Shown here: positions 1 to 64,000 of the stretch, in pieces
Layout: each line of letters starts with the position of its first letter
Position numbering within the stretch: position 1 is the stretch's first letter
Assembly (NCBI GenBank): GCA_002869385.1
Contig: PKTB01000022.1
Coordinates: forward strand, 62,001 to 126,000
Origin: Marinilabiliales bacterium
GTDB lineage: Bacteria; Bacteroidota; Bacteroidia; Bacteroidales; ML635J-15
Length of the DNA: 64,000 nucleotides
Direction: 5' to 3'
Notes under the pieces: model-generated
What the model saw: the letters and a program-made list of their open reading frames with translations, nothing else
What the model was told of the DNA's origin: nothing
Databases searched by the model: none
Made by a program: the position numbers and the translations under genes

Positions 1-2434
1 CTTCAAGATCTGCAGTTGTACCACAAACAGAAAAGTCCTCGCAAGCATAAGCAGAAGGTGTTTGATAGAAATGTGCAGTAATCTGATCTGAACCTGAGCA
101 AATTCCGTTATAAATTGTCCATGTAAATATAATATCACCATAATCCCCTGCGAGCACATCAATTGTAGGATCGTTGATTGTGCTACCACCTGTAGGAACA
201 AAAACATCATTTGCACTCCAGCTACCTGTCATGCCTCCTGTAGGAGCCTGGGCTTCCAAAGTCATGTTAAGGCCACATGTTTGGACTTCTGTTTCGCTGA
301 TAAATGCAATAGGGTTTTCAAACCAAATTACCGGAGTACCAACACTTTGAGAGTAACATGGGTCAGATTGAGAAACATGTCCACCAACATCGTTTCCGCA
401 AATCGAAGATACATAATATGTCTGTCCATATACTACACCTGAAATGTCAGTGAAGCAGAAATCTGGTGTAGAATTTCTTGCATATATATTTGCAGGGTAA
501 GCTCCATCATGAATTGCAAATTCAAATATGTCGTCAGCATCTTGTGTATCGTCACCATTATGAGTTACAGCATCAGTACATTCATTTGCACAAAGATTTA
601 CAGGTGCTAAACTTGTCATTGTACCGGCATTTGTTGTACAACCACAGTTTGTCAAACCATTAAAAATAAATTCATTACATCCATTAGGGTCTGTTATGGT
701 TATATTGTAGATTGTGTTTGATGGAAAAGCGCCTGCGTAAGTTCCATTGTAAAGTGTAGAGCCCATTCCTAAGTCAACATAAAATGCAGCAGGATTACTA
801 TCTGTTCCAATTACATCAAAAGTGACATAATACTCTGTATTATCGCCGGAACAAATTTCATCTGAGAAATTTATAACTTCTATATTATCATAGACAGTTA
901 TTGTTATTTGGTCAGAGTCTTCGCATGGTCCTGTTATTGTATAAGTAGCTGTATAAACACCAGGCCCTGCAATTTCAGGATAAAAGAATCCATTTTCAAT
1001 TGAACCTGCCGGAGCATCTGTTGTCCATGTTCCTCCACCATCAGCAGTTTCTAATTGAACAGGACCTGAATTTGTACACATTGGATTTACAGGTGTTATA
1101 GTTGCATCAGCAGGAAGTGTTACAAATGTTTCAGTAGCAGTAGTTTCACAGGTAGGATTTCCATCAACGTCTATAGTTTCTGTGACTGTTAGTATGAAAT
1201 CTGTAGTTTCTGAAGGGAATTCAGGTGTGCCTTGCACAAGGTCTTCGGTTAGATTAGTTCCTGTAAAACCTGCAGGATCGGTTGTCCAAACAGTACTTGT
1301 GATACTTGAAGTTATAGTATAAGATCCCTGAGGTTCCCCAGGAGGTACTATATATAAAGAAGCACTAGCAGCATCACATGAGTTATCATTGATTGATGAA
1401 TTTATTGTGCCAGAATCATATTCAAAAGTGGCTGATCCACATTCGGTTTCGCCGGTTAAGGTAATTGTTGCACGTGTAAGAGAACCGACATCTGCCCCTT
1501 CACAGTCATATATTTGAACTGACCATCCAGGAGTAGCAGCGCTTGATCCATATATAGTTGACCATTCGCCAACCGATGCAAAATCTCCAGTTAAAGGTGT
1601 TGGCATATCACATATACATGGTGTTAATGCAGGAGTACCTGCAGCCATTACTGCACCACCTGGAGAAGCATGTGTTTGAAAACAAAATTCTGTAACATCA
1701 TTTCCTGAATTACAAACCGTATTTTCATCATTTGGGTCACTACACCCTAAAGCAGACCATGGAATTCCTGTCCATGAACCTTGGGATGCACTAGGCCCCC
1801 AGTCAGAAGCAGCCGGACATAATTGAACAACTCCAACTTCTCCAGGATTTGCTGCCTGATTTCCAGGTGATTTTAAGTAAAAACCAATATCGGAAACATA
1901 TGTATGAGTAGCCCAGAAACAGACTTTAATATAAGTGTCTTCGTCAACGATAAAGTCTGAGCCTGGGGGGTCATTAATTTCAAATGTATTATCAATGGGC
2001 TCTGCATATCCTTGTAGAGTAAAGGATTGACATCCTTCAGCAATTGGGTCAATATCAGCAAATGTCTGATTTACCCATACCCAGGCTCTATAACATTCGA
2101 TTGTACCACCACAATCCACCTGAGCCATGTAGAAACCAGATTCTAAATTTGTTGCAGTCTCGCCAGTTTGTCCGAGATCTACAAAACTTAAACCATCATA
2201 GTAATACCAGTTTACTGTACATCCAGATGCATCAACAGTAAGCTCTCCAATGTTAGTGTCATCTTGTCCGCCACAAAAAATATAGACTATATCATTTGAA
2301 CCACCACCACTTATGAAGGCGCTTGAATAATCTGTTGGAAAGAAATTACTTGCAGACGGGGCACTTATTTGAGCAAAAATTGGAAAGCTCAAAACTGTTA
2401 AACTGATTATTGTTAAATATCTAAAGAATCTCAT
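1..2434 (-). CDS. Giant T9SS-type secreted modular protein, cassette A (3' part beyond window)
   Basis: N-terminal 811 codons of a large secreted protein; the frame is open to the window edge, so the C-terminus is missing. The start is ATG at 2434, seven bases after the preceding small gene, and a signal peptide follows (MRFFRYLTIISL...FAQ). Residues about 20-330 match the N-terminus of cassette B almost domain for domain, including a proprotein-convertase P-like segment with the pattern W-S-V-Q-I-Y-D-C. A shared middle region (NFSDEICSGDN...) and the first Cys-Gly modules follow. It probably ends in a type B sorting domain like its paralogs (inference). At 41-43 a TGC Cys replaces the Gly of the family motif YAGED. 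Likely a cell-surface adhesin-like protein; ligand unknown. Confidence 0.85.
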   Translation of the reverse strand, partial: MRFFRYLTIISLTVLSFPIFAQISAPSASNFFPTDYSSAFISGGGSNDIVYIFCGGQDDTNIGELTVDASGCTVNWYYYDGLSFVDLGQTGETATNLESGFYMAQVDCGGTIECYRAWVWVNQTFADIDPIAEGCQSFTLQGYAEPIDNTFEINDPPGSDFIVDEDTYIKVCFWATHTYVSDIGFYLKSPGNQAANPGEVGVVQLCPAASDWGPSASQGSWTGIPWSALGCSDPNDENTVCNSGNDVTEFCFQTHASPGGAVMAAGTPALTPCICDMPTPLTGDFASVGEWSTIYGSSAATPGWSVQIYDCEGADVGSLTRATITLTGETECGSATFEYDSGTINSSINDNSCDAASASLYIVPPGEPQGSYTITSSITSTVWTTDPAGFTGTNLTEDLVQGTPEFPSETTDFILTVTETIDVDGNPTCETTATETFVTLPADATITPVNPMCTNSGPVQLETADGGGTWTTDAPAGSIENGFFYPEIAGPGVYTATYTITGPCEDSDQITITVYDNIEVINFSDEICSGDNTEYYVTFDVIGTDSNPAAFYVDLGMGSTLYNGTYAGAFPSNTIYNITITDPNGCNEFIFNGLTNCGCTTNAGTMTSLAPVNLCANECTDAVTHNGDDTQDADDIFEFAIHDGAYPANIYARNSTPDFCFTDISGVVYGQTYYVSSICGNDVGGHVSQSDPCYSQSVGTPVIWFENPIAFISETEVQTCGLNMTLEAQAPTGGMTGSWSANDVFVPTGGSTINDPTIDVLAGDYGDIIFTWTIYNGICSGSDQITAHFYQTPSAYACEDFSVCGTTADLE

Positions 2435-2441
2435 AATTGTA

Positions 2442-2861
2442 TTATTTTGAAAGTAAATAAAACTGGTCAACTGTTAAAAACTCATTATCGTATTGAACGT
2501 ACATGACATTAATTTTTATCAAAGCACTTCTAAAGGTGTCTAGATAGTTAGCAGTATTCATTACTAATTTGCTTTGTCTTTGATTTTCGAAGGCTTCGGC
2601 ATTAGACTTTATTGAAAACTTTATAACATTTGGCAATTCATTAACACCTAAATGTAATGGTTTGGAGCTTTCATCAACATAGATGTTATGAATAACTGGG
2701 TAACAAACAACACTATTGTCAGAAAATTCAAAGAAAGTTTCGATATTATCGATAACTATATATCTGTCATTAATACTGTTTAAAGTTTCCTGTGCAGATG
2801 ATGTAATATTAAACATCAAGCAAGAGGTAAAAAGAAATAAGAATAAATGCTTGGTTTTCAT
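2442..2861 (-). CDS. Small exported protein preceding cassette A, related to 8401-8823
   Basis: 139 aa with a clear signal peptide (MKTKHLFLFLFTSC...SSAQ). An upstream in-frame codon at 2900 is possible, but the hydrophobic leader fits the ATG at 2861. The mature part resembles the protein at 8401-8823: both contain IETFF-FS-N, then NIY-ESSKP, VNEL-NV-KF-IKS and ENQR in the same order and spacing. No known domain recognised. It ends seven bases before the giant gene of cassette A and is probably cotranscribed with it. Position suggests a periplasmic or surface partner, or a factor for secretion of the giant protein (inference). It does not resemble the PorP/SprF partners usual for type B T9SS clients. 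Confidence 0.8.
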   Translation of the reverse strand: MKTKHLFLFLFTSCLMFNITSSAQETLNSINDRYIVIDNIETFFEFSDNSVVCYPVIHNIYVDESSKPLHLGVNELPNVIKFSIKSNAEAFENQRQSKLVMNTANYLDTFRSALIKINVMYVQYDNEFLTVDQFYLLSK

Positions 2862-2968
2862 ATAATTGTAATTAAATTTATTTATAAAGATTTTTAACAA
2901 GATAAAAATAAATATTCTGTAATCATTATCTATAATTTAAGACAATAATTATCAACGATTCGTTGTAT

Positions 2969-2996
2969 AAAAAAAACTGCCGAAGCAGTTTTTTAT
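2969..2996 (-). terminator. Rho-independent terminator of cassette B
   Basis: Hairpin aaaaactgc-cgaa-gcagttttt just after the stop codon of the cassette B giant gene. On the minus strand it is followed by a T run. Separates cassette B from cassette A. Confidence 0.8.
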
Positions 2997-2999
2997 TAT

Positions 3000-5900
3000 T
3001 TATTCTCTCATTAGGTGTAGCGGACCATGAAGGTCATATTCAATATCATCTAGTCCAACAGCTTTAATAACATAATAATAAACTCCGACAGAAGCATCTG
3101 TACCGCCATTAAGTTTGCCATCACATCCATCTTCATAATTTTCCCAGTTAGTCCATTCAAAAACTGTTCTTCCATATCTGTTTACAATTATACCTGAGAA
3201 GGTTTTGAGCGTTTGAGCTTTTACTTGGAAGAAATCATTAATGCCATCTCCATTAGGAGAAAAGACGTTAGGAACATCTATTTCGCTTGCATTATCAACT
3301 GGGATGCAGGTTTCAAGATACGCTGTGTCTCTACATTCAGGCAAATCACGATTCATAACAATTAAATATGGTTCATAGCATCCACCTTCTGTATAAATAT
3401 GTTCGACTTGTGGATCACAGTTCTTTTCAGTAGTTTCATCACCAAAGTGCCATTCACAGCGTTTTCCAACATTATCGTAGATTGAATTATTAAGGAATAT
3501 TACAGTAGCTTCCGGAGCAACAAGGCTTACCATATCAGTTGCAGCAGATACTTCAATTATAGCATCTATCATCCCAATAGGTTCAATTTCGTATAGAAGT
3601 GTGTCAAGACAATATTGCGTTCCAAAAGTTGAAATATAATATGCATAATGTGTTGTGTTTGCAGTTAAGTATGAAGTTGCTATTTCATATTCACCAACAG
3701 GGATATCATAAACTGTTGTAATAGGTGTGCCTGCAGCCGGACCAACAGTTGTGTCCAGCCAGAAGAATGAATTACTTCCAAGGGTATCGCCAAAAATTAT
3801 TCCACCTTTACTAAGCATACATGTGTCAAATATAACAGTAGCATCAAAAGTAGGAACTGCTGGTTCATAGACAGTATCAATAGTAATTGGACTTTTACAG
3901 CCCCAGTGGTTAGTTGCAATAAGGCTTATTCTATGTAAAGTGTCTTCACTATTCCAATAGACAAAATTCTCAAATTCGCCACCAGCTATATTTGTTGTTA
4001 TGCTATCAATTGCACCGGTAAAGAAATTCCATGTGTATTGTTGAAGACTATCCTCAGCTGCTGCAATTGTTGCTGGTTCACCAAAACATTTTGGAGGAAT
4101 GATATCCATTTCAGAATTTGGTATTCTTGCAAAAATAACTTGTATTGTATCTTTATCTGTACATTAATTTGTATTATCTTCAGTCCAAATTAGTTGGAAA
4201 TATGGATTCGTTTCATTTCCTGTATTTATAATGTCAGATGTAATTAATGTATTTGGGTCATTGATGTCTTCAAAAGAAATATTTTCTTCAGAAGGTGTTG
4301 ACCAAACTCCATTACCAACACTTGGTATCGCATCAAGATAACCGGAATAACCACAGAAAAGAGTATCAATACCTGCATTTGCATTAGGAACTTCAATAAA
4401 ATGTATTGTTAATGGTCCTGCTGTATCATTACAGAATCCAGGTTCTAACGCAGGTCCGTTTTCTTCAATCAAATAAAAGTCATGATATCCATAGCTAGGC
4501 ACTGTTGCTGTAACAAATACATCAAATGTGCTAGGGTCAAAAGTAGTTGAAGGGTTATTAGTATACCAGTACCCGGTAATACCTGTACCTGGGTTTTCTG
4601 CTCTTAACCTGTCAAATTCAAGTCCGCAAACTGTAGAGTCTGCTTCGTCTGTAAGAATATTTGCTGTAGGAACTCTCCAATAAGTAATTATTACATCATC
4701 TTGTGAAGAACATGAGAGTGTTGATGTTGTTGCTTGATTAGATTCTAGCCAAGTGTAGGTGACATCACCATAGCCACTTTGACAAACTCCTGTTTGAGGG
4801 TCGGTATAGTCATCATAGCTTGAACCGTTTGCTAACCAAGTTCCTTCAAATCCTCCGGAAGTAGCTTCCATTTCCGTGCATGTTCCACAAACATCTTTAT
4901 CTTCTCCAGCAGAAATTACAGGTATTTCTACGAATTCGATTTGTACTGTATCTGTAGAATAACATGATGGTAATAATGAGTTATTTTCTCTAAATTGGAA
5001 GACCCATATACCGGTATGAGAAACAGAAACATCAGATGTGTCATTATTTGGTGTAATAATATCAGCAGATGCAAGTTCGTCAGGTTTATCATAAACAGAC
5101 CAAACTCCAGAGGGGGAATATGATCCACTTTCAGTTATATCATAAACTGCACCTAATTCGGTATAATTTCCACAAACTACGTCGCTTAAGCCTGCATTTG
5201 CTTCTGGTTGTTCATAAAATACAACATGCATGGTATCAATAGATGTACAGCCTGTATTTCTCATAACCCATAAAAATTGAACTTCCACATGTGCTGTGTC
5301 GCCATAGCTTGCTAATGAGTCAATACAGAAACTAGCATCTGGAATATTAGGGTTGTCATCGACCCATTCACCAAGAACATCCTTTGCAATCCAGGTTCCT
5401 TCTGCCCATCCTGATCCGGTTGTGTCTGCTTCGAACGAAACACAATTCCCACAAATTTCTTGCTCATCATATGGCCCGACACTGGCAATAGGTTGTCGCG
5501 AAAACACAACAGTTTTTATTGCTGTATTTGTACATTCAATACCATTTGACTGAATTGTTTCCTCCCATACAAAGTCAATTTCTATTGATAAATCAGTTCC
5601 ATAACTTACATAAGCAATTGGATTAGCAATGTCACTGCCTCCTTCATAATATGGAGCAGGTGTATATGGTACTCCTTCGTGATATGCAGTCCAGAAACCT
5701 TCACCTGTTACATTAAAAACATTTAAATTATAAACTATTCCACAGACAGTATCAACATTAGGAGTGACAGTTGGTTGAGGCTCCTGAACAAAAACGACTG
5801 TTACATTATCTTCATCAACACAAGTTCCATTTGTTTCTCTCCATGTAAATACCTGAGTGCCGGTACTAGTTACTGTAGTACTTTCGCTGGATTGAGATTC

Positions 5901-8390
5901 GAAAGAGCCGTTTCCACTCCATTGGCCTGATGAACTAGGCAAACTTAGAACTGCTTCTAAACTTGCTTCATAACCGCAAATAGTAATATCCTCACCAGCA
6001 TACGCACTAGGCATTTCGGTAAAATGAACAGTAACATTATCATTTGCAGTACATTCATTATTTACAACTGTCCATGTAAAGATAACGTCCCCATACGGAG
6101 GGTCTTTAATTACAGACATTTCATGAGTATGAACATTTCCAACAGTCGGTGTGAAATCACCATCAGCTGTCCATGTTCCAATTTGGCCAACTGCAGGTTC
6201 ATTAGCAACTAAATCAACAGTTAAGCCACAAACCGAAATTTCTGTTTCTGTAATATGAGCAACAGGATTTGCATGCCAAACTACCGGTGTAGCTACGCTT
6301 TGAGAGTAGCATGGGTCAGATTGACTAACATGCACACCTGATATATTTCCTGCTATTGCTGAAATATAATAAAACTGTTCTGTATTCCCTCCACCTGATA
6401 TGTCACTAAGACAAAACTCAGGAGTTGAATTATAAGCATAAATTGTTGCAGGATAACCTCCATCATGTAATGCAAACTCAAGCATGTCATCGCCATCTAA
6501 TACTTCATCATTATTATGATTTAGCATATCTGTACAATCACCATTACATAAGTGAATTGGTTCTGTTGAACTTAAAGTACCAGCGAATGTTGTACAACCA
6601 CAATCTCTGTATCCTTCGAGCACATATTCGTCACACCCGTTATTATCTGTAATAGTAATACTATAACTGGTTTGCGATGTAAAATCTTCACTAAATGAGC
6701 CTGTTGCAGAACCAGAACCAGAACCAAAGTCATAATTGTAATTTGCAGTATTTCCTAGTCCGTTTACAACATCAAAAGAGACAGTATAGTATGAGTTGGT
6801 TCCATCGCAAATATTATCTGAGAAGTTTTCAATATGTATGCTTTCATAAACAGTAATATTAATCTGATCTTCATCGATACATGGTCCGTCAATTGTATAT
6901 GTGATTGTCCAATTTCCTTCACCGGCAACTTCAGGATAAAAAATGTTGTTTACAATTGAACCGGCTGGTGCATCAGTAGTCCATTCCCCACCTCCATCAA
7001 CAGCTTCTAACTGAAAAGGAGATGAGTTAGTACAAATATCGCCAATAGGTGTTATTGTTGCATCAGCAGGTAATGTTACAAATGTTTCAGCATCAGAAAC
7101 TTCACATTCAGGACTGCCGGTAACATTAATTGTTTCTGTTACAGTTAAAATAAAGTCGGAAGTTTCTTGCGGAAAGTCTGATGTTCCTTCAACAATATTA
7201 TAGCTTAATTGGTCACCACTAAAAGTTGAACCTGTACAAGACCAGCTATAATCAGTGATAGATGAGGTAACTGTATATTCTCCTGCAGGTTCTTCTGGAG
7301 GAACAGTATATATTGATGCAGTAGCTGCATCACAAGAATTATCATTTATTGTAGAATAAATTTCACCTGAATCATATACAAAAGTTGTTTGACCACATTC
7401 AGTTTCTGCGCTAAATACCAATGTTGCCATTGTTAATGCTCCAAAGTCAACATCTTCACAGTCATAGATTTGAACAGACCACCCTGGATCTCCTGCATAG
7501 TATCCGTAAATATTATCCCAAATTTCAGCAGGCGCATAAACACCTGTTAAAGGTACCATCATATCGCAAACACATGGAACATAAGTCGGGTCAGCTGGTG
7601 TTAATTCGGGACCTCCTGGAAATGCATTAGTTGAGAAACAAAATTCTTCAAGATGATTACCCGAATTACAAGGAGTATTCTCGTCTTCAGGCGCACAACC
7701 TGTTACGGTCCAAGGAATAGTTAAATTACTTTGGTGTAAACCATCAACACCCCAATCTGAGGCAGCAGGTAAAAGAGCTACAACACCAGGATTGCCAGGT
7801 TCAACTAATTCTTGTCCAGGAGCTTTTAAATAAAATCCTAGATCTGACACATAAGTGTGATTAGCCCAGAAACAAACTTTGATAAAGGTGTTTTCATCGA
7901 TTTCAAAGTTTAAACCAGGAGGGTCATTTATTAAGAATGAGTTATCTAATTCTTAAGCCTCAGCAGTTAATGTAAAAGTTTCACATCCGGGATCTATTGG
8001 ATCAACATCTACATAAGTTTGATTTACCCACACCCATGCACGATAGCATGTGATAGTACCACCACAATCAACTTGAGCCATATATAAACCTGATGATAAG
8101 CCTGTTGCTGTGCTGCTTGTTTGACCAATTTCTGTATAACTAAATCCATCATATTCGTACCAAATTACAGTACAACCCCCTGCTGCAACTGTTAGTTCCC
8201 CAATATCGCTTTCTGTTTGGTTAGCACAGAATACATATACAACGTCATTAGTACCACCACCATTAAGGTATCCTGTTGTGTAATTTGTAGTAAAGGATGC
8301 CGAAGCCGAAGGGGCAGTTATTTGTCCTCTCACAAATAATCCGAGAGATAGTAAAATTGTGATTAAAAAGATTGTTTTTAGCTTGTTCAT
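3000..8390 (-). CDS. Giant T9SS type B secreted modular protein, cassette B (two in-frame stops)
   Basis: 1796 codons in one frame, interrupted by TAA at 7953-7955 (codon 146) and TAA at 4164-4166 (codon 1409), with no frameshift. Start ATG at 8390; signal peptide MNKLKTIFLITILL...VRGQ. Order: Cys-containing N-domain, P-like domain (W-S-V-Q-I-Y-D-C), shared middle region, then about eight modules of 90-100 aa. Each module opens with a motif like AGxDxxVCG, continues with a GxW stretch, and closes with DxVxVxF-E-P. The last 85 residues carry the gliding-type (type B) sorting motif VFSPNGDGINDFF, NRYGRTVFEW and GVYYYVIK. Codon 146 aligns with Glu in cassette A (GAA to TAA). A Trp of the sorting domain (GWDG) is Cys at 3123-3125. 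Probably an exported surface adhesin or gliding-related filament; target unknown. Confidence 0.88.
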
Positions 8391-8400
8391 ATGTTCAGGT

Positions 8401-8823
8401 TTATAATATTTGTGAAAAATACTTGTCGATTTCAATAAATCCAGCTTCAGTTTTAATATGTGTGACATTCATCTTAAGCAAGACTTGTCTCAAGGTAGCA
8501 AGATGATTATCTTTATTAACACTCAAAAAGCATGTACGTTGGTTTTCATACGTTTCGCTATCTGATTTAATAGTAAACTTGTGAACATTCTTCAATTCAT
8601 TTACAGCAGTAAATACGGGTTTCGAGCTTTCTTCCTTATAAATGTTATAGAGCTCAAAGTTTACTAAATCGGAATATTCATTATTAGAGAAAATGAAGAA
8701 TGTTTCGATGTTTTTTATCTCAATATATCTTGTGTTAATTGGTTCGGCATTTTGACTTTTTAAGGCTGTATTTACAGATAAAATAGTCAAGAAAACAAAA
8801 ATAGTTCTCAATACAGGTTTCAT
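8401..8823 (-). CDS. Small exported protein preceding cassette B
   Basis: 140 aa with signal peptide MKPVLRTIFVFLTILSVNTA. Homologous by eye to the protein at 2442-2861: shared IETFF-FSNN, NIY-EESSKP, AVNELKNV-KFTIKS and YENQR. The family was not recognised. The stop lies ten bases before the start of giant protein B, so the two should be one transcript from the promoter at 8854-8885. Its repeated occurrence immediately upstream of giant T9SS clients argues for a dedicated functional link such as surface partner, stabiliser or secretion helper, but the sequence shows no catalytic motif. Confidence 0.82.
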   Translation of the reverse strand: MKPVLRTIFVFLTILSVNTALKSQNAEPINTRYIEIKNIETFFIFSNNEYSDLVNFELYNIYKEESSKPVFTAVNELKNVHKFTIKSDSETYENQRTCFLSVNKDNHLATLRQVLLKMNVTHIKTEAGFIEIDKYFSQIL

Positions 8824-8853
8824 AAGCGATAAAATTTGTTAACAATTCTTAGT

Positions 8854-8885
8854 CAAATATACAGATTTAATAAATATAAGACAAA
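8854..8885 (-). promoter_or_regulatory. Bacteroidota-type promoter of cassette B
   Basis: On the minus strand, a -33 TTTG (8885-8882) and -7 TATATTTG (8861-8854) are separated by 20 bases, matching the phylum consensus TTTG-N19/20-TAnnTTTG. They lie 31 bases upstream of the start of the small gene. Confidence 0.65.
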
Positions 8886-8913
8886 ATTTATTGTTTAATC
8901 GTTGTTTTAGTAT

Positions 8914-8946
8914 AAAAAAAATACCGGACAAATCCGGTATTTTTAT
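8914..8946 (-). terminator. Rho-independent terminator of cassette C
   Basis: Stem ataccgga / tccggtat with a four-base loop and A/T runs on both sides. It lies just after the stop codon of the cassette C giant gene. Confidence 0.82.
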
Positions 8947-8958
8947 TTTGGGTTTTGA

Positions 8959-11900
8959 TTAATCTTTGACTAGATGCAGAGGTCCGTGTAAATCATATTC
9001 GATATCATCCATACCCTCTGCTTTAATAATATAATAGTAAACACCTCTAGAAGCATTTGTTCCACCATTTATTTTACCGTCCCAACCAGCTTCATAATCT
9101 TCCCAGTTATCCCATTCAAAAACAGTTCTACAATATCGGTTTACTATAATTCCAGAGAAAGTTCTCAAGGTTTGTGCTTTTACCTGGAAGAAATCATTTA
9201 TTCCATCTCCATTTGGTTAGAACACATTAGGCACTTCAATTTCGCTAGAATTGTCAACTGGTATACAAGTTTCTAAGAATGCTGTATCACGACATTCAGG
9301 AAGATCACGATTCATAACAATTAAATATGGTTCATAGCAACCACCCTCGGTATAAATATGTTCAACTTGAGCATCACAGTTTTTCTCAGTAGTTTCGTCT
9401 CCAAAATGCCATTCACACCGCTTACCAACATTATCATAGATAGAGTTATTAAGGAATATTACAGAAGCTTCAGGAGCTACCAGTGAGCCTAGGTCTGTTG
9501 CTGCAGAGACTTCAATTAATGCTTCAATCATACCTATTGGCTCAATCTCATATAAAACAGTATCTGTACAATATTGTGTTCCAAAAGTAGCGATATAATA
9601 TGCGTAATGAGCAGTATTCTCAGTTAAATATGATGTTCCAATATAGTAGTCTCCGGTAGGTAGATTATACACTGTTGTAATAGGGGTTCCTGCTGCAGGT
9701 CCGACAACTGTATCTAGCCAATAAAATGCATTATTTCCTAAGGTGTCTTCAAAGATAATTCCACCTTTATCAAGCATACATGTATCTGAGAATAGAGTAA
9801 CATTGAAGTCCGGAATAGATGGCTCGTGAACAGTGTCAATAGTAATTGGGCTTTGGCAACCCCATGAGTTTGTAGCAATCAAGCTAACTCTATGCAAAGT
9901 ATCTTCACTGTTCCAATATACAAAGTTCTGATATTCACCTCCAGCCATATTATTTGTTGTACTATCAATTGCCCCTGTAAAGAAATTCCATGTGTATTGT
10001 TGCAGAGTATCTTCAGCAGCAGCTATTGTTGCAGGTTCACCAAAGCATTTTGGTGGTATTATGTCCATATCAGAAATTGGTATTCTTGCAAAGATTACAT
10101 GTACAGTATCTTTATCTGTACAACCATTGGAAGCATCTTCAGTCCATATCAATGTAAAATATGGATAAGTTGGGTTTCCAGTATTAAGAATGTCAGATTC
10201 TATGTATGATTCTGGATCGTTGATACTTTCTATTTCCACGACTTCTTCTGATGGAGTACTCCATACACCTGTTCCTGTTGATGGGAAGGCATGTAAATAT
10301 CCACTATATCCACAGAATAATGTGTCTATTCCAGCATTGGCAACAGGAGTTTCAATAAAGTGGATTGTAAGTGGTCCAGCAGTATCAGTACAGAACCCAG
10401 GCTCTAAATCAGGTCCTGTTTCTTCTATCCAGTAAAAGTCATGATATCCATATGTTGGAACTGTAGCACATGCGAAAACATCAAACGGATCATCAAACAT
10501 CGTTGCCGGACTTTCAGTATACCAATATCCTGTAATCTCGCTACCAGGACTTTCGGCTCTTAAGTTACAGAATGTGTACCCACAAGTTGTAGAGTCTTCA
10601 AGATCGGTTAGTATTGTTGCTTCCGGTTGACGCCAGAAAGTTATCGTCACAGTGTCTTTTGCACTACAAATATCATTGCTTTCTAACCAAATAAAGTCAA
10701 TTGCCCCATAAGATGGTGAAGACACCTCTGTGGTCGGATCGTTATAATCATCATATGACATGCCATTTGGAATCCAGGTTCCATTGAAACCTCCCGGGGT
10801 TCCTTGCATTTGTGTTCCTGTACCGCAAACATCTTGATCGTCACCAGCAGAGATAATAGGAATCTCAACAAATTCAATTCTTACTGTATCTGTAGTGTAA
10901 CAAGATGGGAGATTAGAGTTGTTTTCTCTAAACTGGAATACCCATTCTCCATAATGACTAACTGTCACATTTACTGTATCGCCTGAAGTGGGATTAATAT
11001 CAGCTGAAGAGGAAGGTATTGGCTTTTCATAAACTGACCACATTCCTGAAGGAGAATAATTGGCAGATTCAACAAGACTGTAAACCGCTCCAAGCTCATA
11101 GTCAGGACCACAAATTTTATCATCTAAGCCAGCATTTGCTTCAGGTTGTTTATAGAAAGTAAGAAACATTGTATCAACTGATGTACAGCCTGTGTTCCTC
11201 ATTGCCCAAATAAAAGGTGCAGATACATATGCTGAGTCTCCGTATGAGCCTAAAGGATCAATACATACTTCTGCGTCAGGGATATTTTCATCATCAAATG
11301 TAGCGATAACATTAGGGCTTATCCATGTTCCGATTGCCCATCCGCTACCTGTTGTATCTGCATTAAAAGTGAAACAACTACCGCATATTTCGGCAGCGTC
11401 TTCAGGCCCAACACTTGCAACGGGTTCTCTTGAGAATGTTACCCAAGTTGTTGCGCTTGCAGTACATTCAACACCATTTTGTTGACTGGTTTCAGTCCAT
11501 ATAAACTCTATTGTTCTGCTATATTCATCAGCAGGATAGTTTCCAATAGTTACATTTGTAATTTCAGCTCCAACGCCAGATTCAAAATCAGGAGCTGGTG
11601 ATAATGGAGCCCCTTCGTAGTATGCTGCCCAGGATCCTGATGCTGTAACATTAACAACCTCAATTTCAGCTGTATTTCCACAAACGTTATCATAAACTGT
11701 TGTTACGGTAGGATTCGGTTCCTGAATAAATGTTATATTGACATTGTCTTCGTCCAAACAAATTCCTACATTTTCTCTCCATGTAAAACTAACTTCTCCA
11801 AAAGATCCCGCTGTTACATCAGTTTCTGGATTAGAGGCAGAGCTAAATGAACCGTTGCCGCTCCATTGTCCGGTTGAGCCAGATACACTTTTGACAGCAG

Positions 11901-14199
11901 TAAGAGAAGCAACATTTCCACAAATAGTATAGTCGTCACCAGCATATGCTGTAGGTGTTTCCAGAAAATGAACGATAACATTATCAGTTCCAGCACATAT
12001 TCCATTGTTAACGGAGAAGGTGAATTCTTGGTCTGCATAAGTACCTACTATTACTGACATGCTTGGACTGTTTATTGATGTACCACCTACAGGAAAGAAT
12101 GGGTCAGGAGATGACCATGAGCCTGTCATACCTTCTTCAGGTTCTGATGCTGTAAGAGTAATCTCAAGTCCACAGGTTGTAAGCTCGTTTGCACTAATAA
12201 ATGCAATAGGATTTTCAAACCATACTACTGGGGTTCAAGGTGATTGAGAATAACAAGGATCAGATTGACTTACAAAACCTCCAACATCGTTTCCGGCGAT
12301 TGCAGAAATATAATATGTTACACCATAATCACCACTTGATAAATCTGAAAAACAAAATTCTGGGGTAGAGTTTCGTGCAATTATATTTCCGGGATATTCA
12401 CCATCATGGACAATAAACTCTAATATATCATCACCTTCAAGATATTCGTCTCCATTATGAGTTAAAAGATCAGAACATTCATCTGCACATAATGTTAATG
12501 GTGTTAAATCTCCCATTGTTCCTGCAAATGTAGAGCAACCGCAATCTGTCAATCCATTGTAGTTAAATATATCACATCCATTCATGTCTGTTATAGTAAT
12601 GTTATAAGCAGTCCCGGAAGGAAATGTTGTTGAGAAATTGTCAGTGTATGTTGAGCTTCCAGTGCCTGTGTCAACATTGAAATCTACACTACCACCACCG
12701 GTTGAACTCACGTCAAAAGAAACTGTATACTCAGTATTGGTTCCATTACAAATATTATCTGAGAAGTTATTGATAATTATATGATCAAAAAGGTTAATGG
12801 TAACATCGTCGGTGTCAGTACAAGTGCCAAAAGTTGCTGTCACAGTATAGGTTCCTGATTCATTTATTTGTGCAACTTCAGTTGTTTGTGTAGGAGTAGT
12901 ACTCCAAACAAAACTACATTGACCTGCTGTTGCGCCTGTAACTTCAGCTGTGGCAGACATATATTCGTCACATGCTTCGCCATTTGTATACGCATCAACA
13001 GAAAAATTATTATCCGCAGTTATTGTAAAATTTTCAATTACAGTATCACAATCAACGCCGTCTGTTACTGTAACGGAATAATTACCAGCAGTTAGATCAG
13101 AAATTGAGTTGCCGGTCTCACCAGTACTCCATTCGATAAGAGGATTTCCTGTGCAAGATGTTATTACTGTTACTGCTGCTGTTCCCATTTCACCACAGGA
13201 TTCATTTGTAGTATTAAGATTTATTGTTATATCTGATGGATCAACGAATGGAGCATCAAATCCAAATAAACAAAGGGAATTTACTGAAAGCATACTATAA
13301 CCATCCATAGCAAGAACATAATCTCCAGCAGGCAAGTTTTCAGAAAAAGTAACAGTCCCTGTTCCATTTGCACATCCCATATAGGTTGACCCTGAGCCAC
13401 CTATTCCTGAACAGTTACTACCGTTCCATTCATAAACTGCAAATTGAATTTCAGGACTTTCTCCTCCGGAGTTTGCCCAACATTCTCCTTCTTCAACTGT
13501 TATTGTATATGGTTGTTGATCGTCTGCTTCAACGGTAAAATAAAAGAAAATAGAATTATCAGTAGTATTCCATCCGCAATTTTCTGGAGCTGCTATATCT
13601 CCGCCTGTAGAGAGAATATTACAACCTCCTGTTCCTAGTTCCATAGGAGTATCGCAATCGTCCTCTTGCATGTCAAGACGTACAGAAGCGGCGATAAATA
13701 ATTGTTTGTCTTGGTTCCCTTGATCCCAGACTCGCATATAAATAGTTTCGCCTGGATTTAAACCACTAACCTGTTCCCATCTAATCTCACCATTCTCCAT
13801 AAAACCGGCATTACTTTCGAAACATGCTAATAATGTTAAAGAGCTACAATCTGTACCTCGGTATATTGCCATGGCAGGTTCGGATGTTCCAAAAATGCCG
13901 GGAACAACATCTGAATTAAAAGCATGAAATGCCATTGTATTGGTTCCGGCAGGGACTTCAAAACTATACCAAAGGTCAATAGATGTTCCACTAGTGAAGC
14001 TTCCACAAGTTGGATCAGGAGCCTGAGTTGAGGCTGTTGCACCATTAAAGTCTATGGATTGCAATGCCATTTGACCACAGGTAGAATACATTTCTACAGG
14101 AAGGTTAACTGCAGAGTTACAATCATCCTGAGAGAATAAATTAGTAATACTCAATAAAAATAAAACTGTGAAGCCTAAAAAAGTAGTAAATTTTGTCAT
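8959..14199 (-). CDS. Giant T9SS type B secreted modular protein, cassette C (two in-frame stops)
   Basis: 1746 codons in one frame with TGA at 12235-12237 (codon 655) and TAA at 9217-9219 (codon 1661). The second hits the Ser of VFSPNGDG; cassette D has TCA there, so TCA to TAA is a single change. The first replaces a probable Gly (GGA to TGA). Signal peptide MTKFTTFLGFTVLFLL...LFSQ. Unlike B, residues about 25-330 hold two DC-rich domains, followed by a SprB-like repeat near residue 363 (EWSTGETGNSI, then LTAGNYSVTVTDGVDC). The shared middle region, CG modules and type B sorting domain follow. Cys replaces Gly at 9130-9132 (NRYCRTV for NRYGRTV). This cassette lacks the small upstream gene. 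Likely surface adhesin. Confidence 0.88.
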
Positions 14200-14213
14200 A
14201 ATGCGTTTGGTTT

Positions 14214-14231
14214 TTCCTCCTTACAAATTTA
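14214..14231 (-). promoter_or_regulatory. -7 element and purine-rich leader of cassette C
   Basis: The minus strand carries TAAATTTG (14231-14224), a match to the -7 consensus TAnnTTTG, followed by an unusually strong Shine-Dalgarno-like aaggagga tract. That tract lies about 15 bases before the ATG at 14199. A convincing -33 box was not seen. It suggests that cassette C has its own transcript without a small leading gene. Confidence 0.45.
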
Positions 14232-14313
14232 AAAAAATATCTGTCTTGAGGATAAAATATTTTAATATTAATTTAATAGTATTTAAAAGACAATATTTAT
14301 GATTAAATAGTTG

Positions 14314-14348
14314 TAAAAAAAAATCCCGAAATTTCGGGATTTTTTTTA
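14314..14348 (-). terminator. Rho-independent terminator of cassette D
   Basis: Strong hairpin aaaaatcccgaaa / tttcgggattttt downstream of the stop codon at 14366. Confidence 0.85.
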
Positions 14349-14365
14349 TTTAGGTATAAAATTTA

Positions 14366-17300
14366 TTAGTCTCTAACCAGATGAACAGGTCCTTGCAGGT
14401 CGTACTCTGCATCATCCATACCAACAGCTTTAATTACATAGTAATATACTCCAACAGAAGCATCTGTACCACCTTGTAGTTTGCCATCCCAACCAGACTC
14501 AAGTTGTGTCCAGTCTTCCCATTCATAAACTGTTCTTCCCCAACGGTTAACAATAATTCCAGTGAATGTTCTCAAAGTTTGAGCTTTTACCTGGAAGAAG
14601 TAATTAATACCGTCACCGTTTGGTGAGAATACGTTAGGTACTTCAATTTCACTAGCGTTATCAACAGGAATGCAAGCTTCAAGGAATGCAGTATCACGAC
14701 ACTCAGGAAGATCTCTATTCATAACAATTAAGAATGGTTCATAACAACCAGCTTCTGTGTATATGTGCTCTACTTGTGGATCACAATTTTTCTCTGTAGT
14801 TTCATCACCAAAATGCCATTCACATCGTTTACAAACATTATCGTAGATAGAATTATTTAGGAAAATAACGCTTGCCTCAGGAGCAACTAATGAATTAAGA
14901 TCAACAGCAGCTGAAACTTCTATCAATGCATCTATCATACCAATTGGTTCTATTTCATACAGTAATGTGTCAAGACAATATTGTGTTCCAAATGTTGCAA
15001 TATAATATGCATAATGTGTAGTATTCTGTGTTAAATATGAAGTTGCTATTTCATATTCACCAACAGGAATATCGTAAACTGTTGTAATTGGCGTTCCTGC
15101 AGCAGGTCCGACAGTTGTATCCAACCAGAAGAAGGAGTTACTACCCAAAGTGTCACCAAATACGATTCCACCTTTATTAAGCATACAAGTATCAGAAATA
15201 AGTGTTACATCAAATGTTGGAACACTAGGCTCATATACAGTATCAATAGTAATATGACTTTGACAACCCCAGTGGTTAGTTGCAATAAGACTTATTCTAT
15301 GTAAAGTGTCTTCAGAATTCCAATACACAAAGTTTTGATATTCACCACCTTCAACATTTGTTGTTGTGCTGTCAATAGCTCCGGTGAAGAAGTTCCATGT
15401 ATATTGTTGTAATGAATCTTCTGCAGCTGCAATAGTTGCTGGTTCACCAAAACACTTTGGAGGTATAATATCCATTTCTGATCCAGGAATTCTTGCAAAG
15501 ATTACCTTAATAGTATCTTTATCTGTACAACCATTTGTATTGTCTTCTGTCCAAATTAGTTGGAAATATGGATTCGTTTCGTTTCCAGTATTTAGAATGT
15601 CAGAAGTAATAAGTGTATTTGGATCATTAATATCTTCGAAAGAAATATTTGCTGCAGAAGGAGTACTCCACACACCTGTCCCAACACTTGGGAAAGCTTC
15701 TAGATATCCTGAGAAACCACAGAATAATGTATCAATACCTGCATCTGCATCAGGAATTTCAATAAAGTGTATTGTAAGAGGTCCAGCAGTATCATTACAG
15801 AAACCAGGTTCTAATGCAGGCCCGTTTTCTTCAATCCAGTAGAAATCATGATAACCGTAACTAGGTACCGTTGTTGTAACAAATACATCAAATGTGCTAG
15901 GATCAAATGTTGTTGAAGGATTATCAGTATACCAGTATCCTGTAATGCCTGTACCAGGATTTTCAGCTCTTAGCCTGTCAAACTCAAGTCCACAAGAGGT
16001 TGAATCTGCTTCATCTGTAAGTATTGTTGCTGTTGGAACCCTCCAATAAGTAATTACTACATCATCTTGAGCGGAGCATGAAAGTGTTGTTGTTGTTGCT
16101 TGATTAGATTCTAGCCATGTGTAGGTAACATCGCCATAACCACTTTGACAAACTCCTGTTTGAGGATCAGTATAATCATCATATGCAGAACCATTAGCTA
16201 GCCACGTTCCATCAAAACCTCCTGATGTTCCTTCAAGCTCTGTACATGTTCCGCAGACATCTTTATCATCACCAGCTGAAATTACCGGAATTTCGACAAA
16301 TTCGATTTGTACGGTATCTGTATCATAACACATAGGCAAGAAGGCATTGTTCTCTCTGAAAACAAATTCATAGATACCATTGTGACTAACAGAAACATCT
16401 GTTGAATCCATTTCTTGATTTACAATTGATGCAGTTCCTGGATTTGGCGAAGAATAAGTTGACCACCAGCCATCAGGAGTATAACCTGTTGTTTCCGAAA
16501 TATCAAAAACAGCACCTAATTCATAGAATTTACCACAAATAGCGTCATCTAAACCTGCATTTGCTTCAGGTCTTTGGTAGAATGTAACCCAAGCCGTATC
16601 TACAGAGGTACATCCGTAGTTTCTCATTACCCATATAAATGGAACTCTAACATGTGCTGTATCTCCAAAGCTACCTAAAGAATCAATGCAGAAAGTTGCA
16701 TCTGGCATTGAAGCATCATCCCAATCACCAATAACATCTTTAGCAATCCATGTTCCAAATGCCCAACCAGAACCTGTTGTGTCAGCAGCAAATTGATTGC
16801 AATTACCACAAATTTCGGATTCGTCAATTGGACCAACACTGGCGATAGGTGATTTTGAGAAAACTACAACTTTAGATGCAGTTCCAATACATTCTACACC
16901 TTGAACCTGATTTGTCTCTTCCCAAACAAATTCAATTTCTCTGTATAGACCACCATAGTTACCAATTGTTACAGTAACTTCAGGGTTAGTAATTGATGGA
17001 GAGTATAATGGAGCAGGACTCATAGGAACACCACCTTCGTAAGCAGTCCACTGTCCTTCGCCAGTTACATTATAAACGATAAGGTTGTATGTTACTCCAC
17101 AAACACTATCAACATTAGGTGTTGTTGTTGGAGCAGGTCCTTGAATATAAGTAACAAGAACTTCGTCAGTTCCTTCACATGCACCATTATCTTCGATTAA
17201 AGTATATTCATAGGTACCATAGTTGCTAATTTGAGCTGTTGCATCAGCAGCAGTTTGTGGATTAAATGTAGTTCATGTACCTGACCATGTTAATGTTGAA

Positions 17301-20300
17301 GATGGTAAACTTGCTACACAAGCCATAGTTGCTTCGTTACCACAAACAGTAATGTCATCACCAGCATATGGATTTGGTGTTTCAAGGAACCCAATCGTTA
17401 CATCGTCACTAGCAGTACATTCGCCATTAACAATGTTCCATGTCATTGTACATGTGTTAAACGCACTTGCCATAATTAGGGCATCAGGATCCGTATAAGA
17501 AGTCCCGCCTACAGTAAAGAACTCGCAAGTTGAAGACCAATATCCATACATTCCTGGTTCAGGAGTGTTAGCAGCCATTTGAAGTACAAGACCACAGGTG
17601 TCTCTATTACTACCAGCAGAAGCTATTGGGTTTTGTTGCCACATTACATGAGTACCTTGTGATATAGAATAGCATCCTGAAGAAATATTCGCGTGACCAC
17701 CAGATGGCAATCCACAAATTGCAGATACATAATATATTGTGTTGAAACTAAATCCAGGAATGTCTCCAGAACAGAAATTAGGAGTATTACTATATGCAAG
17801 AGGTACATTGTTACCTGTATGAATCATAAATTCAAATACACCTGCACCACCATCAGTTTCTTCATCTCCATTATGAGTTACATCAGGTTCAGTACATTCG
17901 TTTTGGCATAGTACGATTGTCTGTAATGATCCCATTGTTCCTGCGAATAATGGACAGCCACAATCTCTAAATCCAGTTATTGGGAATTCGCTACATCCGT
18001 TAAGATCTGTTACAGTATAGTTATATGCATTTGGAGAAACAATATCTTCTGTAAAATGAGGATCAGCTTGGCCAATGCCATTAACTTCATAATCTGTTGT
18101 AGGAGAATCATCCCAACCAACAACATCCCATTCTACAGTAAATAGAGTTGGAGATCCAATTGGTCCACATGTTTCACTAAAGTTTATTACATCAATTTCA
18201 TCAAAGACTTCAACGATAAAGTTATCTGAGAGAGGTCCTCCAGAACATGGGTCGTTAACTGTATTAGTAATAGTATGTACTCCGGGGCCTGCTGCCTCAG
18301 GATAAAAGAAACCATCAACAATAGCACCTGATACAGGTGAGGCACTTAAAGTACCAAAGTCTACAGCCTGAATTTGAACAGGAGCTTCAGAGATACACAT
18401 ATCAGGAATTTCAACAAGTGTCGGATCAAATGTTTCGTTAAATGTTATAGTAACAGTAGATGTATTCGAACAACCAGTGTTACCTAAGTATTGTTCTGTC
18501 CATTGGAAAGTATATTCTCCAAATAAAGAAACAGTTACATCTGTTGAACTACTGTTAGGGTCAGTAAAAGAAGCAGTTCCTAAACCGTCGATAAGTTCCC
18601 AATATCCATCATTGCCATCAGCGGGTGTGCTTGCATTTAAAGAATATGTTAAAGCGCATATTTCATCATCTGAACCAGCACTTGGGTAAGGCATAACACA
18701 ACAGTTGGGGTCGTTTTGGTTATAAACTGTAACATATAAAGCGGTATCATAAGTACAACCAAAATCATCAGTAACAGTAAATATGAAAGGTTGATCTGAG
18801 TTTACATCTGGTGTGGAGGTCGTTAAATATGTTCCTGTTGCACAGTTTTGATCTGTAGGTTCTTCCATTTCTGCACCATAAAGTCCACCCCATTCAGTAG
18901 GAGTATATTCTGGTGTGTAACTCCAAACGTCAGGGAATAAACTCTCATCAAAATCAATATACCATCCAAAAATATAACCATCATCAGCAGACCAGTTATC
19001 ACAAATTGTAATAGTCCAAAGTCCATTAAGGTCGCAACCAACTAAACCGTTAAGAGATTCAGCAGAAGCATAGTCTCCAGCAGGTAATGTTGAATAACTG
19101 CTAGCAGCAGAAGCCAAAGTTTGTGAAGCTGTTGGAGTAATACAATACCAATAACCAACACCAGGAACTGTATTATTATCAACGTAGCCGTTATCAATTG
19201 GTTCTCCAAGGTGAGTACTACCTCCACCTTGTTGTTCTAATGTTACAGATTGTCCGCTTGGACATTGAATGTCAATGGTAAGGTCACCAAGGTATGAGTG
19301 CTCAAGATTCATACATATAGCATTCAAATCATTTACACTTTCAAGTGTTTGCCCAGGAAGGAATTGATTCTGTACTAGGTCAGAGTCATAACAAACACCA
19401 CTACAATCAGGTAAACTAACCGTGTCAGCAATTGCTGGTGTGATAGAGCTGTTCCATGTTTCCGATGAAAAATATCCACACATGGTTACAGGTTCACCCA
19501 TACAGATTGCTGTTGGGTTTACTACTGTTGTCGTAGTATTCCAAATTGGATTTCTCGAAACTCTAACTCTTTGAGTAACAGCGTTGGTATTAATACAACC
19601 CTGTGAGTCTTCTATTGTTACAATAACAGTATATCCTTGCTGTGCCGGGAAGTTATGTGTTACCTGACTTAAACCAACACCTGATTCTTCAGGAGAACCA
19701 TCATTAAATTCCCATGTAAATGTTACATGATCATCATCTAATGTGTATCCACCAACAGATGGATAGGTTCCTTCTGCGTTAAATGTCACAGTCTCTGACT
19801 GGCCGTTTGTTTCATCCCAACATACGTTTACATAGTCTATGCCACCATCATTAACTAATGGAGGGTCAGTTGAAACTACATCTAGAATTATTTGTGCAGG
19901 ACATACAAACTGACAAGCTAATGCACCTGTTATTGATGCACCTCCGACAGTAGATGTAAACTCGAATGTTAAACAACCGGATTCGTTAGTGTTTTGTGCA
20001 AAAGCAGCCACTGTTCCGGAGGTCGTATTGTCCCAGCACACTAATAATGGGGCAGAAGTACTTGTCCCGTCATAAACACACATTTGTGTTCCAGCTGGAA
20101 ATGAATAACTACTAATAGTTGCAACTATGTGATGATTTAAAGCATCATCTGAACAAACAGTTGTAACTATTGTCTCACCACCTGTGTATGAACCTAAAGT
20201 TAAAGTACCATTACAGGTTGAGACTGATGAACCATTGTTATCCGCCATAACAACTGATGTTTGTGAAAAAGCAATAGCGTTAATCAGGAAAATGATAAAA

Positions 20301-20323
20301 ATCAGTATTGATAACCTTTTCAT
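14366..20323 (-). CDS. Giant T9SS type B secreted modular protein, cassette D (one in-frame stop)
   Basis: 1985 codons with one TGA at 17273-17275 (codon 1017). By comparison with the module motif WSGNGSF it probably replaces Gly (GGA to TGA). Signal peptide MKRLSILIFIIFLINAIAFSQ. Order: CUB-like domain (about 25-140), PKD-like domain (about 165-245, FTWEFNDGSPEESG), a proprotein-convertase P-like domain (about 310-450, YLGDLTIDIQCPSG and GLWTITICDNW), shared middle region, CG modules, type B sorting domain. Cys replaces a conserved Gly at 14831-14833, and Tyr replaces Asp in GINDFF at 14600-14602. The C-terminal half is very close to cassettes B and C, while the N-terminal half is unique. 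Confidence 0.9.
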
Positions 20324-20329
20324 AATATA

Positions 20330-20776
20330 TTATTTATTTTGTAAAACTCTTTTTTCGTTTTCTATTTTGTTCTCCATGTCAGAACGACTGAGTACGATAA
20401 GCAATTTTCCTGTATTACCAACTTTGTAATAATTGCTTCTGCTTTGATCAAACACACAATTGTACTCTAGTGGGTTAAAATTGTCAAAATCAAATTCGTT
20501 GAAATCAAAACTAAAATCAGATTCTCCGGTAACCGGATCAATTTTTTCCAATTCATAATACTCTATTGGCTTGTCAGGCATGTCAACAAAATAGCAACCT
20601 TTGTCAACAAAATAATTTACCAGCTCAAATTCTCCGCTGTTATTTTGTTGCATTTGGGTTAAAGATTCTGCATCATACTTAACCAATAATTTTTCGTTGA
20701 AGTTCTGTGCAAACAGACTAATGCTTGTAAATGAAACAAGCAACAATACTAGTAAAAGCTGTTTAATTTTATCCAT
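20330..20776 (-). CDS. Small exported protein preceding cassette D
   Basis: 148 aa with a signal peptide (MDKIKQLLLVLLLVSF...FAQ). The ATG at 20776 is preferred over one at 20797 because the hydrophobic leader starts there. It is Asp/Glu/Asn-rich with a patch of alternating Phe and acidic residues (FSFDFNEFDFDNF). Sequence similarity to the small proteins at 2442 and 8401 is not evident, so it is analogous in position rather than clearly homologous. Its stop lies six bases before the ATG of giant protein D and both should share the promoter at 20823-20853. No domain recognised. Confidence 0.78.
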   Translation of the reverse strand: MDKIKQLLLVLLLVSFTSISLFAQNFNEKLLVKYDAESLTQMQQNNSGEFELVNYFVDKGCYFVDMPDKPIEYYELEKIDPVTGESDFSFDFNEFDFDNFNPLEYNCVFDQSRSNYYKVGNTGKLLIVLSRSDMENKIENEKRVLQNK

Positions 20777-20822
20777 GATTTTAAAATTTATTTTCAATAA
20801 CGATACTTTTTCTAAATTAAAA

Positions 20823-20853
20823 CAAAAATATAAAAAATACTATTATAATCAAA
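20823..20853 (-). promoter_or_regulatory. Bacteroidota-type promoter of cassette D
   Basis: Minus strand -33 TTTG (20853-20850) and -7 TATTTTTG (20830-20823), 19 bases apart, about 47 bases before the ATG at 20776. Faces away from uvrD. Confidence 0.68.
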
Positions 20854-20978
20854 TGTATGACACTACTTAAATAAAAAACGTTGTCTCGATAAATATTTTT
20901 TTTCAATGTTTATAAAAATTGAAAACTAAAATTAGTAGAAAGTAAGTTCCTTATATTTTTGTAAATAAATTTTTATTT

Positions 20979-23294
20979 GTGGGAAAAGATATCACCGAAG
21001 GGTTAAATAAAGCACAGAAAGATGCGGTATTATACATTGATGGGCCTAGCTTGGTAGTTGCCGGAGCCGGTTCAGGAAAGACACGTGTTCTAACATATAA
21101 AATTGCTCATCTGATTAGTTCTGGAGTTTCTGCAAACAGAATTATTGCTTTAACTTTTACTAATAAGGCTGCTGCAGAGATGAAAGAGAGAATCGACAAT
21201 TTGCTCGGTTATAAAGTCTCAAATAGTTTGTGGATGGGTACTTTTCACTCGATCTTTGGTCGAATTCTTCGTATGGAAGCCCAATCTCTTGGTTTTACTT
21301 CGGGTTTTACAATATATGATACTTCAGATTATGTAAACTTGGTAAAAGCTATTATTAAGGAAATGAATCTTAATGATGATTTTTATAAAGCGAAAAACAT
21401 TTTCAACAGGATATCAGCATGTAAAAATAATTTAATGACTGCCGAGGCATATGCCCAAAACAATAATCTTCTAATTGAGGATGAGAAGGATAATCGTCCC
21501 GAATTTGTTACCATCTACAAAAAATACACTCAAAGATGCAGGCAGTCAAACGTAATGGATTTTGATGATTTATTGATTTATACAAATATTCTTTTCAAAC
21601 TTAATCCTGCTGTTCTTCAAAAATATCGAGAAAGGTTTGACTATGTTTTGGTTGATGAGTATCAGGACACAAACTTTGCGCAATATTTGATTGTTAAAAT
21701 ATTGTCTGATGAACACAGAAAGTTATTTGTTGTTTGAGATGATGCTCAGAGTATCTATTCTTTCAGAGGGGCAAAAATTCAAAATATTTTAAATTTTAAG
21801 AATGATTACCCTGATTATAAACTGTTTAAACTGGAGCAGAACTACAGGAGTACAAAAAATATTGTTAATGCAGCAAATTCACTAATTAAGCATAACTCAA
21901 GTCAGATTCCTAAGACAATATTTTCGGATAATGAGGATGGGACAAAGATCAAAGTCGAAAAGTCAATGACAGATACTTTAGAAGGAATGACTGTTGCCAG
22001 ACGAATATCTGATATGTGTAATGTAGAGCACTTCAGGTATTCAGACTTTGTGATTTTATACAGAACAAATGCTCAGTCTCGTATCATGGAAGAGTCCATG
22101 CGAAAATATAATATCCCATACAAAGTATTTGGAGGTCTGTCATTTTATCAAAGAAAAGAGATTAAAGATGTTCTTGCGTACATGAGGTTTATTGTAAACA
22201 ATAATGATATTGAAGCATTTCGTAGAATAGTGAATTTCCCTGCAAGAAAAATTGGTAATACAACAATTTCAAAACTCTTGGATTTTTCCAATAATTCTAA
22301 TATTTCAGTTTGGGAACTCATTAGTAATCCACATGATTATAATGTTAAAATAAATGGTCCGACAAAAGACAGGCTACTTGCATTTGCAAAATTGATAGGT
22401 TATTTTACTGAAAAAACAGAAGAGCTAAACGCATATGACTTTACAGTTGAACTTGTCAATAAATCAGGCTTAAATACAGAGCTTTTTATGGATAAGACTC
22501 CAGAGGGGGTTAGCAGATATGAAAATATTCAGGAATTATTGAATGGGGTCAAGAGCTTTTGTGAAAACCGGGATAAAGATGGAGTTTTTACCGGAATTTC
22601 CATACATGATTATCTTGAAAATGTATCGATTCTAACTGATCATGAGAGTGAGGAAGAAGAGGATGTTGACAGAGTCAGCCTCATGACTATACATTCTGCA
22701 AAGGGACTCGAGTTTACAAATGTTTTTATTGTTGGAGTGGAAGAGAATATTCTACCTAATGCAATGACCCTATACTCTCCGGCAGAACTGGAAGAAGAGA
22801 GGAGATTGTTTTATGTTGCCATTACCAGAGCAATGAAAAATCTGATTATTACTTATTCAGTTTCAAGATTTCGTTTTGGTAATATAACCAGCATGGTTTC
22901 AAGCCGATTTTTAAATGAGTTGAACCCGGAATTTTTAGAATGGTTCGATAAACCTGGTAAACAATCATTGTCTTTTGAAGATGAACTTAAAAAATACTCT
23001 TCGATGCCGGATACCAAAACAGAGTCTACTATAAAAAAGAAGTCTGAGTCAAAACCGTCATTTTCAAGAAAAAGAAAGCTAGTGTCTGTTAAAGATACAG
23101 GAAACACTAATTCTTAAATAAGTAATATTCAAGACATAAAAATAGGGCAGAAGGTAAAACATCATATTTTCGGTATTGGTATTGTTAAAGAATTAAGTGG
23201 TGCAGGAGGTGATACCAGAGCAAAAGTTGAATTTGAAAATGGAGAAGTAAAGACAATTTTACTTAAATTTGCTAAATTACAGATCTTAGCATAA
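20979..23294 (+). CDS. uvrD: UvrD/PcrA-type superfamily 1 DNA helicase (two in-frame stops)
   Basis: 771 codons, normal for PcrA/UvrD, an ATP-dependent 3'-5' helicase of nucleotide excision repair and replication-fork upkeep. GTG start at 20979. Q motif near residue 13, Walker A GAGSGKT at 29-35, motif Ia LTFTNKAAAEM, Walker B DEYQDT, motif IV NYRST, motif V TIHSAKGLEF, motif VI VAITRA. TGA at 21735-21737 (codon 253) sits exactly where the family has Gly in VGDDAQSIYSFRGA (GGA to TGA). TAA at 23115-23117 (codon 713) cuts off the C-terminal Tudor-like tail (IGQKVKHHIFGIGIV). Both downstream parts continue in frame, so a single gene is intended. Translated as read, the helicase would be inactive. 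Confidence 0.92.
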
Positions 23295-23302
23295 TATCTT
23301 TA

Positions 23303-23334
23303 CTTGTAAATCTGATTAATAAAGAGTAGTTTTG
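23303..23334 (+). promoter_or_regulatory. Bacteroidota-type promoter for DUF4290-murA
   Basis: -33-like ACTTG (TTG at 23304-23306) and -7 TAGTTTTG (23327-23334), 20 bases apart, 17 bases before the DUF4290 start. It would allow expression independent of uvrD. Confidence 0.55.
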
Positions 23335-23350
23335 TACAAATTTTACAGAG

Positions 23351-23965
23351 ATGGATTATAATACGCAAAGAAAGCAACTGCAACTTCCTGAATATGGAAG
23401 AACTATTCAGAAAATGGTTGATTATTGTTGTACTTTAGAAGATAAAGAAGAAAGAACAAAAGCTGCAAATGCAGTTATTGCAATAATGGGTAATATGAAC
23501 CCACATTTAAGAGATGTACCTGATTTTAAACATAAACTTTGGGATCATCTAGCAATAATGTCAAATTTTAAACTTGATATTGAATGGCCTTATCCAATGC
23601 CGGATATTCAACTTATTCAAGAGAAACCAGAAAAACTTGACTACTCTGATGGAAATATTCGATTTAGACATTATGGTAAGTTTATTCAGCAGATTATTAA
23701 GAAAATTAATGACTATGATGACCCAAAAGAAAAACAAGCTCTTTTAGAGATTATGGCAAATCATATGAAACGTTCTTATATGGTCTGGAAAAAAGAGCCT
23801 ATTCCGGATGAGATAGTTTTTAGAGAACTAGCGATGCTTACAAATGGAGAATTAGAAATTCCGGAAGATTTAAGATTAAATGATTTTAAAGAAGTGTTGA
23901 TAAATCATCACAATAACAATAACCAAAAGACAAATAAAAGACGTTCTTCATATAAAAGAAAATAG
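23351..23965 (+). CDS. DUF4290 family protein
   Basis: 204 aa cytosolic protein, full length for the Bacteroidota family DUF4290, typically encoded directly before murA. Recognisable parts are the start MDYNTQRKQLQLPEYGR, the segment NMNPHLRDVPDFKHKLWDHL, and a basic Lys/Arg/Asn-rich C-terminal tail (about residues 185-204). Function unknown. The stop TAG touches the ATG of murA, so translational coupling is likely and hints at a cell-wall-linked role (inference). Confidence 0.9.
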   Translation: MDYNTQRKQLQLPEYGRTIQKMVDYCCTLEDKEERTKAANAVIAIMGNMNPHLRDVPDFKHKLWDHLAIMSNFKLDIEWPYPMPDIQLIQEKPEKLDYSDGNIRFRHYGKFIQQIIKKINDYDDPKEKQALLEIMANHMKRSYMVWKKEPIPDEIVFRELAMLTNGELEIPEDLRLNDFKEVLINHHNNNNQKTNKRRSSYKRK

Positions 23966-25276
23966 ATGAGTACTTTCAGAATTCAGGGTGGGACAATTCT
24001 TAAGGGTGAAATTACGCCGCAAGGGGCAAAAAACGAAGCTCTTCAGGTAATATGTGCTACTTTACTAACTGATGAAAAGGTAAAAATCTCCAATATTCCA
24101 AATATTCGTGACGTAAATAAATTAATCGATTTACTTGTTTCAATGGGTGTTTCTGTAACACGTCATGGAAAAGGAGATGTAACTTTTAAAGCAGATTCAG
24201 TTAATCTTGATTATCTTAAATCTGAAGCATTCCGAGATGGAGGAGCAGCTTTAAGAGGTTCAATTATGATTATTGGTCCACTCTTAGCACGATTTGGGTA
24301 TGTTTGCATGCCAAAGCCAGGAGGTGATAAGATTGGTCGTAGAAGGTTAGATACTCACTTTATTGGATTTAAAAAACTAGGTGCAGAGTTCAATTATGAT
24401 TTTAATGATGAATTCTATACTTTAGAATCTAAGGAACTTCAAGGTACATATCTTCATTTAGATGAAGCTTCCGTTACTTGTACAGCAAATATTATAATGG
24501 CAGCTGTTCTTGCAAAAGGAAAGACAACAATATATAATGCTGCTTGTGAACCATATATTCAACAACTTTGCTTGTTGTTAACACAAATGGGCGCTAAGAT
24601 TTCAGGTATTGGTTCAAATTTATTATATATCGATGGAGTAGAAAAACTTCATGGTGCTCAGCATAGGGTTTTGCCCGATATGATTGAGATTGGAAGCTTT
24701 ATTGGGATGGCAGCCATGACAGAGTCAGAGGTTCTTATTAAAAATGTAAGATATGATATGCTTGGTATTATCCCTGACTCATTTAGACGATTAGGAATCG
24801 ATATACAGCATATAGACGATGATATTTTTATACCTGCTCAAAAGAATTATCAGATTGAGAGTTTTATAGACGGGTCAATTATGACAATTTCTGATGCAAT
24901 ATGGCCAGGCTTGACACCTGACTTGTTGTCAGTGTTCCTAGTTGTTGCAACACAAGCTAAAGGCAGTGTTTTGATTCATCAGAAAATGTTCGAAAGCAGA
25001 CTTTTCTTTGTTGATAAGCTTATTGATATGGGAGCACAGATAATTTTATGTGATCCGCACAGAGCAACAATAATCGGATTAGATAAGCAAATTCAACTCA
25101 GAGGAACAACAATGCATTCCCCTGATATTCGTGCAGGTATGGCATTACTAATTGCAGCTATGTCAGCAAGTGGAACAAGTGTGATTCATAATATCGAGCA
25201 GATTGATAGAGGTTATGAAAATATAGATCAAAGGTTAAATAGTCTTGGTGCAAAAATTGAACGCCTCGATTACTAA
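23966..25276 (+). CDS. murA: UDP-N-acetylglucosamine 1-carboxyvinyltransferase (MurA), Asp variant
   Basis: 436 aa, full length. Transfers enolpyruvate from phosphoenolpyruvate to UDP-GlcNAc, the first committed step of peptidoglycan synthesis, in the cytosol. The N-terminal motif KNEALQ corresponds to the usual KNAALP. The catalytic loop reads PGGDKIGRR with Asp121 where E. coli has Cys115. Asp at this position is known from other MurA enzymes to preserve activity while preventing alkylation by fosfomycin, so intrinsic fosfomycin insensitivity is expected. C-terminal DIRAGMALLIAA is conserved. Directly follows the DUF4290 gene. Confidence 0.96.
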   Translation: MSTFRIQGGTILKGEITPQGAKNEALQVICATLLTDEKVKISNIPNIRDVNKLIDLLVSMGVSVTRHGKGDVTFKADSVNLDYLKSEAFRDGGAALRGSIMIIGPLLARFGYVCMPKPGGDKIGRRRLDTHFIGFKKLGAEFNYDFNDEFYTLESKELQGTYLHLDEASVTCTANIIMAAVLAKGKTTIYNAACEPYIQQLCLLLTQMGAKISGIGSNLLYIDGVEKLHGAQHRVLPDMIEIGSFIGMAAMTESEVLIKNVRYDMLGIIPDSFRRLGIDIQHIDDDIFIPAQKNYQIESFIDGSIMTISDAIWPGLTPDLLSVFLVVATQAKGSVLIHQKMFESRLFFVDKLIDMGAQIILCDPHRATIIGLDKQIQLRGTTMHSPDIRAGMALLIAAMSASGTSVIHNIEQIDRGYENIDQRLNSLGAKIERLDY

Positions 25277-25316
25277 TCTTTTTATTTTATTGTAGGAAAA
25301 ATTAAAGAAACAAACT

Positions 25317-25976
25317 ATGAACAAGATTATTATTTTAGTATTTGCTATCGTATTTACAGGTTCAGTTTTTGGACAAAATGTTGGAGTTGAAATTGGAGAT
25401 ATTGCTCCTGATATTAACTTGCCAACACCTGATGGAGATTCAGTGAATCTTTATTCATTAAGAGGTAAACTTGTGTTAATCGACTTTTGGGCATCATGGT
25501 GTGGCCCTTGTCGTCGTGAGAATCCAAATGTTGTGAAAGCTTATGGTGAATATAAAGATAAAATGTTCTCTAATGGAACAAACTTTACTGTTTATGGAAT
25601 CTCTTTGGATAAAACTAAACAATCATGGGAGCAGGCAATTGAAGACGATAAACTTACCTGGACAAATGTTAGTGATTTAGCCTATTGGAATTGTGCTCCT
25701 GCAAAAGAATATAAAGTTCGTGGAATCCCTTCTAATTTTTTAATTGACGGGGATGGAGTAATTATTGCTAAAAACCTAAGAGGAGAGAAGCTTGATGAAG
25801 AATTAGCCAAGTATGAAGTTAAGGACCCTGTTATTGAATTCGAATCAGCATTAAATGACTTGCGAATAGAGTATAACAGACTTGCCGGTTCTGAAAAATA
25901 TGCAGATAGAAAAGAGCTTAAAAAGATTGAGAAAACAATGAAAAAGCTCGAGAGTCTGATAGAACAAATGAAATAA
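25317..25976 (+). CDS. Exported TlpA/AhpC-type thioredoxin-like protein
   Basis: 219 aa. Signal peptide MNKIIILVFAIVFTGSVFGQ, then a thioredoxin fold with IDFWASWCGPCRREN (CxxC near residue 62) and the cis-Pro segment VRGIPSNFLID. The C-terminal 45 residues are charged and helical, probably a coiled coil. Expected to be a periplasmic thiol-disulphide reductase, perhaps for cytochrome or envelope protein maturation (family knowledge). 40 bases after murA, probably the last gene of the DUF4290-murA unit. Confidence 0.88.
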   Translation: MNKIIILVFAIVFTGSVFGQNVGVEIGDIAPDINLPTPDGDSVNLYSLRGKLVLIDFWASWCGPCRRENPNVVKAYGEYKDKMFSNGTNFTVYGISLDKTKQSWEQAIEDDKLTWTNVSDLAYWNCAPAKEYKVRGIPSNFLIDGDGVIIAKNLRGEKLDEELAKYEVKDPVIEFESALNDLRIEYNRLAGSEKYADRKELKKIEKTMKKLESLIEQMK

Positions 25977-26023
25977 CTGACAATTACTCATATTTTTGCT
26001 GTCATTTTGTCGTAAAACCTGAT

Positions 26024-26038
26024 TGGCAGACATTTTGC
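26024..26038 (+). promoter_or_regulatory. Putative sigma-54 (-24/-12) promoter of grpE-dnaJ
   Basis: TGGCAG-N5-TTGC agrees with the sigma-54 consensus TGGCAC-N5-TTGC at the required spacing between GG and GC. It lies 21 bases before the grpE start. A TGTCATTTTGTCG motif about 20 bases upstream (26000-26012) could bind an activator. Match made by eye. Confidence 0.55.
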
Positions 26039-26059
26039 TAATGCGCAGGTAAAAATTCT

Positions 26060-26668
26060 ATGCTTATGAAGGACAATAAAGAAGTTAGCACTGAGGCAGA
26101 AGCTAAAGAAACTAAAGAAGTGGAAAAAACAGAAGAGAAATCAAAGAAGACAAAAAAGGCTAGTACAGCGAAAAAGACTAAAGCTACAAAGTATAAATCT
26201 GCTGAGAAGAAACTTCGTGATGAAATTGAAATACTCAATCAGGCAAATGGTGAGTTGAAAGATAAATATTTGCGTTTGGTTGCTGAGTATGATAATTTCA
26301 GAAAGAGAACAGCTAAAGAAAAAATAGAATTGCGCGAAGTAACAAAATCCAGTCTTTTAGTTGATTTTTTATCTATAGTCGATGATGTGGATAGAGCAAT
26401 GCTACATATTGATGAGGTCAAAGATGTTGAAGCAACTATCGAAGGCGTAAAGCTTATAAATAATAAATTCAAGGACTTTTTAAAAATTCAAGGTATCGAA
26501 GAAATTGATGCTAAGGACAAAGAATTTGATACAGATATGCACGAAGCTGTAACAAAATTCCCTGTTGAGGATGAAGATAAAAAAGGTAAGGTTATAGATG
26601 TTGTGCAAAAAGGTTATAAATTAAACGATAAGGTTGTTCGTTTTTCTAAAGTCGTTGTCGGAGAATAG
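26060..26668 (+). CDS. grpE: Nucleotide exchange factor GrpE
   Basis: 202 aa. Releases ADP from DnaK in the Hsp70 cycle. The N-terminal 55 residues are a Lys/Glu/Thr-rich disordered extension, then the long coiled-coil helix (ELKDKYLRLVAEYDNFRKRT) and the compact beta domain with the family signature near DMHEAV and VVQKGYKLNDKVVRFSKVVV. ATG at 26060, with an alternative ATG two codons later. Six bases separate it from dnaJ. The probable sigma-54 promoter lies just upstream. Confidence 0.95.
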   Translation: MLMKDNKEVSTEAEAKETKEVEKTEEKSKKTKKASTAKKTKATKYKSAEKKLRDEIEILNQANGELKDKYLRLVAEYDNFRKRTAKEKIELREVTKSSLLVDFLSIVDDVDRAMLHIDEVKDVEATIEGVKLINNKFKDFLKIQGIEEIDAKDKEFDTDMHEAVTKFPVEDEDKKGKVIDVVQKGYKLNDKVVRFSKVVVGE

Positions 26669-26674
26669 GTACAT

Positions 26675-27829
26675 ATGAGTAAAAGGGATTATTATGAAGT
26701 TTTGGAAGTTGAAAAAAATGCAACTCCAGAAGAAATAAAAAAAGCATATCGTAAAAAAGCGATTCAGTTTCATCCGGATAAAAACCCAGGAGATAGTTCA
26801 GCTGAGGATAAGTTTAAAGAAGCAGCTGAGGCTTATGAAGTCTTAAGTGATGCAAATAAAAAAGCAAGATATGATCAATTTGGCCATGCAGGTTTAAGCG
26901 GTGCAGCCGGTGGAGGATATGGCGGCGGAATGAGCATGGATGATATATTTTCTTCTTTTGGAGATATTTTTGGTGACGCTTTTGGTGGTGGATTTGGTAG
27001 CTTCTTTGGCGGTGGTTCTAGTAGTGGAAGAAAGAGAGTTAATAAAGGGACAAATCTTCGTGTAACAGTAAAACTTACGCTCGATGAGATTGCTAATGGT
27101 ACTACAAAAAAGATTAAACTAAAGAAATACGTTGCTTGTGATGCATGTAAAGGAACAGGAGAGAAAGACGGAAGCTCAAGTAAAACCTGTCCAACCTGTA
27201 ATGGTCGAGGAACACAAACACGTGTTGTAAACACTATGTTAGGTCAGATGCAAACTTCAACAACCTGTTCTACTTGTGGTGGTGAAGGTAAAATCATATC
27301 TGAAAAATGTACAAAGTGTTATGGAGAAGGTGTAGTTAGTGGCGAAGAGCTGGTTGAACTTAAAATTCCGGCTGGAGTAAGTGAAGGTGTTCAACTTTCG
27401 GTATCTGGTAAAGGTAATGCTGCTCGTCGTGGAGGAATCAATGGAGACCTGTTGGTTTTGATAAAAGAGGTTGAACACGATGACTTTCAACGTGACGGAA
27501 ATGACCTTATTTACAATCTCTTTATTAGCATTCCTGATGCTGTTACAGGTGCTCATGTTGAGGTTCAAACTTTGCAATCAAAAGTAAGAATCAAAATTGA
27601 TGCAGGGACACAATCGGGTAAAATATTACGCTTGCGTGGCAAGGGATTGCCTTCAATTGAAGGGTATGGCAAAGGAGACTTGCTTGTTAGAATAAATGTA
27701 TTTATACCATCATCTATAAGTAGAGACGATAAAAAATTACTTGAGCAAATGAGAGCATCTGATAACTTTGACCCTAGAAACAAAAAGCATACTAGCATTT
27801 TTGATAAGTTTAAAGGATATTTTTCATAG
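26675..27829 (+). CDS. dnaJ: Chaperone protein DnaJ (Hsp40)
   Basis: 384 aa, type I DnaJ. J domain residues 4-68 with the HPD triad (FHPDKNPGD), Gly/Phe-rich linker about 70-120, zinc-binding domain with four CxxCxGxG-type repeats ([32 protein letters not shown]), then the C-terminal substrate-binding beta domains. Delivers unfolded clients to DnaK and stimulates its ATPase. Second gene of grpE-dnaJ; dnaK is not in the window. Confidence 0.97.
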
Positions 27830-27904
27830 GTTCTCATTAGGTCTATATAAATAAAATTTCTTTCAACAGAATTTATTCCCCCAAATTAATTGTAACTTGC
27901 ATTT

Positions 27905-29710
27905 GTGAAAGTGTCAGATGAAATAAGTTCTGTTGTAAAAGCTCTTCCCGAGGCTCCCGGTATATATAAATATCTTAATAAAGCCGGTGAAACTATTTAT
28001 GTTGGTAAAGCAAAAAACCTTAAGAAAAGAGTAAGTTCCTATTTTGTTAAAAATCATCAGTCCTATAAAACAAATTTACTGGTAAAAAAAATAGCGAAGA
28101 TTGAATATGTTGTTGTAGAAACAGAAAGCGATGCTCTTTTACTTGAAAATATTCTGATTAAGAAACTTCAGCCTAAATACAATGTTATGCTTAAGGACGA
28201 CAAAACCTATCCTTGGCTTATAATTAAAAACGAACGTTTTCCCAGAGTTTTTTATACACGAAATAAGTTTAAGGATGGTAGCGAGTATTTCGGTCCTTTT
28301 ACTTCTGTGTATATGATAAAGACATTGCTTTCTCTAATTAGACAATTATATCCAATAAGAACATGTAATCATAAACTATCTGAGGAAAATATCGAGCAAA
28401 ATAAATTTGGAGTCTGTTTGGAATATCATATTGGGAATTGTTTAGGCCCTTGTGAAGGAAAGATAGATGAAGAAGTTTATAATTCTTATATTTCTGATAT
28501 CCGCAAAATCATCAGAGTAGATCTTCATCTTATTCATAATTATCTTAATAAAATTATGAATGACTTTGCTTCAGATTATAAGTTTGAAGAAGCGGCAAAA
28601 GTTAAAGAGAAAATAGAAATAATTGATAACTATCGAAGTAAATCAACAATTGTTAATTCTAAGATATCTGATATTGAGGCTTATGGCTTTACCTATGACA
28701 TAAAGTCTGCTTATGTAAACTATTTGCGTGTTCAAAATGGGGCTGTTATTGGTGCTCATAGTGTAGAAATAAAAAAGAAGATAGATGAATCAGATGAGGA
28801 TTTATTAATGTATGCAATTTTAGATATTCGCGAGATGATTGGTAGTAAGGTTAAAAATATTATCATACCTTTTGAAACAGAATATCAGATTCCGGATGTA
28901 GATTATATTTACCATCAGCGTGGTGATAAAATGAAAATTCTTGAGCTGGCACAAAGAAATGCTAAGTTCTTCATGCTTGAAAAACATAAGCAAATAGAAA
29001 ACAAAAGTCCTGACAAGCATATAAATCGTAAACTTGAGACTTTAAAAAAGGATTTACATTTGACTGACCTGCCTGTTAATTTAGAGTGTTTTGATAATTC
29101 AAATATACAAGGGACAAACCCAGTTGCTGCTTGTGTTGTTTTTAGAAATACCAAGCCTTCAAAAAAGGATTATAGGCACTATAATATTAAAACTGTAGAG
29201 GGGCCCGATGATTTTGCCTCAATGAGAGAAGTTGTTTATAGGCGTTACAAAAGATTATTGGAAGAAGGCCAGAGTTTGCCTCAATTGATAATTATTGACG
29301 GAGGTAAAGGACAGTTGAGTGCAGCAGTAGAGAGTCTCAAGGAATTAGGCGTTTATGGTCAGCTAACTATTATAGGTATTGCAAAAAAATTGGAAGAAAT
29401 ATATTTTCCGGACGATAGCACACCTATTTATCTTGATAAGAATTCAGAATCATTAAAAATAATTCAGCAGGCTAGGGATGAGGCTCATCGTTTTGGTATT
29501 ACCTTTCACCGTAATAAAAGATCAGGAAGTTTTCTGAATTCGGAATTGGACCAGATACAAGGTATTGGTCCCAAAACAATAGAGAGCTTATTGTCAAAAT
29601 ATAAATCTGTAAATGCTCTTAAAGAACTGACTCTTGATAATCTCACAAATGATGTTGGTAAATCAAAAGCACAACTTATTTTTGATTATTTCCATAAAAA
29701 AAAGGACTGA
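27905..29710 (+). CDS. uvrC: UvrABC system protein C, excinuclease subunit
   Basis: 601 aa, full length. Makes the 3' and 5' incisions of nucleotide excision repair. N-terminal GIY-YIG nuclease (GIYKYLN...IYVGKAKNLKKRV), a Cys cluster (CLEYHIGNCLGPCEG), UVR domain near 205-240, RNase H-like 5'-incision domain (ECFDNSNIQGTNPVA, IIDGGKGQLSAA), C-terminal helix-hairpin-helix (IQGIGPKTIESLL). GTG start at 27905. No in-frame stop here, unlike uvrD. Confidence 0.96.
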   Translation: MKVSDEISSVVKALPEAPGIYKYLNKAGETIYVGKAKNLKKRVSSYFVKNHQSYKTNLLVKKIAKIEYVVVETESDALLLENILIKKLQPKYNVMLKDDKTYPWLIIKNERFPRVFYTRNKFKDGSEYFGPFTSVYMIKTLLSLIRQLYPIRTCNHKLSEENIEQNKFGVCLEYHIGNCLGPCEGKIDEEVYNSYISDIRKIIRVDLHLIHNYLNKIMNDFASDYKFEEAAKVKEKIEIIDNYRSKSTIVNSKISDIEAYGFTYDIKSAYVNYLRVQNGAVIGAHSVEIKKKIDESDEDLLMYAILDIREMIGSKVKNIIIPFETEYQIPDVDYIYHQRGDKMKILELAQRNAKFFMLEKHKQIENKSPDKHINRKLETLKKDLHLTDLPVNLECFDNSNIQGTNPVAACVVFRNTKPSKKDYRHYNIKTVEGPDDFASMREVVYRRYKRLLEEGQSLPQLIIIDGGKGQLSAAVESLKELGVYGQLTIIGIAKKLEEIYFPDDSTPIYLDKNSESLKIIQQARDEAHRFGITFHRNKRSGSFLNSELDQIQGIGPKTIESLLSKYKSVNALKELTLDNLTNDVGKSKAQLIFDYFHKKKD

Positions 29711-29727
29711 ATTTTCAGCCCTTTTTT
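29699..29727 (+). terminator. Terminator after uvrC
   Basis: Stem aaaggactga / tcagccctttt followed by a T run, overlapping the uvrC stop. Its A/T-rich flanks could also serve the convergent secDF. Confidence 0.65.
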
Positions 29728-29747
29728 AATATCTAAATATTATTAGT

Positions 29748-32700
29748 TTACTTTTTTACTTTGTTCTTCTTCATAAAGTCAAATGCTACAGGTGTTGCAA
29801 TGAAGATAGAAGAGTAGGTACCAACGATAACCCCAACAAGTAATGCGAATGTGAATCCACGGATTACTTCACCACCAAAGATAAAGATTGCAAGTAACAC
29901 AACAAATGTACTAAGTGATGTATTGATAGTACTGCTAACTGTTGAGTTAATAGCTGAGTTCATTACCTCTTTAGTGTCACGTTTAGGGTATAGGCCAAGG
30001 TACTCTCTCAATCTGTCAAATACAACCACGGTATAGTTAATAGAATAACCTACAACCGTTAATATCGCAGCAATAAATGCTTGATCTAACTCCATATTAA
30101 ATGGCATTATTGAGAATAATAATGAATAGATACCTAGCACAATAAGAACGTCGTGGATAAGAGCAACAAGCGCACCAAGTGAATATTGCCATTTTCTAAA
30201 TCTGATTAAGATGTATAAGAACATTACAACCAAACCAAGTAAGATAGCTACAATTGATTTTGATTTAATGTCATCAGCAACTGTTGGACCAACTTTTTGT
30301 GCATCCTGACGGTAATCATTGAAGAAATCATCCATTGATGTTCCTTCTTCAATATATGGTTTTAATCCTACATATAGTAATGAGTCGGCTTCGTTATCAG
30401 CTTTGTTATCATCAATTTTATAATTAGTAGAAATTTTAACCTTATTCTCACTACCAAAAGTTTTAACTAATGGACGATCACCAAATACTTCTTCTAAATC
30501 TTGTGCAATCTCAGTTGGTGAAACACCTTGTTTGAATTCAATAATATAGTTACGACAACCTGTAAAGTCAATGCCAGGATTTAAACCTAATGTGAATAGT
30601 GAAATAATACTTACAATAATCATAGTTCCTTAAATGATGAAGAACATCTTACGTTTTTCCAAGAATTTAACTTTTAACTTAGTGAAAGCATTAATTGTAA
30701 GTTTGTTTCCAAAGGTCATTTTCTTGTCCTTACCCAGAATTGCAGAAATAACAAGTCTTGTTATAAAGATTGCAGTAAACAATGAACTTAAGATACCTAT
30801 AATTAATGTTGTAGCAAAACCTTGTACAGGACAAACACCAAAATTAAGAAGGATAATACCAATTAATAATGTTGTTAAGTTAGAGTCAATAATTGCAGAG
30901 TATGCATTTTTATAACCATCAGCAACAGCAGTTTTCATTGCTTTACCTGCTCTCATTTCTTCACGGATACGCTCGTAGATAAGTACGTTCGCATCCACCG
31001 ACATACCTATTGTTAATACAATACCGGCAATACCAGGAAGAGTTAAAACGGCTCCCAGTGAAGCTAATACACCAAAGATTAAGAATAGGTTTGTAATAAG
31101 TGCAATATCAGCAACAATACCGGCTCTGCCGTAGTAGAAAATCATGTAGATAAGGATCAGGATAAATGCAATAATAAATGAATTCATACCTGAATCAATA
31201 GCTTTCTGACCAAGTGAGGGTCCAACAATTTCTTTTGAAAGAATATTTGCAGGTGCTGGCATTTTACCTGACTTAAGAACGTTAGCAAGGTCAGTTGCTT
31301 CTTCTAAAGTAAAGTTACCGGTGATTGATGAACGACCACCTTTAATTTCGTCATTAACAGTTGGGAAAGAATAAACATAACCATCAAGAACAATAGCAAT
31401 ACTTTTACCAATATTCTCGCGAGTAATTCTTGACCATTCTGTTGAACCAGCACCGTTCATTGTCATTGTAACTTCAGCAGTTGCCTGATTCTGACCAAAT
31501 TCTTGTTTTGCATTAGTAATTACATCACCACTAAGTACTGCTCCGCCATCTTTGCTTTTCTTAAGAGCAATTAGCTGATAGTATCCTGCTGCATTAGGAA
31601 GTTCTTTAAAACTCCATACAAAAACAAGGTCACTTGGGAATAATCTTCTAACAGACTCTCGGTTAAGGTCAGCCATAATTGACTCCATATCACCTTCTTT
31701 TGCAAAACCTACAACAGGACCATAAATTTGATATTCATTAACCTGTGGGCGTAATCTTTCAAAAAGTGAAAGTCCTGATTGAGCAGTAACGCTGTTATTT
31801 ACAGATGTGTCAGTTGCATCATCAGTTACAGCAGTTTCTGCACCGTCTTCGATAATTTCGTCATCACCAATAACATCATCCTCAATAATTTCATCACCAA
31901 TAACTTCGTCTTCTATCACTTAATCAGCAATCACTTCATCCGCGATGACTTCCTCTTCAACTATTGGATTGTTATCGGAGCTTCTTTCATTATATTTCTT
32001 TTCTTCTGCTTTAATTTCAGCTATAAGAACATTTGCCTCAGAAAGTTTGTCATAAATCTCATCAGCATTATATGTTTCCCAGAACTCAAGAACAGCAGCT
32101 TGCCTTAATAAATCTTCAACACGCTCAGGGTCTTTAATACCAGGCAGTTCGATATGGAATACACCTCTTACTGCTACGTCTTTTTGAATGTTAGGTTGAA
32201 CAACTCCAAAATGGTCGATACGTTTACGCAATACGTCAAATGCATTCTCTATAGCTGCATCATATTGCTCACTAATATAAGCTAAAACTTCTTCGTCGGT
32301 TGACTTAATAGTAATGCTTTCCTGATTACTTGTTGTAATGAATAGTGATGCTAAACTTGGAGAATTAGGTTTTTTAACAGAATTGTATTTTTCTCCAAAT
32401 ATTTCAATGAAGTTTTGACCTGTTTGTGATTTAACTTCATTATTCGCTGCATCAATTGCTTTAAGCAATGTTGAATCGCTATGGTTGTTTGATAATGCAA
32501 GTATAACATCTTGTGCCGATATCTCCAGAGTAATGTTCATCCCACCTTTAAGGTCTAGACCAAGGTTCATTTCTCTTTCTTTACAATCCATGTAGGTATA
32601 CTTCTTAAAGAGAGTATAAACTACCTGATTTGACATCGAATCAAGATATCTTTTTGTCAAAGAGTCGACGATATGTATTTTCTCGTACTCATCAACCTCC

Positions 32701-32843
32701 AAATTCATTGCTTCGAATCTTGCCTCAGCATAATCTTCTGCTTTGCTTTCAACGCGTTTTGTAACAAACGTGAATGAAAGGTAATACAAACAAATTACTG
32801 TAAGCAGAACAGATACTGTAATAATCGCTCCTTTGTTACGCAT
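29748..32843 (-). CDS. secDF: Fused SecDF protein-export membrane protein (two in-frame stops)
   Basis: 1031 codons, the SecD-SecF fusion usual in Bacteroidota. Uses the proton gradient to pull exported proteins through SecYEG. N-terminal membrane helix, periplasmic P1 with GLDLKGGMNITLEI, SecD helices (SVDANVLIYERIREEM), then SecF (GIDFTG, GYSINYTVVVFDRLRE). TAA at 31920-31922 (codon 308) interrupts an acidic repeat where Glu is expected (GAA to TAA). TAA at 30630-30632 (codon 738) falls in the SecD-SecF linker (TCA to TAA likely). Frames are continuous. An acidic repeat of type VI-DE at residues 295-332 is unusual for SecD. Confidence 0.93.
31848..31961 (-). repeat. Acidic tandem repeat within secDF
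   Basis: Degenerate tandem units of about 15 bases encoding variants of VI(A/E/G)DE at SecDF residues 295-332. A gene-internal minisatellite in the periplasmic P1 region. Confidence 0.7.
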
Positions 32844-32897
32844 GTTTGAAATTTTTTATTAACGTTAACTAATTTTTATAATCTTTTTTTGAGTTTG

Positions 32898-32905
32898 CAA
32901 AGATA
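32898..32905 (-). promoter_or_regulatory. Possible -7 element of secDF
   Basis: Minus strand TATCTTTG matches TAnnTTTG, 55 bases before the ATG at 32843. No good -33 box seen. Confidence 0.35.
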
Positions 32906-32949
32906 TTCTTTTTTTGCTAAAATCCAGTGTTTACACCAATATTTTATAA

Positions 32950-33381
32950 CTATTTTTTTTCAAGACTTAGAATCTTAGTCGAAAAATTAATTATAGCATT
33001 GTGCTTAATAAGAAAATCACTGCCAATTATACCAGAAATTTTCGGTAATTTTATCGACTTGTAAAGTTGATTTACATGCTCAAGCGAAGTGAATATTCCT
33101 AGTGGGATTTTTGTCTTGAAATGTGATATTTTTAGTGACTCAATTTCACCAGTACTTAAGTTGTCAATGGATGAATTAAAACCTGAACTTTGCATATCTT
33201 CTTCGACAGGGATAATGCTGGTTTGTTCAAATGATTCCGAATCTATATCAAAAACAGAGCTTGAGGCACCTGTGTCAATCAATAAATATGTTGCAATAGT
33301 ATTTATCTTAGCTTTTACTAAAAGGTGATTCCCACCCCCTGGAATTTCAAATATCTTTAATGGTATTTTATATCGTTTCAT
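32950..33381 (-). CDS. Retropepsin-like aspartyl protease family protein
   Basis: 143 aa. One lobe of a clan AA aspartic protease: LLIDTGASSSVFDID near residue 33 carries the DTGA active-site loop, and SGIIGSDFLIKHNAIINF near 115-130 is the second conserved element of this family. No signal peptide or membrane anchor visible. Such proteins act as homodimers; substrate unknown. Ends 106 bases before the secDF start on the same strand. Confidence 0.82.
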   Translation of the reverse strand: MKRYKIPLKIFEIPGGGNHLLVKAKINTIATYLLIDTGASSSVFDIDSESFEQTSIIPVEEDMQSSGFNSSIDNLSTGEIESLKISHFKTKIPLGIFTSLEHVNQLYKSIKLPKISGIIGSDFLIKHNAIINFSTKILSLEKK

Positions 33382-33435
33382 TTTTGCTAATTACCTTATA
33401 TCGTTTTATTCTTCGGGACTCCCCACTCCAAACTT

Positions 33436-34824
33436 TTAATCCTCAAATTCGTCAGGATATTTTTTCTTAACAGTAATTTTGTATTCTTCGTCTTCTTTAT
33501 TAGATTTTTTATCAAGAATGTCCTCTTCTTCATCCTCTGCAATTTGTCTTTGAAGTCTTATTATTGCATCAAATCTACTAATGCCAGTGATATTATTCTC
33601 TTCTTTTTTCTTTCTTAGAATTTTATTAAAAATTAAGGGGTCTTTACTAACGATGATTATTAAAACACTACTTGTTATAATGCTAAGAAGAACAACAGCA
33701 TATCCGAGTTCTGCAATGTCTTGTCCAAAAGCAAGTCCCATTTGTAATGGCAGCGATGCTAAGATTGCATGAACCAAACCTTTTGGTGATAAAATTGACA
33801 TTACCGTAACTTCTTTTGGCGTACATGATTTTTTTGTAAATAACTTGACACCCAAAGGCCTGATTAGTAAGGTAAAAAGAATAATTAATGCAGCGATTAA
33901 ATAAGTTTTAAAGTTTCCAAATTCAATAACAGCACCAACATAAACAAAGAAATAGGTTTGAAGGACAAAAACTATTTCAGAAAAGAAATCTATTTCATTT
34001 TTGTGTAGGTTGGCAATCTTAAATCTGAATATTTGATTCCATAGTTTGGTTTTGCTTAAAGATTCTGAATTGCCCAGGACAATACCAAAGCAAAGAGATG
34101 CAATTCCACCATTTAGTCCAAGCAACTCAACACTACCGTAAACTATGAATAAGAATGCAAATGTTGTAAACATTGAATTTTGAAGGCTGCGCATCCAATT
34201 AAGGATAAAACTCCATAAAATTCCCGCCAATATCCCAAGTAATGCAGCAAATAAAAGAGATTTCCACATAGAATTAAGAATACTGCCCACAGAAATTCCT
34301 CCTGCACGCATCCCTTCAAGGGTAGCCAGACCAACAATTAGACAAAGGACATCACTTATTGCAGATTCTAACAGTAAAGTTGTATTGCTTTTTTTGCCAA
34401 GTTTAAGCTGTTTAATCATTGGAATTACAACAGCTGAAGATGTCCCACCAATTATTGCACCAACAAAAATTCCTGAGACCCAGTCGAAGTCTTTAATAAA
34501 AACAAGTATAGTAGAGACTCCGGCAACTGTAAGAATAAAATTATATAAGGTGAGTAGGAAGGATGATCCGATAGCAGTTTTTAGTTCTTTGAATTTTAGA
34601 TTTGTACCACTTTCGAAAAGTATGATTACTAATGTAATAGTTGTAAAAACACTACCAATTTGACCGAAAAAGATATCTTTCTCAATAAAAAAACCTCCAA
34701 TAATACCAATAATCATTAATAATAAAACATTTGGGACTTTTGTCCTGTCGAACATTTTATTAAAAAGATGACTTGAGAATATTAGTATTCCCAGAAACAT
34801 CACAACTAAAGTTATCTCTTTCAT
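33436..34824 (-). CDS. CPA-family cation:proton antiporter
   Basis: 462 aa. About 12-13 membrane helices over residues 1-395 (MKEITLVVMFLGILIFSS; GGFFIEKDIFFGQIG; GAIIGGTSSAVVIPMIKQL), typical of the monovalent cation/proton antiporter superfamily. The last 65 residues are hydrophilic and charged, without a recognisable TrkA-N or TrkA-C domain. Expected role: Na+/H+ or K+/H+ exchange in pH and salt homeostasis. The ion cannot be read from the sequence. Confidence 0.87.
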   Translation of the reverse strand: MKEITLVVMFLGILIFSSHLFNKMFDRTKVPNVLLLMIIGIIGGFFIEKDIFFGQIGSVFTTITLVIILFESGTNLKFKELKTAIGSSFLLTLYNFILTVAGVSTILVFIKDFDWVSGIFVGAIIGGTSSAVVIPMIKQLKLGKKSNTTLLLESAISDVLCLIVGLATLEGMRAGGISVGSILNSMWKSLLFAALLGILAGILWSFILNWMRSLQNSMFTTFAFLFIVYGSVELLGLNGGIASLCFGIVLGNSESLSKTKLWNQIFRFKIANLHKNEIDFFSEIVFVLQTYFFVYVGAVIEFGNFKTYLIAALIILFTLLIRPLGVKLFTKKSCTPKEVTVMSILSPKGLVHAILASLPLQMGLAFGQDIAELGYAVVLLSIITSSVLIIIVSKDPLIFNKILRKKKEENNITGISRFDAIIRLQRQIAEDEEEDILDKKSNKEDEEYKITVKKKYPDEFED

Positions 34825-34901
34825 TAATTTCTTTTAAAAGCAAATTAAACCTTTTGTCTTTTCGACTGTCAAACAACCGTAAATCAAAATTAGAAAAAAT
34901 T

Positions 34902-35414
34902 ATGAAAACTAAAGTATTATTTTTATCAGTGTTCGCATTAAGTGTATTATTATCTAACCAGATTTTTGCTCAACAAGAGATGCATAACCATAATAGTCAT
35001 GACTGTTTTGTTAAAGATTTATCCGATGAGCAGAAAACAAAAATTGATGCGATAAAACTCGACAGTGAAAAGAAAATTGCAGTTTATAAGGCAGATGTTG
35101 AAATTAAAGAAGCTGAACTGAAAAAGTTAGAATTAGCAGAAGACCCATCAATTAAAGATATCAATGAAAAGATTGATGAAATTTATGTATTAAAAGCTGA
35201 TATTAAAAAGGAAAAAGTTTCAAAGAGATATGCTATCCGTAACGAACTAACTCCTGAGCAGCAAGCGGAATTTGATATGCATAGAATGAAAAAAAATGAT
35301 GGACATAAATCACAAAAAGGAACTTATAAATCAAAAATGGGTAATAATAAAAGTCATATGGGAAATATGAAAACAGATAAGAAACACTTAAACCCTGATT
35401 GTAAAGAAAAGTAA
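34902..35414 (+). CDS. Exported Spy/CpxP-like LTXXQ protein
   Basis: 170 aa. Signal peptide MKTKVLFLSVFALSVLLSN...FAQ decides the ATG at 34902 over an in-frame codon at 34773. The mature part begins with a His/Asn/Met-rich stretch (QEMHNHNSHDC), then a helical region with LSDEQKTKI and the LTPEQQAEF motif of periplasmic Spy/CpxP/metal-sensor proteins. It ends in a Lys/Met/His-rich tail. Possible envelope-stress chaperone or metal-binding protein (inference). Divergent from the antiporter. Confidence 0.72.
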   Translation: MKTKVLFLSVFALSVLLSNQIFAQQEMHNHNSHDCFVKDLSDEQKTKIDAIKLDSEKKIAVYKADVEIKEAELKKLELAEDPSIKDINEKIDEIYVLKADIKKEKVSKRYAIRNELTPEQQAEFDMHRMKKNDGHKSQKGTYKSKMGNNKSHMGNMKTDKKHLNPDCKEK

Positions 35415-35451
35415 TTAAAATCCACATAACAGTAGTTTTGCTTTTTCATGC

Positions 35452-35487
35452 AAATCCGGTCGAGTTAATTTTTGGCCGGATTTTTTT
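35452..35487 (+). terminator. Terminator after the Spy-like gene
   Basis: Stem aaatccgg / ccggattt followed by seven T. Confidence 0.75.
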
Positions 35488-35526
35488 ATCTTTACATTGT
35501 TCTAATTTTAAGGTATAGTTTTTGAA

Positions 35527-36324
35527 ATGAAAAGTCTGATGAAATTTTATATTATTATATTTTTACTTATGCTTAGTGTTTTAAGCATGGCTCAATTGAA
35601 AGAGGTGCAAAGACAAACTGTTCAAACTGAGAAATTTGATCTTGATAAACTTGGGAATTTTTATTTTATAAATGATAACGTTCTTAAGAAAACAAATAAT
35701 AAACTAGAATTTATTACTTCATATGATTTATATAGTTTAGGTGATATTAGTTTATTTGATGTTTCTAACCCTTTACGCATTTTATTATTTTATAAAGATT
35801 TTAATGCAGTATTATTTATTGACAATAATTTTTCAGAATTGACCGACCCTATTCTGCTTGATGATACAAAATATTACAGTGAAGATGCTATTGCGTCAAA
35901 TCAATTTGGTGGAGTTTGGATTTATAATAGCCTTAATTCCTCTGTTGTATGTTTAGATAAAGATCTGGAAACAGTTCAGGAGGGAATGAATTTATATTCG
36001 GTGGTTGGAGATGCTGAAATATTAGAAATGAAGTTATCCACAGACTTTATTGTTTTGCACTTTGACTCAAATGAATTAGTTGTTCTTGATAAATTTGCAA
36101 ACTTTTACACAAAATATACTGTAACAGAAGGTGCCCAATTTGATCTGGATAATAATATTCTTTATACTATAGATGAAGATGGGTTTCAGATTATAAATCT
36201 TGACCTCAAAGAAACATCCTTTATGCAGCTCGAGCTAGACGATGTAAGAGATATGGCTGTTTCTGCAGATAAGCTATATGTTTTAGCGGAAAACTCGTTG
36301 ATAACTTTTCAAATTCTTTATTAA
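35527..36324 (+). CDS. Exported protein, beta-propeller-like, unknown function
   Basis: 265 aa with signal peptide MKSLMKFYIIIFLLMLSVLSMAQ. The mature part has alternating short beta segments with repeated patterns such as FYFINDNVLKK, GGVWIYNS-VVCLD and ILYTIDEDGFQIINL, resembling blades of a small beta-propeller. No catalytic motif and no sorting domain seen, so it probably stays in the periplasm or is lipid-free outer-membrane associated (inference). Upstream TATCTTTA near 35488 may be a -7 element. The deoxynucleoside kinase gene follows after 69 bases. Confidence 0.75.
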   Translation: MKSLMKFYIIIFLLMLSVLSMAQLKEVQRQTVQTEKFDLDKLGNFYFINDNVLKKTNNKLEFITSYDLYSLGDISLFDVSNPLRILLFYKDFNAVLFIDNNFSELTDPILLDDTKYYSEDAIASNQFGGVWIYNSLNSSVVCLDKDLETVQEGMNLYSVVGDAEILEMKLSTDFIVLHFDSNELVVLDKFANFYTKYTVTEGAQFDLDNNILYTIDEDGFQIINLDLKETSFMQLELDDVRDMAVSADKLYVLAENSLITFQILY

Positions 36325-36393
36325 AATAATTGTGAAAACTCGTTTTTAAGTTTTATTTTTAGATGTTCAAAATAAACAAAACGTACAATTATT

Positions 36394-37008
36394 ATGCATG
36401 TAGCAATAGCTGGAAATATTGGTGCGGGAAAAACTACACTAACAAAGCTTCTCGCAAAAAATTATGGGTGGACTCCACACTTTGAAGATGTTGATGATAA
36501 TCCATACCTGAATGATTTTTATGATGATATGCAACGCTGGTCATTTAACTTGCAGGTATACTTCTTAAACAGTAGGTTTAATCAGATTTTAGAGATTCGT
36601 AAGTCAGGAAAAACAATTATTCAGGATAGAACCATCTATGAAGATGCATATATTTTTGCACCAAACCTTCATTCAATGGGATTGATGACTACAAGAGATT
36701 TTGATAATTACTTTAGTTTATTCTCTTTAATGTCAACTTTGGTTCAGGCTCCAGATCTTTTGATTTATTTGCGAGCAAGTGTTCCAACATTGGTTCAGCA
36801 AATACAAAGTAGAGGTCGAAAATATGAAAACACAATTCGATTAGACTACTTAAAGAGACTAAACGAAAGGTACGAAGCTTGGATTGCTAATTATAATCTT
36901 GGTAAATTGCTTATTGTTGATGTTGATAATCTAGACTTTACTCAAAAACCTGAGGATTTAAGTTTGATTATTAATAAAATTGATGCAGAAATACACGGTT
37001 TGTTCTAA
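36394..37008 (+). CDS. Deoxynucleoside kinase (dAdo/dGuo kinase type)
   Basis: 204 aa, full length for bacterial deoxynucleoside kinases, which phosphorylate salvaged deoxynucleosides in the cytosol. P-loop GNIGAGKTT at residues 7-15, catalytic Glu in HFEDVDDNPYL, the DRT motif (IIQDRTIYEDAYIF) corresponding to the family DRS/ERS, lid Arg residues in IQSRGRKYE. Exact base specificity cannot be read. Convergent with the PfkB kinase gene. Confidence 0.9.
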   Translation: MHVAIAGNIGAGKTTLTKLLAKNYGWTPHFEDVDDNPYLNDFYDDMQRWSFNLQVYFLNSRFNQILEIRKSGKTIIQDRTIYEDAYIFAPNLHSMGLMTTRDFDNYFSLFSLMSTLVQAPDLLIYLRASVPTLVQQIQSRGRKYENTIRLDYLKRLNERYEAWIANYNLGKLLIVDVDNLDFTQKPEDLSLIINKIDAEIHGLF

Positions 37009-37030
37009 TGAGAGAATAATAATGTAAATA

Positions 37031-37060
37031 AGAAAGCCCGGTTTTTAATCGGGCTTTCGT
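37031..37060. terminator. Bidirectional terminator between convergent kinase genes
   Basis: Stem gaaagcccg / cgggctttc with a nine-base loop, flanked by A/T runs on both sides, between the stops at 37008 and 37109. Confidence 0.8.
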
Positions 37061-37108
37061 TTTAAATATTATATAAAAAAATAATGGTAAGCTAAAAACT
37101 TGCCTATC

Positions 37109-38086
37109 CTATTTTAGTTTATCAATTTCTGATTTTATATTATTCCAGCGATTATCATCCATTGTTGCACCAATAACTTCAATTACATTTCCGGCTAGTA
37201 CAGCACCTGCGCGAGCACATTTTGATAAATCCCAATTATTAATAATACCATATAAAAATCCGGCAGCATAATTATCACCTGCTCCTGTTGAATCGATAGG
37301 CTTAACTTTAATAACACCTTCCTGATGTTTTATTAGACCTTTCTTAACAAAATAACCTTCTTCACCAACTTTAACTACAGCAATATCACATACTTTAGCA
37401 ATCATTTCGAGAGATTCTTCTGGTTCAGCACCAGTAAAAGCTTTAGATTCTTCTTCGTTAGCAAATAAAATATCTACATATTTTTCTACAAGATATTTTA
37501 AGAAATCAAGGTTTGCTTCAACAACATTATAACTTGCAAGGTCGAGAGAAACAGTTACACCACATTCTTTCGCTGTTTGCATAGCTTTTTCAATCAGCTC
37601 ATTATTGAAAATCAGATAACCCTCAACATGTAATATGTCATATCCTTCAAAAATATCAGGTGTAATGTCTTCTGGTGTTAATTCAGCAGCAGCACCTAAA
37701 CAAGTAGCAAATGTTCTCTCAGAATCTTTGCTGACAAGAGCAACAGCAACACCAGTAGGGGTGTCAGTTTGAATTAAACTAGGTTTTACTCCGGTTTTGA
37801 TCATATCTTGAGCAAAAAACTTACCCATATCATCTTTACCTATTTTACCTAAATATCCAGTCTCAGCACCTAGGATAGCAAGACTTCTGATTGTATTTGC
37901 TGCAGAACCACCACTTGCAAGACTTTTATTTAAATTGTCAGTTTGTTTTTGAACTTTAGAACTTGTTTCCTGATCAACTAATTGCATGCTCCCTTTTGGA
38001 AGATTCAGATTATCAAGCACTTCGTCATTCTCCAGCATTGTCATTATATCGACAAGCGCATTTCCCATTGCAATTATTTTTGCCAT
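37109..38086 (-). CDS. PfkB family carbohydrate/adenosine kinase
   Basis: 325 aa starting at MAKIIAMGNALVDI; the ATG at 38086 is chosen over one at 38119 because family homology begins here. Ribokinase fold: LASGGSAANTIRSL (PfkB signature 1 region) and DSTGAGDNYAAGFLYG (signature 2, with the catalytic Asp of TGAGD). It resembles the adenosine kinase-like subgroup common in Bacteroidota, which would convert adenosine to AMP, but substrate choice is inference. Promoter at 38117-38147. Confidence 0.9.
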   Translation of the reverse strand: MAKIIAMGNALVDIMTMLENDEVLDNLNLPKGSMQLVDQETSSKVQKQTDNLNKSLASGGSAANTIRSLAILGAETGYLGKIGKDDMGKFFAQDMIKTGVKPSLIQTDTPTGVAVALVSKDSERTFATCLGAAAELTPEDITPDIFEGYDILHVEGYLIFNNELIEKAMQTAKECGVTVSLDLASYNVVEANLDFLKYLVEKYVDILFANEEESKAFTGAEPEESLEMIAKVCDIAVVKVGEEGYFVKKGLIKHQEGVIKVKPIDSTGAGDNYAAGFLYGIINNWDLSKCARAGAVLAGNVIEVIGATMDDNRWNNIKSEIDKLK

Positions 38087-38116
38087 ATATGTAATTTTTT
38101 TTGAAAATTTATTTTG

Positions 38117-38147
38117 CAAAGTTAAAAAACATTATTAGTTTTGCAAC
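38117..38147 (-). promoter_or_regulatory. Bacteroidota-type promoter of the PfkB kinase
   Basis: Minus strand -7 TAACTTTG (38124-38117) and a -33-like TTG (38146-38144), 19 bases apart. It abuts the divergent tRNA-Asn gene. Confidence 0.6.
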
Positions 38148-38154
38148 GCTTTTT

Positions 38155-38228
38155 TCCTCCTTAGCTCAGTTGGTTAGAGCACCTGACTGTTAATCAGGGG
38201 GTCCTAGGTTCAAGTCCTAGAGGGGGAG
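38155..38228 (+). tRNA. tRNA-Asn (anticodon GTT)
   Basis: 74 bases folding as a cloverleaf: acceptor TCCTCCT / AGGGGGA with one T-G pair, D arm GCTC/GAGC, anticodon stem CCTGA/TCAGG with loop CTGTTAA (anticodon GTT), T arm CTAGG/CCTAG with loop TTCAAGT, discriminator G. CCA is not encoded (GCA follows the acceptor stem). Confidence 0.96.
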
Positions 38229-38231
38229 CAG

Positions 38232-38261
38232 AAAAGACCGAAGAAATTCGGTCTTTTTTTG
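38232..38261 (+). terminator. Terminator of tRNA-Asn
   Basis: Stem aaaagaccgaa / ttcggtctttt with loop gaaa and a T run. Confidence 0.85.
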
Positions 38262-38347
38262 TATATGAATTTTCGAAGAATTTTTTATATAACTGTTACT
38301 TCTTTAATCAAGGAGAGCATACTTACTTTTTTGTTTATATTTAGTTT

Positions 38348-38857
38348 TTAAACTAAATCTTTGTATAATTCATTCATTTTTGGTTCTAAAGATTTAATTT
38401 CATTAACCCCCTTTTCAGTAATTTTTAATCGTTTTGCTCTCTTGTCTTTTGGATCATCAAATTCTTCTATAAGATTTTTCTTTAATAGTCTTTTTATAAT
38501 CTCGATACCTGAAGGAGCCTCTAATAAATGGATTTTTACTAACTCCATTTTTCTCATGCTTTCAGTATAACTAAGGTGAAGTAGAAAGCTGTAGCTGTCA
38601 GGTGTACTGATAATAGAATCCGATAAAACTTCTCTTATCGATGATTTAAAATGCTTAGATAATAACAGAAGAGAAAATACGAGCTCCAGGTTTATATCAT
38701 GGCTTGTTGTTTCTTTATTCTCTGCAACATCATCATTATAAAGTCTGGAGTTGAGCCAGATAGCAAAATCATTGGTGCTTAAGTCTTCTTGCTTTTTAGA
38801 TTCTGAGTATTGCTCAATGTATGAGATTAATTCGCTGAGTATTTCTGTCGTTTTCAT
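38348..38857 (-). CDS. MarR family transcriptional regulator
   Basis: 169 aa. Winged-helix core around residues 60-165: helix-turn-helix near YSFLLHLSYTESMRKMELVKI, and a wing containing LIEEFDDPKDKRAKRLKITEKG with the family DxRxxxxxLT-like signature (DKRAKRLKIT). Probably represses itself and the divergent monooxygenase-like gene at 38988 (context inference), with operators in the AT-rich 130-base gap 38858-38987. Confidence 0.85.
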   Translation of the reverse strand: MKTTEILSELISYIEQYSESKKQEDLSTNDFAIWLNSRLYNDDVAENKETTSHDINLELVFSLLLLSKHFKSSIREVLSDSIISTPDSYSFLLHLSYTESMRKMELVKIHLLEAPSGIEIIKRLLKKNLIEEFDDPKDKRAKRLKITEKGVNEIKSLEPKMNELYKDLV

Positions 38858-38987
38858 AAAGTAAAGGTAATAAAATAGTCTTTAAAAATATTAAAACAAG
38901 TAAAATAATTATGTATTTGAATAAAATTACATTATATTTATTCAAAAAAATAGTAAATATTGATTATTAACTTAAAAATTGAATAAA

Positions 38988-39323
38988 ATGAAAACAGAAC
39001 CTTATTTAGTATCAGAAAGTTATTTTCCAAAAGAAGAACATTTTGAAGAAGTTATGGATATGTTAAAAGAGACCTCTCAAATGATTAGAACACAAGATGG
39101 AGCTTTAATGAGCATGTCTTTAAAACCAGAGCAGAAGAATGGTCCTATAACAGGTATTTCTTTATGGGAAAGCAGAGAGAAGTTTTTACAGTTTATGAAA
39201 AGTGAACATGCAGAAAAAATTATGAAATCAGGTTTATCTGCTAAGGTAAAAGAGTGGACAACAGATATTAAGGCAAATCTATATTCTGTTGAGCAGGCAT
39301 GGCATGTAGGATCTCATGATTAA
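38988..39323 (+). CDS. ABM-like (antibiotic biosynthesis monooxygenase fold) protein
   Basis: 111 aa small cytosolic protein. The pattern YFPKEEHFEEVMDMLKETSQM, then GALMSMSL, then ISLWESREKFLQFMKSEHAEKIM is that of dimeric alpha/beta-barrel ABM proteins, which include quinone monooxygenases and haem-degrading enzymes. The ATG at 38988 is preferred over a TTG at 38979. Divergent from marR, a common arrangement for a quinone or oxidative-stress responsive pair. Confidence 0.75.
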   Translation: MKTEPYLVSESYFPKEEHFEEVMDMLKETSQMIRTQDGALMSMSLKPEQKNGPITGISLWESREKFLQFMKSEHAEKIMKSGLSAKVKEWTTDIKANLYSVEQAWHVGSHD

Positions 39324-39338
39324 AAACTTTCAAATTTT

Positions 39339-39366
39339 AAGACCGAATTTCTTCGGTCTTTTTTTA
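39339..39366 (+). terminator. Terminator after the ABM-like gene
   Basis: Stem aagaccgaa / ttcggtctt followed by seven T. Its stem sequence is the same as that of the tRNA-Asn terminator at 38232. Confidence 0.83.
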
Positions 39367-39487
39367 TGTCTCAAATCAACTTCCAATATAATTTGTTATC
39401 AATAAAACATTTTTATAGTGAGAAACGTATACTTTAATGCTTGAATTATAATTTACTTATTCTGTTTAGTAATTAAACGACTTAATT

Positions 39488-40030
39488 ATGTGTGAATATT
39501 TATATGATTACAGCGCAGATGATAGTTCTAATGCATATACAGTAATACAGAAATATCGAAAGCTAAATGACAATTGCTATAGAAATATGGTAATACCAAT
39601 GTGGGATAAAGGTAAAAAAGAGCTTGCTGACAAAATGATTCAGAAAATTTTAAATTTTGTTGATCAAAAAGAAGAATTTTATGTTTCTACACCAGCATCG
39701 AATATCGATGTATTTGTATCTTACCTGTTGCAACAAGTTAAGGAAGCCTTTCCACGAGCAATAGACTTGAGCAGTTATATGAAGAAAACAAAGAATATTG
39801 AAGTAGGTTTAGAAGAGAATAGACAAATGACAGAACAGGAAATCGAAGAGATTATAGAGGTAGATAGGGATGGAATGAAGTCATGTATTGCCGAGACTGC
39901 AAATAAATTTGTTATAATAGATGATGTTTATTCAACTGGGAGATCGATTAGAGTTTGTTACAAGATTATTTCAAATATAATCCCCAATATAAACAGTAAA
40001 TATAAAATTGTAATATTAAAAAACAGCTAA
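39488..40030 (+). CDS. Phosphoribosyltransferase-like protein, orphan
   Basis: 180 aa, no signal peptide. Residues 142-154 (VIIDDVYSTGRSI) match the PRPP-binding loop of type I phosphoribosyltransferases, where the two acidic residues and the TGRS turn bind PRPP. The preceding YVSTPASNIDVFVSYLL could be the PPi-loop region. The order (short N-terminal part, motif near the C-terminus) suits ComF- or orotate-PRT-like folds, but the protein ends soon after the motif and the substrate hood is not recognised. It is transcribed alone; flanking genes give no pathway. Confidence 0.6.
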   Translation: MCEYLYDYSADDSSNAYTVIQKYRKLNDNCYRNMVIPMWDKGKKELADKMIQKILNFVDQKEEFYVSTPASNIDVFVSYLLQQVKEAFPRAIDLSSYMKKTKNIEVGLEENRQMTEQEIEEIIEVDRDGMKSCIAETANKFVIIDDVYSTGRSIRVCYKIISNIIPNINSKYKIVILKNS

Positions 40031-40060
40031 CATTTTCAGAGAGTGAGCATTCAAGTACAT

Positions 40061-41008
40061 TTATTCTTCTTCAATATCCTCCTGTATTTTCTTAAAACTT
40101 GTTTTTATTAGATATGCCATTCGGTCTCCGGTATATGGGCCTCCTTTTAAACCAATATTAAAAGTATCATATATAATATTATATACCATTCCTGATTCAA
40201 TATTATAATAATACTGGAAGTAGTCGTAATGGTCACCAAAAGGCACCGGGACAATCATTACAGATGCATATCCTTTTTCTTTATTGAGTATTTTCTTACG
40301 GATGCTATCATATGGCATCATTTCAAAATCGTATCTATATAACTCTTTTATTTCTTCTTCACTTAAAATGCACCATTCCTCAGGAACTAATAATGTAACA
40401 TCTTTGATTTTTTTATAATTTGGTTTAACACCTTTTCTAATCCAATCTGCATAACCAAATCCACCAATTTCTTCTGATTTTCTTAGGAAATATTGAATTT
40501 GATTAACACCATAAATAGCAATGTCTTTGGTTAAGAAACCATTAAATTGTGGCAGAAATATCTTTATTGACTTTCCCGGAATCAGTATTTCCATGTGTCT
40601 GCCATATGTTATATAAGTTACATCCCAGTTGCCATAACTACTAGGTAATGACCATGAGTTTGTTGATCCGACATTTAAAATTGCATAATCACCCTTTCTG
40701 GCTAGTTTCTTAGCATCTTTTAGTGGCATTGCAATTATTTTAGAACTATCAGTAAAATTCCATGCAGATTTTACAGCTTCCACCAAATTTGCATTATAAG
40801 CATCAATATACTTGTTGTACATTTCAAGTCTATTTGGTTTGTTCTGATATTCTTTAAGCTTCTTGTGACTCCCTTCAATTGTCGCAACAATAAGTGTTGA
40901 ATTCTTAATGTAATTTGTCTTTTTTAAATTTGGATATTTCATCATTTGTGAGAAAAGAGGTATTCCCACTATAATAGTGATCAGAGAAAGAACTAAAAAT
41001 CTTTTCAT
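40061..41008 (-). CDS. Exported protein of unknown function
   Basis: 315 aa. Signal peptide MKRFLVLSLITIIVGIPLFSQ. The mature protein is rich in Lys, Tyr and Ile and looks globular: TLIVATIEGSHKKLKEYQ, KLARKGDYAILNVGSTNSW, KSIKIFLPQFNGFLT, VPFGDHYDYFQYYYNIESG. No recognised domain, no sorting domain or lipobox, so a periplasmic location is likely. Convergent with the phosphoribosyltransferase-like gene. A possible -7 element lies at 41025-41032. Confidence 0.75.
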   Translation of the reverse strand: MKRFLVLSLITIIVGIPLFSQMMKYPNLKKTNYIKNSTLIVATIEGSHKKLKEYQNKPNRLEMYNKYIDAYNANLVEAVKSAWNFTDSSKIIAMPLKDAKKLARKGDYAILNVGSTNSWSLPSSYGNWDVTYITYGRHMEILIPGKSIKIFLPQFNGFLTKDIAIYGVNQIQYFLRKSEEIGGFGYADWIRKGVKPNYKKIKDVTLLVPEEWCILSEEEIKELYRYDFEMMPYDSIRKKILNKEKGYASVMIVPVPFGDHYDYFQYYYNIESGMVYNIIYDTFNIGLKGGPYTGDRMAYLIKTSFKKIQEDIEEE

Positions 41009-41409
41009 GGTTTATGTGTTTATACAAATTTACAAAAAGATTTGCAATCTGTTTTTCACTCTTAATTTATGCCAATCTGACATATAAATTTTTTTAACTT
41101 TTCTTTTAGAAATCAGTTAAGTGTGTTGCTATCAGATGTTTATAGATGTATTAGAGAAAAAACAATAAAATTCTGGGTATCTTTTTTGAGGCATAGAAAA
41201 TCTGTAAATCAATTATCTGTACTGAACTTAAAAATGTGACAAAATGGCTTTAATAGAATTAGTTTACGGAACATGTGGGATCAGAACAGGAATAGTAAAA
41301 CTAAATCCTTCATAGATTCTTTTGCTGATACCCGCATTGTTATTAAGGAAGCATATTCTTAGATGCTAAGTGTAAAATTATTAGAATGTTAAACTTAAAA
41401 TTTTGTACT
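41009..41409. other. Non-coding gap of about 400 bases
   Basis: AT-rich intergenic stretch between divergent exported-protein genes. The only feature supported is a TAAATTTG -7-like element at 41025-41032 on the minus strand. A 23-codon reading frame near 41244 has no support. No repeat or RNA gene seen. Confidence 0.5.
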
Positions 41410-41919
41410 ATGAAAACTAAAATGCTTTTTTTATTGATGATTGTATTCGCAAATTTTTCTATTTACGCACAATCTTTTAATGATTTTAAATCAAAGTTAG
41501 CTCAGGCAAAACAGGAATCTTATCAGAAAGTTAAAACTAATGATGAAATTTCTCCTAAAGAGAATTTAAATGTTGAAAAGAAATATGATGAAGAGGGTAA
41601 TTTAATAGGTTATAATTCGACTTACTCATATTCTTCGGTAGGTGAATCGCCTGAAAAAGTGAGGGAGATGGTAGAAGACTTTGACAACTTATTTTTCAAC
41701 TTTCAACAATTAGCTCATAGCTCATATTTTGAGAAAATGGAGGAAATTGCTGAGTTTTTTGATGAAGAATTATCAGAGAAATACAATAATGGTAGTGCTT
41801 TCGAAACCGGGGTAGATTCTCGTGTCAAGTTTCTAAAGGAAATGGAAGGAATGCGCAGAAGAATGGAGATAAGTAATATTAGTAGAAAAATAGATAAGGC
41901 TGAAAGCCGAAGTATGTAA
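41410..41919 (+). CDS. Small exported protein of unknown function
   Basis: 169 aa. Signal peptide MKTKMLFLLMIVFANFSIYAQ fixes the ATG at 41410 rather than 41386. The mature part is helical and charged (FNDFKSKLAQAKQESYQKVK), with a central aromatic and Glu-rich stretch (VEDFDNLFFNFQQLAHSSYFEKMEE shortened here to its theme) and an Arg-rich end (GMRRRMEISNISRKID). Not recognised. Shares a terminator hairpin with the convergent HEAT-like gene. Confidence 0.72.
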   Translation: MKTKMLFLLMIVFANFSIYAQSFNDFKSKLAQAKQESYQKVKTNDEISPKENLNVEKKYDEEGNLIGYNSTYSYSSVGESPEKVREMVEDFDNLFFNFQQLAHSSYFEKMEEIAEFFDEELSEKYNNGSAFETGVDSRVKFLKEMEGMRRRMEISNISRKIDKAESRSM

Positions 41920-41942
41920 TAATAGCTTTTTCATTTAGTTTG

Positions 41943-41980
41943 ATTACAGGTCTGGAATTTTTCAGGCCTGTAATTTTTTT
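41943..41980. terminator. Bidirectional terminator overlapping a stop codon
   Basis: Stem attacagg-ctg / cag-cctgtaat with an eight-base loop and a T run. The stop codon of the convergent HEAT-like gene (41962-41964) lies inside the hairpin. Confidence 0.75.
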
Positions 41981-42597
41981 AGACTCGATAGTACTTTGTT
42001 AAGTCTTTTTGCCTGTGATTCTTTTTCTATTTCAGAAATGCGTTTGTTGATTAATATGCTGTACAATTCTGCATTACTATTTGTAATTGAAGGTAGTATT
42101 CGTTCACAATACTGAGCTAATTGCTTAATAGGACAATTCCATAAAATTTCCTCAATTGCAGGATCAGTTTTTTCTTTATATTCTTCAAACTTGTTAAGTT
42201 CGGCAAGGATTCCGACACCTGCATCTATTGTAATTACAGAGCCATTCTTTATCGTTTTATTTATCAGCTCAAAATTCGCAAAAGTTTCTTTATGTTCAAA
42301 TGGTGTGATTTTCCAGATAGCAATCATACTACCCCAAACAAGTATGTTGTTTTTTGAATTTAGTAATTCAATAAATGCAGGAAGATATTCTTTAATCAAT
42401 ACCGGTTTGATATATGAGGTTTCATAGAGAGTCTTTATACAATCGCTTTGAACTCTTTTATCCTTGTTTGTTAGATTTTCCACTAATTCTTTAACTGCCG
42501 TTCTATCTTCAGATGCTGCAATTTCTTTTGCTAATTTATTATTTGCTTGAGAACTACTTTCACCTAAGCTACATGCAAGTTTCGGAATAATTGAAAT
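41962..42597 (-). CDS. HEAT-repeat-like protein, start codon apparently ATT
   Basis: About 211 aa if begun at ATT (42597), giving residues xSIIPKLACSLG, a natural N-terminus just after cutC. No ATG is available upstream, the frame is closed by TAA three codons earlier, and the first conventional start (GTG, 42483) would remove 38 residues that look like part of the fold (LAKEIAASEDRTAVKELVENL). ATT may derive from ATG by the G-to-T change seen throughout the window. Paired amphipathic helices (AFIELLNSKNNILVWGSMIAIWKI) suggest HEAT repeats, i.e. a protein-binding scaffold. Directly downstream of cutC. Confidence 0.65.
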   Translation of the reverse strand: MSIIPKLACSLGESSSQANNKLAKEIAASEDRTAVKELVENLTNKDKRVQSDCIKTLYETSYIKPVLIKEYLPAFIELLNSKNNILVWGSMIAIWKITPFEHKETFANFELINKTIKNGSVITIDAGVGILAELNKFEEYKEKTDPAIEEILWNCPIKQLAQYCERILPSITNSNAELYSILINKRISEIEKESQAKRLNKVLSSLKKLQA

Positions 42598-42607
42598 ATT
42601 TTAATAT

Positions 42608-43339
42608 TTATAAGTTAACAATGTTATTAATTATTTCGATATCGGAAAAACTATACCCGATTTTATTATCTTTAAGGTAATGGCCCATTCCTGCCAGTTT
42701 TGAATTTGAATATGATAAATCTACTTTAAACTTCCCAGCAGAAAGATGTATTTCATTAATCCCATTTTTAAGAAATGTCTTAGCGTTATCAATATTAATA
42801 CCCCCTCCTGGCATTATTATGATTGAATTACCATATTTATTATGTAGTTTTAAAATGTTATCCATTCCATCTGTTACGTTTCTTTCAAAACCGGAAGTGA
42901 GAATTCTATTTGCACCGGTATTTAATACGTCTTGGATTGCTTTTTCAGGATTTAAACAGTTGTCAAAAGCACGATGGAATGTAAACTCAAGAGGATTGGA
43001 TAGTGCTACAATTTCTTTGGTTCTTTCAAAGTCAACACTCCCGTCTGCCTTTAGTATTCCACATACAATGCCATTTATACCAAGTTCTTTAAAACGTTTA
43101 ATGTCTTCACAAATTATTTTATATTCTTCATCTGAATAAACAAAACTTCCTGGTCTTGGTCTAATTAAAACATTGACTTTAATTTGATTTTTATCTACAG
43201 CATGTTTGACAAAACCAATAGATGGTGTTAGACCGCCAAGTTCCAGTGCAGAACAGATTTCGATGCGATTAGCACCACCTTTAATTGCACTTTCAACAGA
43301 TTGAATTGTGTCAGTACATATCTCAACTTTATGCTTCAT
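42608..43339 (-). CDS. cutC: CutC family protein
   Basis: 243 aa, full length. TIM-barrel protein historically linked to copper homeostasis, though its biochemical role is uncertain. Family motifs: VEICTDTIQSVESAIKGGA, NRIEICSALELGGLTPS, VLIRPRPGSFVYSDEE, FHRAFD, and IIMPGGGIN in the last third. Cytosolic. The HEAT-like gene follows after ten bases, so they are probably cotranscribed. Confidence 0.93.
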   Translation of the reverse strand: MKHKVEICTDTIQSVESAIKGGANRIEICSALELGGLTPSIGFVKHAVDKNQIKVNVLIRPRPGSFVYSDEEYKIICEDIKRFKELGINGIVCGILKADGSVDFERTKEIVALSNPLEFTFHRAFDNCLNPEKAIQDVLNTGANRILTSGFERNVTDGMDNILKLHNKYGNSIIIMPGGGINIDNAKTFLKNGINEIHLSAGKFKVDLSYSNSKLAGMGHYLKDNKIGYSFSDIEIINNIVNL

Positions 43340-43474
43340 TTATAATTACTTTTAATATTTTGACTTCCAACTCGTAACTCCGCACTCAAAACTAAGAATC
43401 CTTCACTTTGGCATAGTTTTTATTTCTTTTCAAAAATAAGTATCTTTAACGAAAATATAAATTTAATGATAATT

Positions 43475-45283
43475 ATGAAGAAATTGTATGGAATTGCGCT
43501 GATTTTACTAATGGTAATTTCTATAAATGCCCAGACTTTATACAATTATCCGAATTTGTTAAATTATTCTCACTTTCCCAAAGGAACAAATGATACTATT
43601 GAGGATTGCTTTACATCAAATGGGGCATGGTTTGGTTTGGGTTTGCCCACAGATGATGAACCAGACAGATATGGTAGATTAGCAGGGCCATTTAGTCTGT
43701 ATCAAAACTCATGGATTGCTAAGGCATTATTACACTTTAATCTTGGAATTGTTGGAATTGGTAAAATTCAGCTTGAGTCAGCCAAGGAACATGAGATTAT
43801 TCAATATCCCGGATTATTAGTGCAGAGATATATATTCGAATCATTTAAAATAGAACAGAGACTTGTTTTTATTTCCGGTAGAACATGTTTAATGAAAGTA
43901 GATGCAATAAATACATCTGCCGTTGATATCCCAATGACAATGATGATGAAAGGGAATACCTATGAAGGACTTGGTGAAGCAGATGACTTTACTGACGGTT
44001 GGATGTATAATATAGATGGTACAAATGACGTGTTTTGGTTGCTTCGGTTTAGATTGGACGAGAATATGAATCTAGTAATGAATAATGATAGCTATGAATT
44101 TTCATATAAGGAACCGGTTTTTGTTCATCCTGGTGACACATTGAGTTTGGTGGCAACTTTATCTCAATACTTTAAAGGAGATTCGAGAAAAGATGTTGAA
44201 ACTGCCTCTAAAGCATTAAATGATCCTGATACATTTTTCAATCAAAATGAGAAACTTTGGAGATATCTTATAAATAATATTGTTCCTGAAGAAAAAGAGC
44301 TTCGTGAGATTTCTGTAAAGGCATTACAAACAATGTATCTCAATTTGCGTAGTTTTTTGCCATCGTTTAAAAATTATTTCTTCGTTGAGCATTCAGGTCT
44401 ACATGAAACATATATAAATACAGATGAGGCATGGTTTTATGCATCCTCTTTTATTCGTTACGATAGCCGACTTGCAAAAAACATTCTGGCATCAGTTATT
44501 TCAAACATTAATGATGATAAATCAATAAATAGCATTATTCCGGTATTGAATTATTCGGACAGTACTTTTGTTATAAATGAAAAGCCTATGGCAGCATGGA
44601 CAGCCTGGAATATTTTTTCGTCTGATACAGAAAATGATACTGTACTTATGGAAACTGTATATGGAATTGTTAAAGATTATCATAATTACTGGTATGAAAA
44701 TAATAATCTGGATAATAATTTATGGTGTGAGGACGGTAATGGTGTAGAGCGAGCAGACCTTAATGCAATGCTTTTCACAGAAAAATACTGTCTAAGTAAA
44801 TTGGCAGACAAATTGGGCTATAAAGAAGATGTTAAAGAATATAGACAGCAAATTGATTCAATTAAATACTATTATAGTCAGCATTTCTTTGATGTACAAT
44901 TATTATCGTTTGTAAATTTTAATCTGACGGACAATTCTATGGAGCTTGATACTTTAGACATAGGATACGCTTTATGGTCGGGTTTGGCAGCATTTGATAT
45001 TGCTGATTATTATGCGTACGATATACGCTTAAAAATGCAGGATAGTACCTATCATAATTTGTTTGCAAATGGGAACTACGATATTGAAGATTATTATTAT
45101 TTAATTTCAGGATTAAAACTCTATAATTATAAAGAACTTTCAGATTCATTGAATACAGTTCTGCTTAATCAGGTTTTATTAGATTCAGAAAATAAACCAA
45201 TCCCATCTTATGGAATGAATGGAAAGCAAAATAATAACTCTACATTGACTTCTGCGATACTTTTACTACTAATAAATTATTAG
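43475..45283 (+). CDS. Exported (alpha/alpha)6-barrel glycoside hydrolase-like protein
   Basis: 602 aa. Signal peptide MKKLYGIALILLMVISINAQ fixes the ATG at 43475 (an ATG at 43466 is also in frame). Residues about 25-270 form a beta-rich N-domain. About 275-602 look like an alpha/alpha toroid of the GH63 / mannosyl-oligosaccharide glucosidase-like group: EAWFYASSFIRYDSRLAK, KPMAAWTAWNIF, GVERADLNAMLFTEKY, DIGYALWSGLAAFD, SYGMNGKQNNNSTLT. Probably periplasmic glycan processing; substrate and family number are inference. No T9SS signal. Confidence 0.62.
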   Translation: MKKLYGIALILLMVISINAQTLYNYPNLLNYSHFPKGTNDTIEDCFTSNGAWFGLGLPTDDEPDRYGRLAGPFSLYQNSWIAKALLHFNLGIVGIGKIQLESAKEHEIIQYPGLLVQRYIFESFKIEQRLVFISGRTCLMKVDAINTSAVDIPMTMMMKGNTYEGLGEADDFTDGWMYNIDGTNDVFWLLRFRLDENMNLVMNNDSYEFSYKEPVFVHPGDTLSLVATLSQYFKGDSRKDVETASKALNDPDTFFNQNEKLWRYLINNIVPEEKELREISVKALQTMYLNLRSFLPSFKNYFFVEHSGLHETYINTDEAWFYASSFIRYDSRLAKNILASVISNINDDKSINSIIPVLNYSDSTFVINEKPMAAWTAWNIFSSDTENDTVLMETVYGIVKDYHNYWYENNNLDNNLWCEDGNGVERADLNAMLFTEKYCLSKLADKLGYKEDVKEYRQQIDSIKYYYSQHFFDVQLLSFVNFNLTDNSMELDTLDIGYALWSGLAAFDIADYYAYDIRLKMQDSTYHNLFANGNYDIEDYYYLISGLKLYNYKELSDSLNTVLLNQVLLDSENKPIPSYGMNGKQNNNSTLTSAILLLLINY

Positions 45284-45332
45284 TTTATCAGCTATCAATT
45301 GAGTTTTAAGTAAGCTTATAGTTCGGTCCATA

Positions 45333-45363
45333 AAAAAAGCGGACACTAATGTATCCGCTTTTA
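45333..45363. terminator. Bidirectional terminator between glycosidase-like gene and ppiD
   Basis: Stem aaaaagcgga / tccgcttttt with a ten-base loop, between convergent stops at 45283 and 45382. Confidence 0.78.
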
Positions 45364-45381
45364 AATATCTATTTTGTATTT

Positions 45382-47484
45382 CTAGAAATATCTTGCTCTG
45401 TTATCAGTAATCTCAGCTTTCTTTTCTACAGCTTCGAATAATTTGTAAACTTGAGATGCCTGATTTCTCATAACACTAAGTTTATCTTCTGTGAAATCTG
45501 TTTTTTCAGGAGCAGGTTTATTATTTATAACTTTAACTAAGAACACACCATTGTTGCCTTTAATAGGTTTTGAGATTTTGTTCATTTCAATATTAGAAAC
45601 AACTGCATTTACATTAGGCTCAATACCGACTCCAGGTAATGAGAATGAAGAGAAACTAATATTCTCAATAGTGTCTAATTTCTTTCCGTATTTTTCTGAA
45701 ATAGAAGCTAAGTCCATATTTTCTGATAAATCTTTATTAAGTTCAGCAATAAGAATTTCTGATTTTTTGTTTTTAAGAACAATTGGCTGGATAATGTCTT
45801 TTACCGTTTCAAAAGGAGCAACTCCTTCTTCTCTGATTGCAGAAATCTTAGCAACAATAAACTTATCCTGGAAGTTGAATACAGTTTATACATCACCAAC
45901 TTTAGCTTCTTCTCTATATACCCATCTAATAATCTCTCTAGCGTTTTCAACACCACTAAATTCGTTGTCGAGTTCTTTTAATTCTTCAGCAACTCTTTTA
46001 ATATACTGATTTTCGATTACAGCCTCGTCGAATTTTTTTGATGTACTATTGTCAGCACTAAAGTTACTGGCTATAGAGAAATAGTAATTCGAAGTTCTGT
46101 CTGAGAATCTGATCTCTTTGGTTACAGTAGCAAGTTTAATCTTGCGGCTGTAGTCATATTGCTCAGTAACTTTAATTATGTGAACACCAAATTGGGTTTC
46201 AACAATTGAAAGGTCTCCAGTCTCACCTGCAAAACAAGCTTCGTTAAATTCAGGAACCATCATGCCATCTTTGAACCATCCTAAGTCACCACCTTGTTGT
46301 TGTGAACCAGGGTCTTCGGAATTCATAAGAGCTAGAATTGCAAAATCTTCACCGTCTTCAATCATTGTTTTTAGGCTATCTGCTTTAGCATAACACTGGT
46401 CTAATGTAACAGAGTCGTTAGGCATAATTAAAATATGACTAGCTCTTACAGAGTCAGGTCTTTCTGCAGCATCTACAATTCTTGTAAAATAGTAAGAATT
46501 GCCAGCCAGAATAATATCTGATGTGGTTCCAACCTCTTGATTAAAGAAAGTAGAGTCTAGACCTCTTGGTATATCTTTCTCAGAAAGGAAGATGTCTCTT
46601 GCACCGACTTCACTATATCTTGAAGCATAATCAGCATATCCTTCCTCAAGAGCATTAAACTCTGCATACATTTCTTCAATATCAGCTAAAATTGCTGCAG
46701 TATCTTCTGCTGAAGGAAGTACGTCAAAAACAATATACTCTATATCACGACTTCTCTCATCAACCATAAACATATATTGATGTTCATCATAATATGTTTT
46801 CATGTCTGCATCAGAAACATTAATTTCTTCATCAGCAATTTCTTTATATGCTCTGAAAACATATTCGAAATCATACATATTATTTTTGTTCTGATAGTCC
46901 ATTTTTGCAAATGCAGTTGGAGTATAGAAACCTTTTGCAACCATATTGTTGTACTTTGTTTGCAAACGATCACGCTTAATAATAGTCTTCCAATAATCTG
47001 CAATTATCTGATAATTTGGATCATCAGCTGATCTTTCGAAGAAACTGCGTATTTGAGCTGTGTCAACCTGTCCAGTTTGAGGATCTGTAAAGTTTTGTAA
47101 AATTACATAATGAATATTAGAACCATATAGCATATCTTCTAATTCTGCATCACTAACAGATAGACCTACTTCTTCGTAATAAGGTTCTAATAAATGTTTT
47201 TGAAGAATATCATTCCATGCTTGCTCTCTGATACTTTTGTCTTCATCCGCTTCGAGATTAGACTTCTGTTGAGCAACTAATAAAAAGTCATGATGTTGTT
47301 TGTAAAACTCCTGAAACTCTTCGTATTCAATATCATCACCGTTTATTTCTGCAATACTTGTATCGTTTTTAACAAATAATTGCTGGAAAGTGGTAGGGTC
47401 AATGATAAATAAGAACAGAGCCACACCCACAAAAACTACAACAAGGATTCCTGCTTTGTTTCTAATTTTCTGTAATACTGCCAT
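45382..47484 (-). CDS. PpiD-like membrane-anchored peptidylprolyl isomerase (one in-frame stop)
   Basis: 700 codons. One N-terminal membrane anchor (AGILVVVFVGVALFLFII), SurA_N-like helical chaperone region (about 40-220), a parvulin domain about 345-450 (RASHILIMPNDSV, GGDLGWFKDGMMVPEF, VETQFGVHIIKV), and a second C-terminal region. It would fold exported proteins at the outer face of the inner membrane. TAA at 45886-45888 (codon 533) lies in VGDV-stop-TVFN; TAC or TAT is the likely ancestor. The remaining 167 codons, including a second segment ending in VFLVKVINNKPA, stay in frame. Divergent from coaX. Confidence 0.9.
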
Positions 47485-47859
47485 TACTTTATTCTTTTAA
47501 TAAATTATTTTTCAGATGTTTGATAAATTTTAGGCTGCGAAGATAATAAATAAAAATTATTTATAAACATTGAAACAAAATAAATTCGAGATTTTTACTT
47601 ATTAATTTATAGAAAAGGGATTTGTATAAAGCATATTTTTATTTTTCACAGAAAAAATAAAAGCTTTACAGACTTTTTTTATCTTTTAAAAGTCTTGTGT
47701 AATATGCACATAAACAGGAACTTATGCATGGTATGATGAGATAGTTTTAGTAAAGTGCCTAGATATATTAAATCCTCGAAATGCTGAATGTATAATAGAT
47801 GACAAATCTTTTTAATTTTTTCCATAGAAAATTTTACTTTTGTGTTGATTTTATATCAG
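47485..47859. other. Divergent intergenic region ppiD-coaX
   Basis: 375 AT-rich bases. It holds a possible coaX -7 element TACTTTTG (47835-47842) and an eight-base-stem hairpin agactttt / aaaagtct (47670-47695) of unclear meaning. No reading frame is supported. Confidence 0.5.
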
Positions 47860-48594
47860 ATGAAGAATTTAGTTATTGACCTAGGTAATACGTTGTTAAA
47901 GCTGTTCATTTTCGAAAATGGAGCAGTGATTAACTCATCGATCGCTAATGATTATAAAAATTTATTAAAACAGATTGAATCAGCGATTAAAATTCATTCA
48001 CCAAAAAAAGCGATTATTTCATCAGTTAGATCGGATGATGTGAGTATTCTCAGTGTGCTTGATAAAAAGGTAAAACGTATTATCAAAATGAGCCCAAATC
48101 TTGAATTTCCTATTAATATCCATTACAAGACAAAAAGTACATTAGGACAGGATAGATTAGCTGCTGTTTGTGGTGCTTCGGTCTTCTGGCCTGGAAAAAA
48201 TATTTTAGTTATTGATTCAGGAACAGCAATAACATATGACATCTTGATTGATGGCAAAGAATACCTTGGCGGAACTATATCTCCGGGAATTTCAACAAGA
48301 TTCAAATCTCTACATACTTTTACCGGAAAACTACCGTTATTAAGTATTAACAAGGATTTGAATGCTGATTATGGAACTACTACCGATGAAGCGATAATTT
48401 TGGGTGTTCAGAATGGAATATTTCATGAAGTAAATGGAATAATTCGTGAATTTTCATCAAAATATCATGATTTAGGTGTAGTTTTTACAGGTGGAGATAG
48501 CTTTTTCTTTGAAAAGTTGATAAAAAATCGCATTTTTGCCGAGCCAAATCTTACAGCATTTGGATTAAATAAAATTTTGGAAATTAATGATTAA
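47860..48594 (+). CDS. coaX: Type III pantothenate kinase
   Basis: 244 aa, full length. ATP-dependent phosphorylation of pantothenate, first step of coenzyme A synthesis, in the cytosol. ASKHA-fold signatures: DLGNTLLKLF at residues 6-15, LGQDRLAAVCGA (family GxDR), VIDSGTAITYD, GGTISPGI, VVFTGGDSFF. The ATG at 47860 is preferred over a TTG at 47842. The C-terminus overlaps the next gene by 8 bases, indicating translational coupling in the envelope operon. Confidence 0.94.
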   Translation: MKNLVIDLGNTLLKLFIFENGAVINSSIANDYKNLLKQIESAIKIHSPKKAIISSVRSDDVSILSVLDKKVKRIIKMSPNLEFPINIHYKTKSTLGQDRLAAVCGASVFWPGKNILVIDSGTAITYDILIDGKEYLGGTISPGISTRFKSLHTFTGKLPLLSINKDLNADYGTTTDEAIILGVQNGIFHEVNGIIREFSSKYHDLGVVFTGGDSFFFEKLIKNRIFAEPNLTAFGLNKILEIND

Positions 48595-49867
48595 AAAAAT
48601 TATTACATTATTCGTTGCGATATCCGTTGCTGCTACAGTGTTTGCTCAAGGTAGGGTTGGATCGCCGTACACACGTTACGGAATTGGAGATATTACACGT
48701 TCAACACTGATTAGAAATAATTCAATGGGTGGGTTATCATATACACTACCATATAATAACGGTATTAATCATATTAATCCGGCTTGTGTGGCAGATATTG
48801 ATACAATGACTTTTATTTTTGATTTTGGATTAAATGGTGGAGCAAGAATTTATAGTATTGAAGATCCTGCATTCTCTCAAACGAAGTCAGATTTCCATCT
48901 TTCTCATCTGAATTTTGGCTTTGCTGTCACAAAATGGTGGAAAGCTGCAGCAGGGGTACAACCATATAGTGATGTTGGCTATTCTATTAGTGCAAATGAT
49001 ACTTTGTTAAATGTAGATAAAAACTATTTGTTCGCCGGTGATGGCGGAGTAAATAAGGTCTTCATTTCAAATGCATTTAAACCATTTGAGAATTTTACAT
49101 TTGGTGTGACAGCATCTTATTTGTTTGGTAAAATTTATCAATCCGGAGGAATTGCATTTGATGATGAAAGTGGGGATTACATTAATGTGTTTGAGCAAAA
49201 TATTATTCAGGTTAACGACTTTACCTTTGATGCCGGACTTAAATATAGATTTTCAATCAATGATAATAACCATTTTACCATTGGTGGAGTTTATGGATAT
49301 AATTCAAATTTAGATGCCAAACGTTCAAGTATAGTATATCATACCTTGACAACAAGTTCAGCAATCGTTGATACTGTCTTTCAATCTGATGAAGAACTTG
49401 GAATAGTCGGATTACCACAGACAATAGGTATTGGTTTGGGATATCAACATAGCGATAAGTTTTTTATCGGATTTGATTATACAATGCAGGACTGGACTGG
49501 AGCTGCATTTTTTGGTAATGTAGATAATCTTAGTAACGGACAGTTTTTCTCTTTGGGTACATAATATATACCAGTCGGAAAACGTGGTAGTATGTTTAAT
49601 TACTGGCAAGGCGTTTCATATCGCGGAGGACTTCATTATAACCAAAACTATTTTATGTTAAGCACAGGTGAAACTGCAATTAACGACTTTGGCATAAGTT
49701 TTGGTTTAGGTTTACCAATGAAACGTTCTAGGACATCTTTTAATTTATCAATGGAGCTTGGGCAAAGAGGATCGCTTGAAAATAATCTGATAAAAGAAAA
49801 TTATGCAATTATCGGAATAAGCTTTAATCTTGCCGAAACATGGTTTGTAAAAAGAAGAATAGATTAA
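48587..49867 (+). CDS. Outer-membrane beta-barrel protein (one in-frame stop)
   Basis: 426 codons with TAA at 49562-49564 (codon 326) and continuation in the same frame. Signal peptide MIKKIITLFVAISVAATVFAQ, then GSPYTRYGIGDI and SMGGLSYTLP, a conserved start of a Bacteroidota outer-membrane protein family found next to coaX and lptC. Alternating amphipathic strands with Tyr/Phe girdles throughout, ending in a strand-like region. Ancestral codon at the stop not determined. Possibly involved in envelope biogenesis or transport (inference from operon). Confidence 0.82.
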
Positions 49868-49893
49868 ATATAAATTAAATAAATTGAAAAGTT

Positions 49894-51225
49894 ATGAAAT
49901 TGAAAGTTTTTTTACCGGTTTTAATGATAGGGCTAATGTTGAGCACTTTTAGTTTAGCTCAAGATCAAAGCAAATATGGAGACGACCCGGAAACATGCGG
50001 AATTAAACTCTCTACTTATACCTAATTTTTTAATCAGGGTAACCTAAAAGATGCTATGCCTGCATGGAGATGGTGTTTTGTTAACTGTCCTGAAGCAACA
50101 AAAAATATTTATATACACGGCACAAAAATAATTGAATTATTTATCGATAATGCTGCAGACGATGCAACCAAGGAGGCATATGTTGATACTCTTATGATGG
50201 TGTATGATAATAGAATCACTTACTTTGGACAAGAGGGCTTGGTTTTGGGTCGTAAAGGTGTTTCTATGTTGAAGTATCGTTCAAATGATATACAGGCTGC
50301 TTATGATGTATTTGCTAGATCATTTGAATTGCAAGGAGATAAAACTGAATATTTCGTACTTCAATATTATATGAATACAGCAGTTGTTATTTTTGGAAAT
50401 GAAAAGTTAACTAAAGAAGATGTTGTTGAAATATATTCTAGAGTTTCTGATGTAATAAATGCTCAGATTAATAATGCTGCTGATAGCAAAAAACCAAAGT
50501 TAGAACAAACTGCAGCTGAAATAGAGAAACTATTTGTTAATTCTGGTGCAGCTGACTGCGAAGCAATAATAAATCTTTTTGGACCAAAATTCGAAGCAGA
50601 TCCTGAAAATCTTGAAATGGCTAAGAAAATTGTAGGATTACTTGACAGAGGTAAAAGTGATGAGTGTCAATTATCTGATCTGTATATGAATGCTGCAGTA
50701 TTAGTTTATACTAATGAGAAGTCTTCAACTTCTGCTCACTCAATTGCGCAAGGTTATTTTAAAAGAGATGATGGTGCTAATGCAGAGAAGTATTATAAAG
50801 AGGCAATTGAGCTTGAAGAGGATGCATTGAAAAAAGCAGATATGTATTATGAGTTAGGACTTCTTTATTATGGAACTTTAAGAAATTACCCTGCTGCAAG
50901 AAATGCTGCTCGTGGTGCAATTGGTGAAAATCCAAATCATGGTAAAGCATACATCCTGATTGGTAAAGTTTATGCTGCTTCAGGTTGTGGTGAAACTGCT
51001 TTTGAAAAGAAAAGTGTTAACTGGTTAATTGTCGACCAATTTATTAAAGCTAAAAGTGTAACAGATGACGAAGACGTTATTCAGGATGCTAACCAACTTA
51101 TCGGTAGATATTCTTCAAAATTTCCTACTCTTGAAGAAGTATTCTGGTTAAATCTTAGCGAAGGACAAACTGTTACTATTGGATGCTGGATTAACGAAAC
51201 AACTACAATCAGGTGTAATCAGTAG
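49894..51225 (+). CDS. Exported tetratricopeptide-repeat protein (one in-frame stop)
   Basis: 443 codons. Signal peptide MKLKVFLPVLMIGLMLSTFSLAQ at 49894. TAA at 50023-50025 (codon 44) in STYT-stop-FFNQGNLKDAMPAW, where Glu fits (GAA to TAA). Downstream, TPR-like helix pairs include FFNQGNLKDAMPAWRW, ADMYYELGLLYYGTLRNYPA and ARNAARGAIGENPNHGKAYI. Begins with DPETCGI, a recurrent start of Bacteroidota periplasmic TPR proteins. Protein-interaction scaffold in the envelope, probably linked to its neighbours lptC and the barrel protein. The stop overlaps the lptC start by one base (TAGTG). Confidence 0.82.
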
Positions 51226-51791
51226 TGAAAAAACTAAAAAATAATTTAATAAATATTGTCGTGCTGATATTTTTTATCAGCGCGACATTTATTTCTTGTA
51301 AGAACGACATTGAAGAAGTAAATAAACTTACTGTTTCTAATGATATGCCTTCATTTGTTGTAACTGACCTTGAAACGAGTTTTAGTGATTCTGGAAGAGT
51401 TAAAGTGAAGATTTATGCACCAGAACTTATTCGTTATGAGCATGGTGAAGTTCAGTATGACGAATATCCTGAGGGTATTAATGTTGAGTTTTACAATTCT
51501 TATATGGAAGTTACCGGTACTCTTAAATGTCAGTATGCCCGATATCTGATAAAAGATGAAATATGGGAAGCAAAGTCAGATGTTGAAGTAAATAATAATG
51601 AGAAGGAAGAGAAAATAAATACTGAACTTTTATATTGGAACATGAAAACAGAACTTATTTACTCAGATAAATTAGTTCGTATAACTACTGCCGAAGAAAT
51701 TTTGTTCGGTGAAGGATTTGAATCAAATCAGGATTTTTCAAAGTGGAAAATTCTGAAACCTACAGGTACAATTAACGTAAAAGATGAATAA
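51225..51791 (+). CDS. lptC: LptC-like LPS export lipoprotein
   Basis: 188 aa. GTG start overlapping the preceding stop. N-terminal hydrophobic helix ending in a lipobox-like ISATFISC. Then the LptC/LptA-type beta-jellyroll pattern: FSDSGRVKVKIYAPELIRYEHG, GINVEFYNSYMEVTGTL, ARYLIKDEIWEAKSDV. Bridges the inner-membrane LptB2FG transporter to LptA in LPS export. The lipobox could anchor it instead of a membrane helix. Overlaps the next small gene by 8 bases. Confidence 0.86.
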   Translation: MKKLKNNLINIVVLIFFISATFISCKNDIEEVNKLTVSNDMPSFVVTDLETSFSDSGRVKVKIYAPELIRYEHGEVQYDEYPEGINVEFYNSYMEVTGTLKCQYARYLIKDEIWEAKSDVEVNNNEKEEKINTELLYWNMKTELIYSDKLVRITTAEEILFGEGFESNQDFSKWKILKPTGTINVKDE

Positions 51792-51993
51792 AAAAAACTT
51801 TTTTGTAATTATTGAATATGCTTGGATAGTAATGGCAGCTTTTTGCCTGGGTATGGGAATCTATTATCAGGTTAAAGTTGGTGCAGATAAAGCAGCATAT
51901 ATGATTTATGCATTGAGTGTCATTAGTCTGGGTATGTTCGGAGTAAGACGTATGCAAAGAAAAAACAACGAGAAAAGACGTAGCCGCAAATAA
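51784..51993 (+). CDS. Small two-helix membrane protein
   Basis: 69 aa. Two hydrophobic helices (about 8-28 and 37-53) connected by YYQVKVGADK, then a very basic tail (RRMQRKNNEKRRSRK). Overlaps lptC by 8 bases and shares one base with the CNNM gene start, so it is embedded in the operon and probably real despite its size. Function unknown. Confidence 0.75.
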   Translation: MNKKNFFVIIEYAWIVMAAFCLGMGIYYQVKVGADKAAYMIYALSVISLGMFGVRRMQRKNNEKRRSRK

Positions 51994-53258
51994 TGGATTG
52001 GATTATTATCATAGTTTCAATGATCTTCTCTGCTTTCTTTTCGGGAATGGAGATTGCTTATGTATCATCAAATAAGCTAAGACTTGAGCTTGCATCCAAA
52101 GAAACAGGACTTAATTCCAGAATACTTACAGTTTTTAATAATAAACCAGCTCATTTCATTTCAGCAATGTTGGTAGGAAATAACCTGGTTCTTGTTATAT
52201 ATGGTATCTTCATGGCTAAAATGCTTCAGGCTCCAATAGAGTCTATAATTAGCGGTGAACTGTGGGTATTAATTATTCAAACACTTGTTTCAACGATTTT
52301 CATCCTTGTTTTTGCTGAGTTCTTGCCAAAAACACTTTTTAGAATAATTAGTAATAGAGCATTAAGTACTTTTTCATTTCCTTTAATTTTCTTCTACTTT
52401 GTTTTCTATCCGGTTGTTGCATTTACAATGTGGTTGTCGGAGCTTATCATGAAAGTGTTTGTGCGTGGAAGCATGGATAAAACTCAGAAGGAAAGAGCTT
52501 TTGGTAAAGTTGATATTGACGATATAATTGATAAAAGTAAACTTGATAGTACTCCGAATAAACAAGCTCAGGAATTAAAAATATTCCAGAATGCTATGGA
52601 TTTTTCTTCGATTAAACTTAGAGAATGTATTGTTCCGAGGAATGAGATTCAGGCAATTCCAATTACAACTGAAATAGATGAATTAAGAGAAAAATTCATA
52701 GAATCCGGTCATTCAAATATTCTTGTTTACAAAGAAAATGTTGATGAGATTAGCGGATACGTAAATGTGAAGGATATTTTTAAAAACCCTCAGAAGCTTC
52801 GTAATGTTGTTCGCCAAATAATGATTGTACCTGAGACGATGTCTGCTAAGAAATTGTTTGAACAGCTAATTCAGGATAAGAAGAGTCTTGCTATTGTTGT
52901 AGATGAGTTCGGCAGTACTTCAGGAATGGTAACAATTGAAGATATTCTTGAGGAAATCTTCGGCGAGTTTGAGGATGAACATGATATTCCTGAAATCAAC
53001 GTACATATTACAAATGAGGGTAACTATGTTATGAGTGGTCGTCAGGAACTTGACGATTTTAACGAAGAGTTTGGTTTTGATTTAAACGAATCTGACGATT
53101 ACGAAACAATTGCAGGATATATTTTATATCATTATGGTTCATTCCCAAAACAATCTGAAGTAATTAAAATTAGGGATGGAGCAAAGGAATATAAATTCAA
53201 GGTTTTGAAAATACAGGACACAAAAATCGATAAGATTATGTTGTATGATGAGGGGTAG
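51993..53258 (+). CDS. CNNM/CBS/CorC_HlyC domain membrane protein (GldE-like family)
   Basis: 421 aa. Four-helix CNNM transmembrane domain at 1-150 (FFSGMEIAYVSSNKLRLEL), two CBS domains about 205-325 (REKFIESGHSNILVYKENVD; SLAIVVDEFGSTSGMVTIED), and the CorC_HlyC transporter-associated domain at the end (GNYVMSGRQELDDFN). Members act in Mg2+/Co2+ homeostasis; the gliding protein GldE belongs to the same family, so a T9SS link is possible but unproven. Last gene of the coaX-lptC operon. Confidence 0.9.
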   Translation: MDWIIIIVSMIFSAFFSGMEIAYVSSNKLRLELASKETGLNSRILTVFNNKPAHFISAMLVGNNLVLVIYGIFMAKMLQAPIESIISGELWVLIIQTLVSTIFILVFAEFLPKTLFRIISNRALSTFSFPLIFFYFVFYPVVAFTMWLSELIMKVFVRGSMDKTQKERAFGKVDIDDIIDKSKLDSTPNKQAQELKIFQNAMDFSSIKLRECIVPRNEIQAIPITTEIDELREKFIESGHSNILVYKENVDEISGYVNVKDIFKNPQKLRNVVRQIMIVPETMSAKKLFEQLIQDKKSLAIVVDEFGSTSGMVTIEDILEEIFGEFEDEHDIPEINVHITNEGNYVMSGRQELDDFNEEFGFDLNESDDYETIAGYILYHYGSFPKQSEVIKIRDGAKEYKFKVLKIQDTKIDKIMLYDEG

Positions 53259-53352
53259 GTTTGTTGATCGGTAGTCGGTGTTTTGGTAACCAGTAATCAG
53301 TGTGTCAGTAACCGGTAATCAGTAGTTTGTGTGTCAGTAGTCAGACATCGGT
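53259..53352. repeat. Degenerate tandem array of GTAATCAGT-type units at the tadA 3' end
   Basis: Imperfect 8-10 base units (ggtaatcagt, gtgtcagtaa, ccggtaatcag, gtcagtagtcag) fill the gap between the CNNM gene and tadA. The array runs into tadA: the last codons of tadA are read from a unit. A related array in inverse orientation is at 54481-54607. Confidence 0.75.
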
Positions 53353-53787
53353 TTTCCGTCTCCTTTCCCTAAAAAACTCAGTCATTAAATCAGCGCATTC
53401 ATTTGCTAAAATACCTTTAATAATATTTGTTTTAGGATGAAGTATTTTTTCGTTAAAGCATGTATAACCTTTTTTATCATCACTGGCTCCATAAACAATA
53501 TTTGATATTTGTGACCAGCTTAAAGCTCCTGCACACATTGTACAAGGTTCAAGAGTAACGTAAAGTGTACAGTCTTTAAGATACTTTGATCCCAAGTTAT
53601 TTGCAGCAGCAGTTATTGCTAAGATTTCAGCGTGCGCAGTAACATCATTTAGAAGCTCTGTTTGATTATGTGCACGGGCAATTGGCCTGTTATTGCAAAT
53701 TATTACTGCCCCCACAGGAACTTCACCAGCTTCGGCAGCTTTTTCTGCCTCCATAATTGCCATTTTCATAAACTTTTCATGCTCCAT
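53341..53787 (-). CDS. tadA: tRNA-specific adenosine deaminase
   Basis: 148 aa, full length. Converts A34 of tRNA-Arg to inosine. Zn2+ site: TAHAEI (His and catalytic Glu, near residue 51) and EPCTMCAGAL (PCxxC). N-terminal EHEKFMKMAIMEAEKAAEAGEVPVG is typical. The C-terminal few residues (KTDV) derive from the tandem array that begins there. Overlaps folK by 11 bases, so the two are coupled. Confidence 0.94.
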   Translation of the reverse strand: MEHEKFMKMAIMEAEKAAEAGEVPVGAVIICNNRPIARAHNQTELLNDVTAHAEILAITAAANNLGSKYLKDCTLYVTLEPCTMCAGALSWSQISNIVYGASDDKKGYTCFNEKILHPKTNIIKGILANECADLMTEFFRERRRKTDV

Positions 53788-54271
53788 ATCTTAGTCTTTT
53801 GATTTTCCCTTTGTCATTACAAGATTCTAGCATTTGAATAATATTTACCTTAGAAATCGGATCAATGAAACTTGGCTCAATATCCTTAAGCGGCAATAAT
53901 ACAAACAATCTATCTTTAATTCTGGGATGAGGAATTTCAAGATTATCACGTTTTATCTCTTTATCTCCAAAATATAAAATATCAATATCCATAGTTCGTC
54001 CCTGATAGCCACTTTTTGTTCTAATCCGTTTTAGTTCTTTTTCTATCTCAAGAATAATCTTCAGGACATCATCCTCTAAAAGGTCTGTATTTAGTTTAAT
54101 TACAGCATTAGTAAAATATTTAGCATGATCAAACCCCCATGGTTCACTTAAATAAATTGGTGAAACTTTTTCGGGTACAGCAATTCGCTCAGAAATTAGT
54201 GTTATTACTTTTCTGATGTTTTCCAATCTGTTTCCCAGATTACCACCGATACCAAGATAAATATTCAACAT
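53777..54271 (-). CDS. folK: 2-amino-4-hydroxy-6-hydroxymethyldihydropteridine pyrophosphokinase
   Basis: 164 aa HPPK of folate synthesis. Transfers pyrophosphate from ATP to 6-hydroxymethyl-7,8-dihydropterin. Motifs: IYLGIGGNLGNRLENI, SPIYLSEPWGF, the catalytic GRTMDIDILYFG (two Asp for Mg2+) and IPHPRIKDRLFVLLPL. Upstream gene of the folK-tadA pair. Confidence 0.94.
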   Translation of the reverse strand: MLNIYLGIGGNLGNRLENIRKVITLISERIAVPEKVSPIYLSEPWGFDHAKYFTNAVIKLNTDLLEDDVLKIILEIEKELKRIRTKSGYQGRTMDIDILYFGDKEIKRDNLEIPHPRIKDRLFVLLPLKDIEPSFIDPISKVNIIQMLESCNDKGKIKRLRYGA

Positions 54272-54601
54272 TCAATAAACAATATTCAATAATCAATATT
54301 TCCCGATAAAATAGAAATTGTAATTAGTTAAATTCTTTACAATTTCAATTATTATTATATTCGATAAAAAAAATTCTATAACAATTTCTTTTTTTATCGA
54401 GGATCCCCTAAGAATTACAAAAATCATAGATTTTTTATTCTTCGGGACAATAATCAATTTGAAATAGTGAGAAAGTCTAAACAAAAAACCGATAACCGAA
54501 AACCAATTAACTGATTTTACCCTGAGATCCTCGAAGGGTAACCGATTAACTGACACACGTCACCCGTCACCCGTCACCGGTCATCGGTCACCTGTCACCC
54601 G
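54272..54601. other. Repeat-rich intergenic region
   Basis: 330 bases without a supported gene. It contains inverted repeats (gaaattgta / tacaatttc near 54311-54346; a long A/T hairpin cgataaaaaaaatt / tttttttatcg near 54361-54400), a ttattcttcgggac element (54436-54449, also at 33408-33419), and the tandem array described separately. An 87-codon frame here (54293-54556) is rejected. Confidence 0.55.
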
Positions 54602-54607
54602 TCATCC
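54481..54607. repeat. Degenerate GTCACCGGTCA-type tandem array at the 3' end of the radical SAM gene
   Basis: Units such as aaccgattaactgacac and cgtcacccgtcaccggtcat repeat imperfectly. The array includes the stop codon of the radical SAM gene (54602-54604). Related to, and inverted relative to, the array at 53259-53352. Confidence 0.75.
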
Positions 54608-55609
54608 CTCAGTACAATTTCTACACATTTCAATCATATTTCTTTGCGAAAATACATTTTTTATAAATTCTTTGTAAGCATTTTCGTTTCTTATTTCATT
54701 TATCGGTGTTTTATTCACATCGCTAAGAATGAATTCAGCATTTTTATCAAAACAGCATGGCACAAGTTTTCCATCCCAGGTAATTACTGATCCAAAAATA
54801 ATTCGTTTACATCTGTTATGAATAGGCTTTTTTAAATTTTGATTTCCGTCTTCATCAATTATGTATCTCGAATATTTTAAGTTTTCTGGAATTAAATCTA
54901 TTTGATCTTTGCCATAAATTTGAGCAGACTTAATAACTGTTATGTCAATTTTATATTTTCGTTTAATGTTTTTTATTTCTGTTATTTCATGTTCGTTATG
55001 ACGAAAAACTAAAAATTGTAGTTCTATTAGTGGTCTTTCTTTTTTAGGAAAATTCGAAATTGTTTCAAGTGTTTGTAAAACTCTTGACATTTCCCCGTTT
55101 ATACGATATAAATTATATGTTTCCTGGCTTAATCCATCCAGGGAAATAATTAGTTTGTCGGGTTTGGAATTAATAATTCTTGTTATTGTTTCAGTAGGCA
55201 GATTTGCATTTGTTGATAGTTCTGTCCGCACCTTATTTTTGCGAGCATACTCGATCATTTTTGGCAAATCGCTATTTAAAAGAGGCTCACCCTGAAAGTG
55301 TAAGACTAAATTTATAAGATGTTTTTTATTTTCATCTACCACTTTTTTAAATAAATCAAAATCAGCATAACCTTTTGGTCTAGTTAACACTCCACTACCT
55401 GATGGACATGCAGGACATTTTAAATTGCAGTAATTTGTTGGTTCGAATGATAAAAAGGATGGAGGAGGGGTTTGTGATTCTGATAGTTTTACTTCAAGCT
55501 TATTGCTATCGCCATAAATTCGTTTGAGTTTATTGTAATAAGACTTTAATCTGATAAGGTTCTTAATCTTATAGATGCTTAGATATCTGATATTACTAAA
55601 TAATTTCAT
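54602..55609 (-). CDS. Radical SAM protein with SPASM-type C-terminal cluster
   Basis: 335 aa. The 4Fe-4S SAM motif CNLKCPAC (CxxxCxxC) lies near residue 62, followed by FQGEPLLNSDLPKMIEYA, typical of radical SAM barrels. C-terminal Cys residues in HNRCKRII, GKLVPCCFDKNAEF and EMCRNCTEG resemble a SPASM auxiliary-cluster domain. Such enzymes modify peptides, proteins or cofactors. No precursor peptide gene was found next to it, so the substrate is unknown. The 3' end merges with a tandem array. Confidence 0.88.
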   Translation of the reverse strand: MKLFSNIRYLSIYKIKNLIRLKSYYNKLKRIYGDSNKLEVKLSESQTPPPSFLSFEPTNYCNLKCPACPSGSGVLTRPKGYADFDLFKKVVDENKKHLINLVLHFQGEPLLNSDLPKMIEYARKNKVRTELSTNANLPTETITRIINSKPDKLIISLDGLSQETYNLYRINGEMSRVLQTLETISNFPKKERPLIELQFLVFRHNEHEITEIKNIKRKYKIDITVIKSAQIYGKDQIDLIPENLKYSRYIIDEDGNQNLKKPIHNRCKRIIFGSVITWDGKLVPCCFDKNAEFILSDVNKTPINEIRNENAYKEFIKNVFSQRNMIEMCRNCTEG

Positions 55610-55649
55610 ATAGTAAAATAGTGCAATTTAGTTAAATTAATTAGCTATA

Positions 55650-55682
55650 AAAAAAAGGGTTGCAACAAATGTTAGCAACCCA
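55650..55682 (-). terminator. Terminator of the beta-helix gene
   Basis: Stem gggttgc / gcaaccc with an eleven-base loop, followed on the minus strand by a long T run. Confidence 0.8.
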
Positions 55683-55706
55683 ATCTCTCAATTGTTATGA
55701 AAAGAA

Positions 55707-57329
55707 CTATTGTTTGATAAGCTTAATAGTTGTGTTTGATGTGTCAGATCTAAGCTTAATCAAATAAAAACCTGCACTTAAGTTTTCAATGCTTATTTTA
55801 TCATTGTTTGAATGATTTTGCTTTTTTATCAGAAGTTTTCCTGAGTAATCGTAAATCTCAATATATGTAATTTTTTCATCTGAATTTATAAATATATAAT
55901 CATCAGCAGGATTTGGATAAACAATAATCTCACTATTTATGCTATTTATTTCTGATTCGATATTTGTAGCAACATATTCATAACAACCCATATCAGGATT
56001 GGCATCACGTTCGTTACCGTCAATATCTGTTGTTGGAATGTAGTTGTAAATATCAAGTGGGTCGCTTGTAACACCTTCATTAATTCCAACAGAACCTAAG
56101 TCTAAACGATAATCAGATGAGCCAATATCAGAGAAATCAGGTGTTTCGTATGATACTCCGTCTCCAAAACTGGTAAAGCCTGAACCAAGAATACTATTAG
56201 ATACATAAAAATAATCATCATGCCAGATTCTTAAATCTACAGGACCACCCCAGTCGGCAGTGTTTCCGCTAACAATACAGTTTATAAGAGTTGGTTCGTT
56301 AGATGCTGTTCCATCAGGGTTATAACTGCCTGTATAAAGACCAGCACCAACATCAGATGATGAGTTATTTGTCAATGTGCAATTTATAAGATAAGGGCTA
56401 GACGATCCATCTACACCCATTGCACCTGCTCTTGAAGCATGGTTTTCAGCAAAAAGACAGTTAATAAAAATAGGCTCAGGGCATACCCAATCAATATACA
56501 CTCCACCACCTTTAGCATCACATGTGTTACCAATGAATTTACATGCTTCGATAATTGGTTCAGAGTCTAAATCAATAGAAAGTCCACCACATCGCATCAT
56601 TGCTGAATTATTAATAAAGTCACAATTGTAGATATGTGCAATTTCTGAGGATGTTGTTGGAAATTCTGTTGCAGACATAATATACATTCCTCCACCTTTA
56701 GGAGCATCATTATCGATAATGATACAATTTTGAACTGTTGGAGCGCATTTAAATATTAAAATACCTGCCCCCGACATTTCATTTCCTGTGCTAAGAATGG
56801 ATTCAGGGTCAGTAACTTTGCTACCATTTTTTCCTGGTCCTGACATTTCGATATTTCCACCTGTAATAGTAAACCCATCTAAAAGGCCATTTGTCCAACT
56901 GCTGTAGTAACTGCCCATGTCATTACCAAAAAATGTAATAACATGCTTAACTTGATTTGCACTACCACTCGACTGGTTTCCATCAATTGTACAGACATTT
57001 GTTACATAATCTCTTTGGTCTAATTGCGTTTCTGTGCCATCAAATCCGCCATATACTTCAACGCCTTCTAACATCTCAATTGTGTTGTCTTCGGAGCTTG
57101 AATATATATAATACGTTCCTTCTTTTACCCACACCTGAGCTGTTTCAGATGAAGGATCGCTTAATGATGATTCTGCTGCATTAATTCCTTCTTGTATTGT
57201 TTTAAATGCAGTTCCCCAACTAGTTCCTGAACCTGATGAAGTAACAGATCCATCAACATAATATACAGTTTGTGAGAATACCATACTTGAGGCAAATATT
57301 GCTATGATATATATTATCGTTTTTTTCAT
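55707..57329 (-). CDS. Exported parallel beta-helix protein with T9SS type A sorting domain
   Basis: 540 aa. Signal peptide MKKTIIYIIAIFASSMVFSQ. VYYVDGSVTSSGSGTSWGTA opens the right-handed beta-helix of the pectate-lyase-like / choice-of-anchor Q type, with many short turns rich in NC, GG and N-N-S (GGGVYIDW, NCLFAENHASRAG), ending at DMGCYEY. The last 75 residues are a type A T9SS signal: VYPNPADDYIFI, IEIYDYSGKLL, LSAGFYLIKL. Probably a surface-attached or released glycan-active or adhesive protein. 54 bases after a related beta-helix gene. Confidence 0.88.
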   Translation of the reverse strand: MKKTIIYIIAIFASSMVFSQTVYYVDGSVTSSGSGTSWGTAFKTIQEGINAAESSLSDPSSETAQVWVKEGTYYIYSSSEDNTIEMLEGVEVYGGFDGTETQLDQRDYVTNVCTIDGNQSSGSANQVKHVITFFGNDMGSYYSSWTNGLLDGFTITGGNIEMSGPGKNGSKVTDPESILSTGNEMSGAGILIFKCAPTVQNCIIIDNDAPKGGGMYIMSATEFPTTSSEIAHIYNCDFINNSAMMRCGGLSIDLDSEPIIEACKFIGNTCDAKGGGVYIDWVCPEPIFINCLFAENHASRAGAMGVDGSSSPYLINCTLTNNSSSDVGAGLYTGSYNPDGTASNEPTLINCIVSGNTADWGGPVDLRIWHDDYFYVSNSILGSGFTSFGDGVSYETPDFSDIGSSDYRLDLGSVGINEGVTSDPLDIYNYIPTTDIDGNERDANPDMGCYEYVATNIESEINSINSEIIVYPNPADDYIFINSDEKITYIEIYDYSGKLLIKKQNHSNNDKISIENLSAGFYLIKLRSDTSNTTIKLIKQ

Positions 57330-57383
57330 TTTCTCAAAGTTTAATAGTTATAAATTCAATTACGGACAGTTGTTTCCTGAGCA

Positions 57384-58787
57384 TTAGCATGTTTCATCTG
57401 AGTCGATATCCTGGTCACTTCCAAATGTATTGTCGTTGACAGTTAAAGAAACTCCGTTGTCGTTTGCAATAGCATTGCCAAGCGCTCCGCCAAAGTTTCC
57501 AGTGAAGTCTGAATTTGAAATATTGGCGTAGTTTCCTGTATTATTATAGTTTGAAATAGCTCCACCTCTATATGTTGCACTGTTATTTGTAAAATTACAA
57601 TTAGAAACAAACCAATATGTTCCGCCTAATTGAGAAGCCATATCGTCTGAGTAGATTGCACCTCCGTTTCCATTTGTGGAATTTGAATCAAATGTGCAGT
57701 TGTCAATTGTTATTGGAGCTGTTTCATAAGCGCCGTAATCTATATAAATTGCACCACCACGCCACTCTGCTTGGTTTGACGAGAAATTACAGTATAATAT
57801 GTCAGAACTTGCACCAACACGCATTACTATTGCACCTCCGTTGTTTGCAGAATTATCTGTAAAGTTGCAACCTTCAATCGTAACAATGTCGGTTGTTGCT
57901 GATGTAGCTCCGTTTATATTAAAAATATAAATTGCACCACCTTCGTCGGCATAGTTTTCTTCAAATTTACAATTAATAACAGATGCTTTGTCGTCTGCAA
58001 GATATATTGCTCCACCCATTCTATCTAATCTATCTCCATTGGCATTACCTTTTGTTAGTGTTAGTCCATTTAATATAGAGTTCTTGGAAGTTTTTACAAT
58101 ATGGTACGAATTGTCAGATATATCATCTAAAGTTCCGATATCACCACTGAGTATTGTTAGGTTTGTTATTGGATCTTGCTCGCTAATATCAGTTTCTGTG
58201 CCATCAAAACCACCATATATACTTACATTTTGCCCCGGCTCAAAAGAGATGTTTCTATCAGTGCCATCAGTTGGTTTGTAGGTTCCGGCTTTTACCCAGA
58301 TATTTCCTCCACCTGCAATATTTGCAGCTGAAATTGCAGATGTCAGACTTTGTTTTGCATTAGCCCAACTTAGTCCATCATTTGAGTCATTGCCTGCATC
58401 TCCATCAACATAATAAACACTTAGTGCTGCTCCAAATATCTCGAAACCACCACTTAAACTTAGGTTTAATTCATCACCACCACCAACTACAAATTGTACA
58501 ATAACATCGTAATTTCCGGAAATAGTTCCTCCCGGGATATCAAAAGTTGCATCCACATTTGTTTCAGATGTCCTATTAAAGCTTGTTGCAGAAATACTTC
58601 CAATTAAAACATCTTCGGGTTGAACATCTGATGGGGGGAGAGGAGGCATAACACTATTTTCTAGTGTAATAGAAACGTTTACAGTTTCTCCGTCATTACC
58701 CGAATCGGGGGATATACTTGTAATGCCCTGATTAAATGCACTTAAGCAGAATGCAGATAATACTAAAATAATTAGGATCTTCTTCAT
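57384..58787 (-). CDS. Exported parallel beta-helix protein without sorting domain
   Basis: 467 aa. Signal peptide MKKILIILVLSAFCLSAFNQ. Residues about 20-120 form an IPT/TIG-like beta domain (SISPDSGNDGETVNVSITL), then SVYYVDGDAGNDSNDG introduces a beta-helix (GGAIYLADDKAS, GGAIVMRVGAS, GGAIYIDYGAY, GGAIYSDDMAS; one GGAI per turn). Ends DSDETC-stop (TAA 57384-57386), but eight more codons (CSGNNCP and a real-looking TAA at 57360-57362) follow in frame, so the stop may again be a substitution. Lacks the type A signal of its neighbour. Confidence 0.82.
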   Translation of the reverse strand: MKKILIILVLSAFCLSAFNQGITSISPDSGNDGETVNVSITLENSVMPPLPPSDVQPEDVLIGSISATSFNRTSETNVDATFDIPGGTISGNYDVIVQFVVGGGDELNLSLSGGFEIFGAALSVYYVDGDAGNDSNDGLSWANAKQSLTSAISAANIAGGGNIWVKAGTYKPTDGTDRNISFEPGQNVSIYGGFDGTETDISEQDPITNLTILSGDIGTLDDISDNSYHIVKTSKNSILNGLTLTKGNANGDRLDRMGGAIYLADDKASVINCKFEENYADEGGAIYIFNINGATSATTDIVTIEGCNFTDNSANNGGAIVMRVGASSDILYCNFSSNQAEWRGGAIYIDYGAYETAPITIDNCTFDSNSTNGNGGAIYSDDMASQLGGTYWFVSNCNFTNNSATYRGGAISNYNNTGNYANISNSDFTGNFGGALGNAIANDNGVSLTVNDNTFGSDQDIDSDETC

Positions 58788-58906
58788 GTTGATTTAGAAT
58801 TAAAAGTTTCTGAAACAAATATAAAGTGTGCAATAAAGATTAAAAAATAAATTAACTGAATTAGTTAAATTTATCGACGAATTAGAAACAAATGCCCAAG
58901 AAAGTC

Positions 58907-59149
58907 TCAATTGCTGTTTTTTGCACTTATTTCTGAGATTTTAGTTTTAATTTCGTTTAAAACTGCTCCCGAGAATTGCATAATGATTTCATAATCCCAC
59001 TTGCCCGATAAGATATCATCAAAACTTATTTTTGTGATATTTGGATTCTTACCCGGGTCCCAGTAATCTTTGTAAATTACCTGCAAATTCTCGATGTAAA
59101 TAATACGTGAGTGATAGTTCTCGTGTTTTTCCCAGCGTGTTTTTCGCAT
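58907..59149 (-). CDS. Small protein coupled to the PD-(D/E)XK nuclease gene
   Basis: 80 aa, no signal peptide, basic N-terminus (MRKTRWEKHENYHSRIIYIE), central YKDYWDPGKNPNITKISFDD, and a C-terminal amphipathic helix (FSGAVLNEIKTKISEIS). The ATG overlaps the stop of the nuclease gene in TAATG, so translation should be coupled at fixed stoichiometry. No known domain recognised. Candidate regulatory, immunity or adaptor subunit of the nuclease (inference). Confidence 0.7.
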   Translation of the reverse strand: MRKTRWEKHENYHSRIIYIENLQVIYKDYWDPGKNPNITKISFDDILSGKWDYEIIMQFSGAVLNEIKTKISEISAKNSN

Positions 59150-60999
59150 TATTTATTAATTGCTTTGACTATTCGGTCTTCTTTTATAAGAACATCTTTC
59201 ATTAATAGTTGGTATGGGAATTGTTTATGTTTTGAAACTTTAAATGCATCTAAAATTTTACTTAAGGAAGCAGCAGTGATTAATGAAATGTTTAACTCAA
59301 AATCTAATTCACAGTCATTAATAAAATCATCACTAAAATCGGGTGCGATTAGTAGAGATTTGATTACATTATAGCCATTAAAAGTTGCGAGGTCGATATA
59401 TGATTTAATTTGTCTGGAAACACTACTGAACTTGTTGTACCCACTTTCTTTAACCGTTTTGCATTCAATAACAATTACATCATTATTCCCTAGGTTAATA
59501 ATTACATCTATCTTATCTTTTTTAGTATTGATAGATTTTTTGAGCTTCTCATCTACATCAAAACCTAATTTTTCAAAAATGTTTTTTGTAATTTCCTCAA
59601 ATTTTAAACCTAGTTCACTTTCTTTTATATTTATTCCATTATCTTTTAACTCATTTTGTTTTCTAAATCCTATATTTTCATAGTTTTCAATGTATAGGTT
59701 TTCTGTATCCTTATATGCGTCAAGTATGTTTAAAACTAAATTGCCTCTTTTTTTAATTTCAAATTTATCACAAAATTCATTTAAATTATCTTTGTTTAAG
59801 GTATCAAGAATATCTCTAGGTTTAATATTGTAATCTAAAAGATACTCGCTTTTTAGAACATATTCATCTTGTAGTTCAAATTCATCTTTGAGATTTTTAT
59901 TTAACTTTGGGAATGCGTCGTTAAGGTCTATTAGTAGCTTATCATAACCGTCTACAGAAATGCAAACCTTGTCATCTAATTCAATTTCTTCAAAATACTC
60001 AATAATATTGCTAACTTTTTCCTCTAAAGTTACTCCTTTAAGGTTAGTTGTCATATTAAAACAGTTAGTCCAGACTTCATTTAGGAATTTTTTCTTATCT
60101 GTCAGAGATGTTCCTTCTTTATGAAGGTCATTTATTACTAAAAGAGAAAATGGAATACCTTCATTGATAATATCAATGATTTTTTCTTGGAATGTTTTTT
60201 TAGTGTCAATATTATGTTTTCTACAAACTAAATTAATCTGAGGTTCTCGTAATTGTTTTAAGAATCTTCTGTAAAACTTATCTGCAATTTCTTTTTCTCT
60301 TAGTTTCCTTAATACTCTTACAATCTCATCTGGGATATAGATTTGGCTGTTCTTCTTTGAATAAAATATTATGCCAATATTCTTAAGATTATTAATTAGA
60401 TTATCTATTTCGACTCTATTTGGTTTGATAATAATGTAATTAATAAGCTTTATTTCTTCTAAAGATAGTTCTAATTTATTAGCTAAAGTTAGTAATATCG
60501 ATAACTCATCACTAGTAACTTTAGGATCTCTATTTTGCTCTAAATCATTATAATATGCAGTATGTAAACAGTCAAGATAAATTGAATAATCTCTTTTCCT
60601 TGTATCATCGATATTTGACTTTTCAGATTCAAGTTCTTTTTTTAATTCATTTGTTTTTTGCTTTATACTTTTTAATTCATTTTCATAAAGTCTAGAGAAC
60701 CAATCTTGTTTCATTAAATTATTACCATCTCTAATAATGATATCGACAACAATATCAAGTTGAGAAGATGTTTCAAAAAACTCATGTTTAAGGTGTTCAG
60801 AGAATTCTTCTTTAATTAATGAAAAAATGCGTGAAATGTTTTGACTATCTGTTTCTTTTAAGTTATTATTGCTGGCAGATAATATCTTATCAATTTCCTT
60901 TAAGTTCTTAGGATTACAATTTATTATGTTGTCAATGATTTTTAGGAATGAATTTTTTTCAAGTGAATTAACTTTTTCTAATACCTTTTCTAGTTTCAT
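59149..60999 (-). CDS. Large protein with SAP-like segments and C-terminal PD-(D/E)XK nuclease domain
   Basis: 616 aa, Lys/Asn/Ile-rich and more AT-rich than its neighbours. N-terminal 130 residues are helical with a coiled coil (NELKKELESEKSNID). Two segments look like SAP-type helix-extension-helix DNA-binding motifs (about 265-300, VCRKHNIDTKKTFQEKII; about 405-435, NEFCDKFEIKKRGNLVLNI). The C-terminal domain from about 460 shows the nuclease core: Glu468/469 (FEEI), Asp498 (KIDVIINL), Glu512-x-Lys514 (VIECK), then SRQIKSYI with Gln530. Probably DNA cleavage; a defence role is suggested by the isolated two-gene layout and composition, without a methylase or known defence gene nearby. Confidence 0.72.
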   Translation of the reverse strand: MKLEKVLEKVNSLEKNSFLKIIDNIINCNPKNLKEIDKILSASNNNLKETDSQNISRIFSLIKEEFSEHLKHEFFETSSQLDIVVDIIIRDGNNLMKQDWFSRLYENELKSIKQKTNELKKELESEKSNIDDTRKRDYSIYLDCLHTAYYNDLEQNRDPKVTSDELSILLTLANKLELSLEEIKLINYIIIKPNRVEIDNLINNLKNIGIIFYSKKNSQIYIPDEIVRVLRKLREKEIADKFYRRFLKQLREPQINLVCRKHNIDTKKTFQEKIIDIINEGIPFSLLVINDLHKEGTSLTDKKKFLNEVWTNCFNMTTNLKGVTLEEKVSNIIEYFEEIELDDKVCISVDGYDKLLIDLNDAFPKLNKNLKDEFELQDEYVLKSEYLLDYNIKPRDILDTLNKDNLNEFCDKFEIKKRGNLVLNILDAYKDTENLYIENYENIGFRKQNELKDNGINIKESELGLKFEEITKNIFEKLGFDVDEKLKKSINTKKDKIDVIINLGNNDVIVIECKTVKESGYNKFSSVSRQIKSYIDLATFNGYNVIKSLLIAPDFSDDFINDCELDFELNISLITAASLSKILDAFKVSKHKQFPYQLLMKDVLIKEDRIVKAINK

Positions 61000-61165
61000 A
61001 GTTGAAATAAATTTAAATAAAAGTAGAGTAAATTATAATATCTGCTTATTGTATAATAATAGTCTAAAAATAGCAATAAAAACTATTAATTCAAAATAAA
61101 TAGAAAATTTAATAAAATATAGAAGTTATTTAAGATTTAGGTAGTATACTGTTTTTTATTTCATT

Positions 61166-62917
61166 TTACTCTTTCACCTTATATGCATTCCAGTAGTATT
61201 CATATTCGTGCCATACAGAGACATCATTTCTATGCATTCCGGATTCGTGAAAAGTAGCAAAAGGAATAGGCATTTTAGTGTATTTCTTTTCAGACTCATA
61301 ATACGGAATTTCTAATTCTATTGTCTTGCCGGTAGCCGCATCTTTGAATTTAGTTTTCTTTATTTTTTTCGTTCTTTCATAGACTTCAAATTCTTCTCCA
61401 GCAGGGTTGAATTTTGCTGGGTCCTGTAAGAATGGTGACCAGGTTGGGAAGGTAGGTGTTTCCTTTTCGTAGTTTACCATATACTCGATAGTAAGGTCAG
61501 CAGGGCCACCATAGACCTCACCATCCATGTCAAGGTATAGTTCACCATCAACAAGATAACCAGTAATATCAAACTGTCGGGTTTCTGGTCCGTTTTGCAA
61601 ACCTTTATAATAATACTGTATTTGTGTGACTCCGGGTATTGATAAGAGCATGCCTACAGGTGGTGTGGCAGTTGCTGCATCCATAAATAGTCCCTTTGCA
61701 ATGTCAACCCCTGTAGTTTTAATCATTTCTTTAATTGTTGTCGGGCCAACAGCATTTCCACCTTGTATGGCATTTGCTCCGACTGCACACTCACATAGTG
61801 CAGCTTGCTGCTGTGCTTCCAAGTCAAGAGCTTTGATTTTAAGAGGAGCTTTATAACCTAAATATTCAGTTGATATTGAAAGTCCACTCATAGCGGCCAT
61901 TTTTGTGTATTTTGCAAGTTCACCCTGCAATCCAAGAAAAGTTCCTTCGAAAGATTTTACTGCAGACTGGCTAATGTTTTTACCTAAATCATAGAAAAAT
62001 GTTAATTCTGCCATTAAGTTTACTGCCATATTAACTTGCTCGGTTAGCATTGCAACACCACATAGATTTGGAATTAGATTGTATGTTACTTCTCCAGTTC
62101 CTGTGACCTTTCCTTCTTCATCAATATATATGTCAAAAAGGACTGAATGTTCTACCATCAATGTCATAATAACTTTATCTCCTTCGAATGGTAAATCATT
62201 TTCTTCGACTCCGGTAAACTGGGAGGCAAATTCACCAGCAGTATGTTTAAACATTACTTCGTAACCAAACCCAAACCCAACATATCGACCGACATAATCT
62301 TTGAATTCATCTTCTATGTCGTTTAAGTTAAAATCAGCATATGGGTCAGTATTATTGGGGTCATTTGGATTAAAAGTGCCACCATTATTCCCTGGATTTG
62401 AATTGTTGTTTTCACCACCATTTCCGTTTCCGTCAGATTCATTCCCGTTATCACCACCATTATTTCCATTGTCAGAATCCGGACCTGTTTCAGGGTCATT
62501 ATTGGCCTGCTCATCATTTTCCTCACCACCAGATAATCTTTTCCAAGTAGAACTACCATATTCAACACCCCCAAGAACTACAAAAGGAAGAGTGAGGACA
62601 CCATCTGTTATGCTAAACTCAGCATTGTCAGCAGCAAAATCAAAGTCATCAAAACTCATTGTAATCAGGTTTTGACATGCGTTGAAACTTCCTCCTGAAG
62701 TAATATCAACATCAGGCATTACTGCATGAATTGTTGCTGTATTCCCAACTAAACTTAGAGTAATAGTTGCATCGTCCCTGGGAGTTGTCCCATCAGAATC
62801 TGCAAGTAATAAATATTCCCCACTAATCTCTGCATTTTGACATCCATAACGTGATTGTGCCATGCTAACACTAACAAGAGCGAAAGAAATCACAAATGTT
62901 ACAATAAAAGTTTTCAT
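61166..62917 (-). CDS. Exported protein with Asn/Gly/Asp-rich linker, unknown function
   Basis: 583 aa from the ATG at 62917 (ATGs at 62920 and 62932 are also in frame). Signal peptide MKTFIVTFVISFALVSVSMAQ. Residues about 25-130 form a small beta domain with two Cys. About 130-195 is a low-complexity Asn/Gly/Asp linker (DNGNNGGDNGNESDGNGNGG). The rest is a globular region with Cys-containing ALCECAVGANAIQGGN. It ends in SVWHEYEYYWNAYKVKE without a T9SS signal. Not recognised; probably periplasmic or outer-membrane associated. Confidence 0.78.
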   Translation of the reverse strand: MKTFIVTFVISFALVSVSMAQSRYGCQNAEISGEYLLLADSDGTTPRDDATITLSLVGNTATIHAVMPDVDITSGGSFNACQNLITMSFDDFDFAADNAEFSITDGVLTLPFVVLGGVEYGSSTWKRLSGGEENDEQANNDPETGPDSDNGNNGGDNGNESDGNGNGGENNNSNPGNNGGTFNPNDPNNTDPYADFNLNDIEDEFKDYVGRYVGFGFGYEVMFKHTAGEFASQFTGVEENDLPFEGDKVIMTLMVEHSVLFDIYIDEEGKVTGTGEVTYNLIPNLCGVAMLTEQVNMAVNLMAELTFFYDLGKNISQSAVKSFEGTFLGLQGELAKYTKMAAMSGLSISTEYLGYKAPLKIKALDLEAQQQAALCECAVGANAIQGGNAVGPTTIKEMIKTTGVDIAKGLFMDAATATPPVGMLLSIPGVTQIQYYYKGLQNGPETRQFDITGYLVDGELYLDMDGEVYGGPADLTIEYMVNYEKETPTFPTWSPFLQDPAKFNPAGEEFEVYERTKKIKKTKFKDAATGKTIELEIPYYESEKKYTKMPIPFATFHESGMHRNDVSVWHEYEYYWNAYKVKE

Positions 62918-63186
62918 CATCTCATATAGCAAAGATAGGATATTATAGTTTAAAAGTTCTAAGTTGATTTTATAAATTGCGTTTTTGTTATGGTCTTTGC
63001 GTTATGAGAGAATTTCTATAAACTTCATTTTATACTACAGTTAAAGGCAAAGAAACATTCCAAAAACAGATGAGTTAGTTTATTTACCACCTGACTGCGA
63101 ATTGCCCCGATAAATATCGAGGGTGGCTGGTGTTACAAATATTTGACCTCTCGAGGTCATTTTATTGCTTTGAAAAAACTAAATAC
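62918..63186. other. Intergenic stretch with short palindromes
   Basis: No gene seen. It contains a palindrome ccccgata-aa-tatcgaggg (63104-63123) and a short inverted repeat gacctc-tc-gaggtc (63144-63157). Possibly regulatory or remnants of dispersed repeats. Confidence 0.4.
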
Positions 63187-63223
63187 AAAAAGTCCACCCT
63201 CCATTATGGAAAAGTGGACTTTG
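63187..63223 (-). terminator. Terminator of the DUF4139 gene
   Basis: Stem aaagtccac / gtggacttt with a 16-base loop and a T run on the minus strand, 16 bases after the stop at 63239. Confidence 0.78.
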
Positions 63224-63238
63224 CGCTTACTAGAAAAA

Positions 63239-64000
63239 CTACTCTACTGCTATACTTTCTGATTTATTGTATTTTACAGAATAGCTTGTTTTTATTTCTT
63301 TTAGTTCCTTTGATTCAATATTAAGATCCCAGGTGATTTTACCATTTTGCTGGTCAATATCTCCACCAGACCATTCAAGTTGTTCTACCTCAACTTATTT
63401 TCTTGTTGAAACAGGGAATTGATCTTCAACAATAATCCTAATTGGAGTATTTTTATTATTTTTAATAGAGATATTCCAGCCTATGGTTTCTGTAACATTA
63501 TTGCCTATGATTTTTGCATCATTTATTTCTTTTATTCCTTCTCTTTTAATAATAATGTTTTTATCTCTGCCCAACGAAATGTCAAGAGTGTCGCTTGCAA
63601 TATTTACATCAATAAATTATTCGCCGGTAAATGTGCCATTATAATAAATACTCGATTCGCCTGATAGTAGATTTAAATCTGTCCAATCTGTAATTTGAGC
63701 AGACAAGAAAACTTCCTCTTCAACTTTAGGAACAGCATGATAAATATATTCAACATCAAGTTCAACATCCTTAATCTTAATGTCGTAGTTTTTTCCATCC
63801 GAAGGAATAGTATAAGGGATATCAATTTTATATTCGAGATTTGCAACAGTGTTTTTTACTGTATTTGAAATGTAGTTTGTGGTTTTATAATTTTGTGATT
63901 TTAGTTCATAATAGTAAGCATCTTCTTCTACATAAACATCACAGTATTTAGCACTTACTCCGCCAGTAGCAGGCATTTTTTCTATCTCATTATAACTAAT
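63239..64000 (-). CDS. DUF4139 domain protein, C-terminal part (two in-frame stops; 5' part beyond window)
   Basis: 254 codons of the C-terminal DUF4139 domain of an exported mucoidy-inhibitor-like family. Recognisable order: KYCDVYVEEDAYYYEL, IPYTIPSDGKNYDI, LLSGESSIYYNGTFTGE, SDTLDISLGRDKNIIIKRE, IGNNVTETIGWNI, RIIVEDQFPVS, QQNGKITWDLNI, SYSVKY. TAA at 63617-63619 follows the family YNGT-GE motif (TCA to TAA fits). TAA at 63395-63397 replaces the Glu before VEVEQL (GAA to TAA). Both downstream parts remain in the same frame to TAG at 63239. Confidence 0.85.

What the first reader, a model, noticed from the sequence alone, without database searches (positions are those of the whole stretch)
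58907..60999. Two-gene nuclease module, candidate undescribed defence system
A 616 aa protein with coiled-coil N-terminus, two SAP-like DNA-binding segments and a C-terminal PD-(D/E)XK core (Glu468, Asp498, Glu512-x-Lys514, Gln530) is translationally coupled (TAATG) to an 80 aa basic protein of unknown family. The pair stands alone, is more AT-rich than its surroundings, and has no methylase or helicase partner. This resembles compact solitary anti-phage or DNA-targeting modules, but I recognise no described system with this architecture.
Basis: partly seen in the sequence, partly recalled or inferred. Interest (0 to 1): 0.72.

Follow-up and report, generated by a model that had tools for sequence, protein, structure and literature searches.

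The report
Solitary mobile restriction-like nuclease gene
A single, frequently transferred bacterial gene encodes an uncharacterised nuclease with a FokI-type cutting domain and no protective methylase found beside it; it most likely cuts foreign DNA on its own, and the small gene next to it in this genome is not part of the system.

Summary
The 616-aa ORF is real: a full-length family (about 611-618 aa) with the predicted catalytic residues invariant in 40 of 40 aligned sequences and, where measurable, strong purifying selection. The predicted model (mean pLDDT 89.8) places residues 430-616 on the FokI / Nt.BspD6I cleavage fold (Z 14); a winged-helix-like segment lies at 79-237. The 'two-gene module' is not supported: the 80-aa ORF was found beside none of 40 other nuclease genes and in none of 25 other genomes of the genus, and it has host-like GC while the nuclease is AT-rich. 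The nuclease is a one-gene unit: patchy, in many unrelated places, lower in GC than its neighbours in 38 of 41 loci, transferred between phyla, carried inside a prophage, and lost in one genus leaving 3' scars. In 28 carrier genomes no D12 or C5 methylase gene lies on the same contig within about 190 kb (some contigs are short), and two single-contig carriers have neither class. The window protein has no PADLOC, NCBIfam or above-threshold Pfam match. Best reading: an undescribed stand-alone restriction-like enzyme against mobile DNA, modification- or structure-dependent (type IV-like or Shedu-like in logic). Defence is inferred, not shown.

The parts
59149..60999 (-). 616-aa solitary nuclease gene (the feature itself)
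   Evidence: ORF; full-length homologues; invariant catalytic residues; AF2 model mean pLDDT 89.8
59152..59712 (-). residues 430-616: PD-(D/E)XK nuclease domain, FokI / Nt.BspD6I cleavage-domain fold
   Evidence: VIA-align Z 14.4 to FokI 2fok_B (155 aligned, rmsd 3.5) and 14.2 to N.BspD6I 6qnz_A (174 aligned, rmsd 3.3); Pfam Mrr_cat sub-threshold at 465-517, E 0.0013
59458..59466 (-). Glu512-x-Lys514 motif
   Evidence: Glu and Lys invariant in 40 of 40
59506..59508 (-). Asp498, putative metal ligand
   Evidence: invariant in 40 of 40
59596..59598 (-). Glu468 in the first helix of the nuclease core
   Evidence: invariant in 40 of 40; helix 460-477
59410..59412 (-). Gln530 in the invariant R529-Q530
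   Evidence: invariant in 40 of 40
60289..60765 (-). residues 79-237: long helical hairpin plus winged-helix-like segment, candidate DNA reader
   Evidence: model; MukF/JetABC/MntR-like matches, Z 7-8 on the full model but only 4-6 on the N-terminal model, i.e. a common fold and no proof of kinship
60127..60282 (-). residues 240-291: first SAP-like helix-loop-helix segment
   Evidence: helices 240-247, 252-261, 270-280, 284-291 in the model; no Pfam SAP match shown
59713..59850 (-). residues 384-429: second SAP-like segment
   Evidence: helices 384-389, 394-398, 403-412, 421-429; no Pfam SAP match shown
58907..59149 (-). 80-aa ORF, judged NOT part of the system
   Evidence: no homologue at 40 other nuclease loci (tblastn E <= 1); 0 of 25 other same-genus genomes; two weak hits in 394 other genomes of the class, at most 49 residues at 35%; none in viral contigs or plasmids; GC 0.342 against 0.259

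Best explanation
The gene encodes a stand-alone restriction-like nuclease that acts against mobile DNA. Shown: invariant PD-(D/E)XK residues on a FokI-like predicted fold; a single-gene, horizontally moving unit; no D12 or C5 methylase found linked. Inferred: the N-terminal helical/winged-helix/SAP-like part reads a feature of foreign DNA (most likely a base modification, alternatively a DNA end or structure), and the C-terminal FokI-like domains then pair on the DNA and cut it. Because the target feature is absent from the host chromosome, no protecting methylase is needed and the gene can move alone.
For: Nuclease fold Z 13.7-14.4 against FokI/N.BspD6I and 12.6 for R.BspD6I2, above HindIII 10.3, Hna 8.9 and Shedu 7.7. 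Catalytic residues 40 of 40. dN/dS 0.02-0.09 in the 4 of 12 pairs that gave a value. Patchy: 29 of 390 genomes of family f41, 4 of 61 relatives, 2 of 395 of the phylum, each count including the query or centre genome. Lower GC than neighbours in 38 of 41 loci, mean -7.2 points. Inter-phylum transfer: the copy in a Desulfuromonadales MAG sits inside the Bacteroidota clade, 95/89. In one prophage it lies between head-maturation-protease and tail-completion genes. One-gene presence/absence with 3' scars at the dnaK locus. No D12 or C5 methylase on the same contig within about 190 kb in 28 carriers; 5 of 28 have neither class, two of them single-contig genomes. Known or candidate defence neighbours in 5 of 41 loci. 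Precedent: stand-alone winged-helix fusion endonucleases that cut methylated DNA (PMC11037411: abstract, section 14, passages).
Against: No functional data. The Foldseek match to BspD6I has a low TM-score over the whole chain (0.19, rmsd 25): only the nuclease domain matches. 36 of 41 loci had no PADLOC neighbour that I could assign, many stand among housekeeping genes, and no control rate exists. Very strong purifying selection is more than I would expect of an arms-race gene. Carrier genomes are not depleted in methylases; if anything they have more (D12 11 of 28 against 10 of 52, p 0.065; C5 20 of 28 against 25 of 52, p 0.06), so there is no conflict signature for either class as a whole. 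The N-terminal part has no confident fold match. No match in 50,697 phage records.
Confidence: 0.5

Rival explanations
1. Shedu-like DNA-end or DNA-structure sensor: the N-terminal part clamps free ends or replication intermediates of phage DNA and licenses the nuclease, with no role for base modification.
For: Single gene with a large N-terminal part plus PD-(D/E)XK, as in Shedu; Shedu nuclease domains are in the structural list (8ti9_B Z 7.7, 8ps5_A Z 7.2); end sensing by Shedu is described in passages of PMC12904381.
Against: FokI/BspD6I match far better (Z 14); no Shedu-type Pfam or PADLOC match for the window protein.
Confidence: 0.22
2. A type II/IIS-like restriction enzyme protected by a methylase encoded elsewhere in the genome.
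For: FokI/BspD6I cleavage fold; distant cognate methylases were predicted for 57 of 272 solitary restriction genes (PMC3488263, abstract; section 19 also read); methylases tend to be commoner in carriers.
Against: Two single-contig carrier genomes, G556 and G768, show neither D12 nor C5 methylase; one-gene transfer across phyla would be expected to be lethal without a co-moving methylase (inference). N6_N4 and HsdM classes were not tested.
Confidence: 0.1
3. Accessory DNA-repair or recombination nuclease, not defence.
For: Very low dN/dS in the 4 measurable pairs; neighbours that read as housekeeping genes, such as dnaK, lgt, rnf and mnmA (named by eye).
Against: Patchy presence and loss, low GC, prophage carriage.
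Confidence: 0.1
4. Selfish or homing-type gene that drives its own insertion into intergenic sites.
For: Single-gene unit with sharp limits; many different sites; in genus g54 a monophyletic set of six copies has six different immediate neighbourhoods.
Against: No common target sequence or terminal repeat found: among 400-bp flanks of 41 loci, shared sequence appeared only within a genus or within the Pseudoalteromonas-type group; the g54 palindrome is a genus-wide repeat.
Confidence: 0.06

Closest known systems
FokI and Nt.BspD6I/R.BspD6I (type IIS restriction and nicking enzymes)
   Same: C-terminal cleavage-domain fold (Z 12.6-14.4, 152-177 residues aligned) and the order DNA-binding part then nuclease
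   Different: 13-18% identity; no D12/C5 methylase found linked; N-terminal part not matched to their recognition domains
Winged-helix fusion endonucleases, type IV 6mA-dependent (DpnI, FcyTI, HhiV4I; PMC11037411)
   Same: winged-helix-like module fused to a nuclease, stand-alone gene, rare methylase neighbours
   Different: nuclease fold is FokI-like and C-terminal behind about 430 residues; modification dependence untested here
Shedu (SduA)
   Same: single-gene PD-(D/E)XK protein with a large N-terminal sensor part; nuclease domain in the structural list at Z 7-8
   Different: closer to FokI than to Shedu; no sequence-profile match
Mrr (Pfam Mrr_cat, type IV)
   Same: weak sequence similarity: 14 of 29 members at E <= 0.1, best 2.8e-4; window protein sub-threshold over 465-517
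   Different: no Mrr N-terminal domain among the matches shown; N-terminal architecture differs
PHROG 34709
   Same: full-length match, E 1.5e-113, profile 614 positions: this is the family
   Different: PHROG gives no function

Membership tests
Type II/IIS restriction-modification (FokI-like) | FokI-type PD-(D/E)XK cleavage domain | tested here: met
   predicted fold Z 13.7-14.4 against FokI and N.BspD6I; catalytic residues invariant 40 of 40
Type II/IIS restriction-modification (FokI-like) | linked cognate methylase | tested here: not met
   no D12 (PF02086) or C5 (PF00145) hit on the same contig within about 190 kb in 28 of 28 carriers (places compared); some carrier contigs are short (shortest 9.9 kb, G056); N6_N4 and HsdM classes not tested
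Type II/IIS restriction-modification (FokI-like) | FokI or BspD6I recognition domain | tested here: inconclusive
   not among the listed matches of the N-terminal model
Type IV / modification-dependent restriction | stand-alone nuclease gene | tested here: met
   no partner shared across the 41 loci
Type IV / modification-dependent restriction | fused DNA-reading domain | tested here: inconclusive
   winged-helix-like segment in the model, matches weak
Type IV / modification-dependent restriction | cuts modified DNA only | not testable with these tools
   needs biochemistry; no methylase depletion in carriers; none of 28 carriers has a D12 hit below 1e-40 against 5 of 52 controls, p 0.16, a cut-off chosen after seeing the data
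Shedu | Shedu nuclease sequence family | tested here: not met
   no such Pfam or PADLOC match for the window protein in scans at E <= 10 (HMMER filters drop most matches above about 0.1)
Shedu | single gene with large N-terminal sensor part | tested here: met
Mrr | Mrr_cat domain above the Pfam cut-off | tested here: inconclusive
   window protein 19.3 bits against cut-off 21; best member E 2.8e-4
SAP-domain proteins | SAP profile match | tested here: inconclusive
   none among the families shown for 29 members at E <= 0.1 (25 of 36 families shown); helix-loop-helix geometry is compatible
Homing endonuclease | insertion into one conserved target site | tested here: not met
   many unrelated sites; no flanking sequence shared outside close relatives

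The most novel reading that the evidence does not exclude
An undescribed single-gene immune system: a widely transferred enzyme family that couples a new helical/winged-helix/SAP-like sensor to a FokI-type nuclease and restricts phage DNA without any methylase, in some lineages teamed with a voltage-gated-type ion channel gene directly beside it.
Probability: 0.3. Interest if true: 0.65.

Novelty: new variant of a known kind. Interest (0 to 1): 0.45.

Why it matters
FokI-type cleavage domains are best known from methylase-protected type IIS enzymes and genome-editing fusions (recalled). A methylase-free, self-sufficient natural family with this fold would be a new route to self/non-self discrimination, a source of new DNA-reading domains, and a simple one-gene candidate for phage-challenge tests. 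The family is annotated only as 'hypothetical protein' in the three Pseudoalteromonas records seen.

Tried and rejected
Rejected: (1) the 80-aa ORF as partner. (2) The palindrome AAATACCC-N6-GGGTATTT upstream of several g54 copies as a mobility signal: among 30 genomes of that genus, 18 have it, 17 of them 3 to 12 times and one once, and at 23 copies in 20 fetched regions it lies between varied genes; its excess near the nuclease remains unexplained. (3) An ion channel as general partner: adjacent in 2 of 41 loci (L017, upstream with 2 bp between; L064, downstream with 7 bp between) plus a possible decayed start in L007 that BLAST does not support (E 3.2); of 13 channel genes found in 390 genomes of family f41, 12 showed no nuclease in flanks of about 1.5 kb (shorter at contig ends). 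(4) Fold of the N-terminal part: no Foldseek match below E 1; best VIA Z 6.2; 4rea ('A Nuclease DNA complex', FAN1 by recall, Z 5.2) and MukF/Jet-type winged helices are listed but not convincing. Absence of a family from these lists is not taken as absence of the fold. (5) Sequence searches of solved structures found nothing useful.

Literature: eight searches ran (one search did not run). In their listings I recognised no paper on this family; three accession numbers of Pseudoalteromonas members gave no paper. Papers used: PMC11037411 (abstract, section 14, passages), PMC3488263 (abstract, section 19), PMC12904381 (passages), PMC12839542 (passages, not used further). What is said of FokI, BspD6I, Mrr and Shedu beyond these is recalled.

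Limits: neighbour genes were called by a simple ORF finder and most names of housekeeping neighbours are by eye. The PADLOC neighbour scan took 145 of 156 listed neighbours (left out: four of phage locus L024, four very long ones in L009, L023, L062 and L076, two DnaK copies, one in L078) and its output showed 25 of 106 families. I then scanned 30 chosen neighbours to assign the matches: SIR2, HerA, AbiEii, PDC-S01 (two), PDC-S72 and PDC-M48B were assigned; the mad3/AriA matches in two of them are ABC-type ATPases (my reading); the reverse-transcriptase and PD-T4-2_B matches stayed unassigned. The tree used 40 of 41 rows; the row with an in-frame stop was left out. Methylase controls were 52 handles picked by number from the same family, not matched by genus. 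dN/dS gave no value in 8 of 12 pairs.

Full report
Observation. The 616-aa ORF lies at 59149-60999 on the minus strand and the 80-aa ORF at 58907-59149, overlapping as TAATG. The nuclease gene has GC 0.259 and the 80-aa ORF 0.342, in a window of 0.340. Neither protein has a PADLOC or NCBIfam match in scans at E <= 10. Pfam Mrr_cat matches residues 465-517 of the large one just under the cut-off (19.3 against 21 bits). PHROG 34709, of unknown function, matches it along the full length.

Family. Full-length homologues were found in 3 of 60 relatives besides the window's own genome (61-67% identity), in 1 of 394 further genomes of the phylum (57%), in 7 loci of named genome contigs (61-66%, one of them truncated and interrupted), in 29 of 390 genomes of family f41 (51-62% in those aligned), in 3 viral contigs (one at 61%, two at 33-35%) and on 3 Pseudoalteromonas plasmids (35-36%). 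No match was found among 50,697 phage records. Of the 29 f41 genomes, 24 carry an intact full-length frame, one has an in-frame stop, two partial copies lie at a contig end and two are decayed fragments (contig lengths).

Nuclease core. In 40 aligned homologues Gly464, Glu468, Asp498, Glu512, Lys514, Lys517, Lys523, Ser525, Arg529, Gln530 and Tyr534 are invariant; Asp483 is Asn in 4. An AlphaFold2 model from 29 family members has mean pLDDT 89.8. Structural comparison puts residues 430-616 on the cleavage domains of FokI (Z 14.4) and N.BspD6I (Z 14.2), then R.BspD6I2 at 12.6 and HindIII at 10.3. Foldseek's best match is also Nt.BspD6I (E 3.9e-4, but TM-score 0.19 over the whole chain). The BFVD viral library gave nothing below E 0.001. 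The N-terminal 430 residues folded alone (pLDDT 90.6) gave no match below E 1 and at best Z 6.2; a winged-helix-like segment within 79-237 recurs in the list.

The pair is not conserved. The 80-aa protein is absent from 25 other genomes of the genus, including G024, which has the nuclease, and from the other 40 of 41 nuclease loci, also by tblastn at E <= 1. In 394 other genomes of the class only two weak matches appeared: 49 residues at E 7e-4 inside a 1910-aa frame, and 34 residues in a frame with a stop. Viral contigs and plasmids gave none.

One-gene mobility. In the 41 loci, directly adjacent genes of one family recur within genus g259 (three loci), g240 (two) and g251 (two) and in two Pseudoalteromonas loci; outside a genus only an ion channel (L017, L064) and an aminotransferase-like gene (L007, L075) recur. 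No gene accompanies the nuclease generally. The gene is lower in GC than the mean of its neighbours in 38 of 41 loci, by 7.2 points on average (Wilcoxon p 6e-11). The tree places the copy of a Desulfuromonadales MAG with G664 of f41 (95/89), puts G056 of the window's order with G646 of f41 (99/96) and splits genus g240 over three places, two of them in neighbouring groups, so transfer is frequent. In genus g259 (10 genomes) the place behind dnaK is filled in three; G655 holds only a match to 23 codons near the 3' end, and G693 the last 20 codons, on a contig whose end carries the dnaK terminator and which has another gene before the scar; in G703 and G638 the aligned dnaK side and the aligned downstream gene are 45 and 181 bp apart; the other three showed no nuclease match. 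Compared with G703, the unit present in G508 is about 2.05 kb: the gene plus about 150 bp before and 40 bp after. In G003, the relative that keeps the window's downstream gene (73% identity), neither nuclease nor 80-aa ORF lies in front of it.

Link to phages and defence. In L024 the gene lies between a head-maturation-protease gene and a tail-completion gene of a prophage, on the opposite strand (Mu-like by gene order, recalled). In L025 it lies some 2.6 kb behind tail-region genes, one of which is a baseplate wedge gene. For L023 only the label of the collection and one PHROG of unknown function support a prophage. Neighbours matching PADLOC models of known or candidate systems occur in 5 of 41 loci: SIR2 and HerA in L015 (E 7e-178 and 3e-155), AbiEii in L018 (3e-107) with a PDC-S01-type ATPase, PDC-S01 in L006, PDC-S72 downstream in L017 (8e-145) and PDC-M48B, a metallo-beta-lactamase-fold protein, in L023 (1.5e-100). 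L014 has a metallophosphoesterase and an ORC-CDC6-like ATPase instead, without a PADLOC match. The other loci gave no assigned defence neighbour, unassigned reverse-transcriptase and PD-T4-2_B matches apart, and no background rate was measured.

Selection. Four of 12 pairs gave dN/dS values: 0.087, 0.027, 0.019 and 0.030; the other 8 gave none, as expected when synonymous sites are saturated. The protein is under strong constraint.

Methylases. In 28 carriers and 52 non-carriers, D12 methylases were found in 11 and 10 genomes and C5 methylases in 20 and 25 (Fisher p 0.065 and 0.06), so there is no depletion and perhaps mild enrichment. In none of the 28 carriers does such a gene lie on the same contig within about 190 kb of the nuclease; the nearest is in G576, about 196 kb away. 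Several carriers are drafts with short contigs (G056 9.9 kb, G664 21 kb), so for them this says less. G556, G589, G646, G697 and G768 have neither class, and G556 and G768 are single-contig assemblies. This speaks against an obligatory D12 or C5 partner; other methylase classes were not tested.

Mechanism. What is shown is a conserved nuclease core on a predicted FokI-like fold, a mobile one-gene unit and no D12/C5 methylase found linked. That it defends against mobile DNA, that the N-terminal part reads a modification or structure, and that cleavage needs pairing of FokI-like domains are inferences from family knowledge. The nearest published logic is the stand-alone winged-helix fusion endonucleases acting on methylated DNA (PMC11037411); the main rival is Shedu-type sensing of DNA ends (PMC12904381 passages).

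Verdict. I file it as a new variant of a known kind, the solitary restriction-like nucleases.

Noticed in passing
L017:11098-11874 and L064:11475-12260: Voltage-gated-type ion channel genes (Pfam Ion_trans), 48% identical to each other, sit directly upstream (L017, 2 bp between) or downstream (L064, 7 bp between) of the nuclease; a short similar start follows the nuclease in L007 but without statistical support.
   Followed up: partly
L020, L055, L056, L057, L061 (upstream of the nuclease): A genus-wide 22-bp palindrome AAATACCC-N6-GGGTATTT with variable centre lies within about 400 bp upstream of the nuclease, exact in three of six g54 loci (L020, L056, L057), nearly so in L061, with half of it left beside a transposase-like insertion in L055; most genomes of the genus that have it hold only 3-12 copies.
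   Followed up: partly
L014:9885-12846: Metallophosphoesterase plus ORC-CDC6-like ATPase pair directly after the nuclease on a Pseudoalteromonas plasmid, in the position where L015 has SIR2 plus HerA: possible exchangeable defence slot, without a PADLOC match.
   Followed up: partly
L017:7801-11874: In the only other carrier found in the window's genus the nuclease stands between a PADLOC candidate single-gene system (PDC-S72, E 8e-145) and the ion channel gene.
   Followed up: partly
L013:5568-6602, L014:6476-7567, L019:7022-7582: A gene annotated as HNH endonuclease (L013, L014) or weakly matching HNH (L019) lies directly upstream of the nuclease.
   Followed up: no
G000:C1:132741-133712: The window's own genome has a C5 methylase match interrupted by one in-frame TAA.
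   Followed up: no
window 61166-62932: 588-aa secreted-type protein with an Asn/Gly/Glu-rich linker, found in only the window's genome among 26 of the genus.
   Followed up: no
L005:8302-13022: In the NORP67 MAG the nuclease sits between two genes that read as rnfC and rnfD (by eye), same strand, inside what looks like an rnf operon.
   Followed up: no
G693:C212 (L097, L112): Only the last 20 codons of the nuclease remain, with an unrelated gene of about 380 aa before the scar; a similar protein (by eye) occupies the place behind dnaK in G682 and G565.
   Followed up: partly
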